A DNA stretch of 43,664 nt. Source: Bdellovibrio sp. (GTDB lineage: Bacteria > Bdellovibrionota > Bdellovibrionia > Bdellovibrionales > Bdellovibrionaceae). The stretch is taken from NCBI GenBank assembly GCA_020720425.1, contig DYOP01000003.1, forward strand, positions 12,231-55,894. Direction: 5' to 3'. Positions 1-43,664 of the stretch are shown here, piece after piece; the stretch's first letter is position 1, and every line of letters begins with the position of its first letter. The notes beneath the pieces are model-generated. The model was not told the DNA's origin. It saw only the letters and a program-made list of their open reading frames with translations, and searched no databases. The translations under genes were made by a program, and so were the position numbers.

Positions 1-81
1 AAACTCTTCAAAGACAGTCCCGTTTTTTATTTAAAGAAATTAAAATTTGGACAAGTCCTAAAATTAGGTAGTCGCCCCTAA
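1..81 (+). CDS. Possible 3' end of a truncated gene (26 codons)
   Basis: Frame 1 is open from the left edge to a TAA at 79-81 and would encode a basic C-terminal tail ending in LKLGSRP. No start is visible, the stretch is short and I recognise no family, so it could be chance. It would be convergent with the exonuclease gene to its right; no terminator hairpin is evident in the 54 bases between them. Confidence 0.3.
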   Translation, partial: KLFKDSPVFYLKKLKFGQVLKLGSRP

Positions 82-135
82 AAAATAACTTACCTGTGAT
101 CTGTGCAAAACTTTTTTCAGCATCAACTAACTAAT

Positions 136-909
136 TTATAAAGTAACATCTAAATCAATTATAACTGGACAGTGGTCAGACCCTAAAACACTATCAAGAA
201 TGTCGGCACTTAAAATCTGACTCGTCAGCTGGGGAGTATAACAAATAAAATCAATTCTCCACCCTCGGTTATTAACCCGGGCCAGCTCTCTATAGGACCA
301 CCACGAGTAACGATGCTTTTCATCGGGATGAAAAGCTCTAAAAGAATCAACAAATCCAGAATTAAAAAAATACTCAAACCAAGCCCTCTCTTCGGGCAAA
401 AAACCACTTTCATTAGCTAACCGAACAGGGTCATAAACATCTATTGGTTTAGGAGCGACATTGTAATCACCAACAATAATAATGGGTCTATTTGATTTTA
501 ATTTGGGTTCAAGGTGAGTCAGCAAGTCAGTTAAAAAAGCCTGTTTAAATTGATGTCTCTCTTGGCCGCTACCGCCATTAGGAAAATATATATTATACAA
601 ATCAAAGTTTTTATATTCGGCTATAATAATTCGCCCTTCTAAATCATACTGACTTTGCCCCCATCCATTTTTAAAACTTTTAGGTTGAGTTTTACAAAAT
701 ACAGCCACACCCGAGTAACCTTTTCTTTGAGCCGAAGACCAATAGTAATAAGGATACCCTAACGATTTTATTTCATCAGAAACTTGTTCAATATGAGCCT
801 TGGTCTCTTGCAAACATAAAATATCGGGACTTACGCTTTGAACAAATTGCATTAGCCCCTTTGGATATGAAGCCCTTATCCCATTGACATTCCAACTGAC
901 TATTTTCAA
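136..909 (-). CDS. xthA: Exodeoxyribonuclease III (AP endonuclease)
   Basis: DNA repair nuclease of the exonuclease-endonuclease-phosphatase fold, which cleaves at abasic sites and removes 3'-blocking groups. Visible motifs in order: KIVSWNVNGIRA at the N-terminus, ILCLQETK (metal-binding Glu), YYWSSAQRKGYSGVAVF, YNIYFPNGG, IIVGDYNVAP (catalytic Asp-x-Asn), WRIDF and the C-terminal SDHCPV (catalytic Asp-His). The frame is open to a TTG at 951, but a TTG at 909 is preceded six bases away by AGAGG and gives the family's usual N-terminus (MKIVSWN), so I prefer 909. The product is then about 257 residues, close to E. coli Xth (268). It is divergent from the ATP-grasp-like gene, with a tandem repeat between them. 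Confidence 0.93.
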   Translation of the reverse strand: MKIVSWNVNGIRASYPKGLMQFVQSVSPDILCLQETKAHIEQVSDEIKSLGYPYYYWSSAQRKGYSGVAVFCKTQPKSFKNGWGQSQYDLEGRIIIAEYKNFDLYNIYFPNGGSGQERHQFKQAFLTDLLTHLEPKLKSNRPIIIVGDYNVAPKPIDVYDPVRLANESGFLPEERAWFEYFFNSGFVDSFRAFHPDEKHRYSWWSYRELARVNNRGWRIDFICYTPQLTSQILSADILDSVLGSDHCPVIIDLDVTL

Positions 910-947
910 TTTAAACCTCTTTCTTTTCAAAAATTTAGGTTCTATGG

Positions 948-1066
948 ACAAGTGAAATTTATGGATCTAAGCCACATGTGATATTTATGGCTCTACGCCA
1001 TAAGTGATATTTATGGCTCTACGCCATAAGTGGCTTTTATACCTCTACGCCACAAGTCACATTTAA
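948..1066. repeat. 26-bp tandem repeat, about 4.5 copies, with internal hairpins
   Basis: Units start at 948, 974, 1000 and 1026, with a partial copy from 1052. The second and third copies are nearly identical; the outer ones have drifted. Across the unit junctions at about 986-1004 and 1012-1030 lies TTATGGC-TCTAC-GCCATAA, a 7-bp perfect stem with a 5-base loop. The array fills most of the divergent intergenic space between xthA and the gene at 1110, so it overlaps where both promoters or leaders must be. Function unknown. Confidence 0.85.
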
Positions 1067-1109
1067 TTTAATAAAACCACTTTTAAAAAATTTATAATAA
1101 ACTTTACCA

Positions 1110-2291
1110 ATGAAACTTATTTATCACCCGAGTCTTTATCAGGAGTCAACTTTAGAACTGTCCTCGTTTTTAAACTTAGACATTCAACAAACTCAACATT
1201 TACTTCAAAAGCCTCTTATCTCGGACTATGAATTATGTTTACCCGTTCAGGTTTATAAAACCCTATCTCAGTTTGCCAAAACTTTAGAGCTTATGACCCA
1301 AATGGACTCTTATCAAAATTTGCTTTGGAGCCGCGCACCCGATAATTTTCAAAAATTAAAGGCTCCTACCCCCCTCAATCCAGGCTTTAGCGGGTGTTTA
1401 GATTTTCATCTTGATCCTATGACTGGCGCATTAAAACTTATTGAGGTTAATACAAATGCCTCATTTTATGCTCTGTCTTTATTTTTAAAAACAAAGCATA
1501 AGCATTTTTCCCCACTGGGTCCGCCTGAACATTCAGAAGAAGAGATTAAAAAAAATTTTTATCAGGTGATAAATTCGAATATGATCAATAGAATTTTTAT
1601 TACGGATGACATGCCAGAGCAGCAAAAACTTTATATTGAGTTTTTAATCTATAAAAAACTTTTTTCTGATTGGGGACACGAAACCCAAATTGCTGATATT
1701 CGAGAGCTTCGGCCCACGGATGGAGATTATATTTATAATAGGTCCACTGATTTTTATTTAACTATTCCTGAAAGCCAAAATCTTTTTAACTTCTGGATGA
1801 GTAACCCACTTAATGTCACCCCCAACCCCATAAATTATTATTTTTTTGCAGACAAACAAAGGCTTATTGACTGGACTTCGGATGAGTTTTTACAAATTTT
1901 AAATATAAAAAAGGAGTTTGAAAGCTTAGCTCCCTTTTTACCCAAGTCTTTGCCTATGAACCAGGCTCATAAAGAAGAACTATGGCATGACCGAAAAAAA
2001 TGGTTTTTTAAGCCACAAACCTCTTTTGGCTCTCGAATGACCTACCGAGGACAATCGATATCAAAATCACATTTTTCTATGATGTTTGATAATACTCATG
2101 GCCCCTGCATTGCCCAAGAGTTTGTTCCGGCAGGCGAGCTAAGCAGCCCCCATCATGGAAACATGAAGTTTGATCTCAGATGCTACTATCACCAAGGCAA
2201 TATTAACCATTGTGTGGCCCGTATTTATCAAGGCCAAGTAACTAATTCAAAAACACCGGGTGGTGGCTTTACCCCTATCCATTGGGAATAA
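1110..2291 (+). CDS. ATP-grasp-like protein of unknown substrate
   Basis: A 393-residue cytoplasmic protein without signal peptide or membrane segment. Two stretches resemble ATP-grasp ligases: LKLIEVNTNAS near residues 110-120, like the acidic metal/ATP site in the glutathionylspermidine-synthase type, and a C-terminal block with KKWFFKPQTSFGS (about residue 297 on; Lys and Gly-rich nucleotide loop), CIAQEFVPAGE, KFDLRCY, and GGGFTPIHW at the end. This arrangement suggests a carboxylate-amine ligase, but the substrate cannot be read from sequence. It is monocistronic, divergent from xthA across the 26-bp repeat array. The call rests on motif resemblance only; it could be a degenerate family member. 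Confidence 0.55.
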   Translation: MKLIYHPSLYQESTLELSSFLNLDIQQTQHLLQKPLISDYELCLPVQVYKTLSQFAKTLELMTQMDSYQNLLWSRAPDNFQKLKAPTPLNPGFSGCLDFHLDPMTGALKLIEVNTNASFYALSLFLKTKHKHFSPLGPPEHSEEEIKKNFYQVINSNMINRIFITDDMPEQQKLYIEFLIYKKLFSDWGHETQIADIRELRPTDGDYIYNRSTDFYLTIPESQNLFNFWMSNPLNVTPNPINYYFFADKQRLIDWTSDEFLQILNIKKEFESLAPFLPKSLPMNQAHKEELWHDRKKWFFKPQTSFGSRMTYRGQSISKSHFSMMFDNTHGPCIAQEFVPAGELSSPHHGNMKFDLRCYYHQGNINHCVARIYQGQVTNSKTPGGGFTPIHWE

Positions 2292-2334
2292 AGACTTGTT
2301 ACCGATTCGGGCAGGGGCAATCGCTACAGAAACA

Positions 2335-2390
2335 GTGACAGACAGTGATACCCAGACAGTAGTGATACCAGGCAGCAGTGATACCCAAGC
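2335..2390. repeat. 16-17 bp direct repeat, three copies plus a partial one
   Basis: GTGATACC recurs at 2345, 2362 and 2378 within a longer similar unit (CAG..AGTGATACCCAG), with a partial copy from 2335. It lies in the 212-bp gap between the ATP-grasp-like gene and the H1-like gene. The same gap carries five GTTACC/GGTAAC hexamers (about 2298, 2396, 2408, 2439 and 2500). Confidence 0.6.
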
Positions 2391-2454
2391 CGTTACCAAA
2401 TGAGTTAGGTAACAATTCTTTTGACTAGTTTTAAACCTTGTTACCATCCTTTTA

Positions 2455-2483
2455 TTGACCATCGAGTCATTTAGCTTTTAACT
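2455..2483 (+). promoter_or_regulatory. Possible sigma70-type promoter for the H1-like gene
   Basis: TTGACC at 2455-2460 is a good -35 match. A weak -10 (TTAACT, 2478-2483) follows at 17 bp, placing a start of transcription about 14 bases before a GGGAGG ribosome site and the ATG at 2504. The -10 matches only half the consensus, so this is tentative. Confidence 0.3.
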
Positions 2484-2503
2484 GGTCTCAACGGGAGGTT
2501 ACC

Positions 2504-2773
2504 ATGGAAAAAGAAGCGAAAGATAAATTTTTAACACAAATTGCGACTAAGTACGAAAAAGCTGACAGAACAGAGCGATCTACACTTTTAGATCAAGTTG
2601 TTTCGAAGCTTAAAATTCACAGAAAAAGTGCAATCCGAGCACTCAGAGCCTTTATTTCACCTGCTCCAAAAAAGACAGCCACTAAGAGCACTAAATCGAC
2701 AAAAGCAACTAAAGCCAAAAAGACAGTTAAGGCTAAAAGTCCTGCTAAGAAAAATAAAAAATCTAAAAAGTAA
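2504..2773 (+). CDS. Small basic protein: integrase-like HTH plus histone-H1-like Lys/Ala tail
   Basis: An 89-residue protein in two halves. Residues 1-50 resemble the N-terminal helix-turn-helix of IS481/ISNCY-type integrases (ATKYEKADRTERSTLLDQ, then IHRKSAIRAL, like the transposase signature YHRKHAIRLL). Residues 53-89 are almost only Lys, Ala, Thr, Ser and Pro, with about 16 lysines in 36 residues and repeated KAK/KST blocks, as in bacterial histone-H1-like proteins. This suggests a nucleoid-associated or DNA-compacting protein, inferred from composition. There is no catalytic DDE core. It has its own strong ribosome site (GGGAGG) and a strong terminator, so it looks like a highly expressed single gene rather than a transposase remnant. 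Confidence 0.75.
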   Translation: MEKEAKDKFLTQIATKYEKADRTERSTLLDQVVSKLKIHRKSAIRALRAFISPAPKKTATKSTKSTKATKAKKTVKAKSPAKKNKKSKK

Positions 2774-2792
2774 TTTTTGATCTCATATTAAT

Positions 2793-2833
2793 CAGGGCAA
2801 TCGATTACGAAAAAATCTTTGCCCTGTTTTTTT
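2793..2833 (+). terminator. Rho-independent terminator after the H1-like gene
   Basis: CAGGGCAA (2793-2800) pairs with TTGCCCTG (2819-2826), an 8-bp stem with an 18-base loop, followed directly by seven T. It starts 20 bases after the stop codon. Confidence 0.8.
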
Positions 2834-2934
2834 GTTTTCTTAAGTGGCTTACACATTCAGACCAAAGTTGGCGTTACCAAATTTAGCCTAGATAATGTAG
2901 CTGGGGTTACAGTTTTACTGCGCCGTTAACAATG

Positions 2935-3639
2935 CTACATCTGACGGATAAGACCTATCACTTGCCCTTCGATTTGCATTTCATCAAAGCTAATAAAGCG
3001 GGAGTGGTATTGAACATTAGCTGGTCTGAGCTCTATTTTATTGTCGTTTTGCTTATATATTTTTTTAACTGTAGATTCGTCATTGACGGTAACCACGGCT
3101 GTCATTCCTGTTTGAAATTCATTATTTTTAGAAACAATTAAAATATCGCCGTCAAGTATTCCGCTATCAATCATAGACTCTCCCGAGACTTCAACAGCAA
3201 AAACATCTCCTCGACCTTTGACCATTTGCTTTGAAACAAAAACATGCCGATCAAACATTTTATACTCAATACCCCGGCCTGCGGCCACTTTGGCTTGAAC
3301 AGAAATTTTAACGCCTAAAAAAGACTCCCCCTCCTCATTAGAATAAGGAAAAGGATTATTAGAATTTTTTGAGGAAAAAGACGATCCTTCGTCATACAAC
3401 TCGGGATCAACTTTAATGTGAATTGCTCTTTTTTGATTAGGAAACAAATCGATATAATTTTTCTTTACAAGTTGTTTAATATAATTTTGAACGGAGTTAA
3501 CTGAAGCATATCCAAAATGAGTTTGAATTTCGGTATAAGTCGGGCTCATTCCGTTGGTTGTTAGATAGGTTATGATAAAAGATAAAATTTGCTTTTCATT
3601 TGAAGTTAATGAGGGAAGTTGGTTTGACATAGCCCCCAT
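2935..3639 (-). CDS. lexA: LexA repressor (SOS regulator, S24 self-cleaving)
   Basis: SOS repressor with a winged HTH (about residues 10-75, MSPTYTEIQTHFG as recognition region) and a C-terminal S24 peptidase domain. The Ala-Gly cleavage bond is visible at A120-G121 (KVAAGRG), the catalytic Ser in VSGESMIDSG (S155) and the catalytic Lys in ESTVKKIYK (K192). At 234 residues it is longer than E. coli LexA (202), owing to a Ser/Asn-rich linker (about 84-105). Start: ATG at 3639 or ATG at 3630; the latter has a G-run just upstream, but neither site is convincing. It is divergent from the XRE/polA operon. I found no TTACN3GTAA box (the motif I recall for Bdellovibrio LexA) in the 86-bp divergent gap. 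Confidence 0.93.
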   Translation of the reverse strand: MGAMSNQLPSLTSNEKQILSFIITYLTTNGMSPTYTEIQTHFGYASVNSVQNYIKQLVKKNYIDLFPNQKRAIHIKVDPELYDEGSSFSSKNSNNPFPYSNEEGESFLGVKISVQAKVAAGRGIEYKMFDRHVFVSKQMVKGRGDVFAVEVSGESMIDSGILDGDILIVSKNNEFQTGMTAVVTVNDESTVKKIYKQNDNKIELRPANVQYHSRFISFDEMQIEGQVIGLIRQM

Positions 3640-3725
3640 TGAATATGAAAATTATATGTAAATCAAGTGATATTAATAAGATACAAGGGGCTTGATTTTT
3701 TGAGCAGATCATTGTTTGATGGGCT

Positions 3726-3959
3726 ATGGATTTTAAAAACTTAAGTCCCAACGATATCCAAGAATTAAGGGTTAAACTCGGTTGGTGTCGCTCAGAGCTG
3801 GCCTTAAAGTTAAATGTCGATCTTGAAACCATTTATAAATGGGAATCAGGTCAATCCGCTCCAAGCCTTCCTGAAACTAAAATTATAGAAGGTATTTTTT
3901 TAAAAAGTGAAACCGCTTTGCTCGATCTAGTCCAATCTTCTAGGCTCGATGCAGACTAG
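3726..3959 (+). CDS. Small XRE-type helix-turn-helix protein
   Basis: A 77-residue protein almost entirely made of one Cro/C1-type HTH: ELRVKLGWCRSELALKLNV with the recognition stretch ETIYKWESGQSAPS. The YKWESG signature is typical of the family. It has no partner toxin nearby. Its last 11 bases overlap the start of polA in another frame, so the two are probably translated from one transcript and this protein may regulate its own operon or the divergent lexA. That role is inference from position. Confidence 0.8.
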   Translation: MDFKNLSPNDIQELRVKLGWCRSELALKLNVDLETIYKWESGQSAPSLPETKIIEGIFLKSETALLDLVQSSRLDAD

Positions 3960-6618
3960 TAATAAACATTTATTTGTTGTCGATGCCAGTTCCCTTTTGT
4001 TTAGAGCTTTTTATGCCATACCACCGTTAAATTCGCCTGAAGGCCTGCCCGTTAATGCTCTTTACGGCTTTTTAAATATGATTTTCAAATTAGAAAAAGA
4101 CTTCAAACCTGACCAAATGATTTTCTGCTACGATTCAAAAGAAAAAGGCGAAAGATATCGTATTTATCCTGAGTACAAAGCCAATCGAGGCAGTATGCCC
4201 GAGGATCTAGCCCTTCAAATCCCTCTTATAAAAAATTCGGTCGAACTTTTAGGTTACCCAAGCCTTGAGTCTTCGGGGGTAGAGGCCGACGATCTTATTG
4301 GCTCTCTTTGTGAGTTGGCTAAAAAAAAGTACGAACGAGTGACCATTATTTCGGGAGATAAAGATTTTGCCCAGCTGATTGATAATCAAGTACAAATGTA
4401 TGACTCCATGAAAAACATAACCTATGATTTTTCAACAGCTCAAAAAAAATGGGAAATCCCTCCCCATCAAATGATTGATTATCTAGCTCTGGTCGGAGAC
4501 TCCTCTGACAATATTCCTGGAGCCAAAGGGATTGGGCCAAAAAGTGCGATTCGCCTTTTAACTGAGTTTAATTCGATTGATGAGGTTTACCAAAATCTTG
4601 ATAAAATAGACTCCTCGCTTAAAAATAAATTAATTCAGTCCAAAGAAATGGTTTATCTTTCAAAAGATCTTGTTACCATTCGAACTTCGATAAATCTTGA
4701 TTCAAATATTTTTAATCATCAAAAATATGAATTTCAAAACTCACATTTGTTTTTAGAATTTCTAGACAAATTTCAGCTTAGAACTTTAAAAATCTCTTTT
4801 AATGAAATTTATTTGACTCGAAAATCAGGTGCTACTTCTAAAGATAACTTAAATATAGCATCTGAGGCCAGAACAAATCACAACCAATCCGCAAGCAACC
4901 TAGAGCAAGTTTTGCCAAATCAAAATCAAATTTCGAGCTATACAACATTTGACAAAACATCAGATTTAGATGCTCTTAATATTTTTAAGCCCCATGCAAC
5001 CCTGCTGCTTTTTTCTTATAAGGATAGATTTTTATTTTCATCTCTCAATGCAAACTTAAACTTATCGCTTAACCAAACCCCAAGCCTATCGGAGTGGGTG
5101 GCCTATCAGGGAAGCCCCTCCGAGTTTTTGCAATGGCTTATTGGTCACTCTTTTTTAATTGTTACCCATTCATCAAAAGATATTTACCACCAAGTTAAAA
5201 GCGATCAAATAAAAGTCATTTTTGATTTTAGTTTATCTTCTTATATTTTAAACCCCTCGGCCCCTCATGACTTAAAAACCTTATGCCTAGCCACGGCTTT
5301 TGATAAAAACCCTGAAAATATTGATTTTTCTAAGCTTGAGGTGGATCAACTTGTTATCGCATTTGCTCTTTCGATTTATATAAAACTAAATCAACAAGTT
5401 AATTCATTTAATTGGCTGTTATATGAAATTGAAATTCCCTTAGCCCGTATTTTATTTAATATGGAATCGGCGGGGATTAAAATTGACCGCTCTTGGCTTA
5501 TCGAAGAAAGTCAAATTTACTCTGAACAACTTAAAACTCTAGAAAAATTAATTTATGATCAGGCCGGCGAACCCTTTAATGTGGCTAGCCCCAAGCAAGT
5601 TGGCCATATTCTTTTTGAAAAACTCAAACTTCGCGCCATAAAAAAAACAAAAACAGGTTACTCAACTGATAACGAGGTTTTAGAAGAGCTCAAAGGCGAT
5701 CACCCCATCATCTCTCATTTGCTCGAATATAGAGAGCTTTCAAAGTTAAAATCGACATACCTTGATCCTTTGCCATTATTTGCTGACCCAAATGATCGCA
5801 TTCATACGACCTTTCAGCAAACGGCTACGGCAACCGGAAGGCTCTCTAGCCAAAACCCTAATTTGCAAAACATTCCGATTAGAACCCCGCGGGGCGTAAG
5901 ACTCAGACAGGCTTTTATCGCTGATAGTAACTGCTTATTAGGCTCATTTGATTATAGCCAAATCGAGCTTCGCATTTTAGCCCATATGTCAAATGACCCA
6001 GGCCTATTAAGTGCCTTTGGTAACAATGAAGATGTGCATGCCATTACAGCTTCACAAATTTTCAATAAATCCCTTGAACTTGTTACCCCTGAAGACCGAA
6101 GAATGGCAAAAGCCGTTAATTTCGGAATTGCTTATGGGCAAGGGGCGTTTGGGCTTTCACAAACATTATCAATCCCACGAAAGCAAGCCCAAGAAATTAT
6201 CGAACAATACTTTATTCGTTTTCCCTATGTAAAAAATTATATTTCTAGCTCAATAGAGACTGCAAAAAATCAGGGTTATGTTGAAACCATTTTTGGAAGA
6301 AGAAGATACTTACCCGACCTTAATTCTAAAAATCCTATGATGCAAAAATTTGCGCAAAGAGCGGCCATAAACGCGCCTATTCAGGGAACAGCGGCTGATA
6401 TCGTAAAAAAAGCAATGATTGATATTTCTAATAACTCACAAATTACGAGTCAAATTTTACTGCAAATCCATGATGAGCTTATAATCGAAGGCCCCATTGA
6501 TATACTCAAACAAGAAGCACCGCTGATTTCTGAAATCATGCAAAATACATTTAAATTAAAAGTGCCTTTGATTGTTAACTTTGGCTTAGCTAAGAACTGG
6601 CAACTAGCTCATAGTTAA
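3949..6618 (+). CDS. polA: DNA polymerase I, proofreading domain degenerate
   Basis: An 889-residue repair and Okazaki-fragment polymerase. The N-terminal 5'-3' exonuclease is intact: LLFRAFYAI, VEADDLIG, ISGDKDFAQL, DSSDNIPGAKGIGPKSA. The central region (about 320-490) keeps length but lacks the D-x-E motif of an active 3'-5' exonuclease (ATLLLFSYKDRFLF stands in its place), as in Taq or Bacillus enzymes. The polymerase domain has motif A (DYSQIELRILAHM, about residue 668), motif B (RRMAKAVNFGIAYGQG, about 715-730) and motif C (LQIHDELIIEG, about 838-848). The ATG at 3949 overlaps the preceding XRE gene. Convergent with the lipoprotein gene downstream; no terminator evident. Confidence 0.96.
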   Translation: MQTSNKHLFVVDASSLLFRAFYAIPPLNSPEGLPVNALYGFLNMIFKLEKDFKPDQMIFCYDSKEKGERYRIYPEYKANRGSMPEDLALQIPLIKNSVELLGYPSLESSGVEADDLIGSLCELAKKKYERVTIISGDKDFAQLIDNQVQMYDSMKNITYDFSTAQKKWEIPPHQMIDYLALVGDSSDNIPGAKGIGPKSAIRLLTEFNSIDEVYQNLDKIDSSLKNKLIQSKEMVYLSKDLVTIRTSINLDSNIFNHQKYEFQNSHLFLEFLDKFQLRTLKISFNEIYLTRKSGATSKDNLNIASEARTNHNQSASNLEQVLPNQNQISSYTTFDKTSDLDALNIFKPHATLLLFSYKDRFLFSSLNANLNLSLNQTPSLSEWVAYQGSPSEFLQWLIGHSFLIVTHSSKDIYHQVKSDQIKVIFDFSLSSYILNPSAPHDLKTLCLATAFDKNPENIDFSKLEVDQLVIAFALSIYIKLNQQVNSFNWLLYEIEIPLARILFNMESAGIKIDRSWLIEESQIYSEQLKTLEKLIYDQAGEPFNVASPKQVGHILFEKLKLRAIKKTKTGYSTDNEVLEELKGDHPIISHLLEYRELSKLKSTYLDPLPLFADPNDRIHTTFQQTATATGRLSSQNPNLQNIPIRTPRGVRLRQAFIADSNCLLGSFDYSQIELRILAHMSNDPGLLSAFGNNEDVHAITASQIFNKSLELVTPEDRRMAKAVNFGIAYGQGAFGLSQTLSIPRKQAQEIIEQYFIRFPYVKNYISSSIETAKNQGYVETIFGRRRYLPDLNSKNPMMQKFAQRAAINAPIQGTAADIVKKAMIDISNNSQITSQILLQIHDELIIEGPIDILKQEAPLISEIMQNTFKLKVPLIVNFGLAKNWQLAHS

Positions 6619-6663
6619 AAACAAGCGCGCATCTAACCAGAGGACACCCAAGGAACTATTAAT

Positions 6664-7224
6664 TTATTCGATATCCCACCCTGTTACTTTGCCAGCTTCA
6701 ATATAAACCACTCGTTTTTGTTGCTTAAAGCCTTCACTTGTAGAAAGTTGCTTTTTATAAATCCAGCGTGCATTTTTAAATTCTTTTAACCCCGAAATAA
6801 AGACTTCGCCTGGTTCTCCCCAAGATTTAGCAAGTAAGTCTTGATTCATTCCGATGGCAATATCTTGAGCTTTGACCGTTTCAGAAAACCTACGTTCTTG
6901 TTCTTGGGGACGAGTCCAAAACTGAACCGAATTTAACCAAAGCTGCCTTTCTTTAAAAGACTTTAAAGATAAAAACTCAACCTGCTCTTTTTTTGAAGAA
7001 AAATAAGGGAGAGCTTTTGAGTACTGCAAAAGCTCTTGATTACCAATTATCCCATTTTCTAAATTTTTAAGAGCTAGATCTAAGTCCTGATCTTGATTTA
7101 TCAAGTTAGCGCCTAAAAGATTTTCATTTTGAATATAGCTACTTCTGGGCTGAGTTTTAAGTTCAACACAACCCATTGCTACAAGCCATAAACCCAAAAA
7201 AAATAAAGCTGATTGTCTCACCAT
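6664..7224 (-). CDS. Lipoprotein of unknown function
   Basis: A 186-residue exported protein. The N-terminus MVRQSALFFLGLWLVAMGC is a lipoprotein signal with lipobox VAMGC (Cys19). The C-terminal third (LLAKSWGEPGEV, NARWIYKKQ, RVVYIEAGKVTGWDIE) loosely recalls SmpA/OmlA-type small outer-membrane lipoproteins, where a Trp-Gly-x-Pro turn and a GkV.gW ending occur, but overall identity is too weak to name it. Its start codon lies in a 12-bp palindrome CCATTTAAATGG (7221-7232). Monocistronic, convergent with polA. Confidence 0.7.
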   Translation of the reverse strand: MVRQSALFFLGLWLVAMGCVELKTQPRSSYIQNENLLGANLINQDQDLDLALKNLENGIIGNQELLQYSKALPYFSSKKEQVEFLSLKSFKERQLWLNSVQFWTRPQEQERRFSETVKAQDIAIGMNQDLLAKSWGEPGEVFISGLKEFKNARWIYKKQLSTSEGFKQQKRVVYIEAGKVTGWDIE

Positions 7225-7350
7225 TTAAATGGTAAGTTATTTTTTTTTTCATATCAACAGGCTTCTTTCGTCTTTAGCTACCGTTAAAGTAAAGCTTAAT
7301 ATCTATCAATAACTTTGACTCTGCCGCGAATTAAAAAATAAAATAATCAA

Positions 7351-8223
7351 GTGCAAGAAAAAAGTTTAAACTCAAATAAAGATGATACCCTAGGACTTAG
7401 CGAAGAAGAAATTGCTGAAGTCAAACAGCTTGATGACGCCCTAAACGAAGAAAACCCAGACCTTATTCATGAACTTTCCGATATTAACTCTCAGGATATT
7501 CAGAACGTTGCGCTTGAGTTTGAGCACGAATCTAAAAAATCAAAACTTAAGGAAAAGTTAACCGTAATACTATTTAAAGCTTGGATGCAAACACGCATTT
7601 GGTCTTTAAATTTATTTTACTTTCTAAAATCCAAAGTTAAATCTGGCTCAAGCCTAGCGGCACTCGAAATTAAAAATAAACTCAATCATGGGTTATCAAA
7701 AATAACAAAACTAACGACTAAACAAAAAATAGTTTTTGTTTTGATTTTAATTTTTGCATTGAGCGTTCCTTTTTCGATTCAAGTCCTGCTTAACTGGGTG
7801 AAATTTGCTAGTGTAAAAACCATTACTGATCTTTCAATTTTGGCTGATAATCGTTTTGAAATGACAGAAGACGAAAAATTTGAAAGTTATTTTAATTCAA
7901 AAAGAACCCCTGTTAACTTGTTACTTTTTAAAACCATAGTAACTAATATAAAACCTTCCGAAAACTCAAGCCCTAATCCGATGTTTGCAGGTGAGCTTTT
8001 TTTTGAAGCTATAAATCCTCATGTCTTGGCCGAAATCAAAGCAAAAGAAGCCTTTTTCGTAGATCTTATTAGAACATTTACAGAAAGTTGGGACTATGAT
8101 GAGCTTTCTACTCAGCAAGGCAAAAAGCTTTATCTTGATGAGCTAAAAAAAGAAGTTCAAAAACATTTATCTAAAGGGTTACTTAGCGCAATTTTATTTA
8201 AAAGCTTAATTATTAAACCATAA
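7351..8223 (+). CDS. FliL-like single-pass membrane protein with long cytoplasmic N-terminus
   Basis: A 290-residue protein starting at GTG. Residues 1-125 are charged and presumably cytoplasmic, a hydrophobic helix lies at about 126-146 (IVFVLILIFALSVPF), and the C-terminal 75 residues fit the FliL family: conserved ELFFEAINPHVL, KEAFFVDLIRTFTES, LSTQQGKKLYLDELKKEV and the terminal hydrophobic strand. FliL binds the flagellar basal body and stator. This protein is much longer than typical FliL (about 150-180) because of the N-terminal extension, and no flagellar gene is near, so it is probably a paralog acting at another site or on special stators. The start rests on the reading frame; no strong ribosome site precedes it. 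Confidence 0.65.
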   Translation: MQEKSLNSNKDDTLGLSEEEIAEVKQLDDALNEENPDLIHELSDINSQDIQNVALEFEHESKKSKLKEKLTVILFKAWMQTRIWSLNLFYFLKSKVKSGSSLAALEIKNKLNHGLSKITKLTTKQKIVFVLILIFALSVPFSIQVLLNWVKFASVKTITDLSILADNRFEMTEDEKFESYFNSKRTPVNLLLFKTIVTNIKPSENSSPNPMFAGELFFEAINPHVLAEIKAKEAFFVDLIRTFTESWDYDELSTQQGKKLYLDELKKEVQKHLSKGLLSAILFKSLIIKP

Positions 8224-8256
8224 GTACTCATGCCTTAAAATAATTATCTGGCTATT

Positions 8257-8280
8257 ACAAAAAGCCTGGGCGCTGGCCTT
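8257..8280 (-). terminator. Weak terminator candidate
   Basis: On the minus strand AAGGCC and GGCTTTTTG can pair with a bulge, followed by a short T-run. It sits 18 bases past the stop of the minus-strand membrane protein gene at 8298 and could also stop transcription of the FliL-like gene. Stem is short and imperfect. Confidence 0.3.
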
Positions 8281-8297
8281 CTTAATTGATCAGCCGG

Positions 8298-8939
8298 CTA
8301 TTCAGGCTTACTTTCAATTATGTTTTCAGAAAAATCAGGCTTTTGCGAGTTACTGTCAGTTGTCGGCAAAACTTGCGTAAGTTCGCCAACAACCAAAATA
8401 AGGCTCAACATAGTCAGTGGTATGGTAACTAAAACTCCGACCCCTAAAGCAAACAATCCTAAAAGATTAATCATCAACAAAAATGTCACAAAACCAGCAA
8501 ACCACCACCATCTTCCTTTAACTAAATCCATTGATTTTTGAATGCTATTCCATACTTTGGGATCTTCTGATAAGACAAAAAGTGGATAGGCTAAAATCCA
8601 TGAAATAGAAACCCAAACTCCAGGAACAACAAAAAAGATCAGACCCAACACAATAGCAAAAGAATGTATAAACTCTAGAAAAAGCGCATTAAGGAGTCGA
8701 TTTAAAGTAAGAAATGACCAAAAAAAATCTTGATAATTAATCTCTCTTTTTTGACTCAGTTGATAGATCATTTTTAAAAAACCCAAATGAAATAAGCTTG
8801 AAAGAATACCGCCAGCCACAGGAATCGAGCTAGAAACAAGACTTACAACAATAAGTAACGAACTTAGCCCCAAATATAAAGGTAAGTTACCCATTATAAT
8901 ATCCCAAGACATTGACAGGTAAGTTCTATAATTTTTCAT
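8298..8939 (-). CDS. Multi-pass inner-membrane protein (UPF0259/DUF975-like)
   Basis: A 213-residue protein with about five hydrophobic segments (around residues 17-55, 85-125, 143-190) and a hydrophilic Ser/Asn/Asp-rich C-terminal tail. Features such as FFVVPGVWVSISWILAYPLFVLSE and a following SMDLVKGRWWWF stretch are typical of the UPF0259/DUF975 group of membrane proteins of unknown function. No catalytic motif is visible. It follows speA on the same strand after 37 bases and may be cotranscribed with it. Confidence 0.65.
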   Translation of the reverse strand: MKNYRTYLSMSWDIIMGNLPLYLGLSSLLIVVSLVSSSIPVAGGILSSLFHLGFLKMIYQLSQKREINYQDFFWSFLTLNRLLNALFLEFIHSFAIVLGLIFFVVPGVWVSISWILAYPLFVLSEDPKVWNSIQKSMDLVKGRWWWFAGFVTFLLMINLLGLFALGVGVLVTIPLTMLSLILVVGELTQVLPTTDSNSQKPDFSENIIESKPE

Positions 8940-8976
8940 TCTGATTTCAACCCCAACTTTTTTAGAAATTTAATAA

Positions 8977-10905
8977 CTAATCTTCAAGATACGTATAACC
9001 CGACAACCCCTCTTCAAAAAACTTAATAATTTGCTTAGCATCGGGTTTTGATAGGCAACCTTTTTTAATAGACTCCTCTGATGCACGCCTAACCTTTTCC
9101 ATAAGATTGTGCTGCAAATACTGAACATAACTTAGCACTTCTGACACCGAATCTCCAGGGATATAATGATCTAAATGATAACCCCCTTGATCATCGAGAG
9201 AAACATGGACAGCATCGGTATCGCCAAATAAATTATGCAAATCACCTAAAATCTCTTGATAAGCGCCCGTTAAAAAAAGCGCCATATAATATGATTCACC
9301 CTTTTTTAATTCATGCAGGGGCAGAGTTGGTCTGGTCTCACCGCTACTCCCTTCGATAAAGCGATCAATTTTGCCATCTGAATCGCATGTTAAATCGGCA
9401 AGTGTTGCAAATACAGTTGGTGTTTCATCAAGTCGATGAATGGGCATTACAGGAAAAATTTGATCAACGGCCCATAAATCAGGAATGGATTGAAAAATTG
9501 AGAAATTGCAAAAATAAGTGTCGCACAATTCTTGATTTAATACAGATCGAATATGGTCAACGTCATCTTGTCCTGAACTAATCTGAATCATTTTTGTGGC
9601 AATAGCTAAATACATAGCCTCACCCCAAGCTCTTTGTTCTAAAGATAAAACGCCATAAACAAATAACTGTAAAAACTCTTGTCTTAACTGACTTAAATCA
9701 TTAAACGACTCATTCAGAGTTTTAGGGCTCAGTTTGTCAAAAATATACTGCATATCTTGCAGCACTTGATGTTCATTTCGAGTGACCCTTTGAGGGGGTT
9801 CGGTGCGAATCAGCTTATTATTTCCGGTAACATTAAATACTAAAACAGAGTGGTGAGCTGACAGGTAACGCCCCGATTCGCTGATGATATCAGGATGCGG
9901 CACTCCTTTTTCGTCACACAATGACTGCAATGCCGCAACAACGTCATTGGCATACTCTTGAACACTATAATTAACTGATACGTCTGAAGCTCCTGATCCA
10001 TCATAATCAATCCCTAAGCCTCCTCCCACATCAATAAATTTTAAATTACTCGCGCCTAGGCGATAAATTTCTGTTAAAAATCGTACGCCCTCTTTGAGTG
10101 AAGACTTAATGCTTTGAATTTTTGGAATTTGCGAACCAATATGAGAGTGGATGAGTTCTAAGCAATCAAGCATATCGTTTTGCTTAAGTTTATCAATCCC
10201 CTCAAAAATTTCGACACTCGTTAACCCAAACTTAGATCTAGCCCCAGAGCTATCAACCCAGCGCCCTGCGCCTTGAGAGTTAAGTTTTACACGAAATCCA
10301 ATATGGGGCTTTATATTATACTTTTTAGAAGCGGCAATCAAAATATCTATCTCTTCAAAACGGTCTACAACAATAATTGGGTAACGACCAATCTTTTGCG
10401 CCAATAGTGCCGTTTCAACATATTCACTATCTTTAAATCCATTACAAATAATTAAAGCATCAGGATCTTCAAGCATTGATAATACAACCAATAGCTCAGG
10501 CTTAGAGCCCGCTTCTAACCCAAGACCATGGGCCCGCCCATGCCTGAGTAACTCTTCTAACAGATGTCTTTGCTGATTAACCTTGATTGGGTAAACACCT
10601 CGGTAACGCCCCTGATAACTGTGTTCTTGAAAGGCATTTTTAAAACAACTATTAATTTGATCCAACCGATGCTTTAAAATATCAGGAAATCGAACCATAA
10701 CAGGAACCCGCATCCCTCTGTCTAAGAGGTCTTGCGTAAGCTCATAAAGATCTAAACTTTTACCAAAATCAATACCGTTACCACCTTCGGGGGTAACAAT
10801 AACTCGGCCTTGTCCATTAACTTTAAAATAGGGATCTCCCCACGAGGTAATTGCATAATTTTCTGCATTTTGCTCAACGATCGTACGAGTGTCTAAAGCA
10901 TCCAA
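8977..10905 (-). CDS. speA: Biosynthetic arginine decarboxylase
   Basis: PLP-dependent fold-III enzyme converting arginine to agmatine, the first step of the agmatine route to putrescine. At 642 residues it has the length of the family (E. coli 658). Visible are YPIKVNQQRHLLEEL (PLP Lys at about K108), LGLEAGSKPELL, HSHIGSQ, FIDVGGGLGIDYDGS, ISESGRYL and, near the C-terminus, DLTCDSDGKIDRF. The start is TTG at 10905: AAGGAG lies about nine bases upstream and no in-frame ATG is close. No agmatine-processing gene is in the window. It is divergent from the diguanylate cyclase gene, and near an arginine succinyltransferase operon that competes for the same substrate. Confidence 0.95.
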   Translation of the reverse strand: MDALDTRTIVEQNAENYAITSWGDPYFKVNGQGRVIVTPEGGNGIDFGKSLDLYELTQDLLDRGMRVPVMVRFPDILKHRLDQINSCFKNAFQEHSYQGRYRGVYPIKVNQQRHLLEELLRHGRAHGLGLEAGSKPELLVVLSMLEDPDALIICNGFKDSEYVETALLAQKIGRYPIIVVDRFEEIDILIAASKKYNIKPHIGFRVKLNSQGAGRWVDSSGARSKFGLTSVEIFEGIDKLKQNDMLDCLELIHSHIGSQIPKIQSIKSSLKEGVRFLTEIYRLGASNLKFIDVGGGLGIDYDGSGASDVSVNYSVQEYANDVVAALQSLCDEKGVPHPDIISESGRYLSAHHSVLVFNVTGNNKLIRTEPPQRVTRNEHQVLQDMQYIFDKLSPKTLNESFNDLSQLRQEFLQLFVYGVLSLEQRAWGEAMYLAIATKMIQISSGQDDVDHIRSVLNQELCDTYFCNFSIFQSIPDLWAVDQIFPVMPIHRLDETPTVFATLADLTCDSDGKIDRFIEGSSGETRPTLPLHELKKGESYYMALFLTGAYQEILGDLHNLFGDTDAVHVSLDDQGGYHLDHYIPGDSVSEVLSYVQYLQHNLMEKVRRASEESIKKGCLSKPDAKQIIKFFEEGLSGYTYLED

Positions 10906-11090
10906 ATTTTTTACTCCTTAAAATTTAAAAATATAACGGTTCAAAACACAAAAAACTTTACTTAAGCTCAATTAAAACAAGAAATCTGTAGCATTTCACC
11001 TAGCAAATCAAGCTTAAATCTAAGCTCGACTAAAAGCCAAAATCACGAATCTATTTTGTCATTATCGAAAACTCATTTTAATCTATTTAG

Positions 11091-12083
11091 ATGGAATCGG
11101 CTTCACCAAAAAACTTGCCAACTTTGTTAGATTTAAATCGAACAAAGAAAATATTGATTATCGACGATGATCAAAGTGCTATTGATATTATGAGCATGGC
11201 CCTAAGCTGGGAAGGGTACCAAATTGAGAGCTGCCTTTCGGGAGCTGAAGCCAAAACCCACCTTAAAAACAATCGGTTTGATTTAATTTTACTCGATATT
11301 AATCTTCCTGACATTTCGGGTTTTGAACTTCTTTATTTAACAAAAAAAGAAGTGAGTGCATTTACTTCTGTTATTTTTGTTTCGGGCGAAAGCACAACCG
11401 AATCGGTGGTCAAGGGCCTTGATCAAGGCGCAGATGACTATATCATTAAGCCTTTCACGCCGGCTGAGTTTTTAGCTCGCATTCGGGCTCAGCTAAGAAT
11501 TAAAGACCTCACTGACAGATTAACTGAGGCCAACATCAAACTCCAAGAGCTTGTCGAAATTGATGACCTCACTGGGCTATTTAATATGCGATCAATCTAT
11601 CAAAAACTTGAACTCGAAATCGAAAGGGCCCGCCGATACAATCGAGAGGTTTGCGTGGTTATGCTCGACATGGATCATTTTAAATCGGTCAATGATGGGC
11701 ATGATCACCTTTTTGGATCATTTGTTCTATCTGAAGTCGGTAAAATCATTTCAAAAGTCGTGCGTAATATTGATATTGCTGCAAGATATGGGGGAGATGA
11801 GTTTTTAATTATTTTGACTGAAACAAATGAGTCAGGGGCCTACTCTTTTTGTCAAAGATTAAGAATGACAATCGAAAGCTACCTTTTTAAAAACGGGCCT
11901 GACGAAATTAAATTAACCGCCAGTATTGGGTTTGCAATTACCGAGCCTGCCCATTTTTTAATTGATGGCCACAACCTTGTGCGTGCCGCCGATAGATCAC
12001 TCTATAAAGCTAAACATGATGGAAGAAACCAAGTTAAGGGACAAAAACTTGTTACCGAGACCGAAAGCTCGAATCCGCAATAA
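11091..12083 (+). CDS. Response regulator with GGDEF output (diguanylate cyclase)
   Basis: A 330-residue PleD-like two-domain protein that should make cyclic di-GMP when phosphorylated. Receiver (about 18-135): acidic pocket IIDDDQ, phospho-acceptor D69 in LILLDINLPD, conserved Ser in VSGES and Lys in IIKPF. A short linker leads into the GGDEF domain (about 155-320), with DDLTGLFN, LDMDHFKSVND and an intact GGDEF (234-238), so it is probably active. An inhibitory I-site RxxD (R225-D228) sits five residues before it. No Shine-Dalgarno sequence precedes the ATG. It is monocistronic and its cognate kinase is not nearby. Confidence 0.94.
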   Translation: MESASPKNLPTLLDLNRTKKILIIDDDQSAIDIMSMALSWEGYQIESCLSGAEAKTHLKNNRFDLILLDINLPDISGFELLYLTKKEVSAFTSVIFVSGESTTESVVKGLDQGADDYIIKPFTPAEFLARIRAQLRIKDLTDRLTEANIKLQELVEIDDLTGLFNMRSIYQKLELEIERARRYNREVCVVMLDMDHFKSVNDGHDHLFGSFVLSEVGKIISKVVRNIDIAARYGGDEFLIILTETNESGAYSFCQRLRMTIESYLFKNGPDEIKLTASIGFAITEPAHFLIDGHNLVRAADRSLYKAKHDGRNQVKGQKLVTETESSNPQ

Positions 12084-12088
12084 AAGTT

Positions 12089-12631
12089 CTAGTAATTAAT
12101 ATCTGAGGGCTTATCAACATTTGATTGCCTTTGAATTATAACTTTTTGGACAACAACCCCTTGAGCCTTTTTAGACTGAGTCACATTCCAAGTTAATTCA
12201 AAAATATTTTCCCCTAAATTTAAATCAATAAAATCGGTTTGAAATATTTTTTTGGCATTGAAAAGCGTTCCGCTATATCCATTGGTCAGATTAGTAACAG
12301 ATAGAAGTTTAAAATTTTGAGGGGCTTGCCCTTTAATTTGAAGTTTTCGTGATCCTACGACCCAAGTGGACGGTAAACTTGCAGGACTTCTTTGCCGATC
12401 TGAATTTTCATTGGGAAAGTCTTTTAAGGTAATAATCTGAATCCCTGATCCCTGATCTTTAACTTTTGGATTTTCAGTATTTATTTTTTCAGAAGCCAGC
12501 GACCTATCAATTTGGTCGGTCAATTGATAGATTTGCCGCACGACTTCGTCTTTTTGAGTAACTCCCCAAAAACTAAACATAAAAAAAATTAATAATACAA
12601 AATATTTATTTTTACTTAATACGCCCATCAA
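12089..12631 (-). CDS. Exported protein of unknown function
   Basis: A 180-residue protein with an N-terminal hydrophobic segment (about residues 9-24) that is either a signal peptide or an anchor. The rest is hydrophilic, beta-rich toward the C-terminus (LNLGENIFELTWNVTQS, VVVQKVIIQR). I recognise no domain. The first codon is TTG directly followed by ATG; the ATG is the more likely start. It is the last gene of a three-gene minus-strand operon behind the AI-2E family transporter (about 30-base gap). It ends five bases from the convergent diguanylate cyclase gene. Confidence 0.6.
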   Translation of the reverse strand: MMGVLSKNKYFVLLIFFMFSFWGVTQKDEVVRQIYQLTDQIDRSLASEKINTENPKVKDQGSGIQIITLKDFPNENSDRQRSPASLPSTWVVGSRKLQIKGQAPQNFKLLSVTNLTNGYSGTLFNAKKIFQTDFIDLNLGENIFELTWNVTQSKKAQGVVVQKVIIQRQSNVDKPSDINY

Positions 12632-12661
12632 TTAGGGTGTCGGCAGTATTTTGACAGGTCT

Positions 12662-13675
12662 TTAGTGTTTTTTTAAAAAATGTGCCAAAAGTATGTTGGC
12701 AGCTCCTGCCAATGGTATTGAAATAATCATACCTAAAGCGCCTAATAAATGCCCCCCTAAAAGAATGGCGCTTATAACCACCAAGGGATGGAGTCTTACA
12801 ATTTTAGCTACTAAAAAGGGAACCAAAATAACCCCATCAACCACCTGAACCAACAGATACAAAGCCAAAGATAAAACCAGAATTTGCATGGGATTTGGCT
12901 GACCTAGAGCCAGCAATCCCACGGGAATAAATGAAATAACAGGGCCAATATACGGTATAATATTTAAAACCCCTGCAAGCAGACCCAGTAAAAAACTAAA
13001 GGGAATTTCAAGAAGGTAAAGACCAAAGGCCGTTAGTATTGAAATAATTATGGATTCGATGATTCGAGCCCGAATAAAGCCCCCCAATTGCTGATCCCAT
13101 AAAATCAAAATGGTTTCAAAAAAATTTAAATATGAGGGAGGTACCATTTTTTTAAAACCACTTGTCCAACTGGGCCCTTCGGTAACAATAAAGTAAGAAA
13201 ACATCGGAGCTAAAAATAAAAAGGCTAAAGATCCTGACAAATAAGAAGAAGAACTTGATAATAGTTTAGAGCTATTTTCAAATAAAAATGTAGTTACCCG
13301 AATGGCCTGACCACTGATTGAAAACCCAAAGTTTTGAGTCAACCATTGATCCCAGCTAGGGATGAGAGCTAAAAATTGATTTACCAAAATTGGCATTTCT
13401 TGACCCAACAATGTCATTTGATTTTGAACAAACGGAAAAGCTAAAACAAGGGCTAAAATCAACAAAATAGAAGATAAAATAAAAACAATCTGTGCTGATT
13501 TCTTCCATCCCCAACCTAATTTATTTTGAATTTGATGAATAAGCGGGGCATAAAAATAAAATGTTACCAAACCAATAACAGCTGATGGCAACACATAAGG
13601 TGTCACAACTAAAAACAGAGCTCCCAGTAACAATACAGAAAAAAACACTATCTTATAGGATTGATTTGAACTCAT
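12662..13675 (-). CDS. AI-2E family transporter (PerM/YdiK-like permease)
   Basis: A 337-residue inner-membrane protein of the AI-2E exporter superfamily. Several hydrophobic helices pair at the N-terminus (10-70), and the C-terminal half has the family hallmarks: FIRARIIESIIISILTAFG, AGVLNIIPYIGPVISFIP, VVDGVILVPFLVAKIVRLHPLVV and LGGHLLGALGMIISIPLA. Family members export autoinducer, solutes or ions; the actual substrate cannot be told. It follows the SH3/TPR gene after 10 bases and precedes the exported-protein gene, forming one operon. Confidence 0.88.
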   Translation of the reverse strand: MSSNQSYKIVFFSVLLLGALFLVVTPYVLPSAVIGLVTFYFYAPLIHQIQNKLGWGWKKSAQIVFILSSILLILALVLAFPFVQNQMTLLGQEMPILVNQFLALIPSWDQWLTQNFGFSISGQAIRVTTFLFENSSKLLSSSSSYLSGSLAFLFLAPMFSYFIVTEGPSWTSGFKKMVPPSYLNFFETILILWDQQLGGFIRARIIESIIISILTAFGLYLLEIPFSFLLGLLAGVLNIIPYIGPVISFIPVGLLALGQPNPMQILVLSLALYLLVQVVDGVILVPFLVAKIVRLHPLVVISAILLGGHLLGALGMIISIPLAGAANILLAHFLKKH

Positions 13676-13685
13676 AGTAAAACCC

Positions 13686-14507
13686 CTATTTTTTTAAAAA
13701 CAATGCCCCAATTGGTTCTCCATCAGACATATGGGCCCATCCGTTTTGCCCCTTGGATGTTTGCACAAAAAACCAATCCTTTTTAGTTTGCTTAACAACC
13801 AAAGTTTGACCTGACCTAAGCTCTGTTAGAGAGGCGGCCCCATCCACTGGCAAAGATCTAAGCTGGGCTGATTCGGTAACAATCACAAATTGGTATTTCT
13901 GATTTTGATAGAGTACAGATATAAGCAACACGCTCACAAAAAACCAAAGTAAGGTCGATATAAAAACCCCGACTCCCACCCATGGCAAAGATTCTCCGGT
14001 TTTAATAGCTCGTTTTCGCCGTCCAAGGGCTCTGACCCAATAAATCAAGGTCATTAAACTAACCAATGAAAATATAAAAATCGACTCGTTCTTTGTCACA
14101 AAACCAATTAGCTCCTGACCAAGTCCATCAATAAATGAAGAGCTCTCCCAAAGACCTTTTAGCTTTTCTTGATCAAAAAGATATTGTTTAAGTTGTTTTG
14201 TATAGCTTGACCTTGGCTCAAGCCACTCTATTTGACGATAGCAAGCCATAGCCCAACCCCATTTTTCTTGCTTTATAAAGGTCAATGCCAAGTTAAATAG
14301 CGTTACTACAGATTGAGATTTAGCTAATATATACTGTTGAGTTAAAGCTGTTTCGGCCTGACTCCAGTTTTGCTCTTGAATAAGGCTTTCAACCAACCGA
14401 TCTCTATCCTCTGACTGGGCCTTATCCTCTGACCCGGCGTTTAAACTCTGGCCAAAGGTCGATATAGAAACGCTTAAAAATATCAAAAAAGTTAATAAGA
14501 ATGACAC
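13686..14507 (-). CDS. BatE-like membrane protein with TPR and SH3 domains
   Basis: A 273-residue envelope protein. Order: signal peptide (1-20), a TPR-like helical segment (about 35-105, LFNLALTFIKQEKWGWAMACYRQIEWLEP), two membrane helices (about 138-158 and 175-198), and a C-terminal bacterial SH3 domain (about 205-262, AQLRSLPVDGAASLTELRSGQ, WFFVQTSKGQNGWAH). This layout matches BatE-type proteins of aerotolerance (Bat) clusters, but no BatA/B/D gene is present, so it may be a stand-alone relative. First gene of the operon with the AI-2E transporter. Confidence 0.65.
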   Translation of the reverse strand: MSFLLTFLIFLSVSISTFGQSLNAGSEDKAQSEDRDRLVESLIQEQNWSQAETALTQQYILAKSQSVVTLFNLALTFIKQEKWGWAMACYRQIEWLEPRSSYTKQLKQYLFDQEKLKGLWESSSFIDGLGQELIGFVTKNESIFIFSLVSLMTLIYWVRALGRRKRAIKTGESLPWVGVGVFISTLLWFFVSVLLISVLYQNQKYQFVIVTESAQLRSLPVDGAASLTELRSGQTLVVKQTKKDWFFVQTSKGQNGWAHMSDGEPIGALFLKK

Positions 14508-14590
14508 TCCCCCTCCCCTCCAAGGCCTCTCACATGGGTCAAATCACAATATTTAAACCCTTATTAAGTGTAGCCATACTCTGTTACCTC

Positions 14591-14606
14591 TGACAAGACC
14601 TTGTCA
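14591..14606. promoter_or_regulatory. Perfect inverted repeat upstream of the aminotransferase-ast operon (probable operator)
   Basis: TGACAAG-AC-CTTGTCA is a 7-bp perfect inverted repeat with a 2-base spacer. It runs into CATAAT (14605-14610), a possible -10 box, about 46 bases upstream of the first gene. A dimeric regulator bound here would block the promoter. It does not resemble the ArgR box known from E. coli. The -35 is poor, so the promoter may need an activator. Confidence 0.5.
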
Positions 14607-14655
14607 TAATGCGTGCCGAGTACTAAAATTTTAAAAAGTTAAATGAGAGGTATAT

Positions 14656-16029
14656 ATGAACAACAAAGGTGAGCCATTAAATTTTGATTTGCAAACCCAG
14701 AGCTTGATTAAACAACTCACTGGGGCCAATACACTTTTAAATAGCACAATTTCTGATGTAAAACAGGCCGACCCTCATCGCATAAGTTACTATGAAGAGT
14801 TAATGAAAAAAATAGGACAAGTCAGAGGGCGCCCCCTTTATTATCCTTATATTGGCTCAGGGCGCGGAAACGGGCCCTTTGTTGAGCTCGAAGATGGCTC
14901 CGTAAAGCTTGATTTTATTAATGGAATTGGAATTCACATTTTAGGCCATTCGCATCCCGAAGTCATTCAGGCTTCACTTTATGGAGCCCTACAAGATGTT
15001 ACCAATCAAGGCAATTTACAGCCCAATAAAGAGTATTTCTATATGCTACAAAAGCTAGTAGAACTTGCAAAAAAGGGTAGTAAAATTGAGCACGGATGGC
15101 TAGCCACATGCGGAACAATGGCAAACGAAACGGCCCTTAAAATTGCAAGACAAAAAAAGACGCCGGCAAGAATGATTATTTCTTTTAAAAATGCTTTTGC
15201 AGGGCGATCGACTATGATGGCTGAGGTTACTGACAATCCTGCTTACCGCGTGGGGTTACCCGAATACAATGAGGTATTAAGACTCCCTTGGTACGACAAA
15301 AAAAATCCCACCTCTATTGAAGACACTTTGCGCGCCCTCAAACTCCATGTCGAAAAGCATTCTAATAATATAAGTGTTTTTTCGTTCGAACCTATGCTGG
15401 GCGAGGGCGGATATATGCCTGCCCCACGTGAATTTTTTATTCCCCTATTAGAATTTTGCAAAAGCCAAAATATTCCCATATGGTCCGATGAAGTCCAAAC
15501 TTTTACTCGCACCGGCCAGCCTTTTGCTTTTCAAACTCTTGAGATTGGAGAGTATATTGATATAGTTACCGTAGCCAAAACAGCCCAAATCGGAGCCACT
15601 CTTTACACCTCCGCAATGAACCCTCAACCGGGGCTTATCGCCGGAACATTTTCGGGTAGCAGTTCAGCCCTTAATGCAGGGCTTGCCATATTAAATTTTT
15701 TAGATAACAACCATTTTTATGGCCCAGAAGGCCGAGTTTCTGAGATTCACAACTATTTTATTTCAGGACTTAATAAGTTGGCCCAAACGAGTTGCAAAAA
15801 TCTTATCTCCGATGCTACGGGCATGGGCTTAATGATAGCCTTTACTCCAAAAGATGGAAAAAAAGAAACGGTAGAAGCCCTATTAAAAACTTTTTTTAGT
15901 AAAGGCCTTATCGCATTTAGCTGCGGCAAAGAGCCCGTTCGTATTCGCTTTTTAATACCTGCGATTGTTACCAATCAGCAATTAGATCTTGCTCTAAAAA
16001 TAATAGAAGAAAGTCTACTTAAGGAGTAA
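14656..16029 (+). CDS. Class III aminotransferase (succinylornithine/acetylornithine type)
   Basis: PLP-dependent omega-aminotransferase of 457 residues. Visible: FINGIGIHILGHSHP near residue 95, CGTMANETALKIAR (phosphate cup), IWSDEVQTFTRTG (PLP Asp) and the PLP Lys in TVAKTAQ (about K308). Its place in one operon with astA and astD suggests it acts as the AstC step, moving the amino group of succinylornithine to 2-oxoglutarate; the sequence alone would also fit an acetylornithine or other omega-amino transaminase. ATG preceded by GAGAGG. First gene of a four-gene unit, four bases upstream of astA. It is longer than AstC/ArgD (about 405) by an N-terminal segment of roughly 50 residues. Confidence 0.8.
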   Translation: MNNKGEPLNFDLQTQSLIKQLTGANTLLNSTISDVKQADPHRISYYEELMKKIGQVRGRPLYYPYIGSGRGNGPFVELEDGSVKLDFINGIGIHILGHSHPEVIQASLYGALQDVTNQGNLQPNKEYFYMLQKLVELAKKGSKIEHGWLATCGTMANETALKIARQKKTPARMIISFKNAFAGRSTMMAEVTDNPAYRVGLPEYNEVLRLPWYDKKNPTSIEDTLRALKLHVEKHSNNISVFSFEPMLGEGGYMPAPREFFIPLLEFCKSQNIPIWSDEVQTFTRTGQPFAFQTLEIGEYIDIVTVAKTAQIGATLYTSAMNPQPGLIAGTFSGSSSALNAGLAILNFLDNNHFYGPEGRVSEIHNYFISGLNKLAQTSCKNLISDATGMGLMIAFTPKDGKKETVEALLKTFFSKGLIAFSCGKEPVRIRFLIPAIVTNQQLDLALKIIEESLLKE

Positions 16030-16032
16030 CAC

Positions 16033-17097
16033 ATGAGTTTTCGCGTAAGGAGATGTCATCTGGATGATCTTGAGGGTCTATCAAACTTAACAAAACAGTT
16101 TGATTTACTTAACCTTCCTTCCGATCGCAATCGCCTATTGCAAAAACTAGAAAAAAGTGAAGCCTCTTTTCGTGGCGACCTTGATAAAGAAGATTCTGAA
16201 TATATCTTTGTACTTGAGGAGCTTGAGTCGCAAACCATTATTGGAAGCTCGTTAATTATGGCCAAACATGGTTCCGAAAAAATTCCGCACAGCTCGTTTG
16301 AAGTTTTAAAAAAAAATCACTTTAGTGATGATTTAGGAATTGGATTTATTCACAAAGTTCTGAAACTAAAAATTAACACCAATGGACCAACCGAAATTGG
16401 TGGTCTGCTGGTCGACCGAAGCTATAGAACTCGGCCTGAAAAACTGGGAAAGCTAATTTCCCTTTCGCGGTTTTTATATATCGCTCAAGCGCCAAACCGA
16501 TTTGAAGACAATATTTTATGCGAGTTCACCCCACCCTTAACCGAGCAGGGTCGTAGTGAATTTTGGGAAGCTGTCGGAAGACGCTTTACTGGACTGCCCT
16601 ACCAAGAGGCCGACTTATTTAGCCAAACTCATAAAGAATTTATTACCTCACTTTTTCCGGAACAAGAAATTTATCTCTGCTTGCTCGACACCCCCGCTCG
16701 GGCCTCAATAGGACGCGTAGGTGAGCAAACCAAACCCGCTCAACATCTTTTAGAAAGCGTTGGTTTTGAATACCTCAAAGAGGTTGATCCCTTTGACGGA
16801 GGGCCTCACTATGGCTGCCACAAAAATAAAATTGAAGTCATTAAATCGGCAAAACAGATGCGCCTAAAAGAATTTTCAAACCCCGTTTACAAAGAGCCCG
16901 TGATGATTAGCTCTTTATCTCCCGATGGTACAGATTTTTATTGCATCAGTGCGGTTGCTGATATTCGTGACGATGAAATAATGATTGCTCCTCATCAATT
17001 TAAATTAATTGATTCGGTGTTAGGGGAATCGGTTTTAGTCGCCCCTTTTAAATATAAAAAACCAAAAAACAAGGAGATTTCTCATGAATCTTGGTGA
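16033..17097 (+). CDS. astA: Arginine/ornithine N-succinyltransferase
   Basis: Catalyses the first step of the arginine succinyltransferase pathway, using succinyl-CoA. A GNAT-fold protein of 354 residues (E. coli AstA 344) with the family's characteristic order: FRVRRCHLDDLEGLSNL at the N-terminus, IGFIHKVLKL, TEIGGLLVDRSYR, LISLSRFLYIA, FWEAVGRRFTGLPYQEAD, ASIGRVGEQTKPAQ and the hallmark VDPFDGGPHYGC. Some relatives (AruF/AruG) prefer ornithine. It starts three bases after the aminotransferase stop, with AAGGAG, and overlaps astD by 14 bases. Confidence 0.93.
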   Translation: MSFRVRRCHLDDLEGLSNLTKQFDLLNLPSDRNRLLQKLEKSEASFRGDLDKEDSEYIFVLEELESQTIIGSSLIMAKHGSEKIPHSSFEVLKKNHFSDDLGIGFIHKVLKLKINTNGPTEIGGLLVDRSYRTRPEKLGKLISLSRFLYIAQAPNRFEDNILCEFTPPLTEQGRSEFWEAVGRRFTGLPYQEADLFSQTHKEFITSLFPEQEIYLCLLDTPARASIGRVGEQTKPAQHLLESVGFEYLKEVDPFDGGPHYGCHKNKIEVIKSAKQMRLKEFSNPVYKEPVMISSLSPDGTDFYCISAVADIRDDEIMIAPHQFKLIDSVLGESVLVAPFKYKKPKNKEISHESW

Positions 17098-18571
17098 TTT
17101 TATTAATGGGCAGTTTATAACTGTCCAAAATGCAGATGGTGAAATAATTGATAAAAGTCCCGCCAATACAAAAGATGAAATTATCAGGGTCAACTTTTCA
17201 AGGGAACATATTCACATGGCTACTGATGCCGCTAAAAAGGCCTTTCCTTTGTGGGCCAGGTTACCATTAGAAGAACGAAAAACTTATTTACACAAACTCA
17301 AAGAGCGCTTTGAAACCAATAAAGATCAACTGGCTTTAGCTATTAGCCGCGACACCGGAAAGCCCCTATGGGAAGCAAAAACAGAGGCTGCCGCGCTTAT
17401 TTCTAAAATTGATATTACCCTTAACTACTCACTTGATCTTGTTAAATCTGAAACCGTTACCAATGCTTTACCCAAAATTGACGGAGTTATTCGCTACAAA
17501 TCCAGAGGCGTTATGGCCGTACTTGGCCCTTTTAACTTTCCGGCTCACTTACCAAATGGGCATATTATTCCCTCATTAATCATGGGTAACACTGTGGTTT
17601 TTAAACCTTCTGAACAAACCCCTTATGTCGGGCTTATCTACGCTCAAAGTTTTAAAGAAGCCGGATTTCCTAATGGTGTTTTTAATATGGTTCAAGGTGA
17701 TGGCGAATCGGGCCGACAGCTTGCCATTAGCGAAGATGTAGATGGCGTTTTATTTACAGGCTCTTACGAGGTTGGACTTCGCATTAAGCAAGAAACTTTA
17801 ACTCATTACTGGAAAATTTTAGCCCTCGAAATGGGCGGAAAAAACGCAACCGTCGTTTGGGAAGATGCCGATCTCGAAAAGTCTGTTTACGAAAGCATTA
17901 TCGGCGTTTACTTAAGTGCTGGCCAACGATGCAGCTGCACAAGCCGAATTTTTGTTCACGAAAAACTGGCTGACGCTTTTTTAGATCGATTTTATAGCAT
18001 CGCCAAAACCTTAAAAATTGGCCATTACAGCGAAAACCCCTTTATGGGGCCACTTATTAACGAAGGGGCCGTTGAAAAATATTTAAGGTTTCAAGAAATA
18101 GCAAAACGCGAAGATTGCGAAAGCTATATGCGAGGTAAGGTTTTAGAAAATACAACTCATCCTGGATTTTATGTTACCCCAAGTATTAACTTGGTTAAAT
18201 CTTTTAATCCTCAATCTATCTATCAAAAAAACGAAATTTTTGGACCAAATGTTGCCATTTATAAGGTTAATGATTTTGATCAAGTGACTAGCATGGTTAA
18301 CTCAACCGGCTTTGGGCTTGTTGCTTCGATTTTTACAAAACAAAAAGAACTTTACGAAAAAGCCTTGTTTGATTATCGCGTGGGCGCACTTAACTGGAAT
18401 CGCACAACCAATGGCGCCAGTTCTCGGCTTCCGTTTGGAGGCATGGGAAAATCGGGTAATGATAGGCCCTCAGCTCATTTTGCCATTCAATACTGTAGCG
18501 TTCCGGTCGCAAGCCTTGAAGATTTAACCCCCTTTGATGCAAGTCAAATTTACCCCGGAATCACTTTGTGA
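17084..18571 (+). CDS. astD: Succinylglutamate semialdehyde dehydrogenase
   Basis: NAD-dependent aldehyde dehydrogenase of 495 residues (E. coli AstD 492) that oxidises succinylglutamate semialdehyde to succinylglutamate. It shows VLGPFNFPAHLPNGHI, the Rossmann FTGSYEVG, the general base Glu in ALEMGGKN, and the catalytic Cys in SAGQRCSCTSR (C283), plus EIFGPNVAIY and LPFGGMGKSGNDRP, all as in AstD. It overlaps astA by 14 bases and mltG by four (GTGA). AstB and AstE are not in this operon. Confidence 0.93.
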   Translation: MNLGDFINGQFITVQNADGEIIDKSPANTKDEIIRVNFSREHIHMATDAAKKAFPLWARLPLEERKTYLHKLKERFETNKDQLALAISRDTGKPLWEAKTEAAALISKIDITLNYSLDLVKSETVTNALPKIDGVIRYKSRGVMAVLGPFNFPAHLPNGHIIPSLIMGNTVVFKPSEQTPYVGLIYAQSFKEAGFPNGVFNMVQGDGESGRQLAISEDVDGVLFTGSYEVGLRIKQETLTHYWKILALEMGGKNATVVWEDADLEKSVYESIIGVYLSAGQRCSCTSRIFVHEKLADAFLDRFYSIAKTLKIGHYSENPFMGPLINEGAVEKYLRFQEIAKREDCESYMRGKVLENTTHPGFYVTPSINLVKSFNPQSIYQKNEIFGPNVAIYKVNDFDQVTSMVNSTGFGLVASIFTKQKELYEKALFDYRVGALNWNRTTNGASSRLPFGGMGKSGNDRPSAHFAIQYCSVPVASLEDLTPFDASQIYPGITL

Positions 18572-19635
18572 TTAGGGGTTTACTTGTTACCTTGTTTTTA
18601 GCCCTTATCGTAGGGACCGGTGTTACCATTTTTTATATACAAAAAATGGCTAATAAACCAATAGGAACGCCTCACCAAGAACCTATTATTTTTGAGTTAA
18701 AACAGGGTCAGACCTATAAACAAATTATTGATGAGTTGGATAATAAAAATTTTTTAGCCCATCCCATGTTTTTAAAACTTTATGGTCGATATAAAAAAAT
18801 GGGAACCTTAATAAGGGTCGGAGAATACCGAATTGATCCTAATATCAATTCAAAATCTTTTTTTGAAATAATTAGCTCCGGAAAATCCATCGGTCGAAAA
18901 ATCACAGTTCCCGAAGGTTATAATATTTACGAAATCTCAAGACTTTTTGAAAATGAAGGTCTGATGGCTAAACAAGATTTTATTAACTATGTAACTAACC
19001 CCTCAACCGTATTTAATCTTTTAAATAAAGAGCTGCCCTCACTTGAAGGTTACCTGTACCCCGAAACTTACCAAATCACAAAATACTCAACGGGCCAAAG
19101 CGTAATTAAAAATATGGTAGACCGCTTTAAATCCACAGTTGAAACCCTTACAAAGCAAATTGAGGATAAAAAATGGACGATTCATCAAATTGTTACTTTG
19201 GCCAGCATTATTGAAAAAGAAACAGGCGCCCATTGGGAAAGGGGACTTATTTCTTCGGTATTTCACAATCGTCTTTATAAACACATGAAACTTCAAACGG
19301 ATCCAACTATTTTATATGCTAAAGCTCTTTCTTCGGGCGTCTACGAAATTAAAATATCAAAAGCCGACTTATTAAATCGCCATCCTTATAATACTTATCA
19401 AATTTATGGCCTACCACCTGGGCCCATTGCCAATCCGGGCCTAGATGCAATTAAATCTGCAATTTTACCAGAAACCTCAAATTACTTTTATTTTGTAAGT
19501 AAAAATGATGGGACCCATACTTTTAGTGCCGACTATGCCGATCACAATAAGGCCGTTAGTAAGTTTCAAAGAGATAATAAAGCACGCCAAGGAAAATCAT
19601 GGAGAGATCTAAATAAAAAAGCCGATTCTCCATAA
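18568..19635 (+). CDS. mltG: Endolytic murein transglycosylase MltG
   Basis: Inner-membrane lytic transglycosylase that cuts nascent glycan strands. A 355-residue protein (E. coli YceG 340): membrane anchor at 4-24, LysM-like region (KQGQTYKQIIDELDNKNFL, about 45-65), and the YceG domain with PEGYNIYEISRLFE, LEGYLYPETYQI, the catalytic Glu in SIIEKETG, FHNRL, LQTDPTILYA and YGLPPGPIANPG. The GTG start lies inside the astD stop (GTGA), implying translational coupling to arginine catabolism, an unusual partnership. Its last codons form the left arm of the terminator. Confidence 0.95.
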   Translation: MIRGLLVTLFLALIVGTGVTIFYIQKMANKPIGTPHQEPIIFELKQGQTYKQIIDELDNKNFLAHPMFLKLYGRYKKMGTLIRVGEYRIDPNINSKSFFEIISSGKSIGRKITVPEGYNIYEISRLFENEGLMAKQDFINYVTNPSTVFNLLNKELPSLEGYLYPETYQITKYSTGQSVIKNMVDRFKSTVETLTKQIEDKKWTIHQIVTLASIIEKETGAHWERGLISSVFHNRLYKHMKLQTDPTILYAKALSSGVYEIKISKADLLNRHPYNTYQIYGLPPGPIANPGLDAIKSAILPETSNYFYFVSKNDGTHTFSADYADHNKAVSKFQRDNKARQGKSWRDLNKKADSP

Positions 19636-19649
19636 AAAATCGGCTTTTT
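19615..19649 (+). terminator. Terminator of the aminotransferase-astA-astD-mltG operon
   Basis: GCCGATT (19621-19627) pairs with AATCGGC (19638-19644), extended by an A-run before and T-run after, so it could work in both directions. The mltG stop codon lies in the loop. Confidence 0.85.
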
Positions 19650-19757
19650 AACTGCTGTAATTAACTTTATAAACCTGAATATTATTTAATATTTTTTCTT
19701 TTTAATTTCCCTATTCAAACGTTAAAAAGAAATAAAAATTTAAGGACTTATTAAGTA

Positions 19758-19958
19758 TTAAATGGCTTGAACGTTTGAATAGTGAATAAAGCCTTCTTTT
19801 TTAACTAACCCTTCTTTGCTATAATGAGTTGTCATTTTAATGCCTTCAACTTTAATTAAAAGCTCTTTCGTGTTTATTTCTAACACTTTACCCGACTTCC
19901 CTTTTTCAGCTCCCGCAATAATTTTAACTTCTGCGCCTTTTTTAATTTTTAATTTCAT
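19758..19958 (-). CDS. rplX: Short ribosomal protein L24-like (KOW) protein
   Basis: A 66-residue protein whose first 45 residues fit bL24/uL24: KIKKGAEVKIIAGAEKGKSGKVLEI (KOW motif) then LIKVEGIKMTTHYSKEG, ending VKKEGFIHYSNVQAI. Usual L24 proteins have about 100 residues; here the hairpin loop is short and the C-terminal 35 residues are missing. L24 normally lies in the S10/spc operon, so this is likely a second copy, though that cannot be seen from one window. It starts nine bases after rpmB on the same strand, with AAGG upstream. Confidence 0.8.
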   Translation of the reverse strand: MKLKIKKGAEVKIIAGAEKGKSGKVLEINTKELLIKVEGIKMTTHYSKEGLVKKEGFIHYSNVQAI

Positions 19959-19967
19959 AAATAAACC

Positions 19968-20249
19968 TTAACCTTTTATTTTATTTTTAATGCGATTTAA
20001 TATTTTTGCAGCCCGAGCTGATAAAACTTGAGGATCTTGATTTAAGATAAATTTATCTAAACCTCCCACATGCTCAACTGAACGAATTGTGCTAGTCGCT
20101 AATTTTAAAGAAATAAATTCTTTTAAAATAGAGCTATACAATTTTTTTTGCTGAACGTTGGGCAAAACCTGAGTCTTTGTCTTAACGTTAGAGTGACTTA
20201 CTAAATTTTTAACAATGGGCTTTTTGCCGCTTAATTCACAAATGGCCAT
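19968..20249 (-). CDS. rpmB: Ribosomal protein L28
   Basis: Large-subunit protein of 93 residues. The N-terminus MAICELSGKKPIVKNLVSHSN matches the bL28 motif (C.vtGKrP..gn.vSHs), and TKTQVLPNVQ plus SIRSVEH-type strand follow. It is the zinc-free form (one Cys only), as in E. coli. The C-terminal 20 residues are basic. GAGGAG precedes the ATG. Divergent from rpsR and followed by the short L24-like gene rather than by the usual rpmG. Confidence 0.9.
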   Translation of the reverse strand: MAICELSGKKPIVKNLVSHSNVKTKTQVLPNVQQKKLYSSILKEFISLKLATSTIRSVEHVGGLDKFILNQDPQVLSARAAKILNRIKNKIKG

Positions 20250-20394
20250 AGATACTCCTCACAACTCTCCAGATGGTCAAAATCAGATGTTTGGTTATAG
20301 GTAAAACTTTTTGGTTTTGCAATGAATTTTTATTGCCAGACTCAAAAAACTCTCGTAAAAGAATGGATCTTGCGATTTGATTAAGGAGAACGAC

Positions 20395-20658
20395 ATGGAT
20401 TTTAAGCAACCTGCAAAAAAGAAAACAAAAAATGCACTTCATTTTGAGTACAAAGACCCTGTTCAGCTTTCACGATACGTAATCGAGGGCGGAAAGATCG
20501 TACCGGCTCGTATTTCTAAATTTAATTTAGGCACCCAAAGACGCCTCAATGAAGCTATTAAAAGAGCCCGCAACTTGGCTCTTGTTCCTATGGGAATTGC
20601 GGCTTACGACGTATCGCACCACGCCGATCCCGTTAACCCCGTTCCTTTTGAAATTTAA
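20395..20658 (+). CDS. rpsR: Ribosomal protein S18
   Basis: Small-subunit protein of 87 residues. The core FEYKDPVQLSRYVIEGGKIVPARIS then LNEAIKRARNLALVP is diagnostic of bS18. It lacks zinc cysteines, and carries a C-terminal extension of about 20 residues (AAYDVSHHADP and on). The frame is open further upstream from a TTG, but the ATG at 20395 with AAGGAG is clearly the start. S18 usually sits between rpsF and rplI; here it stands alone with its own terminator. GCAAT/ATTGC arms at 20319-20336 in the divergent gap to rpmB form a weak inverted repeat of unknown role. Confidence 0.92.
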   Translation: MDFKQPAKKKTKNALHFEYKDPVQLSRYVIEGGKIVPARISKFNLGTQRRLNEAIKRARNLALVPMGIAAYDVSHHADPVNPVPFEI

Positions 20659-20697
20659 TTAAGCCTTCATAGGCATTTAACAGACTTTTTATAATCA

Positions 20698-20730
20698 ACC
20701 CTCAGCCCTTAATAGACTGAGGGTTTTTTT
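20698..20730 (+). terminator. Rho-independent terminator after rpsR
   Basis: ACCCTCAG (20698-20705) pairs with CTGAGGGT (20717-20724); 11-base loop, followed by a run of T to 20730. Confidence 0.88.
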
Positions 20731-20833
20731 GTCAGTTTTTATTTTCTTGTTTCAAATTAATACACACACTTAAGCTTGACCTCGCTTAATTAAAATCCAT
20801 GTTTTAGACTGATAACAGGGAGGACGTGTATAT

Positions 20834-21247
20834 ATGAATAATTCAAATTACAAAGAAAACCTAATTGACCGACTTAGCTCCGAACAAAAGGCAAGCGTTT
20901 ATCAAGCCATTCAAGGCCTATCGGACCTTTTACCCCCTCAATCAACGGCTATGATTTATTCGCTAAACCCGTTACCACAAATCGAGCCAATGGATAAAAA
21001 AACAGGGAGGACCGATGGGCCTATCCCGCTTGTTTTAAAACATTGGCATTTAGCTGTTCGGATCGCACATCCTCATATGCAAATTGAAGCCGAGGCTGAG
21101 GGTGACCAGTTTTTAGAAGCTTTACATATTGCAACAGAGAAACTTGAAAAAGCCCTTTTAGAAATAAAATCACAAGAGCCCCAGCAAGACAGGCTTAATG
21201 CTATTCATGCCTACAGCTTTGACCCTAACAAGATGATATTACATTAG
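20834..21247 (+). CDS. Possible ribosome-hibernation-factor-like protein
   Basis: A 137-residue soluble protein. Its middle part, HWHLAVRIAHPHMQIEAEA then EGDQFLEALHIATEKLEKAL, resembles the second half of the HPF/RaiA (S30AE) fold, where a beta strand with alternating polar residues leads into EAEG.D...AID....KLE.QL. The N-terminal half does not show the usual family signature, so the match is partial. It lies right after rpsR and before the coiled-coil/Hsp20 gene (convergent, six bases apart). The resemblance is by eye; it could be an unrelated conserved protein. Confidence 0.45.
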   Translation: MNNSNYKENLIDRLSSEQKASVYQAIQGLSDLLPPQSTAMIYSLNPLPQIEPMDKKTGRTDGPIPLVLKHWHLAVRIAHPHMQIEAEAEGDQFLEALHIATEKLEKALLEIKSQEPQQDRLNAIHAYSFDPNKMILH

Positions 21248-21253
21248 AAGCCG

Positions 21254-22807
21254 TTAACCATCCATCAAGACAGTAAATATTTTGGGTATCATAATCTGAA
21301 CAAAATCACCATCTCGCTCTTGATAAGCCTTTGTAATATCAACAGGTTTATCGAACTTTAGCTCTTCTTTAAAACTCTGAAAAGAATGAGTCGAAATTGA
21401 TTTATCTTCGAGATCTAAATTTTCTTGAAATTTGCGCGTTCCGCTTAAGATAGCCTTATTGGGTTCAAGCTTTATTTTTATATTATCGCTTTCATGTTTG
21501 GGAATATAAGCCTCAACCACGTAGTGCCCCATGGTTTCTTTAAGCTGGGCCCTACCATCTTGAACCGTATAAAAGGGGTCATCTTTAAGCTGCTCAAATT
21601 GCTCAGTCTGAACAGCAAAATTTTGTTTTTGCCTAGCTAACTCCTTAACAAGTCGTCCTTTTTGATCTTTTAAAATCTGCTGCCCCGACTGCTCCATTTT
21701 TTTAAATGCAAAATCAAATTTTGATTTTTGATCTTTTAAAGATTGATTATGGATTTCTGTGTTTTTTTCTTTTTTTGCTAAATATTCTTTGTTTAATCTA
21801 TCAATTTGCGATTCATGATTTTTCTTTAATTGATTTTGATCGGATTCGTAGCGAGTTTTAATTTTATCAATTTTAACCTCGGTGCCTGATTTTTCTTCGG
21901 TAACACGTGACTGATTTAAAGTTTTTAGAGCATCCATTTCTTTTTGATAATCGGCTCTTATTTTAGCAGACTGACGATCAAACTTTGATTTTTCATAGCC
22001 AAGTTGATGGGCATGGTCTTTTTCTACTTTTTCAAGGCGGCTTTGGTTGTCGGAATTAAGCTTATTTACAGTCTCCTGATGCTTGCCTTTAAGATTTTCA
22101 ACTTCTTTGGCTTGCTGCTCAGAAATTTTTTGTTTCAAATTTACGTGCTTATCTTGTATCGATTTTAAATCGTCTTTCATATAAGAACGTTCATTCTGAA
22201 TTAACTCTTCTCGCTCTTGGCGAGTGGAGTTAATTTTTTTCTGATATTCTGAGTTCATTTGATTATAGTTACTTTCAAGACGGGCCTTTTCTTGATTTTG
22301 ACTGGCCATTCCGCTTTGCCTAATTTCTGTGAGTTCTTTTTTTTGACGCTCTTGAGCTTGATTGACTAATGCCTGTGAATTTTTTTGATACTCGCCTAAA
22401 TCACGAGATACTTTTTTTTGAGCTTGATAGTTTCGCTTTTGAAGTTGATCTAAATCATTTTGAAATTTTTGTTCCTGAAACTGACGTTGATCAGTTAAAG
22501 CTTGGTTTCGATTAAGAGACTGTGCTTTTTGCTCGGCCTCCAACTTAAGCTGCTGATCTCGAAGCCTCTTAATTTGCGAGTCGGTTTGTTTTTTTATATC
22601 CTCAACGCCCGATTTTTGGCGATCTTTAAGATGGGTAACAGTCGCCTCACCCTCTTTTGAAATATTATCTTTTCTTTGAGAGTAATGCTCATTTAAATCA
22701 GAAATTTCAATTTCTTGTTTCTGTTGAATTTTCTTTTTCTCACGTTGATATTGAGTCTCTAAATCGTAAAGCTCTTGCTGTTTAACTGCTCGAATATCCG
22801 TGCTCAT
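21254..22807 (-). CDS. Long coiled-coil protein with C-terminal Hsp20 (alpha-crystallin) domain
   Basis: A 517-residue protein. Residues 1 to about 400 are nearly pure Lys/Glu/Gln/Asp/Arg with heptad-like hydrophobics, predicting one very long coiled coil without signal peptide or membrane segment. From about 410 the composition changes to a beta domain, GHYVVEAYIPKHESDNIKIKL, KAILSGTRKF, FKEELKFDKPVDI, and QIMIPKI at the end, which follows the small-heat-shock (Hsp20) pattern of strands including the vL.isG and f.lP.vd elements. Classic Hsp20 proteins have about 150 residues and a short N-terminus; this fusion is unusual. Possible role: chaperone scaffold or filament, inferred only. Confidence 0.75.
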   Translation of the reverse strand: MSTDIRAVKQQELYDLETQYQREKKKIQQKQEIEISDLNEHYSQRKDNISKEGEATVTHLKDRQKSGVEDIKKQTDSQIKRLRDQQLKLEAEQKAQSLNRNQALTDQRQFQEQKFQNDLDQLQKRNYQAQKKVSRDLGEYQKNSQALVNQAQERQKKELTEIRQSGMASQNQEKARLESNYNQMNSEYQKKINSTRQEREELIQNERSYMKDDLKSIQDKHVNLKQKISEQQAKEVENLKGKHQETVNKLNSDNQSRLEKVEKDHAHQLGYEKSKFDRQSAKIRADYQKEMDALKTLNQSRVTEEKSGTEVKIDKIKTRYESDQNQLKKNHESQIDRLNKEYLAKKEKNTEIHNQSLKDQKSKFDFAFKKMEQSGQQILKDQKGRLVKELARQKQNFAVQTEQFEQLKDDPFYTVQDGRAQLKETMGHYVVEAYIPKHESDNIKIKLEPNKAILSGTRKFQENLDLEDKSISTHSFQSFKEELKFDKPVDITKAYQERDGDFVQIMIPKIFTVLMDG

Positions 22808-22975
22808 ATTAATAGATTAAAATCATTCCCTGTCTCTGTCGCCTCTAAAGTTTTTTCTTCACGACTTTGGACCCAAAGCCAAAAAGGTCAATAAATGGCT
22901 CTGTCAAATAGTTAGTCTGACCTGAGCCAATAGGGTCTTGCCTAGCAGGTCATAGTTTTGCTACAAGTCTGCTTA

Positions 22976-24391
22976 ATGATATTTACACATTTTAGATTAA
23001 ATCGATTTCATTTTACCGTTATTACAAGCTTAATTGGTCTTGTTTTAGGCACTATTGGGCTGCCATTAACTGGCTGTGCCCCGATTGCACATGATGATGA
23101 CCAATCTCAGGCCACCTATGATTTAGAAATTCCACTTTTTACAAATGATCAATATGAGTTTAAAAAGGTCCAGATTTCGACGTTAAATAATATCTCCTCT
23201 GTTTCGGGCCAAGCCGCTGAATTTTATTATAATCCCACGGTAAAAAACAATGTGCTCGATGGAACCTTTCCTCAGGCAAAAATCTACAAATCAAATCAGG
23301 GCTCACTCGTAGCTGAAGATCTTAAATCGCTTGAGCTTTTAACCTTGTATTACCATTTTGAAAAGCTCATGTTTTTTGATCAAAAAATGGGGGTCTTTTA
23401 TGCTAACTCTTGGCCTCGTAAAATAGGGCTTGAAGCCAGAGTTTTAGATAAAAACAATCGCCCCTCAAAAAATAATGCCCGTTACGCCTCGGCATTTGAT
23501 GGCTACCTTTTTGAGTCATTTATTAGACCTGATCTTAATCTAACGGTCAACGGAGGGGTCATTGCTCATGAGCATTTTCACTCTCTTTTTAATAAGCTCG
23601 TTTTAATCCCACTCTCTCAAAAATTTAATTCTGAACTGCCAAAATCACCCGAAGACCCAAGCCACTCAGACCGCGCAGCAAATGATAGCAACACGAGACA
23701 ATTAGTTAAATCAAAAAGCTATGAGGAAATTAAAAATAAAAAAATTCAAGTAACACCTTATCTTGAGACGATTGTCAGAGGATGGAATGAGGGATTAGCA
23801 GACACTTGGGGATGGGTCTACACAGGCGATACAAAGTTTGTTGAAAGGTCACTTTCGTTTGAAAAATCAAGGGATCTTTCTCTTAATACTCAAATAATTC
23901 CCGAAATGAACAGCCTTAGCTTTTTCATGAACTCAAGTGTACAATCAAACTCTGAACGTTTATCTTATTCTTATAAATTAGGAAGCTTGCATGCCCGTAT
24001 GTTTTATAAAATTTATCTTCACAAAAAAAAGCTCTCTTCTGCCCCCGATATAGAGATCCGCCAAGAAATTGCAAAACTCATTGTTGAACTGTTACCTCAA
24101 ATGGTGAACTCTTTGTTTTTACTTGAAGAACCTGTGGTTTCGGCCGCCCTGCCAATTGCCCTACTTAGCCAGCGAAGCGATCTTAAAGATTTTTGCCCAG
24201 ATCTAGTAGCCTTAGTTGCCAAGCCAGATCAGATAGCGCTTAACCTTTCTTGCGAGACCCCATCAGCCCAAAAGAATTTAAGCAAAACAAAATTAGATAA
24301 AGCAGAATTAGACACCCTCAAATCAAATAAAAGCAAATCAGACAATGTAAATTCTCAAATAAATGCCGATCAAAAAACTAGCCATGAATAA
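22976..24391 (+). CDS. Putative metalloprotease lipoprotein (HExxH)
   Basis: A protein of about 471 residues. The frame opens earlier (TTG 22958), but the ATG at 22976 gives a cleaner N-terminus: basic segment, hydrophobic core (TVITSLIGLVLG) and lipobox LTGC, so it is a lipoprotein. The zinc motif is VIAHEHFHSLF (HEHFH), and about 80 residues later comes GWNEGLADTWGWVYTG, whose Glu fits the third ligand of gluzincin-type proteases. The C-terminal 60 residues are a Ser/Lys/Asp-rich low-complexity tail. I recognise no named family. It overlaps the following barrel-protein gene by eight bases, so they are probably cotranslated. Confidence 0.65.
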   Translation: MIFTHFRLNRFHFTVITSLIGLVLGTIGLPLTGCAPIAHDDDQSQATYDLEIPLFTNDQYEFKKVQISTLNNISSVSGQAAEFYYNPTVKNNVLDGTFPQAKIYKSNQGSLVAEDLKSLELLTLYYHFEKLMFFDQKMGVFYANSWPRKIGLEARVLDKNNRPSKNNARYASAFDGYLFESFIRPDLNLTVNGGVIAHEHFHSLFNKLVLIPLSQKFNSELPKSPEDPSHSDRAANDSNTRQLVKSKSYEEIKNKKIQVTPYLETIVRGWNEGLADTWGWVYTGDTKFVERSLSFEKSRDLSLNTQIIPEMNSLSFFMNSSVQSNSERLSYSYKLGSLHARMFYKIYLHKKKLSSAPDIEIRQEIAKLIVELLPQMVNSLFLLEEPVVSAALPIALLSQRSDLKDFCPDLVALVAKPDQIALNLSCETPSAQKNLSKTKLDKAELDTLKSNKSKSDNVNSQINADQKTSHE

Positions 24392-24980
24392 ATTTTTTAT
24401 TCAACCCCTTGCCCTTTGGACTTTTTTTTTATTCTTATTAAACTCCCAATTTTTACTGGCTAGTAGCGATAAAAAAATTGAAACTTATAAAGACACAAAA
24501 CCGATAACCCAGTATTATTTTTATATCGATTATCGTAAAAATTTTGCTCAAGATGTTGATGGTGCCTCATTTCCGATAGATCATTACCCCTTTGGCATTG
24601 GCTTTAAAATCAATTCTTTTAGCCTTGGGGCCGAATCAAGTCGTCACTCCGAGCATTACGGTAACCCCACTTTAAATGTTTCAACCACATCTGAAATAAT
24701 GGCTCTTTTGTTTTCTTATGAGTTTTGGAAAGGCGACAGGCTTTTTTTTGAAGGTATTGCTAGACCTGGCGCCATTCAAAAAACTACAGAAACCCATCTT
24801 TATAATTCTTCAAGTCAAAACTCGAGTGGTTGGAATAGCTTAATGAGCGTGGGGGCCAGCGCCCATTATGAGGTTACTAAAAATTTTCATTTTAAATTAA
24901 CAGGATATCTCGAAAGTAGTGTGCTTTATTTGCCCACCACTCAAAGCTCACTAAGCCTGGGCGGGTATTTTATTTTTTGA
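24384..24980 (+). CDS. Probable outer-membrane beta-barrel protein
   Basis: A protein of about 198 residues. From ATG 24384 (an ATG at 24363 is also in frame) it has a clear signal peptide (FFIQPLALWTFFLFLLNSQFLLA). The mature part alternates short amphipathic strands (QYYFYIDYRKNF, FGIGFKINSFSLGAE, HFKLTGYLESSVLY) and ends in SLSLGGYFIF, with a terminal Phe typical of outer-membrane barrels. It overlaps the metalloprotease-like gene and is convergent with kamA, three bases away. Confidence 0.65.
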   Translation: MNKFFIQPLALWTFFLFLLNSQFLLASSDKKIETYKDTKPITQYYFYIDYRKNFAQDVDGASFPIDHYPFGIGFKINSFSLGAESSRHSEHYGNPTLNVSTTSEIMALLFSYEFWKGDRLFFEGIARPGAIQKTTETHLYNSSSQNSSGWNSLMSVGASAHYEVTKNFHFKLTGYLESSVLYLPTTQSSLSLGGYFIF

Positions 24981-24983
24981 ATT

Positions 24984-26171
24984 CTAATTTTTTGAATTTT
25001 GAAGTTTTTCCCAATCTGAAATATATAAATTTAAATCCGAAGGCTCTTGGTAACGATAATCAATGGGATCAATATATTGACTGGTAACACCGTCCCAGCC
25101 CTTATAATCTCTTAAGCCAGGCTCACGGCTTATTTCAAAATTAGGCACAAGTGTTGTTTTTCCGCCACCAGCAGGGATATCCAAAGAAAAGGTCGGCATG
25201 GCAAGACCCGATAAATGCCCCCACATTTGTTTTATTATTTGCTCGCCCTCGGCCACAGGAGTTCTTAAATGCTCGGTCCCCAAAGAGGGGTCACATTGAA
25301 ATAAGTAATAAGGTTTTACCCTTAAGTACACAAGACGTCTTGATAAAGCTTGTAATATCGCAGGATGATTATTTACACCATTAAGTAACACCGTCTGATT
25401 AAAGCATACAATGCCATGATCAACTAACAAGTCGATGGCTGATTTTGCCTCTGATGTCAGCTCCCTTGGATGATTAAAGTGATTCATAAAATAAATTGGG
25501 CCATAGGCTTTTAAAATCTTTACAAGATCGGGCGTCACTCGCATCGGGTTAACCACAGGCATTCGAGAGCCAATACGAATAATTTCAACATGCTCAATAC
25601 TACGAAGATCTTTTAAAACTTTTTCAAGTATTGGGTCTGACAAAGTAAGAGGGTCACCACCCGATAAAATAACTTCACTTATACCTGAGTGGTTTTTTAT
25701 ATACTCGATTGCTTTTTCATATTCGGGCTCTTTTGGAAACACCTGATCTTGCCCAGTAAAATGCTTTCGAGTGCAGTAACGACAATAAACACTACAAAAG
25801 TCAGTTACTAAAAATAAAACCCGATCTGAGTAACGATGAATGATACGAGGCACGGGGTTATGACTTCTTTCGGCCAAAGGATCAAAGTGGGCCCCTTGGG
25901 ATGATAGCATCTCATTTTTTTGAGGAATTGCAATTTTTCGAATGGGATCATAAATATCATTTTTATCAATTAGCGAAAGATAATAGGGGGTCACTCGAAA
26001 TTTAAAAATATTTTTCTGCTCCTCAAAAGCATTTATTTCGTCGCGAGTCAGGCTGATCACCAAATCAAGATCGCTTTTATTTGCATAACTATTTCGCATT
26101 TGCCATGACCAATTATGCCAGTCTGCCATTTCTGTTGTTGATGGCTTATGCGAATTAAAAGTAAACTTCAT
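24984..26171 (-). CDS. kamA: Lysine 2,3-aminomutase (radical SAM, PLP)
   Basis: Converts L-lysine to beta-lysine. A 395-residue protein with the radical SAM cluster CSVYCRYC (C126, C130, C133), FTGQ, SGGDPLTL, MNHFNHPRE, and the PLP Lys in PAGGGKTTLVPN. Length and C-terminus match KamA rather than the shorter EpmB; a glutamate aminomutase relative cannot be excluded. It has no lysine-fermentation partners nearby. Start ATG 26171, with GAGG upstream. The leader to 26465 is long (294 bases), shared with the divergent esterase gene. Confidence 0.9.
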   Translation of the reverse strand: MKFTFNSHKPSTTEMADWHNWSWQMRNSYANKSDLDLVISLTRDEINAFEEQKNIFKFRVTPYYLSLIDKNDIYDPIRKIAIPQKNEMLSSQGAHFDPLAERSHNPVPRIIHRYSDRVLFLVTDFCSVYCRYCTRKHFTGQDQVFPKEPEYEKAIEYIKNHSGISEVILSGGDPLTLSDPILEKVLKDLRSIEHVEIIRIGSRMPVVNPMRVTPDLVKILKAYGPIYFMNHFNHPRELTSEAKSAIDLLVDHGIVCFNQTVLLNGVNNHPAILQALSRRLVYLRVKPYYLFQCDPSLGTEHLRTPVAEGEQIIKQMWGHLSGLAMPTFSLDIPAGGGKTTLVPNFEISREPGLRDYKGWDGVTSQYIDPIDYRYQEPSDLNLYISDWEKLQNSKN

Positions 26172-26378
26172 AAATTAACCTCTGAGAAGTAATAAACCAT
26201 GACTGTAAAACACCTGATTTTGAAATAAAACAAGATAATAATAATGTGCACTTTAAAAAATTCTAAATAATTTAGTTGCTGCTGAAAGGCTTGCACGGAT
26301 CGCAGGTGATTGATTTTTTTATTCTTGAGGCACGGCCATCCCATTTGCAAGGTTTTAGGTTAAAAATTTGCTAAATTC

Positions 26379-26407
26379 TTGCAAAGAGTGAGTGAGGGAG
26401 ATAAAAG
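26379..26407 (+). promoter_or_regulatory. Possible promoter for the serine esterase gene
   Basis: TTGCAA (26379-26384) and TAAAAG (26402-26407) are separated by 17 bp in the 294-bp divergent region between kamA and the esterase. Each matches four of six consensus positions. A GAGG ribosome site lies just before the ATG at 26466. Nothing else (no riboswitch-like fold, no tRNA) was recognised in this region. Confidence 0.3.
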
Positions 26408-26465
26408 CAAGTCGCAGTAAAAAAACATTGTTCGAATAATATTTAATAAAATATGAGGCAACCAG

Positions 26466-27164
26466 ATGAGCAAAGAAATCAAAATCCAATTTATTGAAGA
26501 GTTACCTGCCGATCCCATGGGCAAACTTCTTATTGTTTTATTTCATGGCTATGGAGCTGATGCCTATGATTTAAAAACTCTTTCGCAAGTCATTACGCCC
26601 CCCTCAGGCCAAGACACCCACTGGGCCTTTGGACAAGGCCCTTTGAAAGTTCCCATTGGCCCAGGCTGGATGGGCCGAGCCTGGTGGCCTATTAATATTC
26701 AAGAGTATCAAAACTCTTTAGCCTCAGAAGCCAAAAACAATAAATCAGGCTTTATCCCTGACAATATTGAGCAACTCAGAACTCAGATTTTTGATTCGAT
26801 TAAGCAAAAAGGTTACTCTATGTCAAAAGTCATTTTAGGCGGCTTTAGCCAGGGCGCTATGCTAGCCACTGATCTTTTTTTAAATTCGGTTGAGCGTCCT
26901 AAAGCCCTTATTGTTTTGTCAGGAGCTTTAATTAATAAGGCCCAATGGGCCGAGCAAGCCAAAGCCCTAAAGGGCAACGAAAATATTTTTATCAGCCATG
27001 GAGATCAAGACCCCGTTATTCCGGCCAAAGAAGCTGACAGGCTTGAAACTTTTTTTTCGGAGTTTAAAGTTAAGCCAACAAAATTTTTATTCAAAGGGAC
27101 TCACGAAATTCCGCCCGAAGTTATTGAGCGTATAAACCTTTGGCTAAAAAAAATTGATTTATAA
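26466..27164 (+). CDS. Serine esterase (phospholipase/carboxylesterase family)
   Basis: Alpha/beta hydrolase of 232 residues in the Abhydrolase_2 family (YpfH, EstB). Catalytic triad is readable: Ser128 in GGFSQGA, Asp182 in SHGDQDPVIP, His213 in GTHEIPPEV; oxyanion segment LFHGYGAD near residue 27. No signal peptide, so cytoplasmic. Substrate is unknown. Monocistronic and divergent from kamA. Confidence 0.9.
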   Translation: MSKEIKIQFIEELPADPMGKLLIVLFHGYGADAYDLKTLSQVITPPSGQDTHWAFGQGPLKVPIGPGWMGRAWWPINIQEYQNSLASEAKNNKSGFIPDNIEQLRTQIFDSIKQKGYSMSKVILGGFSQGAMLATDLFLNSVERPKALIVLSGALINKAQWAEQAKALKGNENIFISHGDQDPVIPAKEADRLETFFSEFKVKPTKFLFKGTHEIPPEVIERINLWLKKIDL

Positions 27165-27267
27165 CACACCCGCTGCCTGATGGGCGGCTTTGTGAAGGTG
27201 ATATCTCATGCAAAAGTTTTTGGCATAACTCTTTTTGCCCGGATGATAAGATCAGTCTAAAAGACAA

Positions 27268-28044
27268 CTAATCAGGAAGAGTTAAAATATCATACCCCGA
27301 GTCAGTGACCAGTATTGTATGCTCAAATTGAGCCGAGGGCTTTCCGTCTGCTGTGCGGTACCATTTTATGGTTGATCGTGGAATGTCATATTCTATAATT
27401 TCATCACTCCCCATATTAACCATGGGCTCAACTGTAATGCATCTCCAGGGTAACAGCTTGTCTCCCCTTCCCTTTTTTCCAAAACTTGGCACAAAGGGCT
27501 CTTCATGAAACATTCGCCCTACTCCGTGCCCACCGATTTCTTTAACGGTGGTGTAACCATTTCGGGTCACAAACTTATTAATTTCAAAACCAATATCTCC
27601 GGTGGTGGCCCCAGGCGCTATGGATTCTATCCCTTTATCTCTGGCCATTTCAGCAATCTGCACTAAATGCTTGAGCGTTTCATCCACTTGGCCAACTAAA
27701 AACATGGCCGATGTGTCGCCAAAAAATCCGTCTTTAAATGGTGTCACATCGATATTAATAATATCGCCTTCTTTTAAAATTGATTTATCAGGAACGCCGT
27801 GACAGACCACATCGTTAAGCGAGGTACAAACAGATTTTGGGTAACCATGGTAACCCAAAGGAGCAGGAGTTGCGCCATGAGTAAGTGTAAAATCATAAAT
27901 AATTTGGTCAATTTCGTTAAGCGAAATACCTGGTTTAACATAACTTGAAATATGCTCTAAAGTTCTGGCGGCAAGCTTACAAACCGCTTTCATTTTGACA
28001 ATTTCATCAGCAGATAAAGGCGCAGGCAAACCAGATGCTCTCAT
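27268..28044 (-). CDS. map: Methionine aminopeptidase, type I
   Basis: Removes the N-terminal Met of nascent proteins. A 258-residue M24 enzyme with conserved YHGYPKSVCTSLNDVVCHGVP, the metal ligands in INIDVTPFKDGFFGDTS (two Asp), GHGVGRMFHEEP (His), TVEPM (Glu) and SAQFEHTILV (Glu). Length typical (E. coli 264). Downstream of the rsmH-ftsL-ftsI unit on the same strand but separated by 142 bases with no clear promoter seen. Confidence 0.96.
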   Translation of the reverse strand: MRASGLPAPLSADEIVKMKAVCKLAARTLEHISSYVKPGISLNEIDQIIYDFTLTHGATPAPLGYHGYPKSVCTSLNDVVCHGVPDKSILKEGDIINIDVTPFKDGFFGDTSAMFLVGQVDETLKHLVQIAEMARDKGIESIAPGATTGDIGFEINKFVTRNGYTTVKEIGGHGVGRMFHEEPFVPSFGKKGRGDKLLPWRCITVEPMVNMGSDEIIEYDIPRSTIKWYRTADGKPSAQFEHTILVTDSGYDILTLPD

Positions 28045-28186
28045 ATAAACCCCGTAATAAATAATAAACTATTTTCTTAACTTAATACCTGAGACCTGGC
28101 TACACAAGTTGAAAATAGGCAAGCTGGTTAAATAGCCTTTAGGCGCAAATACAAAGCTTTTAATGGGAGGGGCTCATTCATGAAGC

Positions 28187-30289
28187 CTATTCAACTATGA
28201 CCGTGATTGACTCAGGTTCATCATCATTTGATCCGTCACGGTATTCGATATTAACCACTTGCTGACCCTGGCCTTTAACATGAACGGGAACTTTAAGGTA
28301 AGAAAGCCTTTTGATGGCCTCAGGTAGCGTTGATCCAATCACATCACCCATTGCCCAATTCGAAGACGAAGTTTCTAGGCTTAATATTTTTTTATTTTCG
28401 TTAGTTGCTTTTTTAGAGTCTAATCTTTGCTCCATAGATTCGCCACCTTGATATATCTGCGACAATTGAACCTCTGGTGACAGCTGAACCTCTGGTAACA
28501 ATTGATCATCCGATACACCTTCAGACTCATGCAAAAGCTGAGACTTTTTGATTTTTGAAGTTTGGGCGGCCAAAAGCTTTTTCCAGACCATTTGATCTGA
28601 AGGTGTTACCCCATATTTTTGAGCTAAGTAAGAACCTATATCTGAAAATAAAGGGGCGGCCACCTCCGACCCATAAAACTCTCTTTGAGGTTCATCAACA
28701 CCAACTAAAACTACAAACCTTGGCGATGGGAGCGGAAAAAAGCCTACAAAGCTACTTAAATAAGCCTTTTTTGAGTAACCTCTTTGATTTTGCAATGGCT
28801 TTTGGGCTGTGCCGGTTTTGCCTGCTACAGGAAATCCAACAATCTGTGCCGCTTGGCCGGTACCACCTTTTTGTGTTACCCCTAAAAGCATATTACGAAT
28901 AAGAATCAACTGATTAGGCTCAATAATTTGGGCCTCTCGAGAAGATGATATTGGTGAATCAATTATAAACTCCTCTGACTGACCTGTTACCGCATCTTGA
29001 ATACTTTTGACTAAAATGGGCGATCTCCATTTGCCATCTCCGGCAATAACCCCGTAGGCTGAAATCAATTGCATGGGACTTATTGCAAGCCCCTGACCAA
29101 AGGAAATATTTGTAAGTAAATGCTTTGACCAAGGAGGCGAAGACAAAATCCCTTTTGTTTCGCCCGGAAGAATTTTTAATGCCTTTTGATCAAGGCCAAA
29201 CTCTTTAAGCGTATTATATAATTTTTCAGAACCCAACTGAAGAGCTATTTTAGCTGTCCCCACGTTTGAAGATTTTGCGATTATTTCTGTTACAGACAAT
29301 TGAGGCCAGCGATGCTCATGCGAAGCTTCTTTAATGGTTCGATCTCCCACTTTTAAAATTCCATTTTCAGTATTAATAATAGTTTCAGGTGTTACCAAGT
29401 TTGATTTTAATGCACTAATTACAGTTAGCGGCTTTATGACTGATCCAAACTCATAAGCATCAGAAATAAGAGGGATACGCAAAGACTGAGCTTCGGATTT
29501 GTCTGATGAAACATGAGCCATAACTCTGAGTTCAAAATTTTGAACATCAAGCACGATCGCAAAAGCAGCCTTAGCTTGTTGATCAAAGACCACTTGCGAT
29601 AATAGTTTTTCAACATAGTGCTGAGCATCAATATCCAAGGTTAGCTGAACATCTTTATCTGACAAAGAGGTTCTCATGACCTCATCTGAAACCATTAATG
29701 GCCGGCCTTTAGCATCTTTTTTTATTTTTAAAATTTCTTGATCTATCGGTAACAGTTTATCAACTAACAGCTCAACACCGGCTATCCCTTGACGGTCATT
29801 TCCGACTCGGCCAAGTAAGTTTTTTGCCAATAACTGATTAGGATAAATTCGGTCATACTCTTGAACAAAACTCACCCCACGAATATTGAGTTGCGAAATT
29901 TTTTGCATTTGCTCTTTTGTTAAAAATCGTTTGACCCATACAAATCTTTTTTTCTTGTCAGCTAATTTTTTGGCCACACTTGTCTTTGAAATTCTAAGAA
30001 GATTTGAAATTTGCTTTGCTACCTTTTTAGGTGATTTTATCAAAGAAGGGTCGGCGTATAACGAGTAAGACTCGATGGACATAGCTAAGCTTTTACCGTT
30101 GATATCAATAATCCCAGGCCGACGGTAACCCAACCTCACTGAACTTTCAAATTGCTTGGCTCGGAGGGTATCAAATTTTTTATTGGGCATAACCTGCAAA
30201 TAAAATGCATAACCTAATAAAATAAAATAAAAAAAGCCGACCAATCCAAAAACTATTTTAATACGGGCATGGTGAGTATTTACTTTCAC
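28187..30289 (-). CDS. ftsI: Septal transpeptidase FtsI (PBP3) with a C-terminal PASTA domain
   Basis: Class B penicillin-binding protein of 700 residues that cross-links septal peptidoglycan. One membrane helix at 10-30, dimerisation domain, then transpeptidase: SxxK in FGSVIKPL (S283), SxN in AKSSNVGTAK, KTG in AGKTGTAQKP. After it comes a linker of about 60 residues with repeated LLPEVQLSPEVQLS, then a PASTA domain (about 640-700, GDVIGSTLPEAIKRLSYL). PASTA on FtsI is known in several Bdellovibrio and delta-type bacteria. The GTG start overlaps the ftsL stop (GTGA). Confidence 0.94.
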   Translation of the reverse strand: MKVNTHHARIKIVFGLVGFFYFILLGYAFYLQVMPNKKFDTLRAKQFESSVRLGYRRPGIIDINGKSLAMSIESYSLYADPSLIKSPKKVAKQISNLLRISKTSVAKKLADKKKRFVWVKRFLTKEQMQKISQLNIRGVSFVQEYDRIYPNQLLAKNLLGRVGNDRQGIAGVELLVDKLLPIDQEILKIKKDAKGRPLMVSDEVMRTSLSDKDVQLTLDIDAQHYVEKLLSQVVFDQQAKAAFAIVLDVQNFELRVMAHVSSDKSEAQSLRIPLISDAYEFGSVIKPLTVISALKSNLVTPETIINTENGILKVGDRTIKEASHEHRWPQLSVTEIIAKSSNVGTAKIALQLGSEKLYNTLKEFGLDQKALKILPGETKGILSSPPWSKHLLTNISFGQGLAISPMQLISAYGVIAGDGKWRSPILVKSIQDAVTGQSEEFIIDSPISSSREAQIIEPNQLILIRNMLLGVTQKGGTGQAAQIVGFPVAGKTGTAQKPLQNQRGYSKKAYLSSFVGFFPLPSPRFVVLVGVDEPQREFYGSEVAAPLFSDIGSYLAQKYGVTPSDQMVWKKLLAAQTSKIKKSQLLHESEGVSDDQLLPEVQLSPEVQLSQIYQGGESMEQRLDSKKATNENKKILSLETSSSNWAMGDVIGSTLPEAIKRLSYLKVPVHVKGQGQQVVNIEYRDGSNDDEPESITVIVE

Positions 30290-30606
30290 TTTTGAGCCTT
30301 TGCTTGAGGGGCCTCAATGTGATCGCTCCAAAAAATAACTTGTTCACTGGTAACCTTTTTCATGGCTAAATTTTTAGCTCTAAAATCAAGGCGCTCAGGC
30401 CTTAAATCTTTAGCTTTTTTCATTTCAAGCCAGGTTTTTTGCTCTCGCAACTCTCTGAGATGTTTAAGGTCTTCAAATGTTTTATAAGCCAACTGCCTTT
30501 TATTTGTTTGCAAAATGGCGACTATGGCAAAAAAAATAAAAATTATAAATATGTTTAACGGAGATAGTTTATCTATACTTGTTTTTGCTTTTTGACTCCA
30601 TTGCAT
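30286..30606 (-). CDS. ftsL: FtsL-like division protein
   Basis: A small bitopic protein of about 106 residues from ATG 30606 (AAGGA upstream); the frame also opens at TTG 30624. It has a membrane helix (LNIFIIFIFFAIVAIL) followed by a heptad-like, Lys/Leu-rich segment (KTFEDLKHLRELREQKTWLEMK), the FtsL layout. FtsL sequences are poorly conserved, so the call rests on size, topology and position between rsmH (38-base overlap) and ftsI (4-base overlap). Confidence 0.8.
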   Translation of the reverse strand: MQWSQKAKTSIDKLSPLNIFIIFIFFAIVAILQTNKRQLAYKTFEDLKHLRELREQKTWLEMKKAKDLRPERLDFRAKNLAMKKVTSEQVIFWSDHIEAPQAKAQK

Positions 30607-31519
30607 CCTGCAAAATCCTTTCAAATACTCGAAGCTTACTGCTTCGAGAGCGCGGGTTACTTAAAAGTTCTTCACGCGTAGGCTCAATGACTTTTTTAAA
30701 AAGGGGCCTTCCCCATTGGGTTAGCTGCTCTTTAAAAAGTCTTTTGATAATTCTATCTTCTAACGAATGAAAGGTCAGCACGGCCATTCGAGCCTGGGGC
30801 TTTAGTCCTAACGCAAGTCCTCTAACTCCCTCTTGAGCCACCACCAGCTCTTGATTGACCTCAAGTCGTAGCGCTAAAAAATACTGGGTCGCTGGGTGAA
30901 CCCCTTTTTTTCTCCATCCATCGACTCTTTCGATAAGCCCTGAAAGCTGTGTTGTTGTTTCAAATGGCTTGGTTTTACGATCAAAAACAATGGCTCGCAC
31001 GACGCGAAAAGGTGAACTCACTTCGCCTAAATTTTTAAAAAGCTCTATCAATTGAGCTTCTGAATATTCAGCCAAAATATCTGAGGCCTTTTGTGTTAGC
31101 GATTGATCCATTCGCATATCAAGTGGTCCCGTATGGTAAAAACTAAAACCTCTTTCGGCTTGATCTAGCTGGGGTGAGCTAACTCCTAAATCGGCCAGGG
31201 CAAAGTCAAAATTTCCATGAACTTCAGGTGAGTAGTTTAAAAAGTTACCATGCACTAATTGCAAGCGCCCCTCTGCAATTTCGGTTTCAAAAAGCTTTTG
31301 AGCATAGATAATGGCATCAATATCTTGATCAAATGCGACAGCCGAAACATGAGGATATTTATCTAAAATGGCCTTAAGATGCCCCCCCCTTCCAAGGGTA
31401 ACATCTAAATATCTTTTGGCTTGCCCCTCTAATGTGGAAGTGGGTAAAGATAAAACCGGATCAGCTAAAGATAAAATTTCAGCTAACATAACAGGAGTAT
31501 GATTATCGACTTTAGTCAT
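30569..31519 (-). CDS. rsmH: 16S rRNA m4C1402 methyltransferase
   Basis: SAM-dependent methyltransferase RsmH/MraW. Visible: HTPVMLAEIL at the N-terminus, YLDVTLGRGGHLKAIL (SAM site), ADLGVSSPQLDQAERGFSF, GPLDMRMD, FHSLEDRIIK and the C-terminal RSRSSKLRVFERI. The frame opens at TTG 31555, but ATG 31519 gives the family's MTKVDNHTPVML start and about 316 residues (E. coli 313). It begins a three-gene rsmH-ftsL-ftsI operon; the usual mraZ upstream is absent. Confidence 0.93.
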   Translation of the reverse strand: MTKVDNHTPVMLAEILSLADPVLSLPTSTLEGQAKRYLDVTLGRGGHLKAILDKYPHVSAVAFDQDIDAIIYAQKLFETEIAEGRLQLVHGNFLNYSPEVHGNFDFALADLGVSSPQLDQAERGFSFYHTGPLDMRMDQSLTQKASDILAEYSEAQLIELFKNLGEVSSPFRVVRAIVFDRKTKPFETTTQLSGLIERVDGWRKKGVHPATQYFLALRLEVNQELVVAQEGVRGLALGLKPQARMAVLTFHSLEDRIIKRLFKEQLTQWGRPLFKKVIEPTREELLSNPRSRSSKLRVFERILQDAMESKSKNKYR

Positions 31520-31585
31520 AAAACAGTCTTCGTTTATTTTATAGACTTGGGTCAAGCCATAAAAACAGATAACCTATTAAAACTT

Positions 31586-32689
31586 ATGCAAATGAAATGT
31601 CCTAAATGTGGTTTTATTCAGCCTGAAGACCAATTTTGCGCTCGCTGCGGAATTGATGTTAAAACATTTCTGACCACACCAAATACTTGGTACCAAAATC
31701 TTTTTAAAAATGCTTTTTTTTGGCTTATTATGATAGTTTTAACTCTGAGCGGAGGAGTTTATTATTTAAAAATTGATAGACAAAATGAACTTCAAAAGCG
31801 GGCCTATTTATTAAAAAGGGGTCCACTTTTTGTCGAAACAAGAGCTAATAAAAACAAATTAAATCAAAACACAAATCTCAAAGAACCCTCATTGCCAACC
31901 CAAAGTTCATCGGCCGAGGCCGAGACTCATACAGCGTCTGCAAATGATCCCCGATCTCTAAGCGCCACCTCAACCACGGCCTTAAATGAGATAGAATCTG
32001 CTTTACCCACGCCGCCCCCCCCCGCGCAAGGGGCCTCTGGCGATTTACCCTCGACCGCCTTTTTTAACTCCGAAACTAAAGTAGCCCCAAAAGAAGACCT
32101 AAAACAAGAGCTAAAAGGGCAAACAAAAAATGAAGAAACATTTTTACAGGTCACCTACTACGAAGTCCCTGAAGATGATTTAAATAAAACTTTTGAAAAA
32201 TGGACTCTTCAAAATTCTCCTTTTACTATTGATTTTGGAGACTATAGATCGGCCCCCCTCTTATCCAGGCCCGACACAAGCAAATGGTCTCGGCTCAAAT
32301 CAAAAAAAATTCAAATCACATCAAGTCAGCTTGAGTACCGATGGTTTGAGGGCAATCAAGATTCTGAACTTGGAATTTCGTTTTTATCTCAAGTTCAGTT
32401 TCAATCAGCCCCTTCGACCCTTCATAGTGAAATTGAAATTGTTAAATTTTTTCCTGACGAACAAGGTATTGTTAACCCCCAACCTCTACCTAATACGGTC
32501 ATCGAATTGCCTTCAAGTCATAAGGGTTATTGGCTCATTACAATTAAACTTCCAAAAGCTTTACCTCGAACGATTATAGATGCTCTTAAAGACCCTGTGT
32601 TTAATATTTTAACCTCAGAGGCGTATATTAAAGCCAAAAGTGAATTTACAATACTGCTTGAATATTCGAGCACAAATCGAGACCCTTAA
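31586..32689 (+). CDS. Zinc-ribbon single-pass membrane protein
   Basis: A protein of about 367 residues. Near the start, CPKCGFIQPEDQFCARCGID is a four-Cys zinc ribbon; a membrane helix follows (AFFWLIMIVLTLSGGVYYL, about 40-60). Next is a long Ser/Thr/Ala/Pro-rich disordered linker containing PTPPPPAQG, then a C-terminal domain of about 180 residues with beta character (EYRWFEGNQDSELGISFL, GYWLITIKLPKAL). I recognise no family. Start is uncertain: the frame opens at 31499, but ATG 31586 or 31592 puts the ribbon right at the N-terminus. Divergent from rsmH. Confidence 0.65.
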   Translation: MQMKCPKCGFIQPEDQFCARCGIDVKTFLTTPNTWYQNLFKNAFFWLIMIVLTLSGGVYYLKIDRQNELQKRAYLLKRGPLFVETRANKNKLNQNTNLKEPSLPTQSSSAEAETHTASANDPRSLSATSTTALNEIESALPTPPPPAQGASGDLPSTAFFNSETKVAPKEDLKQELKGQTKNEETFLQVTYYEVPEDDLNKTFEKWTLQNSPFTIDFGDYRSAPLLSRPDTSKWSRLKSKKIQITSSQLEYRWFEGNQDSELGISFLSQVQFQSAPSTLHSEIEIVKFFPDEQGIVNPQPLPNTVIELPSSHKGYWLITIKLPKALPRTIIDALKDPVFNILTSEAYIKAKSEFTILLEYSSTNRDP

Positions 32690-32728
32690 TTGTTGCCAAT
32701 TTAACCTAATTAAGCCATTCTGTTTGGG

Positions 32729-33511
32729 ATGAAATTTTTAAATCACTCCTACGGCCAAAATGTATTTGTCTTAGATAGTTTAAGTTCTCAAACATGGCTT
32801 AGCGAACTTTGCCAAGAGCAAACTACTCAGCCCCGATTAAATCAACTGATCTCTCATCTTTATCGACAACTGTTACTTACCTATATTGACCTTTTTTTTG
32901 ACTCTCAGCCCATTCAAATTAAAACGCGAATGGCGACCCAACACCCCAAAGAAGGGGTTTTCTCTTTGCCTTTATTATCTAAATCAATTCAGGCTATCAG
33001 TGTCAATTTAGCTCGCGCAGGCACTTGGCCCTCTCATATTTGCTATGATACCCTTTGTGATTTGTTACCATCAAAAAACATAAGACAAGATCACATTTTT
33101 GCAGCTCGAATTTCTAACCACGAGGATATGGTAACCGGCGCTCACTTGGGAGCTCATAAAATTGGGGGATCGCAACAAGACGCTTATGTTTTAATTCCAG
33201 ACCCTATGGGTGCTACCGGCAACACGCTTTCTACGACTTTGAGTTACTATAAAAATCATGTTGAGGGTAAAGCCAAATCATATATTGCTCTTCACCTGAT
33301 TGTGACCCCTGAGTATTTAAAATTGATGCAGACCAACCATCCCGATACCTTAATTTTTTGCCATCGCGTTGATCGTGGACTGTCTCCTGATTTAGTTTTA
33401 AACAGTCCTTTAGGTAAATTTTGGGACCAAGAAAAGGGGCTTAATCCAATGGGGTATATTGTACCTGGGGCTGGCGGTTTAGGCGAGCTACTTAATAATG
33501 CTTACGTTTAA
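32729..33511 (+). CDS. upp: Uracil phosphoribosyltransferase-like enzyme
   Basis: Salvage enzyme that makes UMP from uracil and PRPP. It has the PRPP-binding loop YVLIPDPMGATGNTLS, ALHLIVTPEYLKLM, NHPDTLIFCHRVDRGLS and the uracil-binding GYIVPGAGGLGEL, all typical. At 260 residues it is about 50 longer than E. coli Upp (208), due to an N-terminal extension, and LARAGTWPSHICYDTL diverges from the usual LRAG segment, so the substrate may differ. It precedes hpt by 35 bases; together they form a nucleobase-salvage pair. Confidence 0.82.
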   Translation: MKFLNHSYGQNVFVLDSLSSQTWLSELCQEQTTQPRLNQLISHLYRQLLLTYIDLFFDSQPIQIKTRMATQHPKEGVFSLPLLSKSIQAISVNLARAGTWPSHICYDTLCDLLPSKNIRQDHIFAARISNHEDMVTGAHLGAHKIGGSQQDAYVLIPDPMGATGNTLSTTLSYYKNHVEGKAKSYIALHLIVTPEYLKLMQTNHPDTLIFCHRVDRGLSPDLVLNSPLGKFWDQEKGLNPMGYIVPGAGGLGELLNNAYV

Positions 33512-33546
33512 TTTTAATTTAATTTAGTTAAAGGAGAAAATATAAA

Positions 33547-34074
33547 ATGATGCCATTAAAAATTTCACCCTACCTTTCGGAAGATAAGATCAAAGCGCGA
33601 GTTAAAGAAATGGCCAAACAAATTAATGAAGATTACAAAGGGGAAGAGCTATTAGCGGTTTGCGTACTTAAAGGTAGTTTTATCTTTTACTCTGATTTAA
33701 CTCGTCAACTTGATGGTAACATTTTATGCGAATTTTTAGCTGTATCATCTTACTCAGGCATGACTAGCTCGGGCGAAGTTAAAATCAGTTTAGATTTAGC
33801 AAAACCCATTGAAGGTAAAAACATTTTACTGATCGAAGACATTGTTGACACAGGCTTAACGATGAATTTTTTAAAAACCTTAATTGAGGCCAGAAAACCT
33901 AAATCAATCAAGACGGCTGTTTTGCTTCACAAACCAGAGGCCGCAAAAATTAAAACTGAACTTGATTACGTGGGCTTTACTATTGCTAATGATTTTGTTG
34001 TAGGCTATGGGCTTGATTACCAAGGTTACTACCGAAATTTACCCTATATTGGACAAATACAAAGTTTAAATTAA
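33547..34074 (+). CDS. hpt: Hypoxanthine phosphoribosyltransferase
   Basis: Purine salvage enzyme of 175 residues (E. coli Hpt 178). It carries CVLKGSFIFYSDL (PPi loop), the PRPP motif LLIEDIVDTGLTMN, and DYVGFTIANDFVVGYGLDY with the purine-binding Phe-Val. AAAGGAG lies upstream; two ATG codons in a row open the frame. Follows the upp-like gene closely. Confidence 0.95.
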   Translation: MMPLKISPYLSEDKIKARVKEMAKQINEDYKGEELLAVCVLKGSFIFYSDLTRQLDGNILCEFLAVSSYSGMTSSGEVKISLDLAKPIEGKNILLIEDIVDTGLTMNFLKTLIEARKPKSIKTAVLLHKPEAAKIKTELDYVGFTIANDFVVGYGLDYQGYYRNLPYIGQIQSLN

Positions 34075-34176
34075 AAATACCAAGGATGCTTGGCGCGTTA
34101 TCGTTAAAAACCATTGCCCCAACCAAAGCATATACTAGCATTTATAAGAGCACATGTGTCCAAAGCGGGGGGCAAA

Positions 34177-35400
34177 ATGAACTTATTTAAATATATATTA
34201 ATTACTTTTACAGCTTTGTTTGCGGTAACAACTCAATCTGATGTAACTCAAAGGTTTTATCTTAAAGTTGAAGCTAAAGACTCTTTTCAAAGAACCCTGA
34301 TTGCCAATACGGGGGCCGCCATTGAAGGGGTGGACTCTGATTATGTTACCGTTATTGCCAATCGCGAAGAGCTGATGCTTATACGAAAACTTAATTTTAA
34401 AACGACCCTCCTTGAAACTCAATACTCTCTATTTAATTTTCCGATTAAAGATGACCCCTATCATAATTACCATGAAGTCTTAAGTAACCTTGAACAAATC
34501 GCCCTTTCTAATCCCCATCTCGTAAGGCTTGAAAGCATCGGAAAAAGCGTTGAAGGATTAGATCTTTGGATGCTTCGAATTACTGAAGATGTCGAGTCAA
34601 ATATAGACACAAGGGCCTCGGCTTTGTTTTTAGGAGGCCACCATGCCCGTGAGCACCTGAGTGTTGAAGTCCCATTACAGCTTGCTAACTGGCTTGTTGA
34701 CCAATATGCCCAAGGCAACTTAAGGGTCAAGCAACTTTTATCTCAAAGAGAAGTCCATATTATACCTATGGTTAACCCCGATGGACTTGAATATGATATT
34801 AAAACTGGAAGTTACCAATTATGGCGCAAAAATCGTGCGCCCAACGCCAACGGAACAGTTGGAGTCGATCTTAACCGCAACTACAGTTACCAATGGGGAA
34901 CAGGCGGGGCCAGTTCAAACCCTTCAAGTGAAACATTCAAAGGCCCCCACCCTTTTAGCGAGCCCGAAACGACTGCGATAAAAAATTATATCGAAAAGCA
35001 TTCGTTAATTAAAATTCTGCTCTCGTTTCACACTTTTTCGGAGTTGATTTTATACCCTTGGGGGCACACGGATCAGCCCATCAATGATAATACCGATTAT
35101 CAAACTCACGTAAAAATGGCACAACATATGGCCAAGTGGAATAAGTATAAAGCTACAAGCGCAAGTGATCTTTATATTGCTAGCGGCGATCTTACGGATT
35201 GGTCTTATGGAACCCATAAAATTATTTCGTTTACCTTTGAACTTGATCCTAAGGCCGGTAACTTTTGGGGCGGAGCCAGTAGTGGCTTTTACCCTGGACC
35301 AAGCCTGATTGATCCAGTTTTTAAAAAAAATCTTGAACCCAGTTTATTTTTAATTGAATACGCTGACAATCCCCAACGTTTTTTATCAGTCCATGAGTAG
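34177..35400 (+). CDS. Exported zinc carboxypeptidase (M14 family)
   Basis: A metallocarboxypeptidase of about 407 residues. The frame opens at 34114, but ATG 34177 with GGGGGG just before it gives a clear signal peptide (NLFKYILITFTALFAVTTQ). Counting from that Met: zinc ligands H156 and E159 in GGHHAREH and H285 in LSFHTFSE, substrate-binding N233-R234 in DLNRNYS, catalytic E355 in TFELDPK. A propeptide-like region of about 90 residues separates the signal from the catalytic domain. In a predator such an enzyme would suit prey-protein digestion (inference). It overlaps the TIGR02147 regulator gene by eight bases. Confidence 0.92.
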   Translation: MNLFKYILITFTALFAVTTQSDVTQRFYLKVEAKDSFQRTLIANTGAAIEGVDSDYVTVIANREELMLIRKLNFKTTLLETQYSLFNFPIKDDPYHNYHEVLSNLEQIALSNPHLVRLESIGKSVEGLDLWMLRITEDVESNIDTRASALFLGGHHAREHLSVEVPLQLANWLVDQYAQGNLRVKQLLSQREVHIIPMVNPDGLEYDIKTGSYQLWRKNRAPNANGTVGVDLNRNYSYQWGTGGASSNPSSETFKGPHPFSEPETTAIKNYIEKHSLIKILLSFHTFSELILYPWGHTDQPINDNTDYQTHVKMAQHMAKWNKYKATSASDLYIASGDLTDWSYGTHKIISFTFELDPKAGNFWGGASSGFYPGPSLIDPVFKKNLEPSLFLIEYADNPQRFLSVHE

Positions 35401-36397
35401 TAACGTATTAGATTTACCTTTACCTATTGTTAGTGAATACCTTGATTACAGACTGTATTTAAGTGATTTTTTTAAATTCAAAAAAGACTCTTTTAAAAAT
35501 CACTTAACTCCCTATACAACAGCCACTTTTGCTGCGGCTAGCGGTATAAAATCTCCGCAATATTTAAAATTAATTATTGAAGGCGAACGAAATTTGTCAG
35601 AAAAATCAATCTCACAATTTTCAAAAGCCTTAGGATTAAAAAAAGAAGAAACCCTTGATTTTAGACTTTTAGTATTAAGCAACCAAGAAACAGATCCCTC
35701 AAAAAGATCGATGTTACTAAAAGAACTGATGGACTACCGAGTGGCTATTAAATTAAAAAATGGCCAGATCTCACCACAAATGTTTGACTCCGTCCCCGAT
35801 TGGGTCGCTTGGGTCTTATACGAAGTAACCCAATTAAAAGATGTTTCATTTGATGTTAAATTTTTACAAAAACTACTACGGTCTAAAGCCTCGGCACATC
35901 AAATTCAAAAATCGCTTAATGCCCTAGTTACCAGCGGGCTTTTAGTCAATACCCCTGATCAATCGGGTTACTCAAAAGGTCGCCTGCTTACAGAGCAATC
36001 GGATCAAATACCCGTTGAGCTTGTCAGACACCTTCAAGCTGAACTTATGTTTTTAGCTTTAGATAGTTTGTATCAAGATAGCCCTTCAGACAGAGAGTTT
36101 GGCTCTGCCACCATGGCCCTGACTCAATCTGAATTTGAAGAAGTGCGTTTTAAACTCAGACAACTTCGAAAGTCTTTACAAAAAGATAATTCTTCAAAAC
36201 GCACTCACGAATTAGGAGAAAGAGTTTATCAACTCAATATGCAACTTTATCCGGTAACTGAAGCTCCGCTAATTAAATCGCAAGAGCAAGGGCAATCGCA
36301 GATACAGATACCCTCTCAAGCTGAAGCACAAACAGAAAGTCAGAGCTGTATTCAACTCCCTCATGATTTAATTCAACAAAATAACAAGCCTCTCTAG
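35393..36397 (+). CDS. TIGR02147-family regulatory protein
   Basis: A protein of about 334 residues from ATG 35393 (frame open from TTG 35354). The N-terminus shows the family signature: DYRLYLSDFFKFKK, then FAAASGIKSPQYLKLIIEGERNLSEKSISQFSKALGLKKEE, resembling an HTH region. TIGR02147 proteins are found mainly in Bdellovibrio, Fibrobacter and related lineages and are thought to be regulators. The C-terminal 45 residues are Gln/Ser-rich and look disordered. It overlaps the M14 peptidase gene (ATGAGTAG) and is probably translationally coupled to it. Confidence 0.85.
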   Translation: MSSNVLDLPLPIVSEYLDYRLYLSDFFKFKKDSFKNHLTPYTTATFAAASGIKSPQYLKLIIEGERNLSEKSISQFSKALGLKKEETLDFRLLVLSNQETDPSKRSMLLKELMDYRVAIKLKNGQISPQMFDSVPDWVAWVLYEVTQLKDVSFDVKFLQKLLRSKASAHQIQKSLNALVTSGLLVNTPDQSGYSKGRLLTEQSDQIPVELVRHLQAELMFLALDSLYQDSPSDREFGSATMALTQSEFEEVRFKLRQLRKSLQKDNSSKRTHELGERVYQLNMQLYPVTEAPLIKSQEQGQSQIQIPSQAEAQTESQSCIQLPHDLIQQNNKPL

Positions 36398-36451
36398 CCA
36401 ATCTCTAAGCTAATTTCTAACCAAAAGAGAGCCAAACAAAGGATATATCTT

Positions 36452-37330
36452 ATGAATTCAACTCCAAAACAAATGGCAAATACAAACCTAAACTCAAAAG
36501 GTCACGGAAAAAACTTTTATAATGATATTGGACTCCGATTAGCTCATAAATTATTAGGCTTAGAGTATCTTCATTACGGTTATTTTGAGAACCTACCTAC
36601 AGCCTTAAGTAATTTACCCCAAGCTCAAGAAAAATATATGGAAGTTGTTCTTGGCCACATTCCAGAAGGTGTTACTACAATATTAGATATTGGCTGCGGC
36701 GCCGGAGGAATGGCCAAAAATATGGTGCTGCGAGGTTATGATCTCACCATTTGTGAGCCTGATCCTTATTTGCTCAACAAAACCCAAGAAATGACTAATC
36801 ACATGGTTAAAGGGGTCATTGGTTTTTATCAAAACACAAATGATTTACCCGAAAATTATTTTGATTTAATTTTAATGTCTGAGTCTTGCCAATATGTCCC
36901 CTTTCAGATGGGCTTTGCTCAACATCGCCGATTCGGAAAAATAGGAGGCTATGTGCTAATATCTGATTTTTTTATTACTAAAAATCTAGATAGCCCCTTT
37001 CTTAGCAAATCAGGGCACCCTTTAGATTTATTTTTAAAACAGGCTCAAGAAAGTGGATTTGAATTAATTAAAAATATTGATATTACACCTCAAACAGCTC
37101 CAACAATGGATATCTATCAATCTTTGATTATCAATAAAGCTTTTCCTATTTTTGAAGCCCTATTTGAATATACACAAAAAAAGTATCCGACTCTCTACAA
37201 ACTTTTATCTTACTTCTTATCAAAAAAAATAAACTTTGTTCGGCAAAAATATTTAACTCAAAGTGCTGAAGTGTTTTCAAAATATAAAAGTTACCGAATT
37301 CTATTATTTAAAATTAATCCCTTAACCTAA
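36452..37330 (+). CDS. SAM-dependent methyltransferase
   Basis: A 292-residue class I methyltransferase. Motif I is clear: VTTILDIGCGAGGMAKNM, then TICEPDP (acidic end of strand 2) and YFDLILMSESCQYV. It resembles UbiE/cyclopropane-synthase-type enzymes acting on small molecules; the substrate is unknown. The C-terminus (residues 215-292) is basic and aromatic-rich. An AAAGGA ribosome site lies before the ATG at 36452. It may be transcribed with the regulator upstream (54-base gap). Confidence 0.8.
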   Translation: MNSTPKQMANTNLNSKGHGKNFYNDIGLRLAHKLLGLEYLHYGYFENLPTALSNLPQAQEKYMEVVLGHIPEGVTTILDIGCGAGGMAKNMVLRGYDLTICEPDPYLLNKTQEMTNHMVKGVIGFYQNTNDLPENYFDLILMSESCQYVPFQMGFAQHRRFGKIGGYVLISDFFITKNLDSPFLSKSGHPLDLFLKQAQESGFELIKNIDITPQTAPTMDIYQSLIINKAFPIFEALFEYTQKKYPTLYKLLSYFLSKKINFVRQKYLTQSAEVFSKYKSYRILLFKINPLT

Positions 37331-37346
37331 AAAGTTTTAACTGAGA

Positions 37347-37376
37347 GAAAACCCAAGAAAACCCAAGAAAACCCAA
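37347..37376. repeat. 10-bp tandem repeat, three perfect copies
   Basis: GAAAACCCAA occurs three times without mismatch, 17 bases after the methyltransferase stop. Confidence 0.85.
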
Positions 37377-37448
37377 GTAATACCAGTTTAAATATAGTTT
37401 TTTTGATGGAAGTTTGTTTTATGACAGTTCGTCAATGATAATTTGTAT

Positions 37449-37612
37449 TAGACTTCTTTCATATTGATTTGTCCTTAAAAGGGGGAAAGGGGGAAAAGAG
37501 GAAAAAGGACACGAAAGAATAGTAGAACTATTTTGAGCGCCCCTTATTTCTTGTGACACAGAGCTGGAGGTAATTACGCCGCTTTAAGCATAAATCAATA
37601 TAAAGAAGTCTA
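37449..37612. mobile_element. Possible MITE-like inverted-repeat element (non-coding)
   Basis: The left arm (37449-37470, TAGACTTCTTTCATATTGAT) and right arm (37592-37612) are inverted copies differing by one base deletion. The similarity extends inward imperfectly to about 31 bases. Between them are about 120 bases with no open gene: a purine tract (about 37479-37510) and a small inverted repeat AATAGT-AGA-ACTATT. TTAGACTT recurs as a direct copy at 37448-37455 and 37617-37624, which might be a remnant of a target duplication. It lies between convergent genes, so a long hairpin terminator is an alternative. The rest of 37331-37706 holds no gene that I see. Confidence 0.45.
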
Positions 37613-37706
37613 CTGTTTAGACTTAAACTAAGCAAGCCTTGATAGAAATCAGTTTGTTCAGGAGTTATTTTTTGAATAGAAATATTTAATAAAAATCTTA
37701 TCGCCT

Positions 37707-38669
37707 TTACCGAAACTCACTCTTTACGGGGTCAGGAGAGGGGGTTTGACTGAGCCAATCCCAAACAACTTCGGGCGAGACCAAATCATCTAAGCGTAAA
37801 AGATCATGACCCGCATTTACAAAATCACGCTTAATTGGATGCGAACTCCACTGTTGAGATTGTGCCTGAATAGGGCCAAAATTATAATCACTTGTTCCGG
37901 CTATATAATAAATGGGTATACGCCTAGTAACAATATCAGAATTGCGAGGGGCGCTGCCCGCATAGGCCGCTACGGCTCGAATTTGCCCTGATAAAAAGTT
38001 TGCCATATAGTTCGAAAATGTAGCGCCTTCAGAAAATCCCATCCAATAAATCTGCTGAGTTTCGATATTGTAATAAGATCCTACCCCATAATAAACACAA
38101 TCAAGCAAGCTTTTGCCTTCGGCCACGGTGGCTGAGGCATTAAAACTCATATTTGAATCGTAATGCATAAAGCTTTTTCTAATCTGATTTGTGTGGGCAG
38201 GGATCATTAAAAGAAACCCTTTTTTATCTGCAAGAGTTTTCCATCCCTCTTGATTGACCACATTGGCAAAATTATTAAAATTATCCCCTAAACCATGCAT
38301 GGCTAACAATAGGGGAGCTGGCTTTTGTGGGTTATATCCTGTTGGCGCATAAATAATATACTCCCGACCATTGCTACATTGGCCAGACCTGTAGCCTAAT
38401 CCGCCTCCCTGGCCCCCTGTAGGCTTAGAATCCAGCGGCGCAGGCGGAGTTACTGGGTCTGTTGGATCAGCCGGATCACTAGGATCAGAGGGATTTGCTG
38501 GCTCCTCAGGAAGAGGGTCTGCTGGCTCGTTGAGAGTCGGCGGAGGCTCAGACAACTGATTATTTAAAGCCTTATCTGAGAGCTGAAAACCAGAGTTTTG
38601 GCACGAAAAGCCCATCAAAGCTGTTATAAAAAATAATAAGATTGAATTTAGACCCACCCGCTTAATCAT
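37707..38669 (-). CDS. Exported esterase lipoprotein (PHB-depolymerase/feruloyl-esterase-like)
   Basis: A 320-residue alpha/beta hydrolase. A signal peptide ends in GFSC, a probable lipobox (Cys23). Residues 40-80 are a Pro/Asp/Ala-rich linker with repeated DPxDP steps. The catalytic domain follows: APLLLAMHGLGDNF (oxyanion), nucleophile Ser in WMGFSEGATFS, Asp in AGTSDYNFG and His in NAGHDLL. It belongs to the LpqC/polyhydroxybutyrate-depolymerase type. It is presumably anchored on the cell surface or in the periplasm; the substrate is not known. Confidence 0.82.
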   Translation of the reverse strand: MIKRVGLNSILLFFITALMGFSCQNSGFQLSDKALNNQLSEPPPTLNEPADPLPEEPANPSDPSDPADPTDPVTPPAPLDSKPTGGQGGGLGYRSGQCSNGREYIIYAPTGYNPQKPAPLLLAMHGLGDNFNNFANVVNQEGWKTLADKKGFLLMIPAHTNQIRKSFMHYDSNMSFNASATVAEGKSLLDCVYYGVGSYYNIETQQIYWMGFSEGATFSNYMANFLSGQIRAVAAYAGSAPRNSDIVTRRIPIYYIAGTSDYNFGPIQAQSQQWSSHPIKRDFVNAGHDLLRLDDLVSPEVVWDWLSQTPSPDPVKSEFR

Positions 38670-38877
38670 GTAATAATTAAAGCAATTTTCTTGCCCCGAG
38701 TTGCCCTTATTTTAGGCAAAAGTTTAACAACATCTATTGCCCAGAATCAATTTAAGGCACTTATAGCCTTTTATTGTGTAAAAATTCAATTTGGAGTTAA
38801 AGGACTGTTTAATTTTTTTAAACATCTGACCAAAGCCTAGTCAGAGTTCTATTAGGAGGGGGGGTATACCTTAAACA

Positions 38878-39019
38878 AACAATAATTTATGGTTTAAATA
38901 AACTATTGTTGGTATATTTTTAGCAAATAAAATTTTGTTTTAATTGGTCAGATTTTTAAAAAAAATAGCTCCCCATTTAGGCCGCCATAATGCAATAAAA
39001 CCCTTTACCATAAAGGGTT
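38878..39019. other. AT-rich non-coding stretch with palindromes
   Basis: This is part of a 577-bp gap (38670-39246) without a convincing gene. It contains GGTATACC (38863-38870) just before it, AACAATA/TATTGTT arms (38878-38884 and 38904-38910), a very AT-rich segment to about 38970, and a 9-bp hairpin with 3-base loop (AACCCTTTA-CCA-TAAAGGGTT, about 38999-39019). The last has no T-run, so it is not an ordinary terminator. Together with the DnaA-box cluster to the right, it could form a replication-related or DnaA-binding locus. Confidence 0.45.
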
Positions 39020-39075
39020 CTGCATAGCCTAAGGGGTAACGACTGGTGAGCAAAATGCAATCACTAAACAAAGAG

Positions 39076-39105
39076 TTATTCACACTTTCCACAGACTTAT
39101 CCACA
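39076..39105 (+). promoter_or_regulatory. DnaA-box cluster
   Basis: TTATTCACA (39076-39084) and TTATCCACA (39097-39105) both fit the E. coli consensus TTATNCACA, with start points 21 bp apart (two helical turns) and in the same orientation. A weaker CTTTCCACA lies between them at 39085-39093; it fits NN(A/T)TCCACA, the Bdellovibrio box as I recall it. About half a site of TTATCCACA would be expected by chance in the entire window. No dnaA, gyrB or parAB gene is near. Confidence 0.6.
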
Positions 39106-39198
39106 TGTCTAAAAACCATAGCTTTAGACAAGAAAGCTCTAAAATTGATTAGGCTTTTGTCAAATTTGTGTTAGCAAGCAAAACGGGCTATCCATTTT

Positions 39199-39264
39199 AA
39201 ATAGCCTCGTTATCAAACAGCCTCGATATTATAAATAGCCTCGATATTAAATAGCCTCGACAGC
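39199..39264. repeat. 16-18 bp tandem repeat, four copies, overlapping a gene end
   Basis: Units begin at 39199, 39215, 39233 and 39249, with the shared core AAATAGCCTCGATATT. The stop codon and last five codons of the lipoprotein gene (39247-39264) lie in the third and fourth units, so repeat expansion or contraction could alter the end of that gene. Confidence 0.8.
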
Positions 39265-39840
39265 TAGACCTTGTTTTTTAAAGATAAGCTCTATATTACC
39301 TTTTTCGATAATCAATCTATCAGAATTGATTCCTTCAACTGATATTTCAGGATCAGTTAAAACTTGAATCATCCATAAGTTCCAATCTTTAAAAGCACAT
39401 CCATTTAAGTCCGCTTGAGTATCTAATGAAACACGGCTAACAATTTCACCCACGTCTTCACTAAAACCTCGAGATAAAAATCCTTTTGAGACTCCGCAGT
39501 TGGCCCTAACTGACATCTGGTAACGATCAGCGCAGCTCCCTGCACACACTAAGTCTTTGCTGTGTTCGATTTCAATAAATGAAATGGCTGTAAAAAATTC
39601 TTTTGGTAACTCAATTTTTTGCCCAAGGCTATTAGCCTCAACCAGTGCCCATTGACTTTCTGGCTTTAATGCCTCGGTAACATTAGATATGCTTTTGGGC
39701 CGATCAGAATTTAAATCACCATTTAATTCATCTCCGCTATTTGGCGTATTTAAATGAGGACTACAGTTTTGAAATGATAGCATTAAAGCCGTAAATCCCA
39801 ATATAAAACTGGTCTGCCTTAAAGCTTTTGATTTAAACAT
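39247..39840 (-). CDS. Lipoprotein of unknown function
   Basis: A 197-residue exported protein. Basic N-terminus (MFKSKALR), hydrophobic core (FILGFTALMLSFQ) and Cys26 in FQNC, a lipobox variant that seems common in Bdellovibrio-type lipoproteins. The mature part has four cysteines in pairs (LVCAGSCADRY, RANCGVS, LNGCAFK) and is otherwise hydrophilic. No domain is recognised. Its end is embedded in a tandem repeat. Confidence 0.7.
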   Translation of the reverse strand: MFKSKALRQTSFILGFTALMLSFQNCSPHLNTPNSGDELNGDLNSDRPKSISNVTEALKPESQWALVEANSLGQKIELPKEFFTAISFIEIEHSKDLVCAGSCADRYQMSVRANCGVSKGFLSRGFSEDVGEIVSRVSLDTQADLNGCAFKDWNLWMIQVLTDPEISVEGINSDRLIIEKGNIELIFKKQGLAVEAI

Positions 39841-40224
39841 ACCCCACCTCCCTAGCTATAAAGAAAGCAAATATAAGACCGAATCACTGTTTTAAAGTAA
39901 AACAATCTAACCCACTAGATTTATCGGCACAGCTTTAAATTACTTAAGCTCTGTCTAACTTTGCAAAAACAGCTATAACTTTTACAGTTACCTATCGCCA
40001 CTCATGGGGCTTTGGTGTTAATCAACTCGGCCCAATAGGATTAAGAGCCATTCAAAAATTAAAAAATAATTTTATATCAATTAAATTAGTTAAAAAATCA
40101 TCATGAGCCTCAAAAACTGTATAACTTTTAAACAATTATGACAGCCTAACCCTGAAATAATTATTTTAAATTAGCCCAACTTAGCCCTGCTCTATTAATT
40201 TTTAACCAAACCTGATACCTTTAC
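39841..40224. other. Non-coding gap without recognised gene
   Basis: The divergent gap between the lipoprotein and the secreted-protein gene runs to 40300. It is AT-rich, contains the 12-bp palindrome AAATAATTATTT (40155-40166) and one GTTACC (about 39984). No RNA gene or open frame of note was seen; the right end is the repeat at 40225. Confidence 0.4.
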
Positions 40225-40272
40225 ACCGGTCCTGGTCGAAACCAATCCTGGTCGAAACCGGTCCTGGTCGCA
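40225..40272. repeat. 16-bp direct repeat, three copies, upstream of the secreted-protein gene
   Basis: ACCGGTCCTGGTCGAA at 40225, then a copy with two changes at 40241 and one with one change at 40257. The array ends 28 bases before the ATG at 40301, so it covers the promoter or leader and is a candidate multi-site operator. Confidence 0.8.
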
Positions 40273-40300
40273 ATGGTTAATTATAGATGGAGACAAACAT

Positions 40301-41530
40301 ATGAAACAAATATCACGCCGGCTAGTAACACTTATTTTATTTTCATTTACTTCCTCAATGGCTTTAGCTGATGTTTGGCAAGCAACAAACACCTGGGACC
40401 ACTCATGGGAAAACAAATACTCAACCTGGATCAAAACTGACTTTAACGAAGACTTTTTTTTAAAAGGCCCCTGGGGCGGAATCCCAACCGATTGCGCTGA
40501 CGCCCTTTACGGAGCCCGAGTTATTTTTGCTTATCAAAATCAGCTGCCCGTATATTTTTCTTCCGTTGGAGCCTCTCAAGAAACTTCTAAATTTGACTCA
40601 ATTATTAACCCCGATCAACGCGTAAAAAGTTTTATCCTTTATCTCATAAAAAATGTCGGCACTAAGACTTTGCCCAAAGATACTTATCCTGTGGCGATTA
40701 ATCGTACTATGATTACCTCTGGCACTTTATGGAGCCGAGTTACCAGTACTAACTCAAATGGGCAAACCTCAGGACACTCGGAGGTGATAAAAGAAGTCAA
40801 CCCCGCAGGAGTTGTGTTTTTAATTGGCTCAACCGTGCCTGCAAAAGTTCGCGGCCTTTTGGTTGGAACAAGTTTAATGGTTCCTCCAAGCCTTGATGAC
40901 GAAACAGGCTTTAGACGCTGGGTTTGGCCTCAAAACGTGGGTAACAAATCTCAATCCGAAGGATATAGTCTTGAGCAGTATGACCTTCTTAACCAAAACG
41001 ATCATGCTGAAATGGCTGTGGATATGGATATGCAAGATCTTGCAAGCGGGGCCCTCACGACAACCCCATTTGATAAAGCAGTTCAAGAAAAGCTCGCAAC
41101 AAGGGGTGAATCAAATGATGAGTTTATTGAAAGAGCTACCACAGAACTTTGTTCACTACTTAAGCAACGAGAAGAGGTGATTGATGATGCCTTAAAATAT
41201 CAAGCAAAAATATTTAACGCCTGCATGGGGCCTAATGATTACGATACTTATTCAACACCCTCACGAGATTCAAGAGTTAAAAAAGTACTTGAAGAAACAA
41301 TTGATTCATTTTTTTCAATGCCCTCTTGGGCTTCAGAAGAAAGTAAAAAAGCCAAGCTTGATAAGCACATGGCTTTTTGTGCGCCCATTAGACTTCATGA
41401 CTTAACCCAAGTATCAGCCTCTAAAGTATTAATGATGCTCTACAAAGACAAATGGTCTTCTGACCCAAATGATAATGAAAAGGCTCGATGGGGATTAGAT
41501 TTACCTCAGTCAAGATGCAATAGTTACTAA
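40301..41530 (+). CDS. Secreted protein of unknown function, possible cysteine peptidase
   Basis: A 409-residue protein with a signal peptide (about 1-23, cut after ALA). In the mature part, GGIPTDCADALYGARVIFAY (Cys65) is followed about 95 residues later by TSGHSEVIKEVNPAGVVFLI (His159), a Cys-then-His spacing and local sequence reminiscent of NlpC/P60 or other papain-fold enzymes. The C-terminal 150 residues are helical and charged, with a few cysteines. I cannot name the family, and the enzymatic call is inference. GGAG precedes the ATG; the 16-bp repeat array lies directly upstream. Confidence 0.6.
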   Translation: MKQISRRLVTLILFSFTSSMALADVWQATNTWDHSWENKYSTWIKTDFNEDFFLKGPWGGIPTDCADALYGARVIFAYQNQLPVYFSSVGASQETSKFDSIINPDQRVKSFILYLIKNVGTKTLPKDTYPVAINRTMITSGTLWSRVTSTNSNGQTSGHSEVIKEVNPAGVVFLIGSTVPAKVRGLLVGTSLMVPPSLDDETGFRRWVWPQNVGNKSQSEGYSLEQYDLLNQNDHAEMAVDMDMQDLASGALTTTPFDKAVQEKLATRGESNDEFIERATTELCSLLKQREEVIDDALKYQAKIFNACMGPNDYDTYSTPSRDSRVKKVLEETIDSFFSMPSWASEESKKAKLDKHMAFCAPIRLHDLTQVSASKVLMMLYKDKWSSDPNDNEKARWGLDLPQSRCNSY

Positions 41531-41552
41531 AAAGTGAGTAGGCCCTTTCTCC

Positions 41553-41574
41553 AACTATTTCAATAATAGTTTTT
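41553..41574 (+). terminator. Possible terminator after the secreted-protein gene
   Basis: AACTATT (41553-41559) pairs with AATAGTT (41565-41571), a 7-bp AT-rich stem with a 5-base loop, then T-run to 41574. It starts 22 bases after the stop. A second small hairpin, ACACTTT/AAAGTGT at 41693-41711, lies further on, without T-run. Confidence 0.45.
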
Positions 41575-41750
41575 GGAATTCGAACACAGCGAGAGCTCCC
41601 CTCTTTTAAATTTTAACTAACAAGTTTACGTCTTTTAACTGACCGGCCCCCTAAAAATTGGAGAGTTTGTTATTTCCGATTGAGCCTTCAAGACACTTTC
41701 ATGAAAAGTGTTAAATCTGTTCTCAAACTGGCCACATCAGTGAAATCTTT

Positions 41751-41960
41751 ATGGATTCGAGAGAGAGTCTGCCCAAGCACGAAAAAGAGTTCCTGAATAG
41801 ATACTCTCGAACCCGAAACCCGATACTCGATGGTGTAAATGTGGGATATGAGCTGAAAAAGCCATCCGCAGTCCTCGTAAAAATGTCAAAAAATTCTGAA
41901 AAAGAAATTTGGCGCACCCAACTTGAGGAGTTTCGAACTGCGTGCTTGGACTTCGTTTAG
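41751..41960 (+). CDS. Small hypothetical protein
   Basis: A 69-residue frame starting at ATG without a good ribosome site. It encodes a hydrophilic, charged protein ending QLEEFRTACLDFV. I recognise no family. Support for it being real: its last 13 residues recur in a broken copy at 43089-43154, so this sequence belongs to a repeated family. It may itself be a fragment. Its 3' end overlaps the FMN reductase stop by four bases on the other strand. Confidence 0.4.
   Translation: MDSRESLPKHEKEFLNRYSRTRNPILDGVNVGYELKKPSAVLVKMSKNSEKEIWRTQLEEFRTACLDFV
41918..41947 (+). repeat. 30-bp direct repeat, left copy
   Basis: CCAACTTGAGGAGTTTCGAA and the following ten bases are identical to 43103-43132. 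Lower similarity extends the pair to about 44 bp (41909-41952 against 43094-43137). The repeats bracket the FMN reductase, brnA and brnT genes. Confidence 0.9.
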
Positions 41961-42466
41961 ATTGGCTGAATTGATTTACAGAATTTTGAGAATCTATTTT
42001 TTAATGCCTGGTCCCGAAATGAGCCATCCAGATTAACCAATGACCTAGCTCCCTTTACGAGTAAAATTTGTTTTTCATCAATCTGAAAATCCATGGTTGA
42101 GAGAATCTCGATCAGTTGATTTTTTGCATTTTCACCTTCTGCAGAGCCAATAACCACATAGACTGGTTTTTTTTGAGTATGCTCATGAAATATCCACTCG
42201 AAGGCATTTTTTAAAATGCCTGGAATTCCATGTGCATATTCTGGGCTAAAAATAAATATCATATCAGCCTGAGCTGCCAAAGACCTTGTCTCAAGAACTG
42301 CACGTGGTACTTGTTCAGAAAATTGGTTGTCAGGATCAAAATATGGCAACAGTGAAATATCAAAATTTAACCATTCGTACTCTTCCAATTCATTTTTTGC
42401 AGCTTTCATTAGCAAAGAATTGGAGGAGCTATTTCTTAAACTTCCACATACTCCAAGAATCTTCAT
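41957..42466 (-). CDS. NAD(P)H-dependent FMN reductase
   Basis: A flavoprotein of about 169 residues in the NADPH-dependent FMN reductase family (flavodoxin fold). KILGVCGSLRNSSSNSLLMKA is the FMN phosphate loop, and IFIFSPEYAHGIPGILKNAFEWI the conserved middle motif. The frame opens at TTG 42481, but ATG 42466 overlaps the brnA stop (ATGA), so it is likely coupled to the toxin-antitoxin genes and transcribed with them. Electron acceptor unknown; quinones, azo or nitro compounds are typical for the family. Confidence 0.85.
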   Translation of the reverse strand: MKILGVCGSLRNSSSNSLLMKAAKNELEEYEWLNFDISLLPYFDPDNQFSEQVPRAVLETRSLAAQADMIFIFSPEYAHGIPGILKNAFEWIFHEHTQKKPVYVVIGSAEGENAKNQLIEILSTMDFQIDEKQILLVKGARSLVNLDGSFRDQALKNRFSKFCKSIQPI

Positions 42467-42687
42467 ACTGATTTTTTCCAAATAGTTTTCGGAGTCATTT
42501 TCTGTTCTTTGCAGCTTTTTAAAAAATCATTAACAAGAGTTTGATAAGGTACATGCGTCTGCTCGCTTAGTTTTTTAAAGTAGTCGATAACATCAGCATC
42601 GAGTCGAATCGTTACGCTTTTTTTAAGCTTATCGACATAGGGATTATTGATTAAATTCATTTTTTTTAAATCATATTCTTTACGCAT
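42463..42687 (-). CDS. brnA: BrnA-like antitoxin (ribbon-helix-helix)
   Basis: A 74-residue type II antitoxin. The N-terminus MRKEYDL, then NPYVDKLKKSVTIRLDADVI with DYFKKLSEQTHVPYQTLVND, is the BrnA/CopG pattern: a DNA-binding beta strand (VTIRLD) and two helices. It would neutralise BrnT and repress the operon. It starts three bases after brnT and overlaps the FMN reductase start. Confidence 0.9.
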   Translation of the reverse strand: MRKEYDLKKMNLINNPYVDKLKKSVTIRLDADVIDYFKKLSEQTHVPYQTLVNDFLKSCKEQKMTPKTIWKKSV

Positions 42688-42690
42688 AAA

Positions 42691-42978
42691 TTACTCCTTA
42701 CAAACGTTTTCAAAATCATGTTTTTCTTTTTTAGTGGCTTTGCGAGCACTGAGAATTCGAATTGTGCTCTCGTCTTCTTTGTAAACGTGGATAACAAACA
42801 GTAGATTATTCTTTTGACTATGTCCGATCAAAATGAATCGATCTTCTTGATAGGAATGATCAGGATCATGTCCCAATTTAGCATACGGATCATAGAAAAC
42901 AGTCGAAGCCTCTTCGAATGAGATTCCATGTTTATCAAGATTTATCTTAGCTTTTTTGGAGTCCCATTTAAAATCCAT
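42691..42978 (-). CDS. brnT: BrnT-like toxin (RelE-fold ribonuclease)
   Basis: A 95-residue toxin: FKWDSKKAKINLDKHGISFE, EASTVFYDP, DHSYQEDRFILIGHS and RILSARKATKKEKH match BrnT (conserved Arg/Lys in the C-terminal helix region). It is thought to cut mRNA and stop growth. It lies first in the operon, as in other BrnTA systems. No Shine-Dalgarno sequence precedes ATG 42978, and a promoter sits so close that the message may be leaderless. Confidence 0.92.
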   Translation of the reverse strand: MDFKWDSKKAKINLDKHGISFEEASTVFYDPYAKLGHDPDHSYQEDRFILIGHSQKNNLLFVIHVYKEDESTIRILSARKATKKEKHDFENVCKE

Positions 42979-42983
42979 ATCTT

Positions 42984-43012
42984 ATTGTACATACAAAGTA
43001 AGTACTTGTAAA
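42984..43012 (-). promoter_or_regulatory. Promoter and operator of brnT-brnA-reductase
   Basis: On the minus strand TTTACA (43007-43012) and TACAAT (42984-42989) are separated by exactly 17 bp, a near-consensus sigma70 promoter. The spacer and -35 carry an imperfect inverted repeat TACAA(A)GTA-AG-TACTTGTA (42992-43010), a likely BrnA operator. The expected start of transcription falls on or beside the ATG. Confidence 0.7.
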
Positions 43013-43088
43013 GAAAAGTTGCCGACCTTCAGATTTAAATAGTTAACTATTTAAATTCATTAGATTGTTTACAGAAATCACAAAATGA

Positions 43089-43154
43089 GACAATTGGTGC
43101 AGCCAACTTGAGGAGTTTCGAACTGCGTGCTTAGAATTTCAAATTAGTGCTTAA
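43089..43154 (+). pseudogene. C-terminal fragment of the small hypothetical protein
   Basis: Translation gives CSQLEEFRTACLEFQISA before TAA at 43152-43154, matching the end of the protein at 41751-41960. A TGA in the same frame at 43086-43088 blocks it upstream, and no start follows, so it is a remnant. It ends over the stop of the TetR gene on the other strand. Confidence 0.6.
43103..43132 (+). repeat. 30-bp direct repeat, right copy
   Basis: Identical to 41918-41947; see that entry. It lies between brnT and the TetR gene, inside the fragment. Confidence 0.9.
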
Positions 43155-43664
43155 CCCAAGCCCGTGTTCTCTAAAAAGAATTGAATTTGACGCTTGCACT
43201 GACCAGGGCTTTTGGTAACAAGTGAAACTCTAAATAGACCCTGCAGAAAAGTAACTACAAGTTCCGCCGTAAGTTGGCTTTTGAACTGCTTAGGAAGTTC
43301 ACCTTGGGACTTTGCTTTTTCGAATCGATCAACAAAGATCTTTTCAAAATATTCAAAGCCTTCTGCGAGATACTTTCTCAGGTCTTTTTCTACTATCACA
43401 TCAGATGAAAGACTATTTGCCATCAGACAACCATTTGGCAGATTTATATCTATAAACCCATCAAGAATAGCTTCAAAGTATTTTTTTACGCCGACTTTCA
43501 CGCTTTTCTCAGATAAAAATAGATCGAGCCGTGTTTTAGTGACTGTTTGATTGTAGTGATCCATGCAGGCTCTATATAAAGCCTTCTTACTTTTTAAAGT
43601 GTTGTAAAACGAGCCCTCGCCCAACTGGGTGGCATTTAATAGATCCTTAAGACTTGTGTTTCTA
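43151..43664 (-). CDS. TetR-family regulator, N-terminus beyond the window
   Basis: The frame is open from the right edge to TAA at 43151, giving 170 residues. The first visible part, TSLKDLLNATQLGEGSFYNT followed by LKSKKALYRACMDHYN, is the second half of a TetR HTH (recognition helix plus the FxxKeaLY signature). The C-terminal ligand domain follows, including LPNGCLMANSLSSDV, typical of the TetR_C regulators with a conserved GCL motif. The true start lies outside the window; an internal TTG at 43624 is not it. Target genes not visible. Confidence 0.88.
   Translation of the reverse strand, partial: RNTSLKDLLNATQLGEGSFYNTLKSKKALYRACMDHYNQTVTKTRLDLFLSEKSVKVGVKKYFEAILDGFIDINLPNGCLMANSLSSDVIVEKDLRKYLAEGFEYFEKIFVDRFEKAKSQGELPKQFKSQLTAELVVTFLQGLFRVSLVTKSPGQCKRQIQFFLENTGLG

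Follow-up and report, generated by a model that had tools for sequence, protein, structure and literature searches.

A conserved double DnaA box outside the replication origin of Bdellovibrio and its relatives: a candidate locus of DnaA control

The locus and its features

The DNA analysed here is a stretch of 43,664 nucleotides, referred to as the window, from a Bdellovibrio sp. (GenBank assembly GCA_020720425.1, contig DYOP01000003.1, positions 12,231 to 55,894); the source genome (G000) amounts to 2.6 Mb in 203 contigs and is 99% complete. Between an esterase-like gene and a gene for a 197-residue protein, an AT-rich stretch and a short hairpin are followed by three DnaA boxes, all of them on one strand (Table 1). 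A previous sequence-only reading had described an AT-rich segment with inverted repeats and a 9-bp hairpin, and composition and repeat scans found all of these to be present: the 100 bp at 38871 contain 17% GC, the second lowest value of 4357 stepped windows, as compared with 37.6% for the window as a whole, and the inverted repeats at 38810-38833 and 38944-38967 extend over 24 nt at 92%. The two exact boxes and the weaker third between them, also noted in that reading, were likewise borne out, with exact TTATNCACA sites at 39076-39084 and 39097-39105, both on the plus strand and 21 bp apart from start to start. Boxes 2 and 3 form a "double DnaA box" with a 3-bp gap within 39076-39105 (+), and box 2 fits the consensus NN(A/T)TCCACA that BdDnaA recognises (PMC5124646). 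A consensus scan of the window found no sigma-70-like promoter overlapping the boxes.

Table 1. Coordinates of the box cluster and neighbouring features in the window
Feature	Position	Strand	Remarks
TIGR02147/DUF4423 gene	35354..36397	+	weak HTH_3 match below cut-off; family counterpart usually adjoins the element
PHB-depolymerase-like esterase, flanking gene	37707..38669	-	under the curated cut-off in each of two NCBIfam models
AT-rich stretch with inverted repeats	38740..39000	.	29% GC
Perfect 9-bp hairpin AACCCTTTA/TAAAGGGTT	38999..39019	.	3-nt loop
Complete conserved element	39073..39106	+	single profile R1 match within the window, 30.8 bits (window sequence part of the profile)
DnaA box 1, TTATTCACA	39076..39084	+	exact consensus; degenerate in most aligned relatives
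DnaA box 2, CTTTCCACA	39085..39093	+	differs from TTATCCACA at 2 positions; opens the conserved double box
DnaA box 3, TTATCCACA	39097..39105	+	separated from box 2 by 3 bp; completes the double box
197-aa flanking gene	39247..39840	-	no family match

It is the tandem same-strand arrangement, not the individual boxes, that is unusual. Three exact single boxes were observed in the window against 1.73 expected, at least three occurred in 27 of 100 shuffles, and boxes with one mismatch permitted were fewer than expected (35 versus 46.6). A same-strand pair within 30 bp appeared in none of 400 first-order Markov simulations of the window, and the 30-mer of the cluster, itself derived from the window, had no match at up to three mismatches in 100 shuffles. 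Throughout the source genome, the exact pair pattern occurs at four places, versus one for the reversed control pattern; two of the four overlap within oriC, one is that of the window, and one lies within a coding gene on contig 123. This last pair (G000 46059-46079, 12 bp apart) was set aside for its position inside the gene, which from its look we take to be alpha/beta-hydrolase-like.

The flanking genes were rejected as anchors for the locus, with weak matches to the esterase in 12 of 58 relatives and a similarly weak one to the 197-aa gene in 1 of 58. A search for RNA elements gave no credible Rfam match in 36000-40500, the one match found being far under its gathering score. The 3' terminus of the 197-aa gene carries repeats with ATAGCCTCG at 39181-39264, three 34-nt copies that are 62-100% alike, and these overlap a minus-strand hairpin resembling a terminator (39186-39206). 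Further along, the window holds a BrnT-type ribonuclease toxin gene at 42691-42978 (Pfam PF04365, E 6e-28).

Conservation among relatives

When the full intergenic region was used as a query against 58 relatives, three short matches were obtained. The best of these, in G005 (41 bp, 85%, E 8e-6), coincides exactly with the box cluster; the others were found in G037 (39138-39169, E 3.2e-4) and in G015, where 41 bp of the AT-rich stretch were matched (38951-38991, E 2.8e-4; 1 of the 58 relatives). The hairpin had no match in the 58 relatives, and neither it nor the AT-rich stretch appears convincingly conserved. A loose pattern for the cluster was present in 23 of 59 genomes, own included, and its reversed form in none; many of its 27 matches fell within reading frames and were not used, and several others adjoined a TIGR02147/DUF4423 gene. 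The core TCCACAGASTTATCCACA, with at most one mismatch, was found in 62 of 99 genomes and the reversed control in 0 of 99. Every one of 19 genus-g7 genomes possessed an exact copy of the core, and 12 of the 19 showed no other match.

A profile, R1, was built from 43 distinct elements, which had been picked with a pattern demanding most of the box letters, so that the profile and its column counts lean on that pattern. At E<=1e-5 and among the matches listed, R1 matched 57 of 66 family genomes (the source genome among them), counted by score rather than by individually confirmed place, as well as 5 of 74 genomes from elsewhere in the order, one of the five inside gyrB. The source genome gave one match among those listed (G000:C94:51303-51336, E 6.2e-7), and genomes outside the training set were also matched (G007, G029, G064, G078 and G099-G103). 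Weak matches mean little because, among the matches listed, some match at E<=0.05 was found in 130 of 140 genomes. The nine family genomes missed at E<=1e-5 include two with partial copies (G015, G017), two with contigs ending beside the TIGR02147 gene (G020, G035) and one that is 64% complete (G076); the misses in G013 (81% complete), G016, G022 and G028 (67% complete) have no clear reason.

In the aligned elements the double box keeps one direction, and its last box reads TTWTCCACA in 43 of 43, letters that the search pattern demanded. The three positions after TCCAC, on which the pattern set no demand, are conserved as well, with A, G and A in 39, 35 and 35 of the 43 elements. As judged on these 43 aligned elements, the sequence-only reading requires one correction: the conserved part is its "weaker" middle box together with the third box, and the exact first box is mostly degenerate. 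Its proposed check on whether the boxes are conserved in close relatives was answered in the affirmative by the intergenic, core, locus and profile searches.

Matches within gyrB (L311, L325, L340) lie in coding sequence and were not counted as the element. Where the core falls inside gyrB and near dnaN, as in some genomes, it may reflect chance in the coding sequence or mark an additional DnaA site on the origin side. The motif CTAGAC lies within 100 bp of the boxes in 12 of 43 elements (12 occurrences versus 0.96 expected from the surrounding DNA), and it was rejected as a general companion motif, being present in some lineages only.

In Bdellovibrio the boxes are accompanied by a palindrome. 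Across 14 Bdellovibrio loci the box block AAAaggtc.aGaTATCCACcaTTTAt.gG..T.tTCCACAGA.TTATCCACA is conserved (0.87-0.90 in the footprint), and past a less conserved stretch lies the palindrome block at 0.93, with adjoining blocks at 0.51-0.67; further conserved blocks occur near the ssrA end and the TIGR02147 gene end of the footprint. The palindrome, TTTAAGAWTCTTAAA, was counted 59 times in 346 sequences (2.13 Mb, many overlapping), always 51-55 nt from the core and nowhere else in these sequences, which had been chosen around such loci. After de-duplication it covers 22 of 24 genus-g7 genomes together with G012, the scan having been confined to sequences from genomes other than G101, and G073 carries it with one changed letter. 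In G078 palindrome and boxes have remained together. The window copy is without TTTAAGAWTCTTAAA, and none was found near oriC in the six dnaA loci examined. At such a fixed distance from the boxes, the palindrome is probably bound by a second protein.

Gene neighbourhood

Of 98 relatives searched, 80 contributed a locus: 54 of the 60 from the family and 26 of the 38 from outside it. Left out from the family were G013, G015, G016, G022, G028 and G076, in which TIGR02147 matches are weak or partial. A frequent arrangement in the family begins with an upstream gene, drawn from two groups that resemble each other, and continues with the TIGR02147 gene, the element, ssrA and lastly variable genes. 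In 47 of the 54 family loci, 57-519 bp separate the end of the TIGR02147 match from the element beyond it, which is invariably in the opposite orientation, with its boxes pointing back at the gene. The other seven comprise three in which the contig ends (L085, L087, L111), one with the core only (G017) and three with the element elsewhere (G078, G064, G007). The window is arranged differently, its TIGR02147 gene being 2.8 kb from the element and the element flipped. Outside the family, two of 26 loci (f2) have the cluster on the other, upstream side of the TIGR02147 gene, and 24 have none near it, a distant weak match in L158 being uncounted. One Bdellovibrio locus, L208, has a TIGR02147 gene whose 4-kb flanks contain no element and no palindrome.

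The distance to ssrA is 73-377 bp in 37 of the 43 family loci with both in hand and 978-3056 bp in the other six (L084/G005, L086/G060, L122/G059, L125/G002, L128/G021 and L134/G011); four further element-bearing family loci show no tmRNA. G007 has its element some 8.5 kb away from ssrA and from the TIGR02147 gene alike. In G078, G064 and G100 the element, and in G015 a partial copy, adjoins ssrA in a retrieved sequence that gave no TIGR02147 match. The element can therefore part from either gene. No tmRNA above the Rfam cut-off was found in the source genome, for all its 99% completeness, and one was present in 17 of 23 genomes searched; the tmRNA of the source genome may have been lost, have diverged or be missing from the assembly. 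Past the TIGR02147 gene, the gene content differs from genome to genome and in L088, L119 and L136 includes a serine recombinase-like gene, as judged by first residues, which suggests an integration hot spot near ssrA.

The neighbours of double boxes were surveyed at 34 loci, 29 of them outside the family, a score-based selection and not a random one. Among the matches listed, the 29 comprise 12 at rho, 10 at sdhB, 2 at etfB, 2 inside gyrB and 3 at none of these (rho, sdhB and etfB names confirmed on examples), and these fractions are not rates because the matches were picked by score and several are weak. Double boxes after rho are always opposed to it (12 loci), those after sdhB run in its direction in 9 of 10, and those near etfB (2 loci) lie upstream of it. 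The repeated association with rho and sdhB is informative despite the selection. From family to family the DnaA site is found among different genes, and no single gene stands out as a common target.

Position relative to dnaA and the origin

The cluster was correctly placed away from dnaA by the sequence-only reading: dnaA is on contig 107 and the window on contig 94. The reading of the cluster as an origin is unsupported, dnaA being on another contig and having four exact boxes up to dnaN, one overlapping the dnaA end and three before dnaN (itself called by position and by similarity to the dnaN adjoining dnaA in other genomes). In B. bacteriovorus, oriC has been mapped between dnaA and dnaN (PMC5124646), and the window cluster lies outside that interval. 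A second or vestigial origin would account for boxes that adjoin an AT-rich stretch, but it is very improbable given that oriC-like boxes sit by dnaA elsewhere, that the AT-rich stretch is not convincingly conserved, and that tens to hundreds of kilobases separate the element from dnaA in relatives.

The element and dnaA share a contig in 31 of 38 genomes at 25-426 kb, so that in these relatives the element lies near the origin, as a DnaA-box cluster would; one-contig distances in drafts favour short ones. The remaining seven comprise six family genomes whose dnaA and element are on separate contigs, and G045, for which no location of the element was obtained. Among the 24 family genomes with a shared contig, 23 show a distance of 165-289 kb (201 kb in G036) and G065 one of 426 kb; the seven non-family genomes have values of 25-133 kb, from weak matches of 20-25 bits (the second-best match in G046). 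Seven of the family distances, those for G006, G036, G061, G069, G077, G079 and G080, were counted across contig ends with the contig taken as circular. The element of G002 and G031 is on the other chromosome arm. Positions within the family share synteny and are not independent, and synteny alone could keep the family distance constant. The datA and DARS loci of E. coli also keep their relative distance from oriC (PMC4585315). G031 additionally has a second dnaA-like match (G031:C1:2347107-2348063) with 32% identity and one internal stop.

A candidate locus of DnaA control

The cluster is probably a DNA replication control point and not a chance match, because nearly the same site recurs in many Bdellovibrio relatives. 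As to its kind, we lean, on the pattern of conservation, towards an extra-origin chromosomal DnaA-control or titration locus of Bdellovibrionales that resembles datA or the B. subtilis DnaA-box clusters (DBCs). Several boxes lie outside oriC above chance, they are conserved in relatives beyond their surroundings, and the conserved core is a box pair with the spacing favoured by E. coli DnaA, which prefers pairs 2-3 bp apart, DARS2 included (PMC11317965). Boxes 2 and 3, the double box with its 3-bp gap, would be bound by DnaA cooperatively, and the weaker upstream half-box would assist. A site on the origin side would be duplicated fairly soon after initiation and, because it is copied early, would draw DnaA away by soaking it up or inactivating it, presumably delaying re-initiation, an effect also put forward for datA and the DBCs. 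Early-copied sites that draw DnaA from new origins have been suggested for the B. subtilis clusters in a paper that elsewhere doubts their importance (PMC5295017), and titration of DnaA by chromosomal sites has been suggested for E. coli (PMC12371093). Of the guesses made in the sequence-only reading, a datA-like titration site fits best, and the five-box layout of datA does not carry over. The window copy counts against an extra-origin control locus, being displaced, flipped and without the palindrome, with fewer boxes than datA, as do the nine family genomes missed by R1 and locus L208.

In B. bacteriovorus an attack phase without replication alternates with filamentous growth in which replication repeats. 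It is tempting, if speculative, to envisage a composite locus of predators at which DnaA on the double box and a second protein on TTTAAGAWTCTTAAA would set the timing and frequency of replication re-starts in the prey-grown filament; we consider this possible but doubtful.

The main rival to a DnaA-control or titration locus is a role at the ssrA (tmRNA) promoter, in which upstream DnaA would couple ribosome rescue to the cell cycle. Its closeness to ssrA in most family loci gives this explanation substance, and it gains weight because the element stays by ssrA in several genomes without a TIGR02147 gene nearby; moreover, deletion of ssrA in Caulobacter delays dnaA transcription and replication (PMC8119881). 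It must nevertheless contend with gaps of about one to three kilobases in six of the 43 loci and of 8.5 kb in G007, with a source genome that keeps the element in the lack of a tmRNA above cut-off, and with double boxes that follow rho or sdhB in other families, and we judge it unlikely. The broader suggestion of a DnaA-regulated promoter, made from the sequence alone, is weakened, since neighbours vary between families and genes are inserted on either side, and it retains the position beside ssrA in most family loci.

Less probable again is local regulation of the TIGR02147/DUF4423 gene, or a site bound by its protein. Adjacency in 47 of 54 family loci and the upstream position in both f2 loci would suit such a role, but in the family the element is past the 3' end of the gene, it is kilobases away in G078, G064, G007 and the window, and 24 of 26 non-family loci have the gene without a nearby element. 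Equally improbable is a conserved site for a protein other than DnaA, resembling DnaA boxes by accident. The fixed spacing of the palindrome in Bdellovibrio does suggest that another protein acts here; against an accidental likeness stand the uniform last box of all 43 elements, albeit in letters demanded by the search pattern, and a 3-bp spacing that matches the preference of E. coli DnaA (PMC11317965).

No title or abstract start on such a site was found in the open-access literature, covered together with a Bdellovibrio replication paper and a review searched by term. The conserved site of about 50-90 bp, with its exact address, provides a direct experimental handle and, if working, would extend control of the datA/DBC type to another phylum.

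Comparison with known systems

The cluster is like the DBCs of B. subtilis, which are short DnaA-box clusters outside the origin and are reportedly called oriC-proximal in the paper describing them. Six such clusters occur in B. subtilis, and a strong effect was seen only on removal of the complete set (PMC5295017), whereas 12 of 19 genus-g7 genomes have a single core match and Bdellovibrio adds the companion palindrome. Like E. coli datA, the locus is non-coding, combines DnaA boxes with a site for a second protein (putative here), and lies beside an RNA gene, which is a tRNA-Gly operon at datA and ssrA in most family loci (PMC10950094). Five boxes and an IHF site make up datA (PMC4585315), as compared with three boxes in the window and a palindrome in Bdellovibrio. 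Both datA and DARS can be deleted in E. coli without loss of viability (PMC4585315).

A three-box core is shared with E. coli DARS1 and DARS2, the latter having a double box with a 3-bp gap (PMC11317965). DARS boxes I and II are opposed (PMC8682772), and a DARS mechanism is less likely because the boxes of the window cluster all run in the same direction, as does the double box in the aligned elements. Finally, two boxes 3 bp apart are also found in the double DnaA boxes of E. coli purH and polA, with one imperfect (7 of 9) and one perfect box in the purH pair; those sites lie upstream of particular genes (PMC11317965), whereas the neighbours of the element in Bdellovibrio relatives differ between families.
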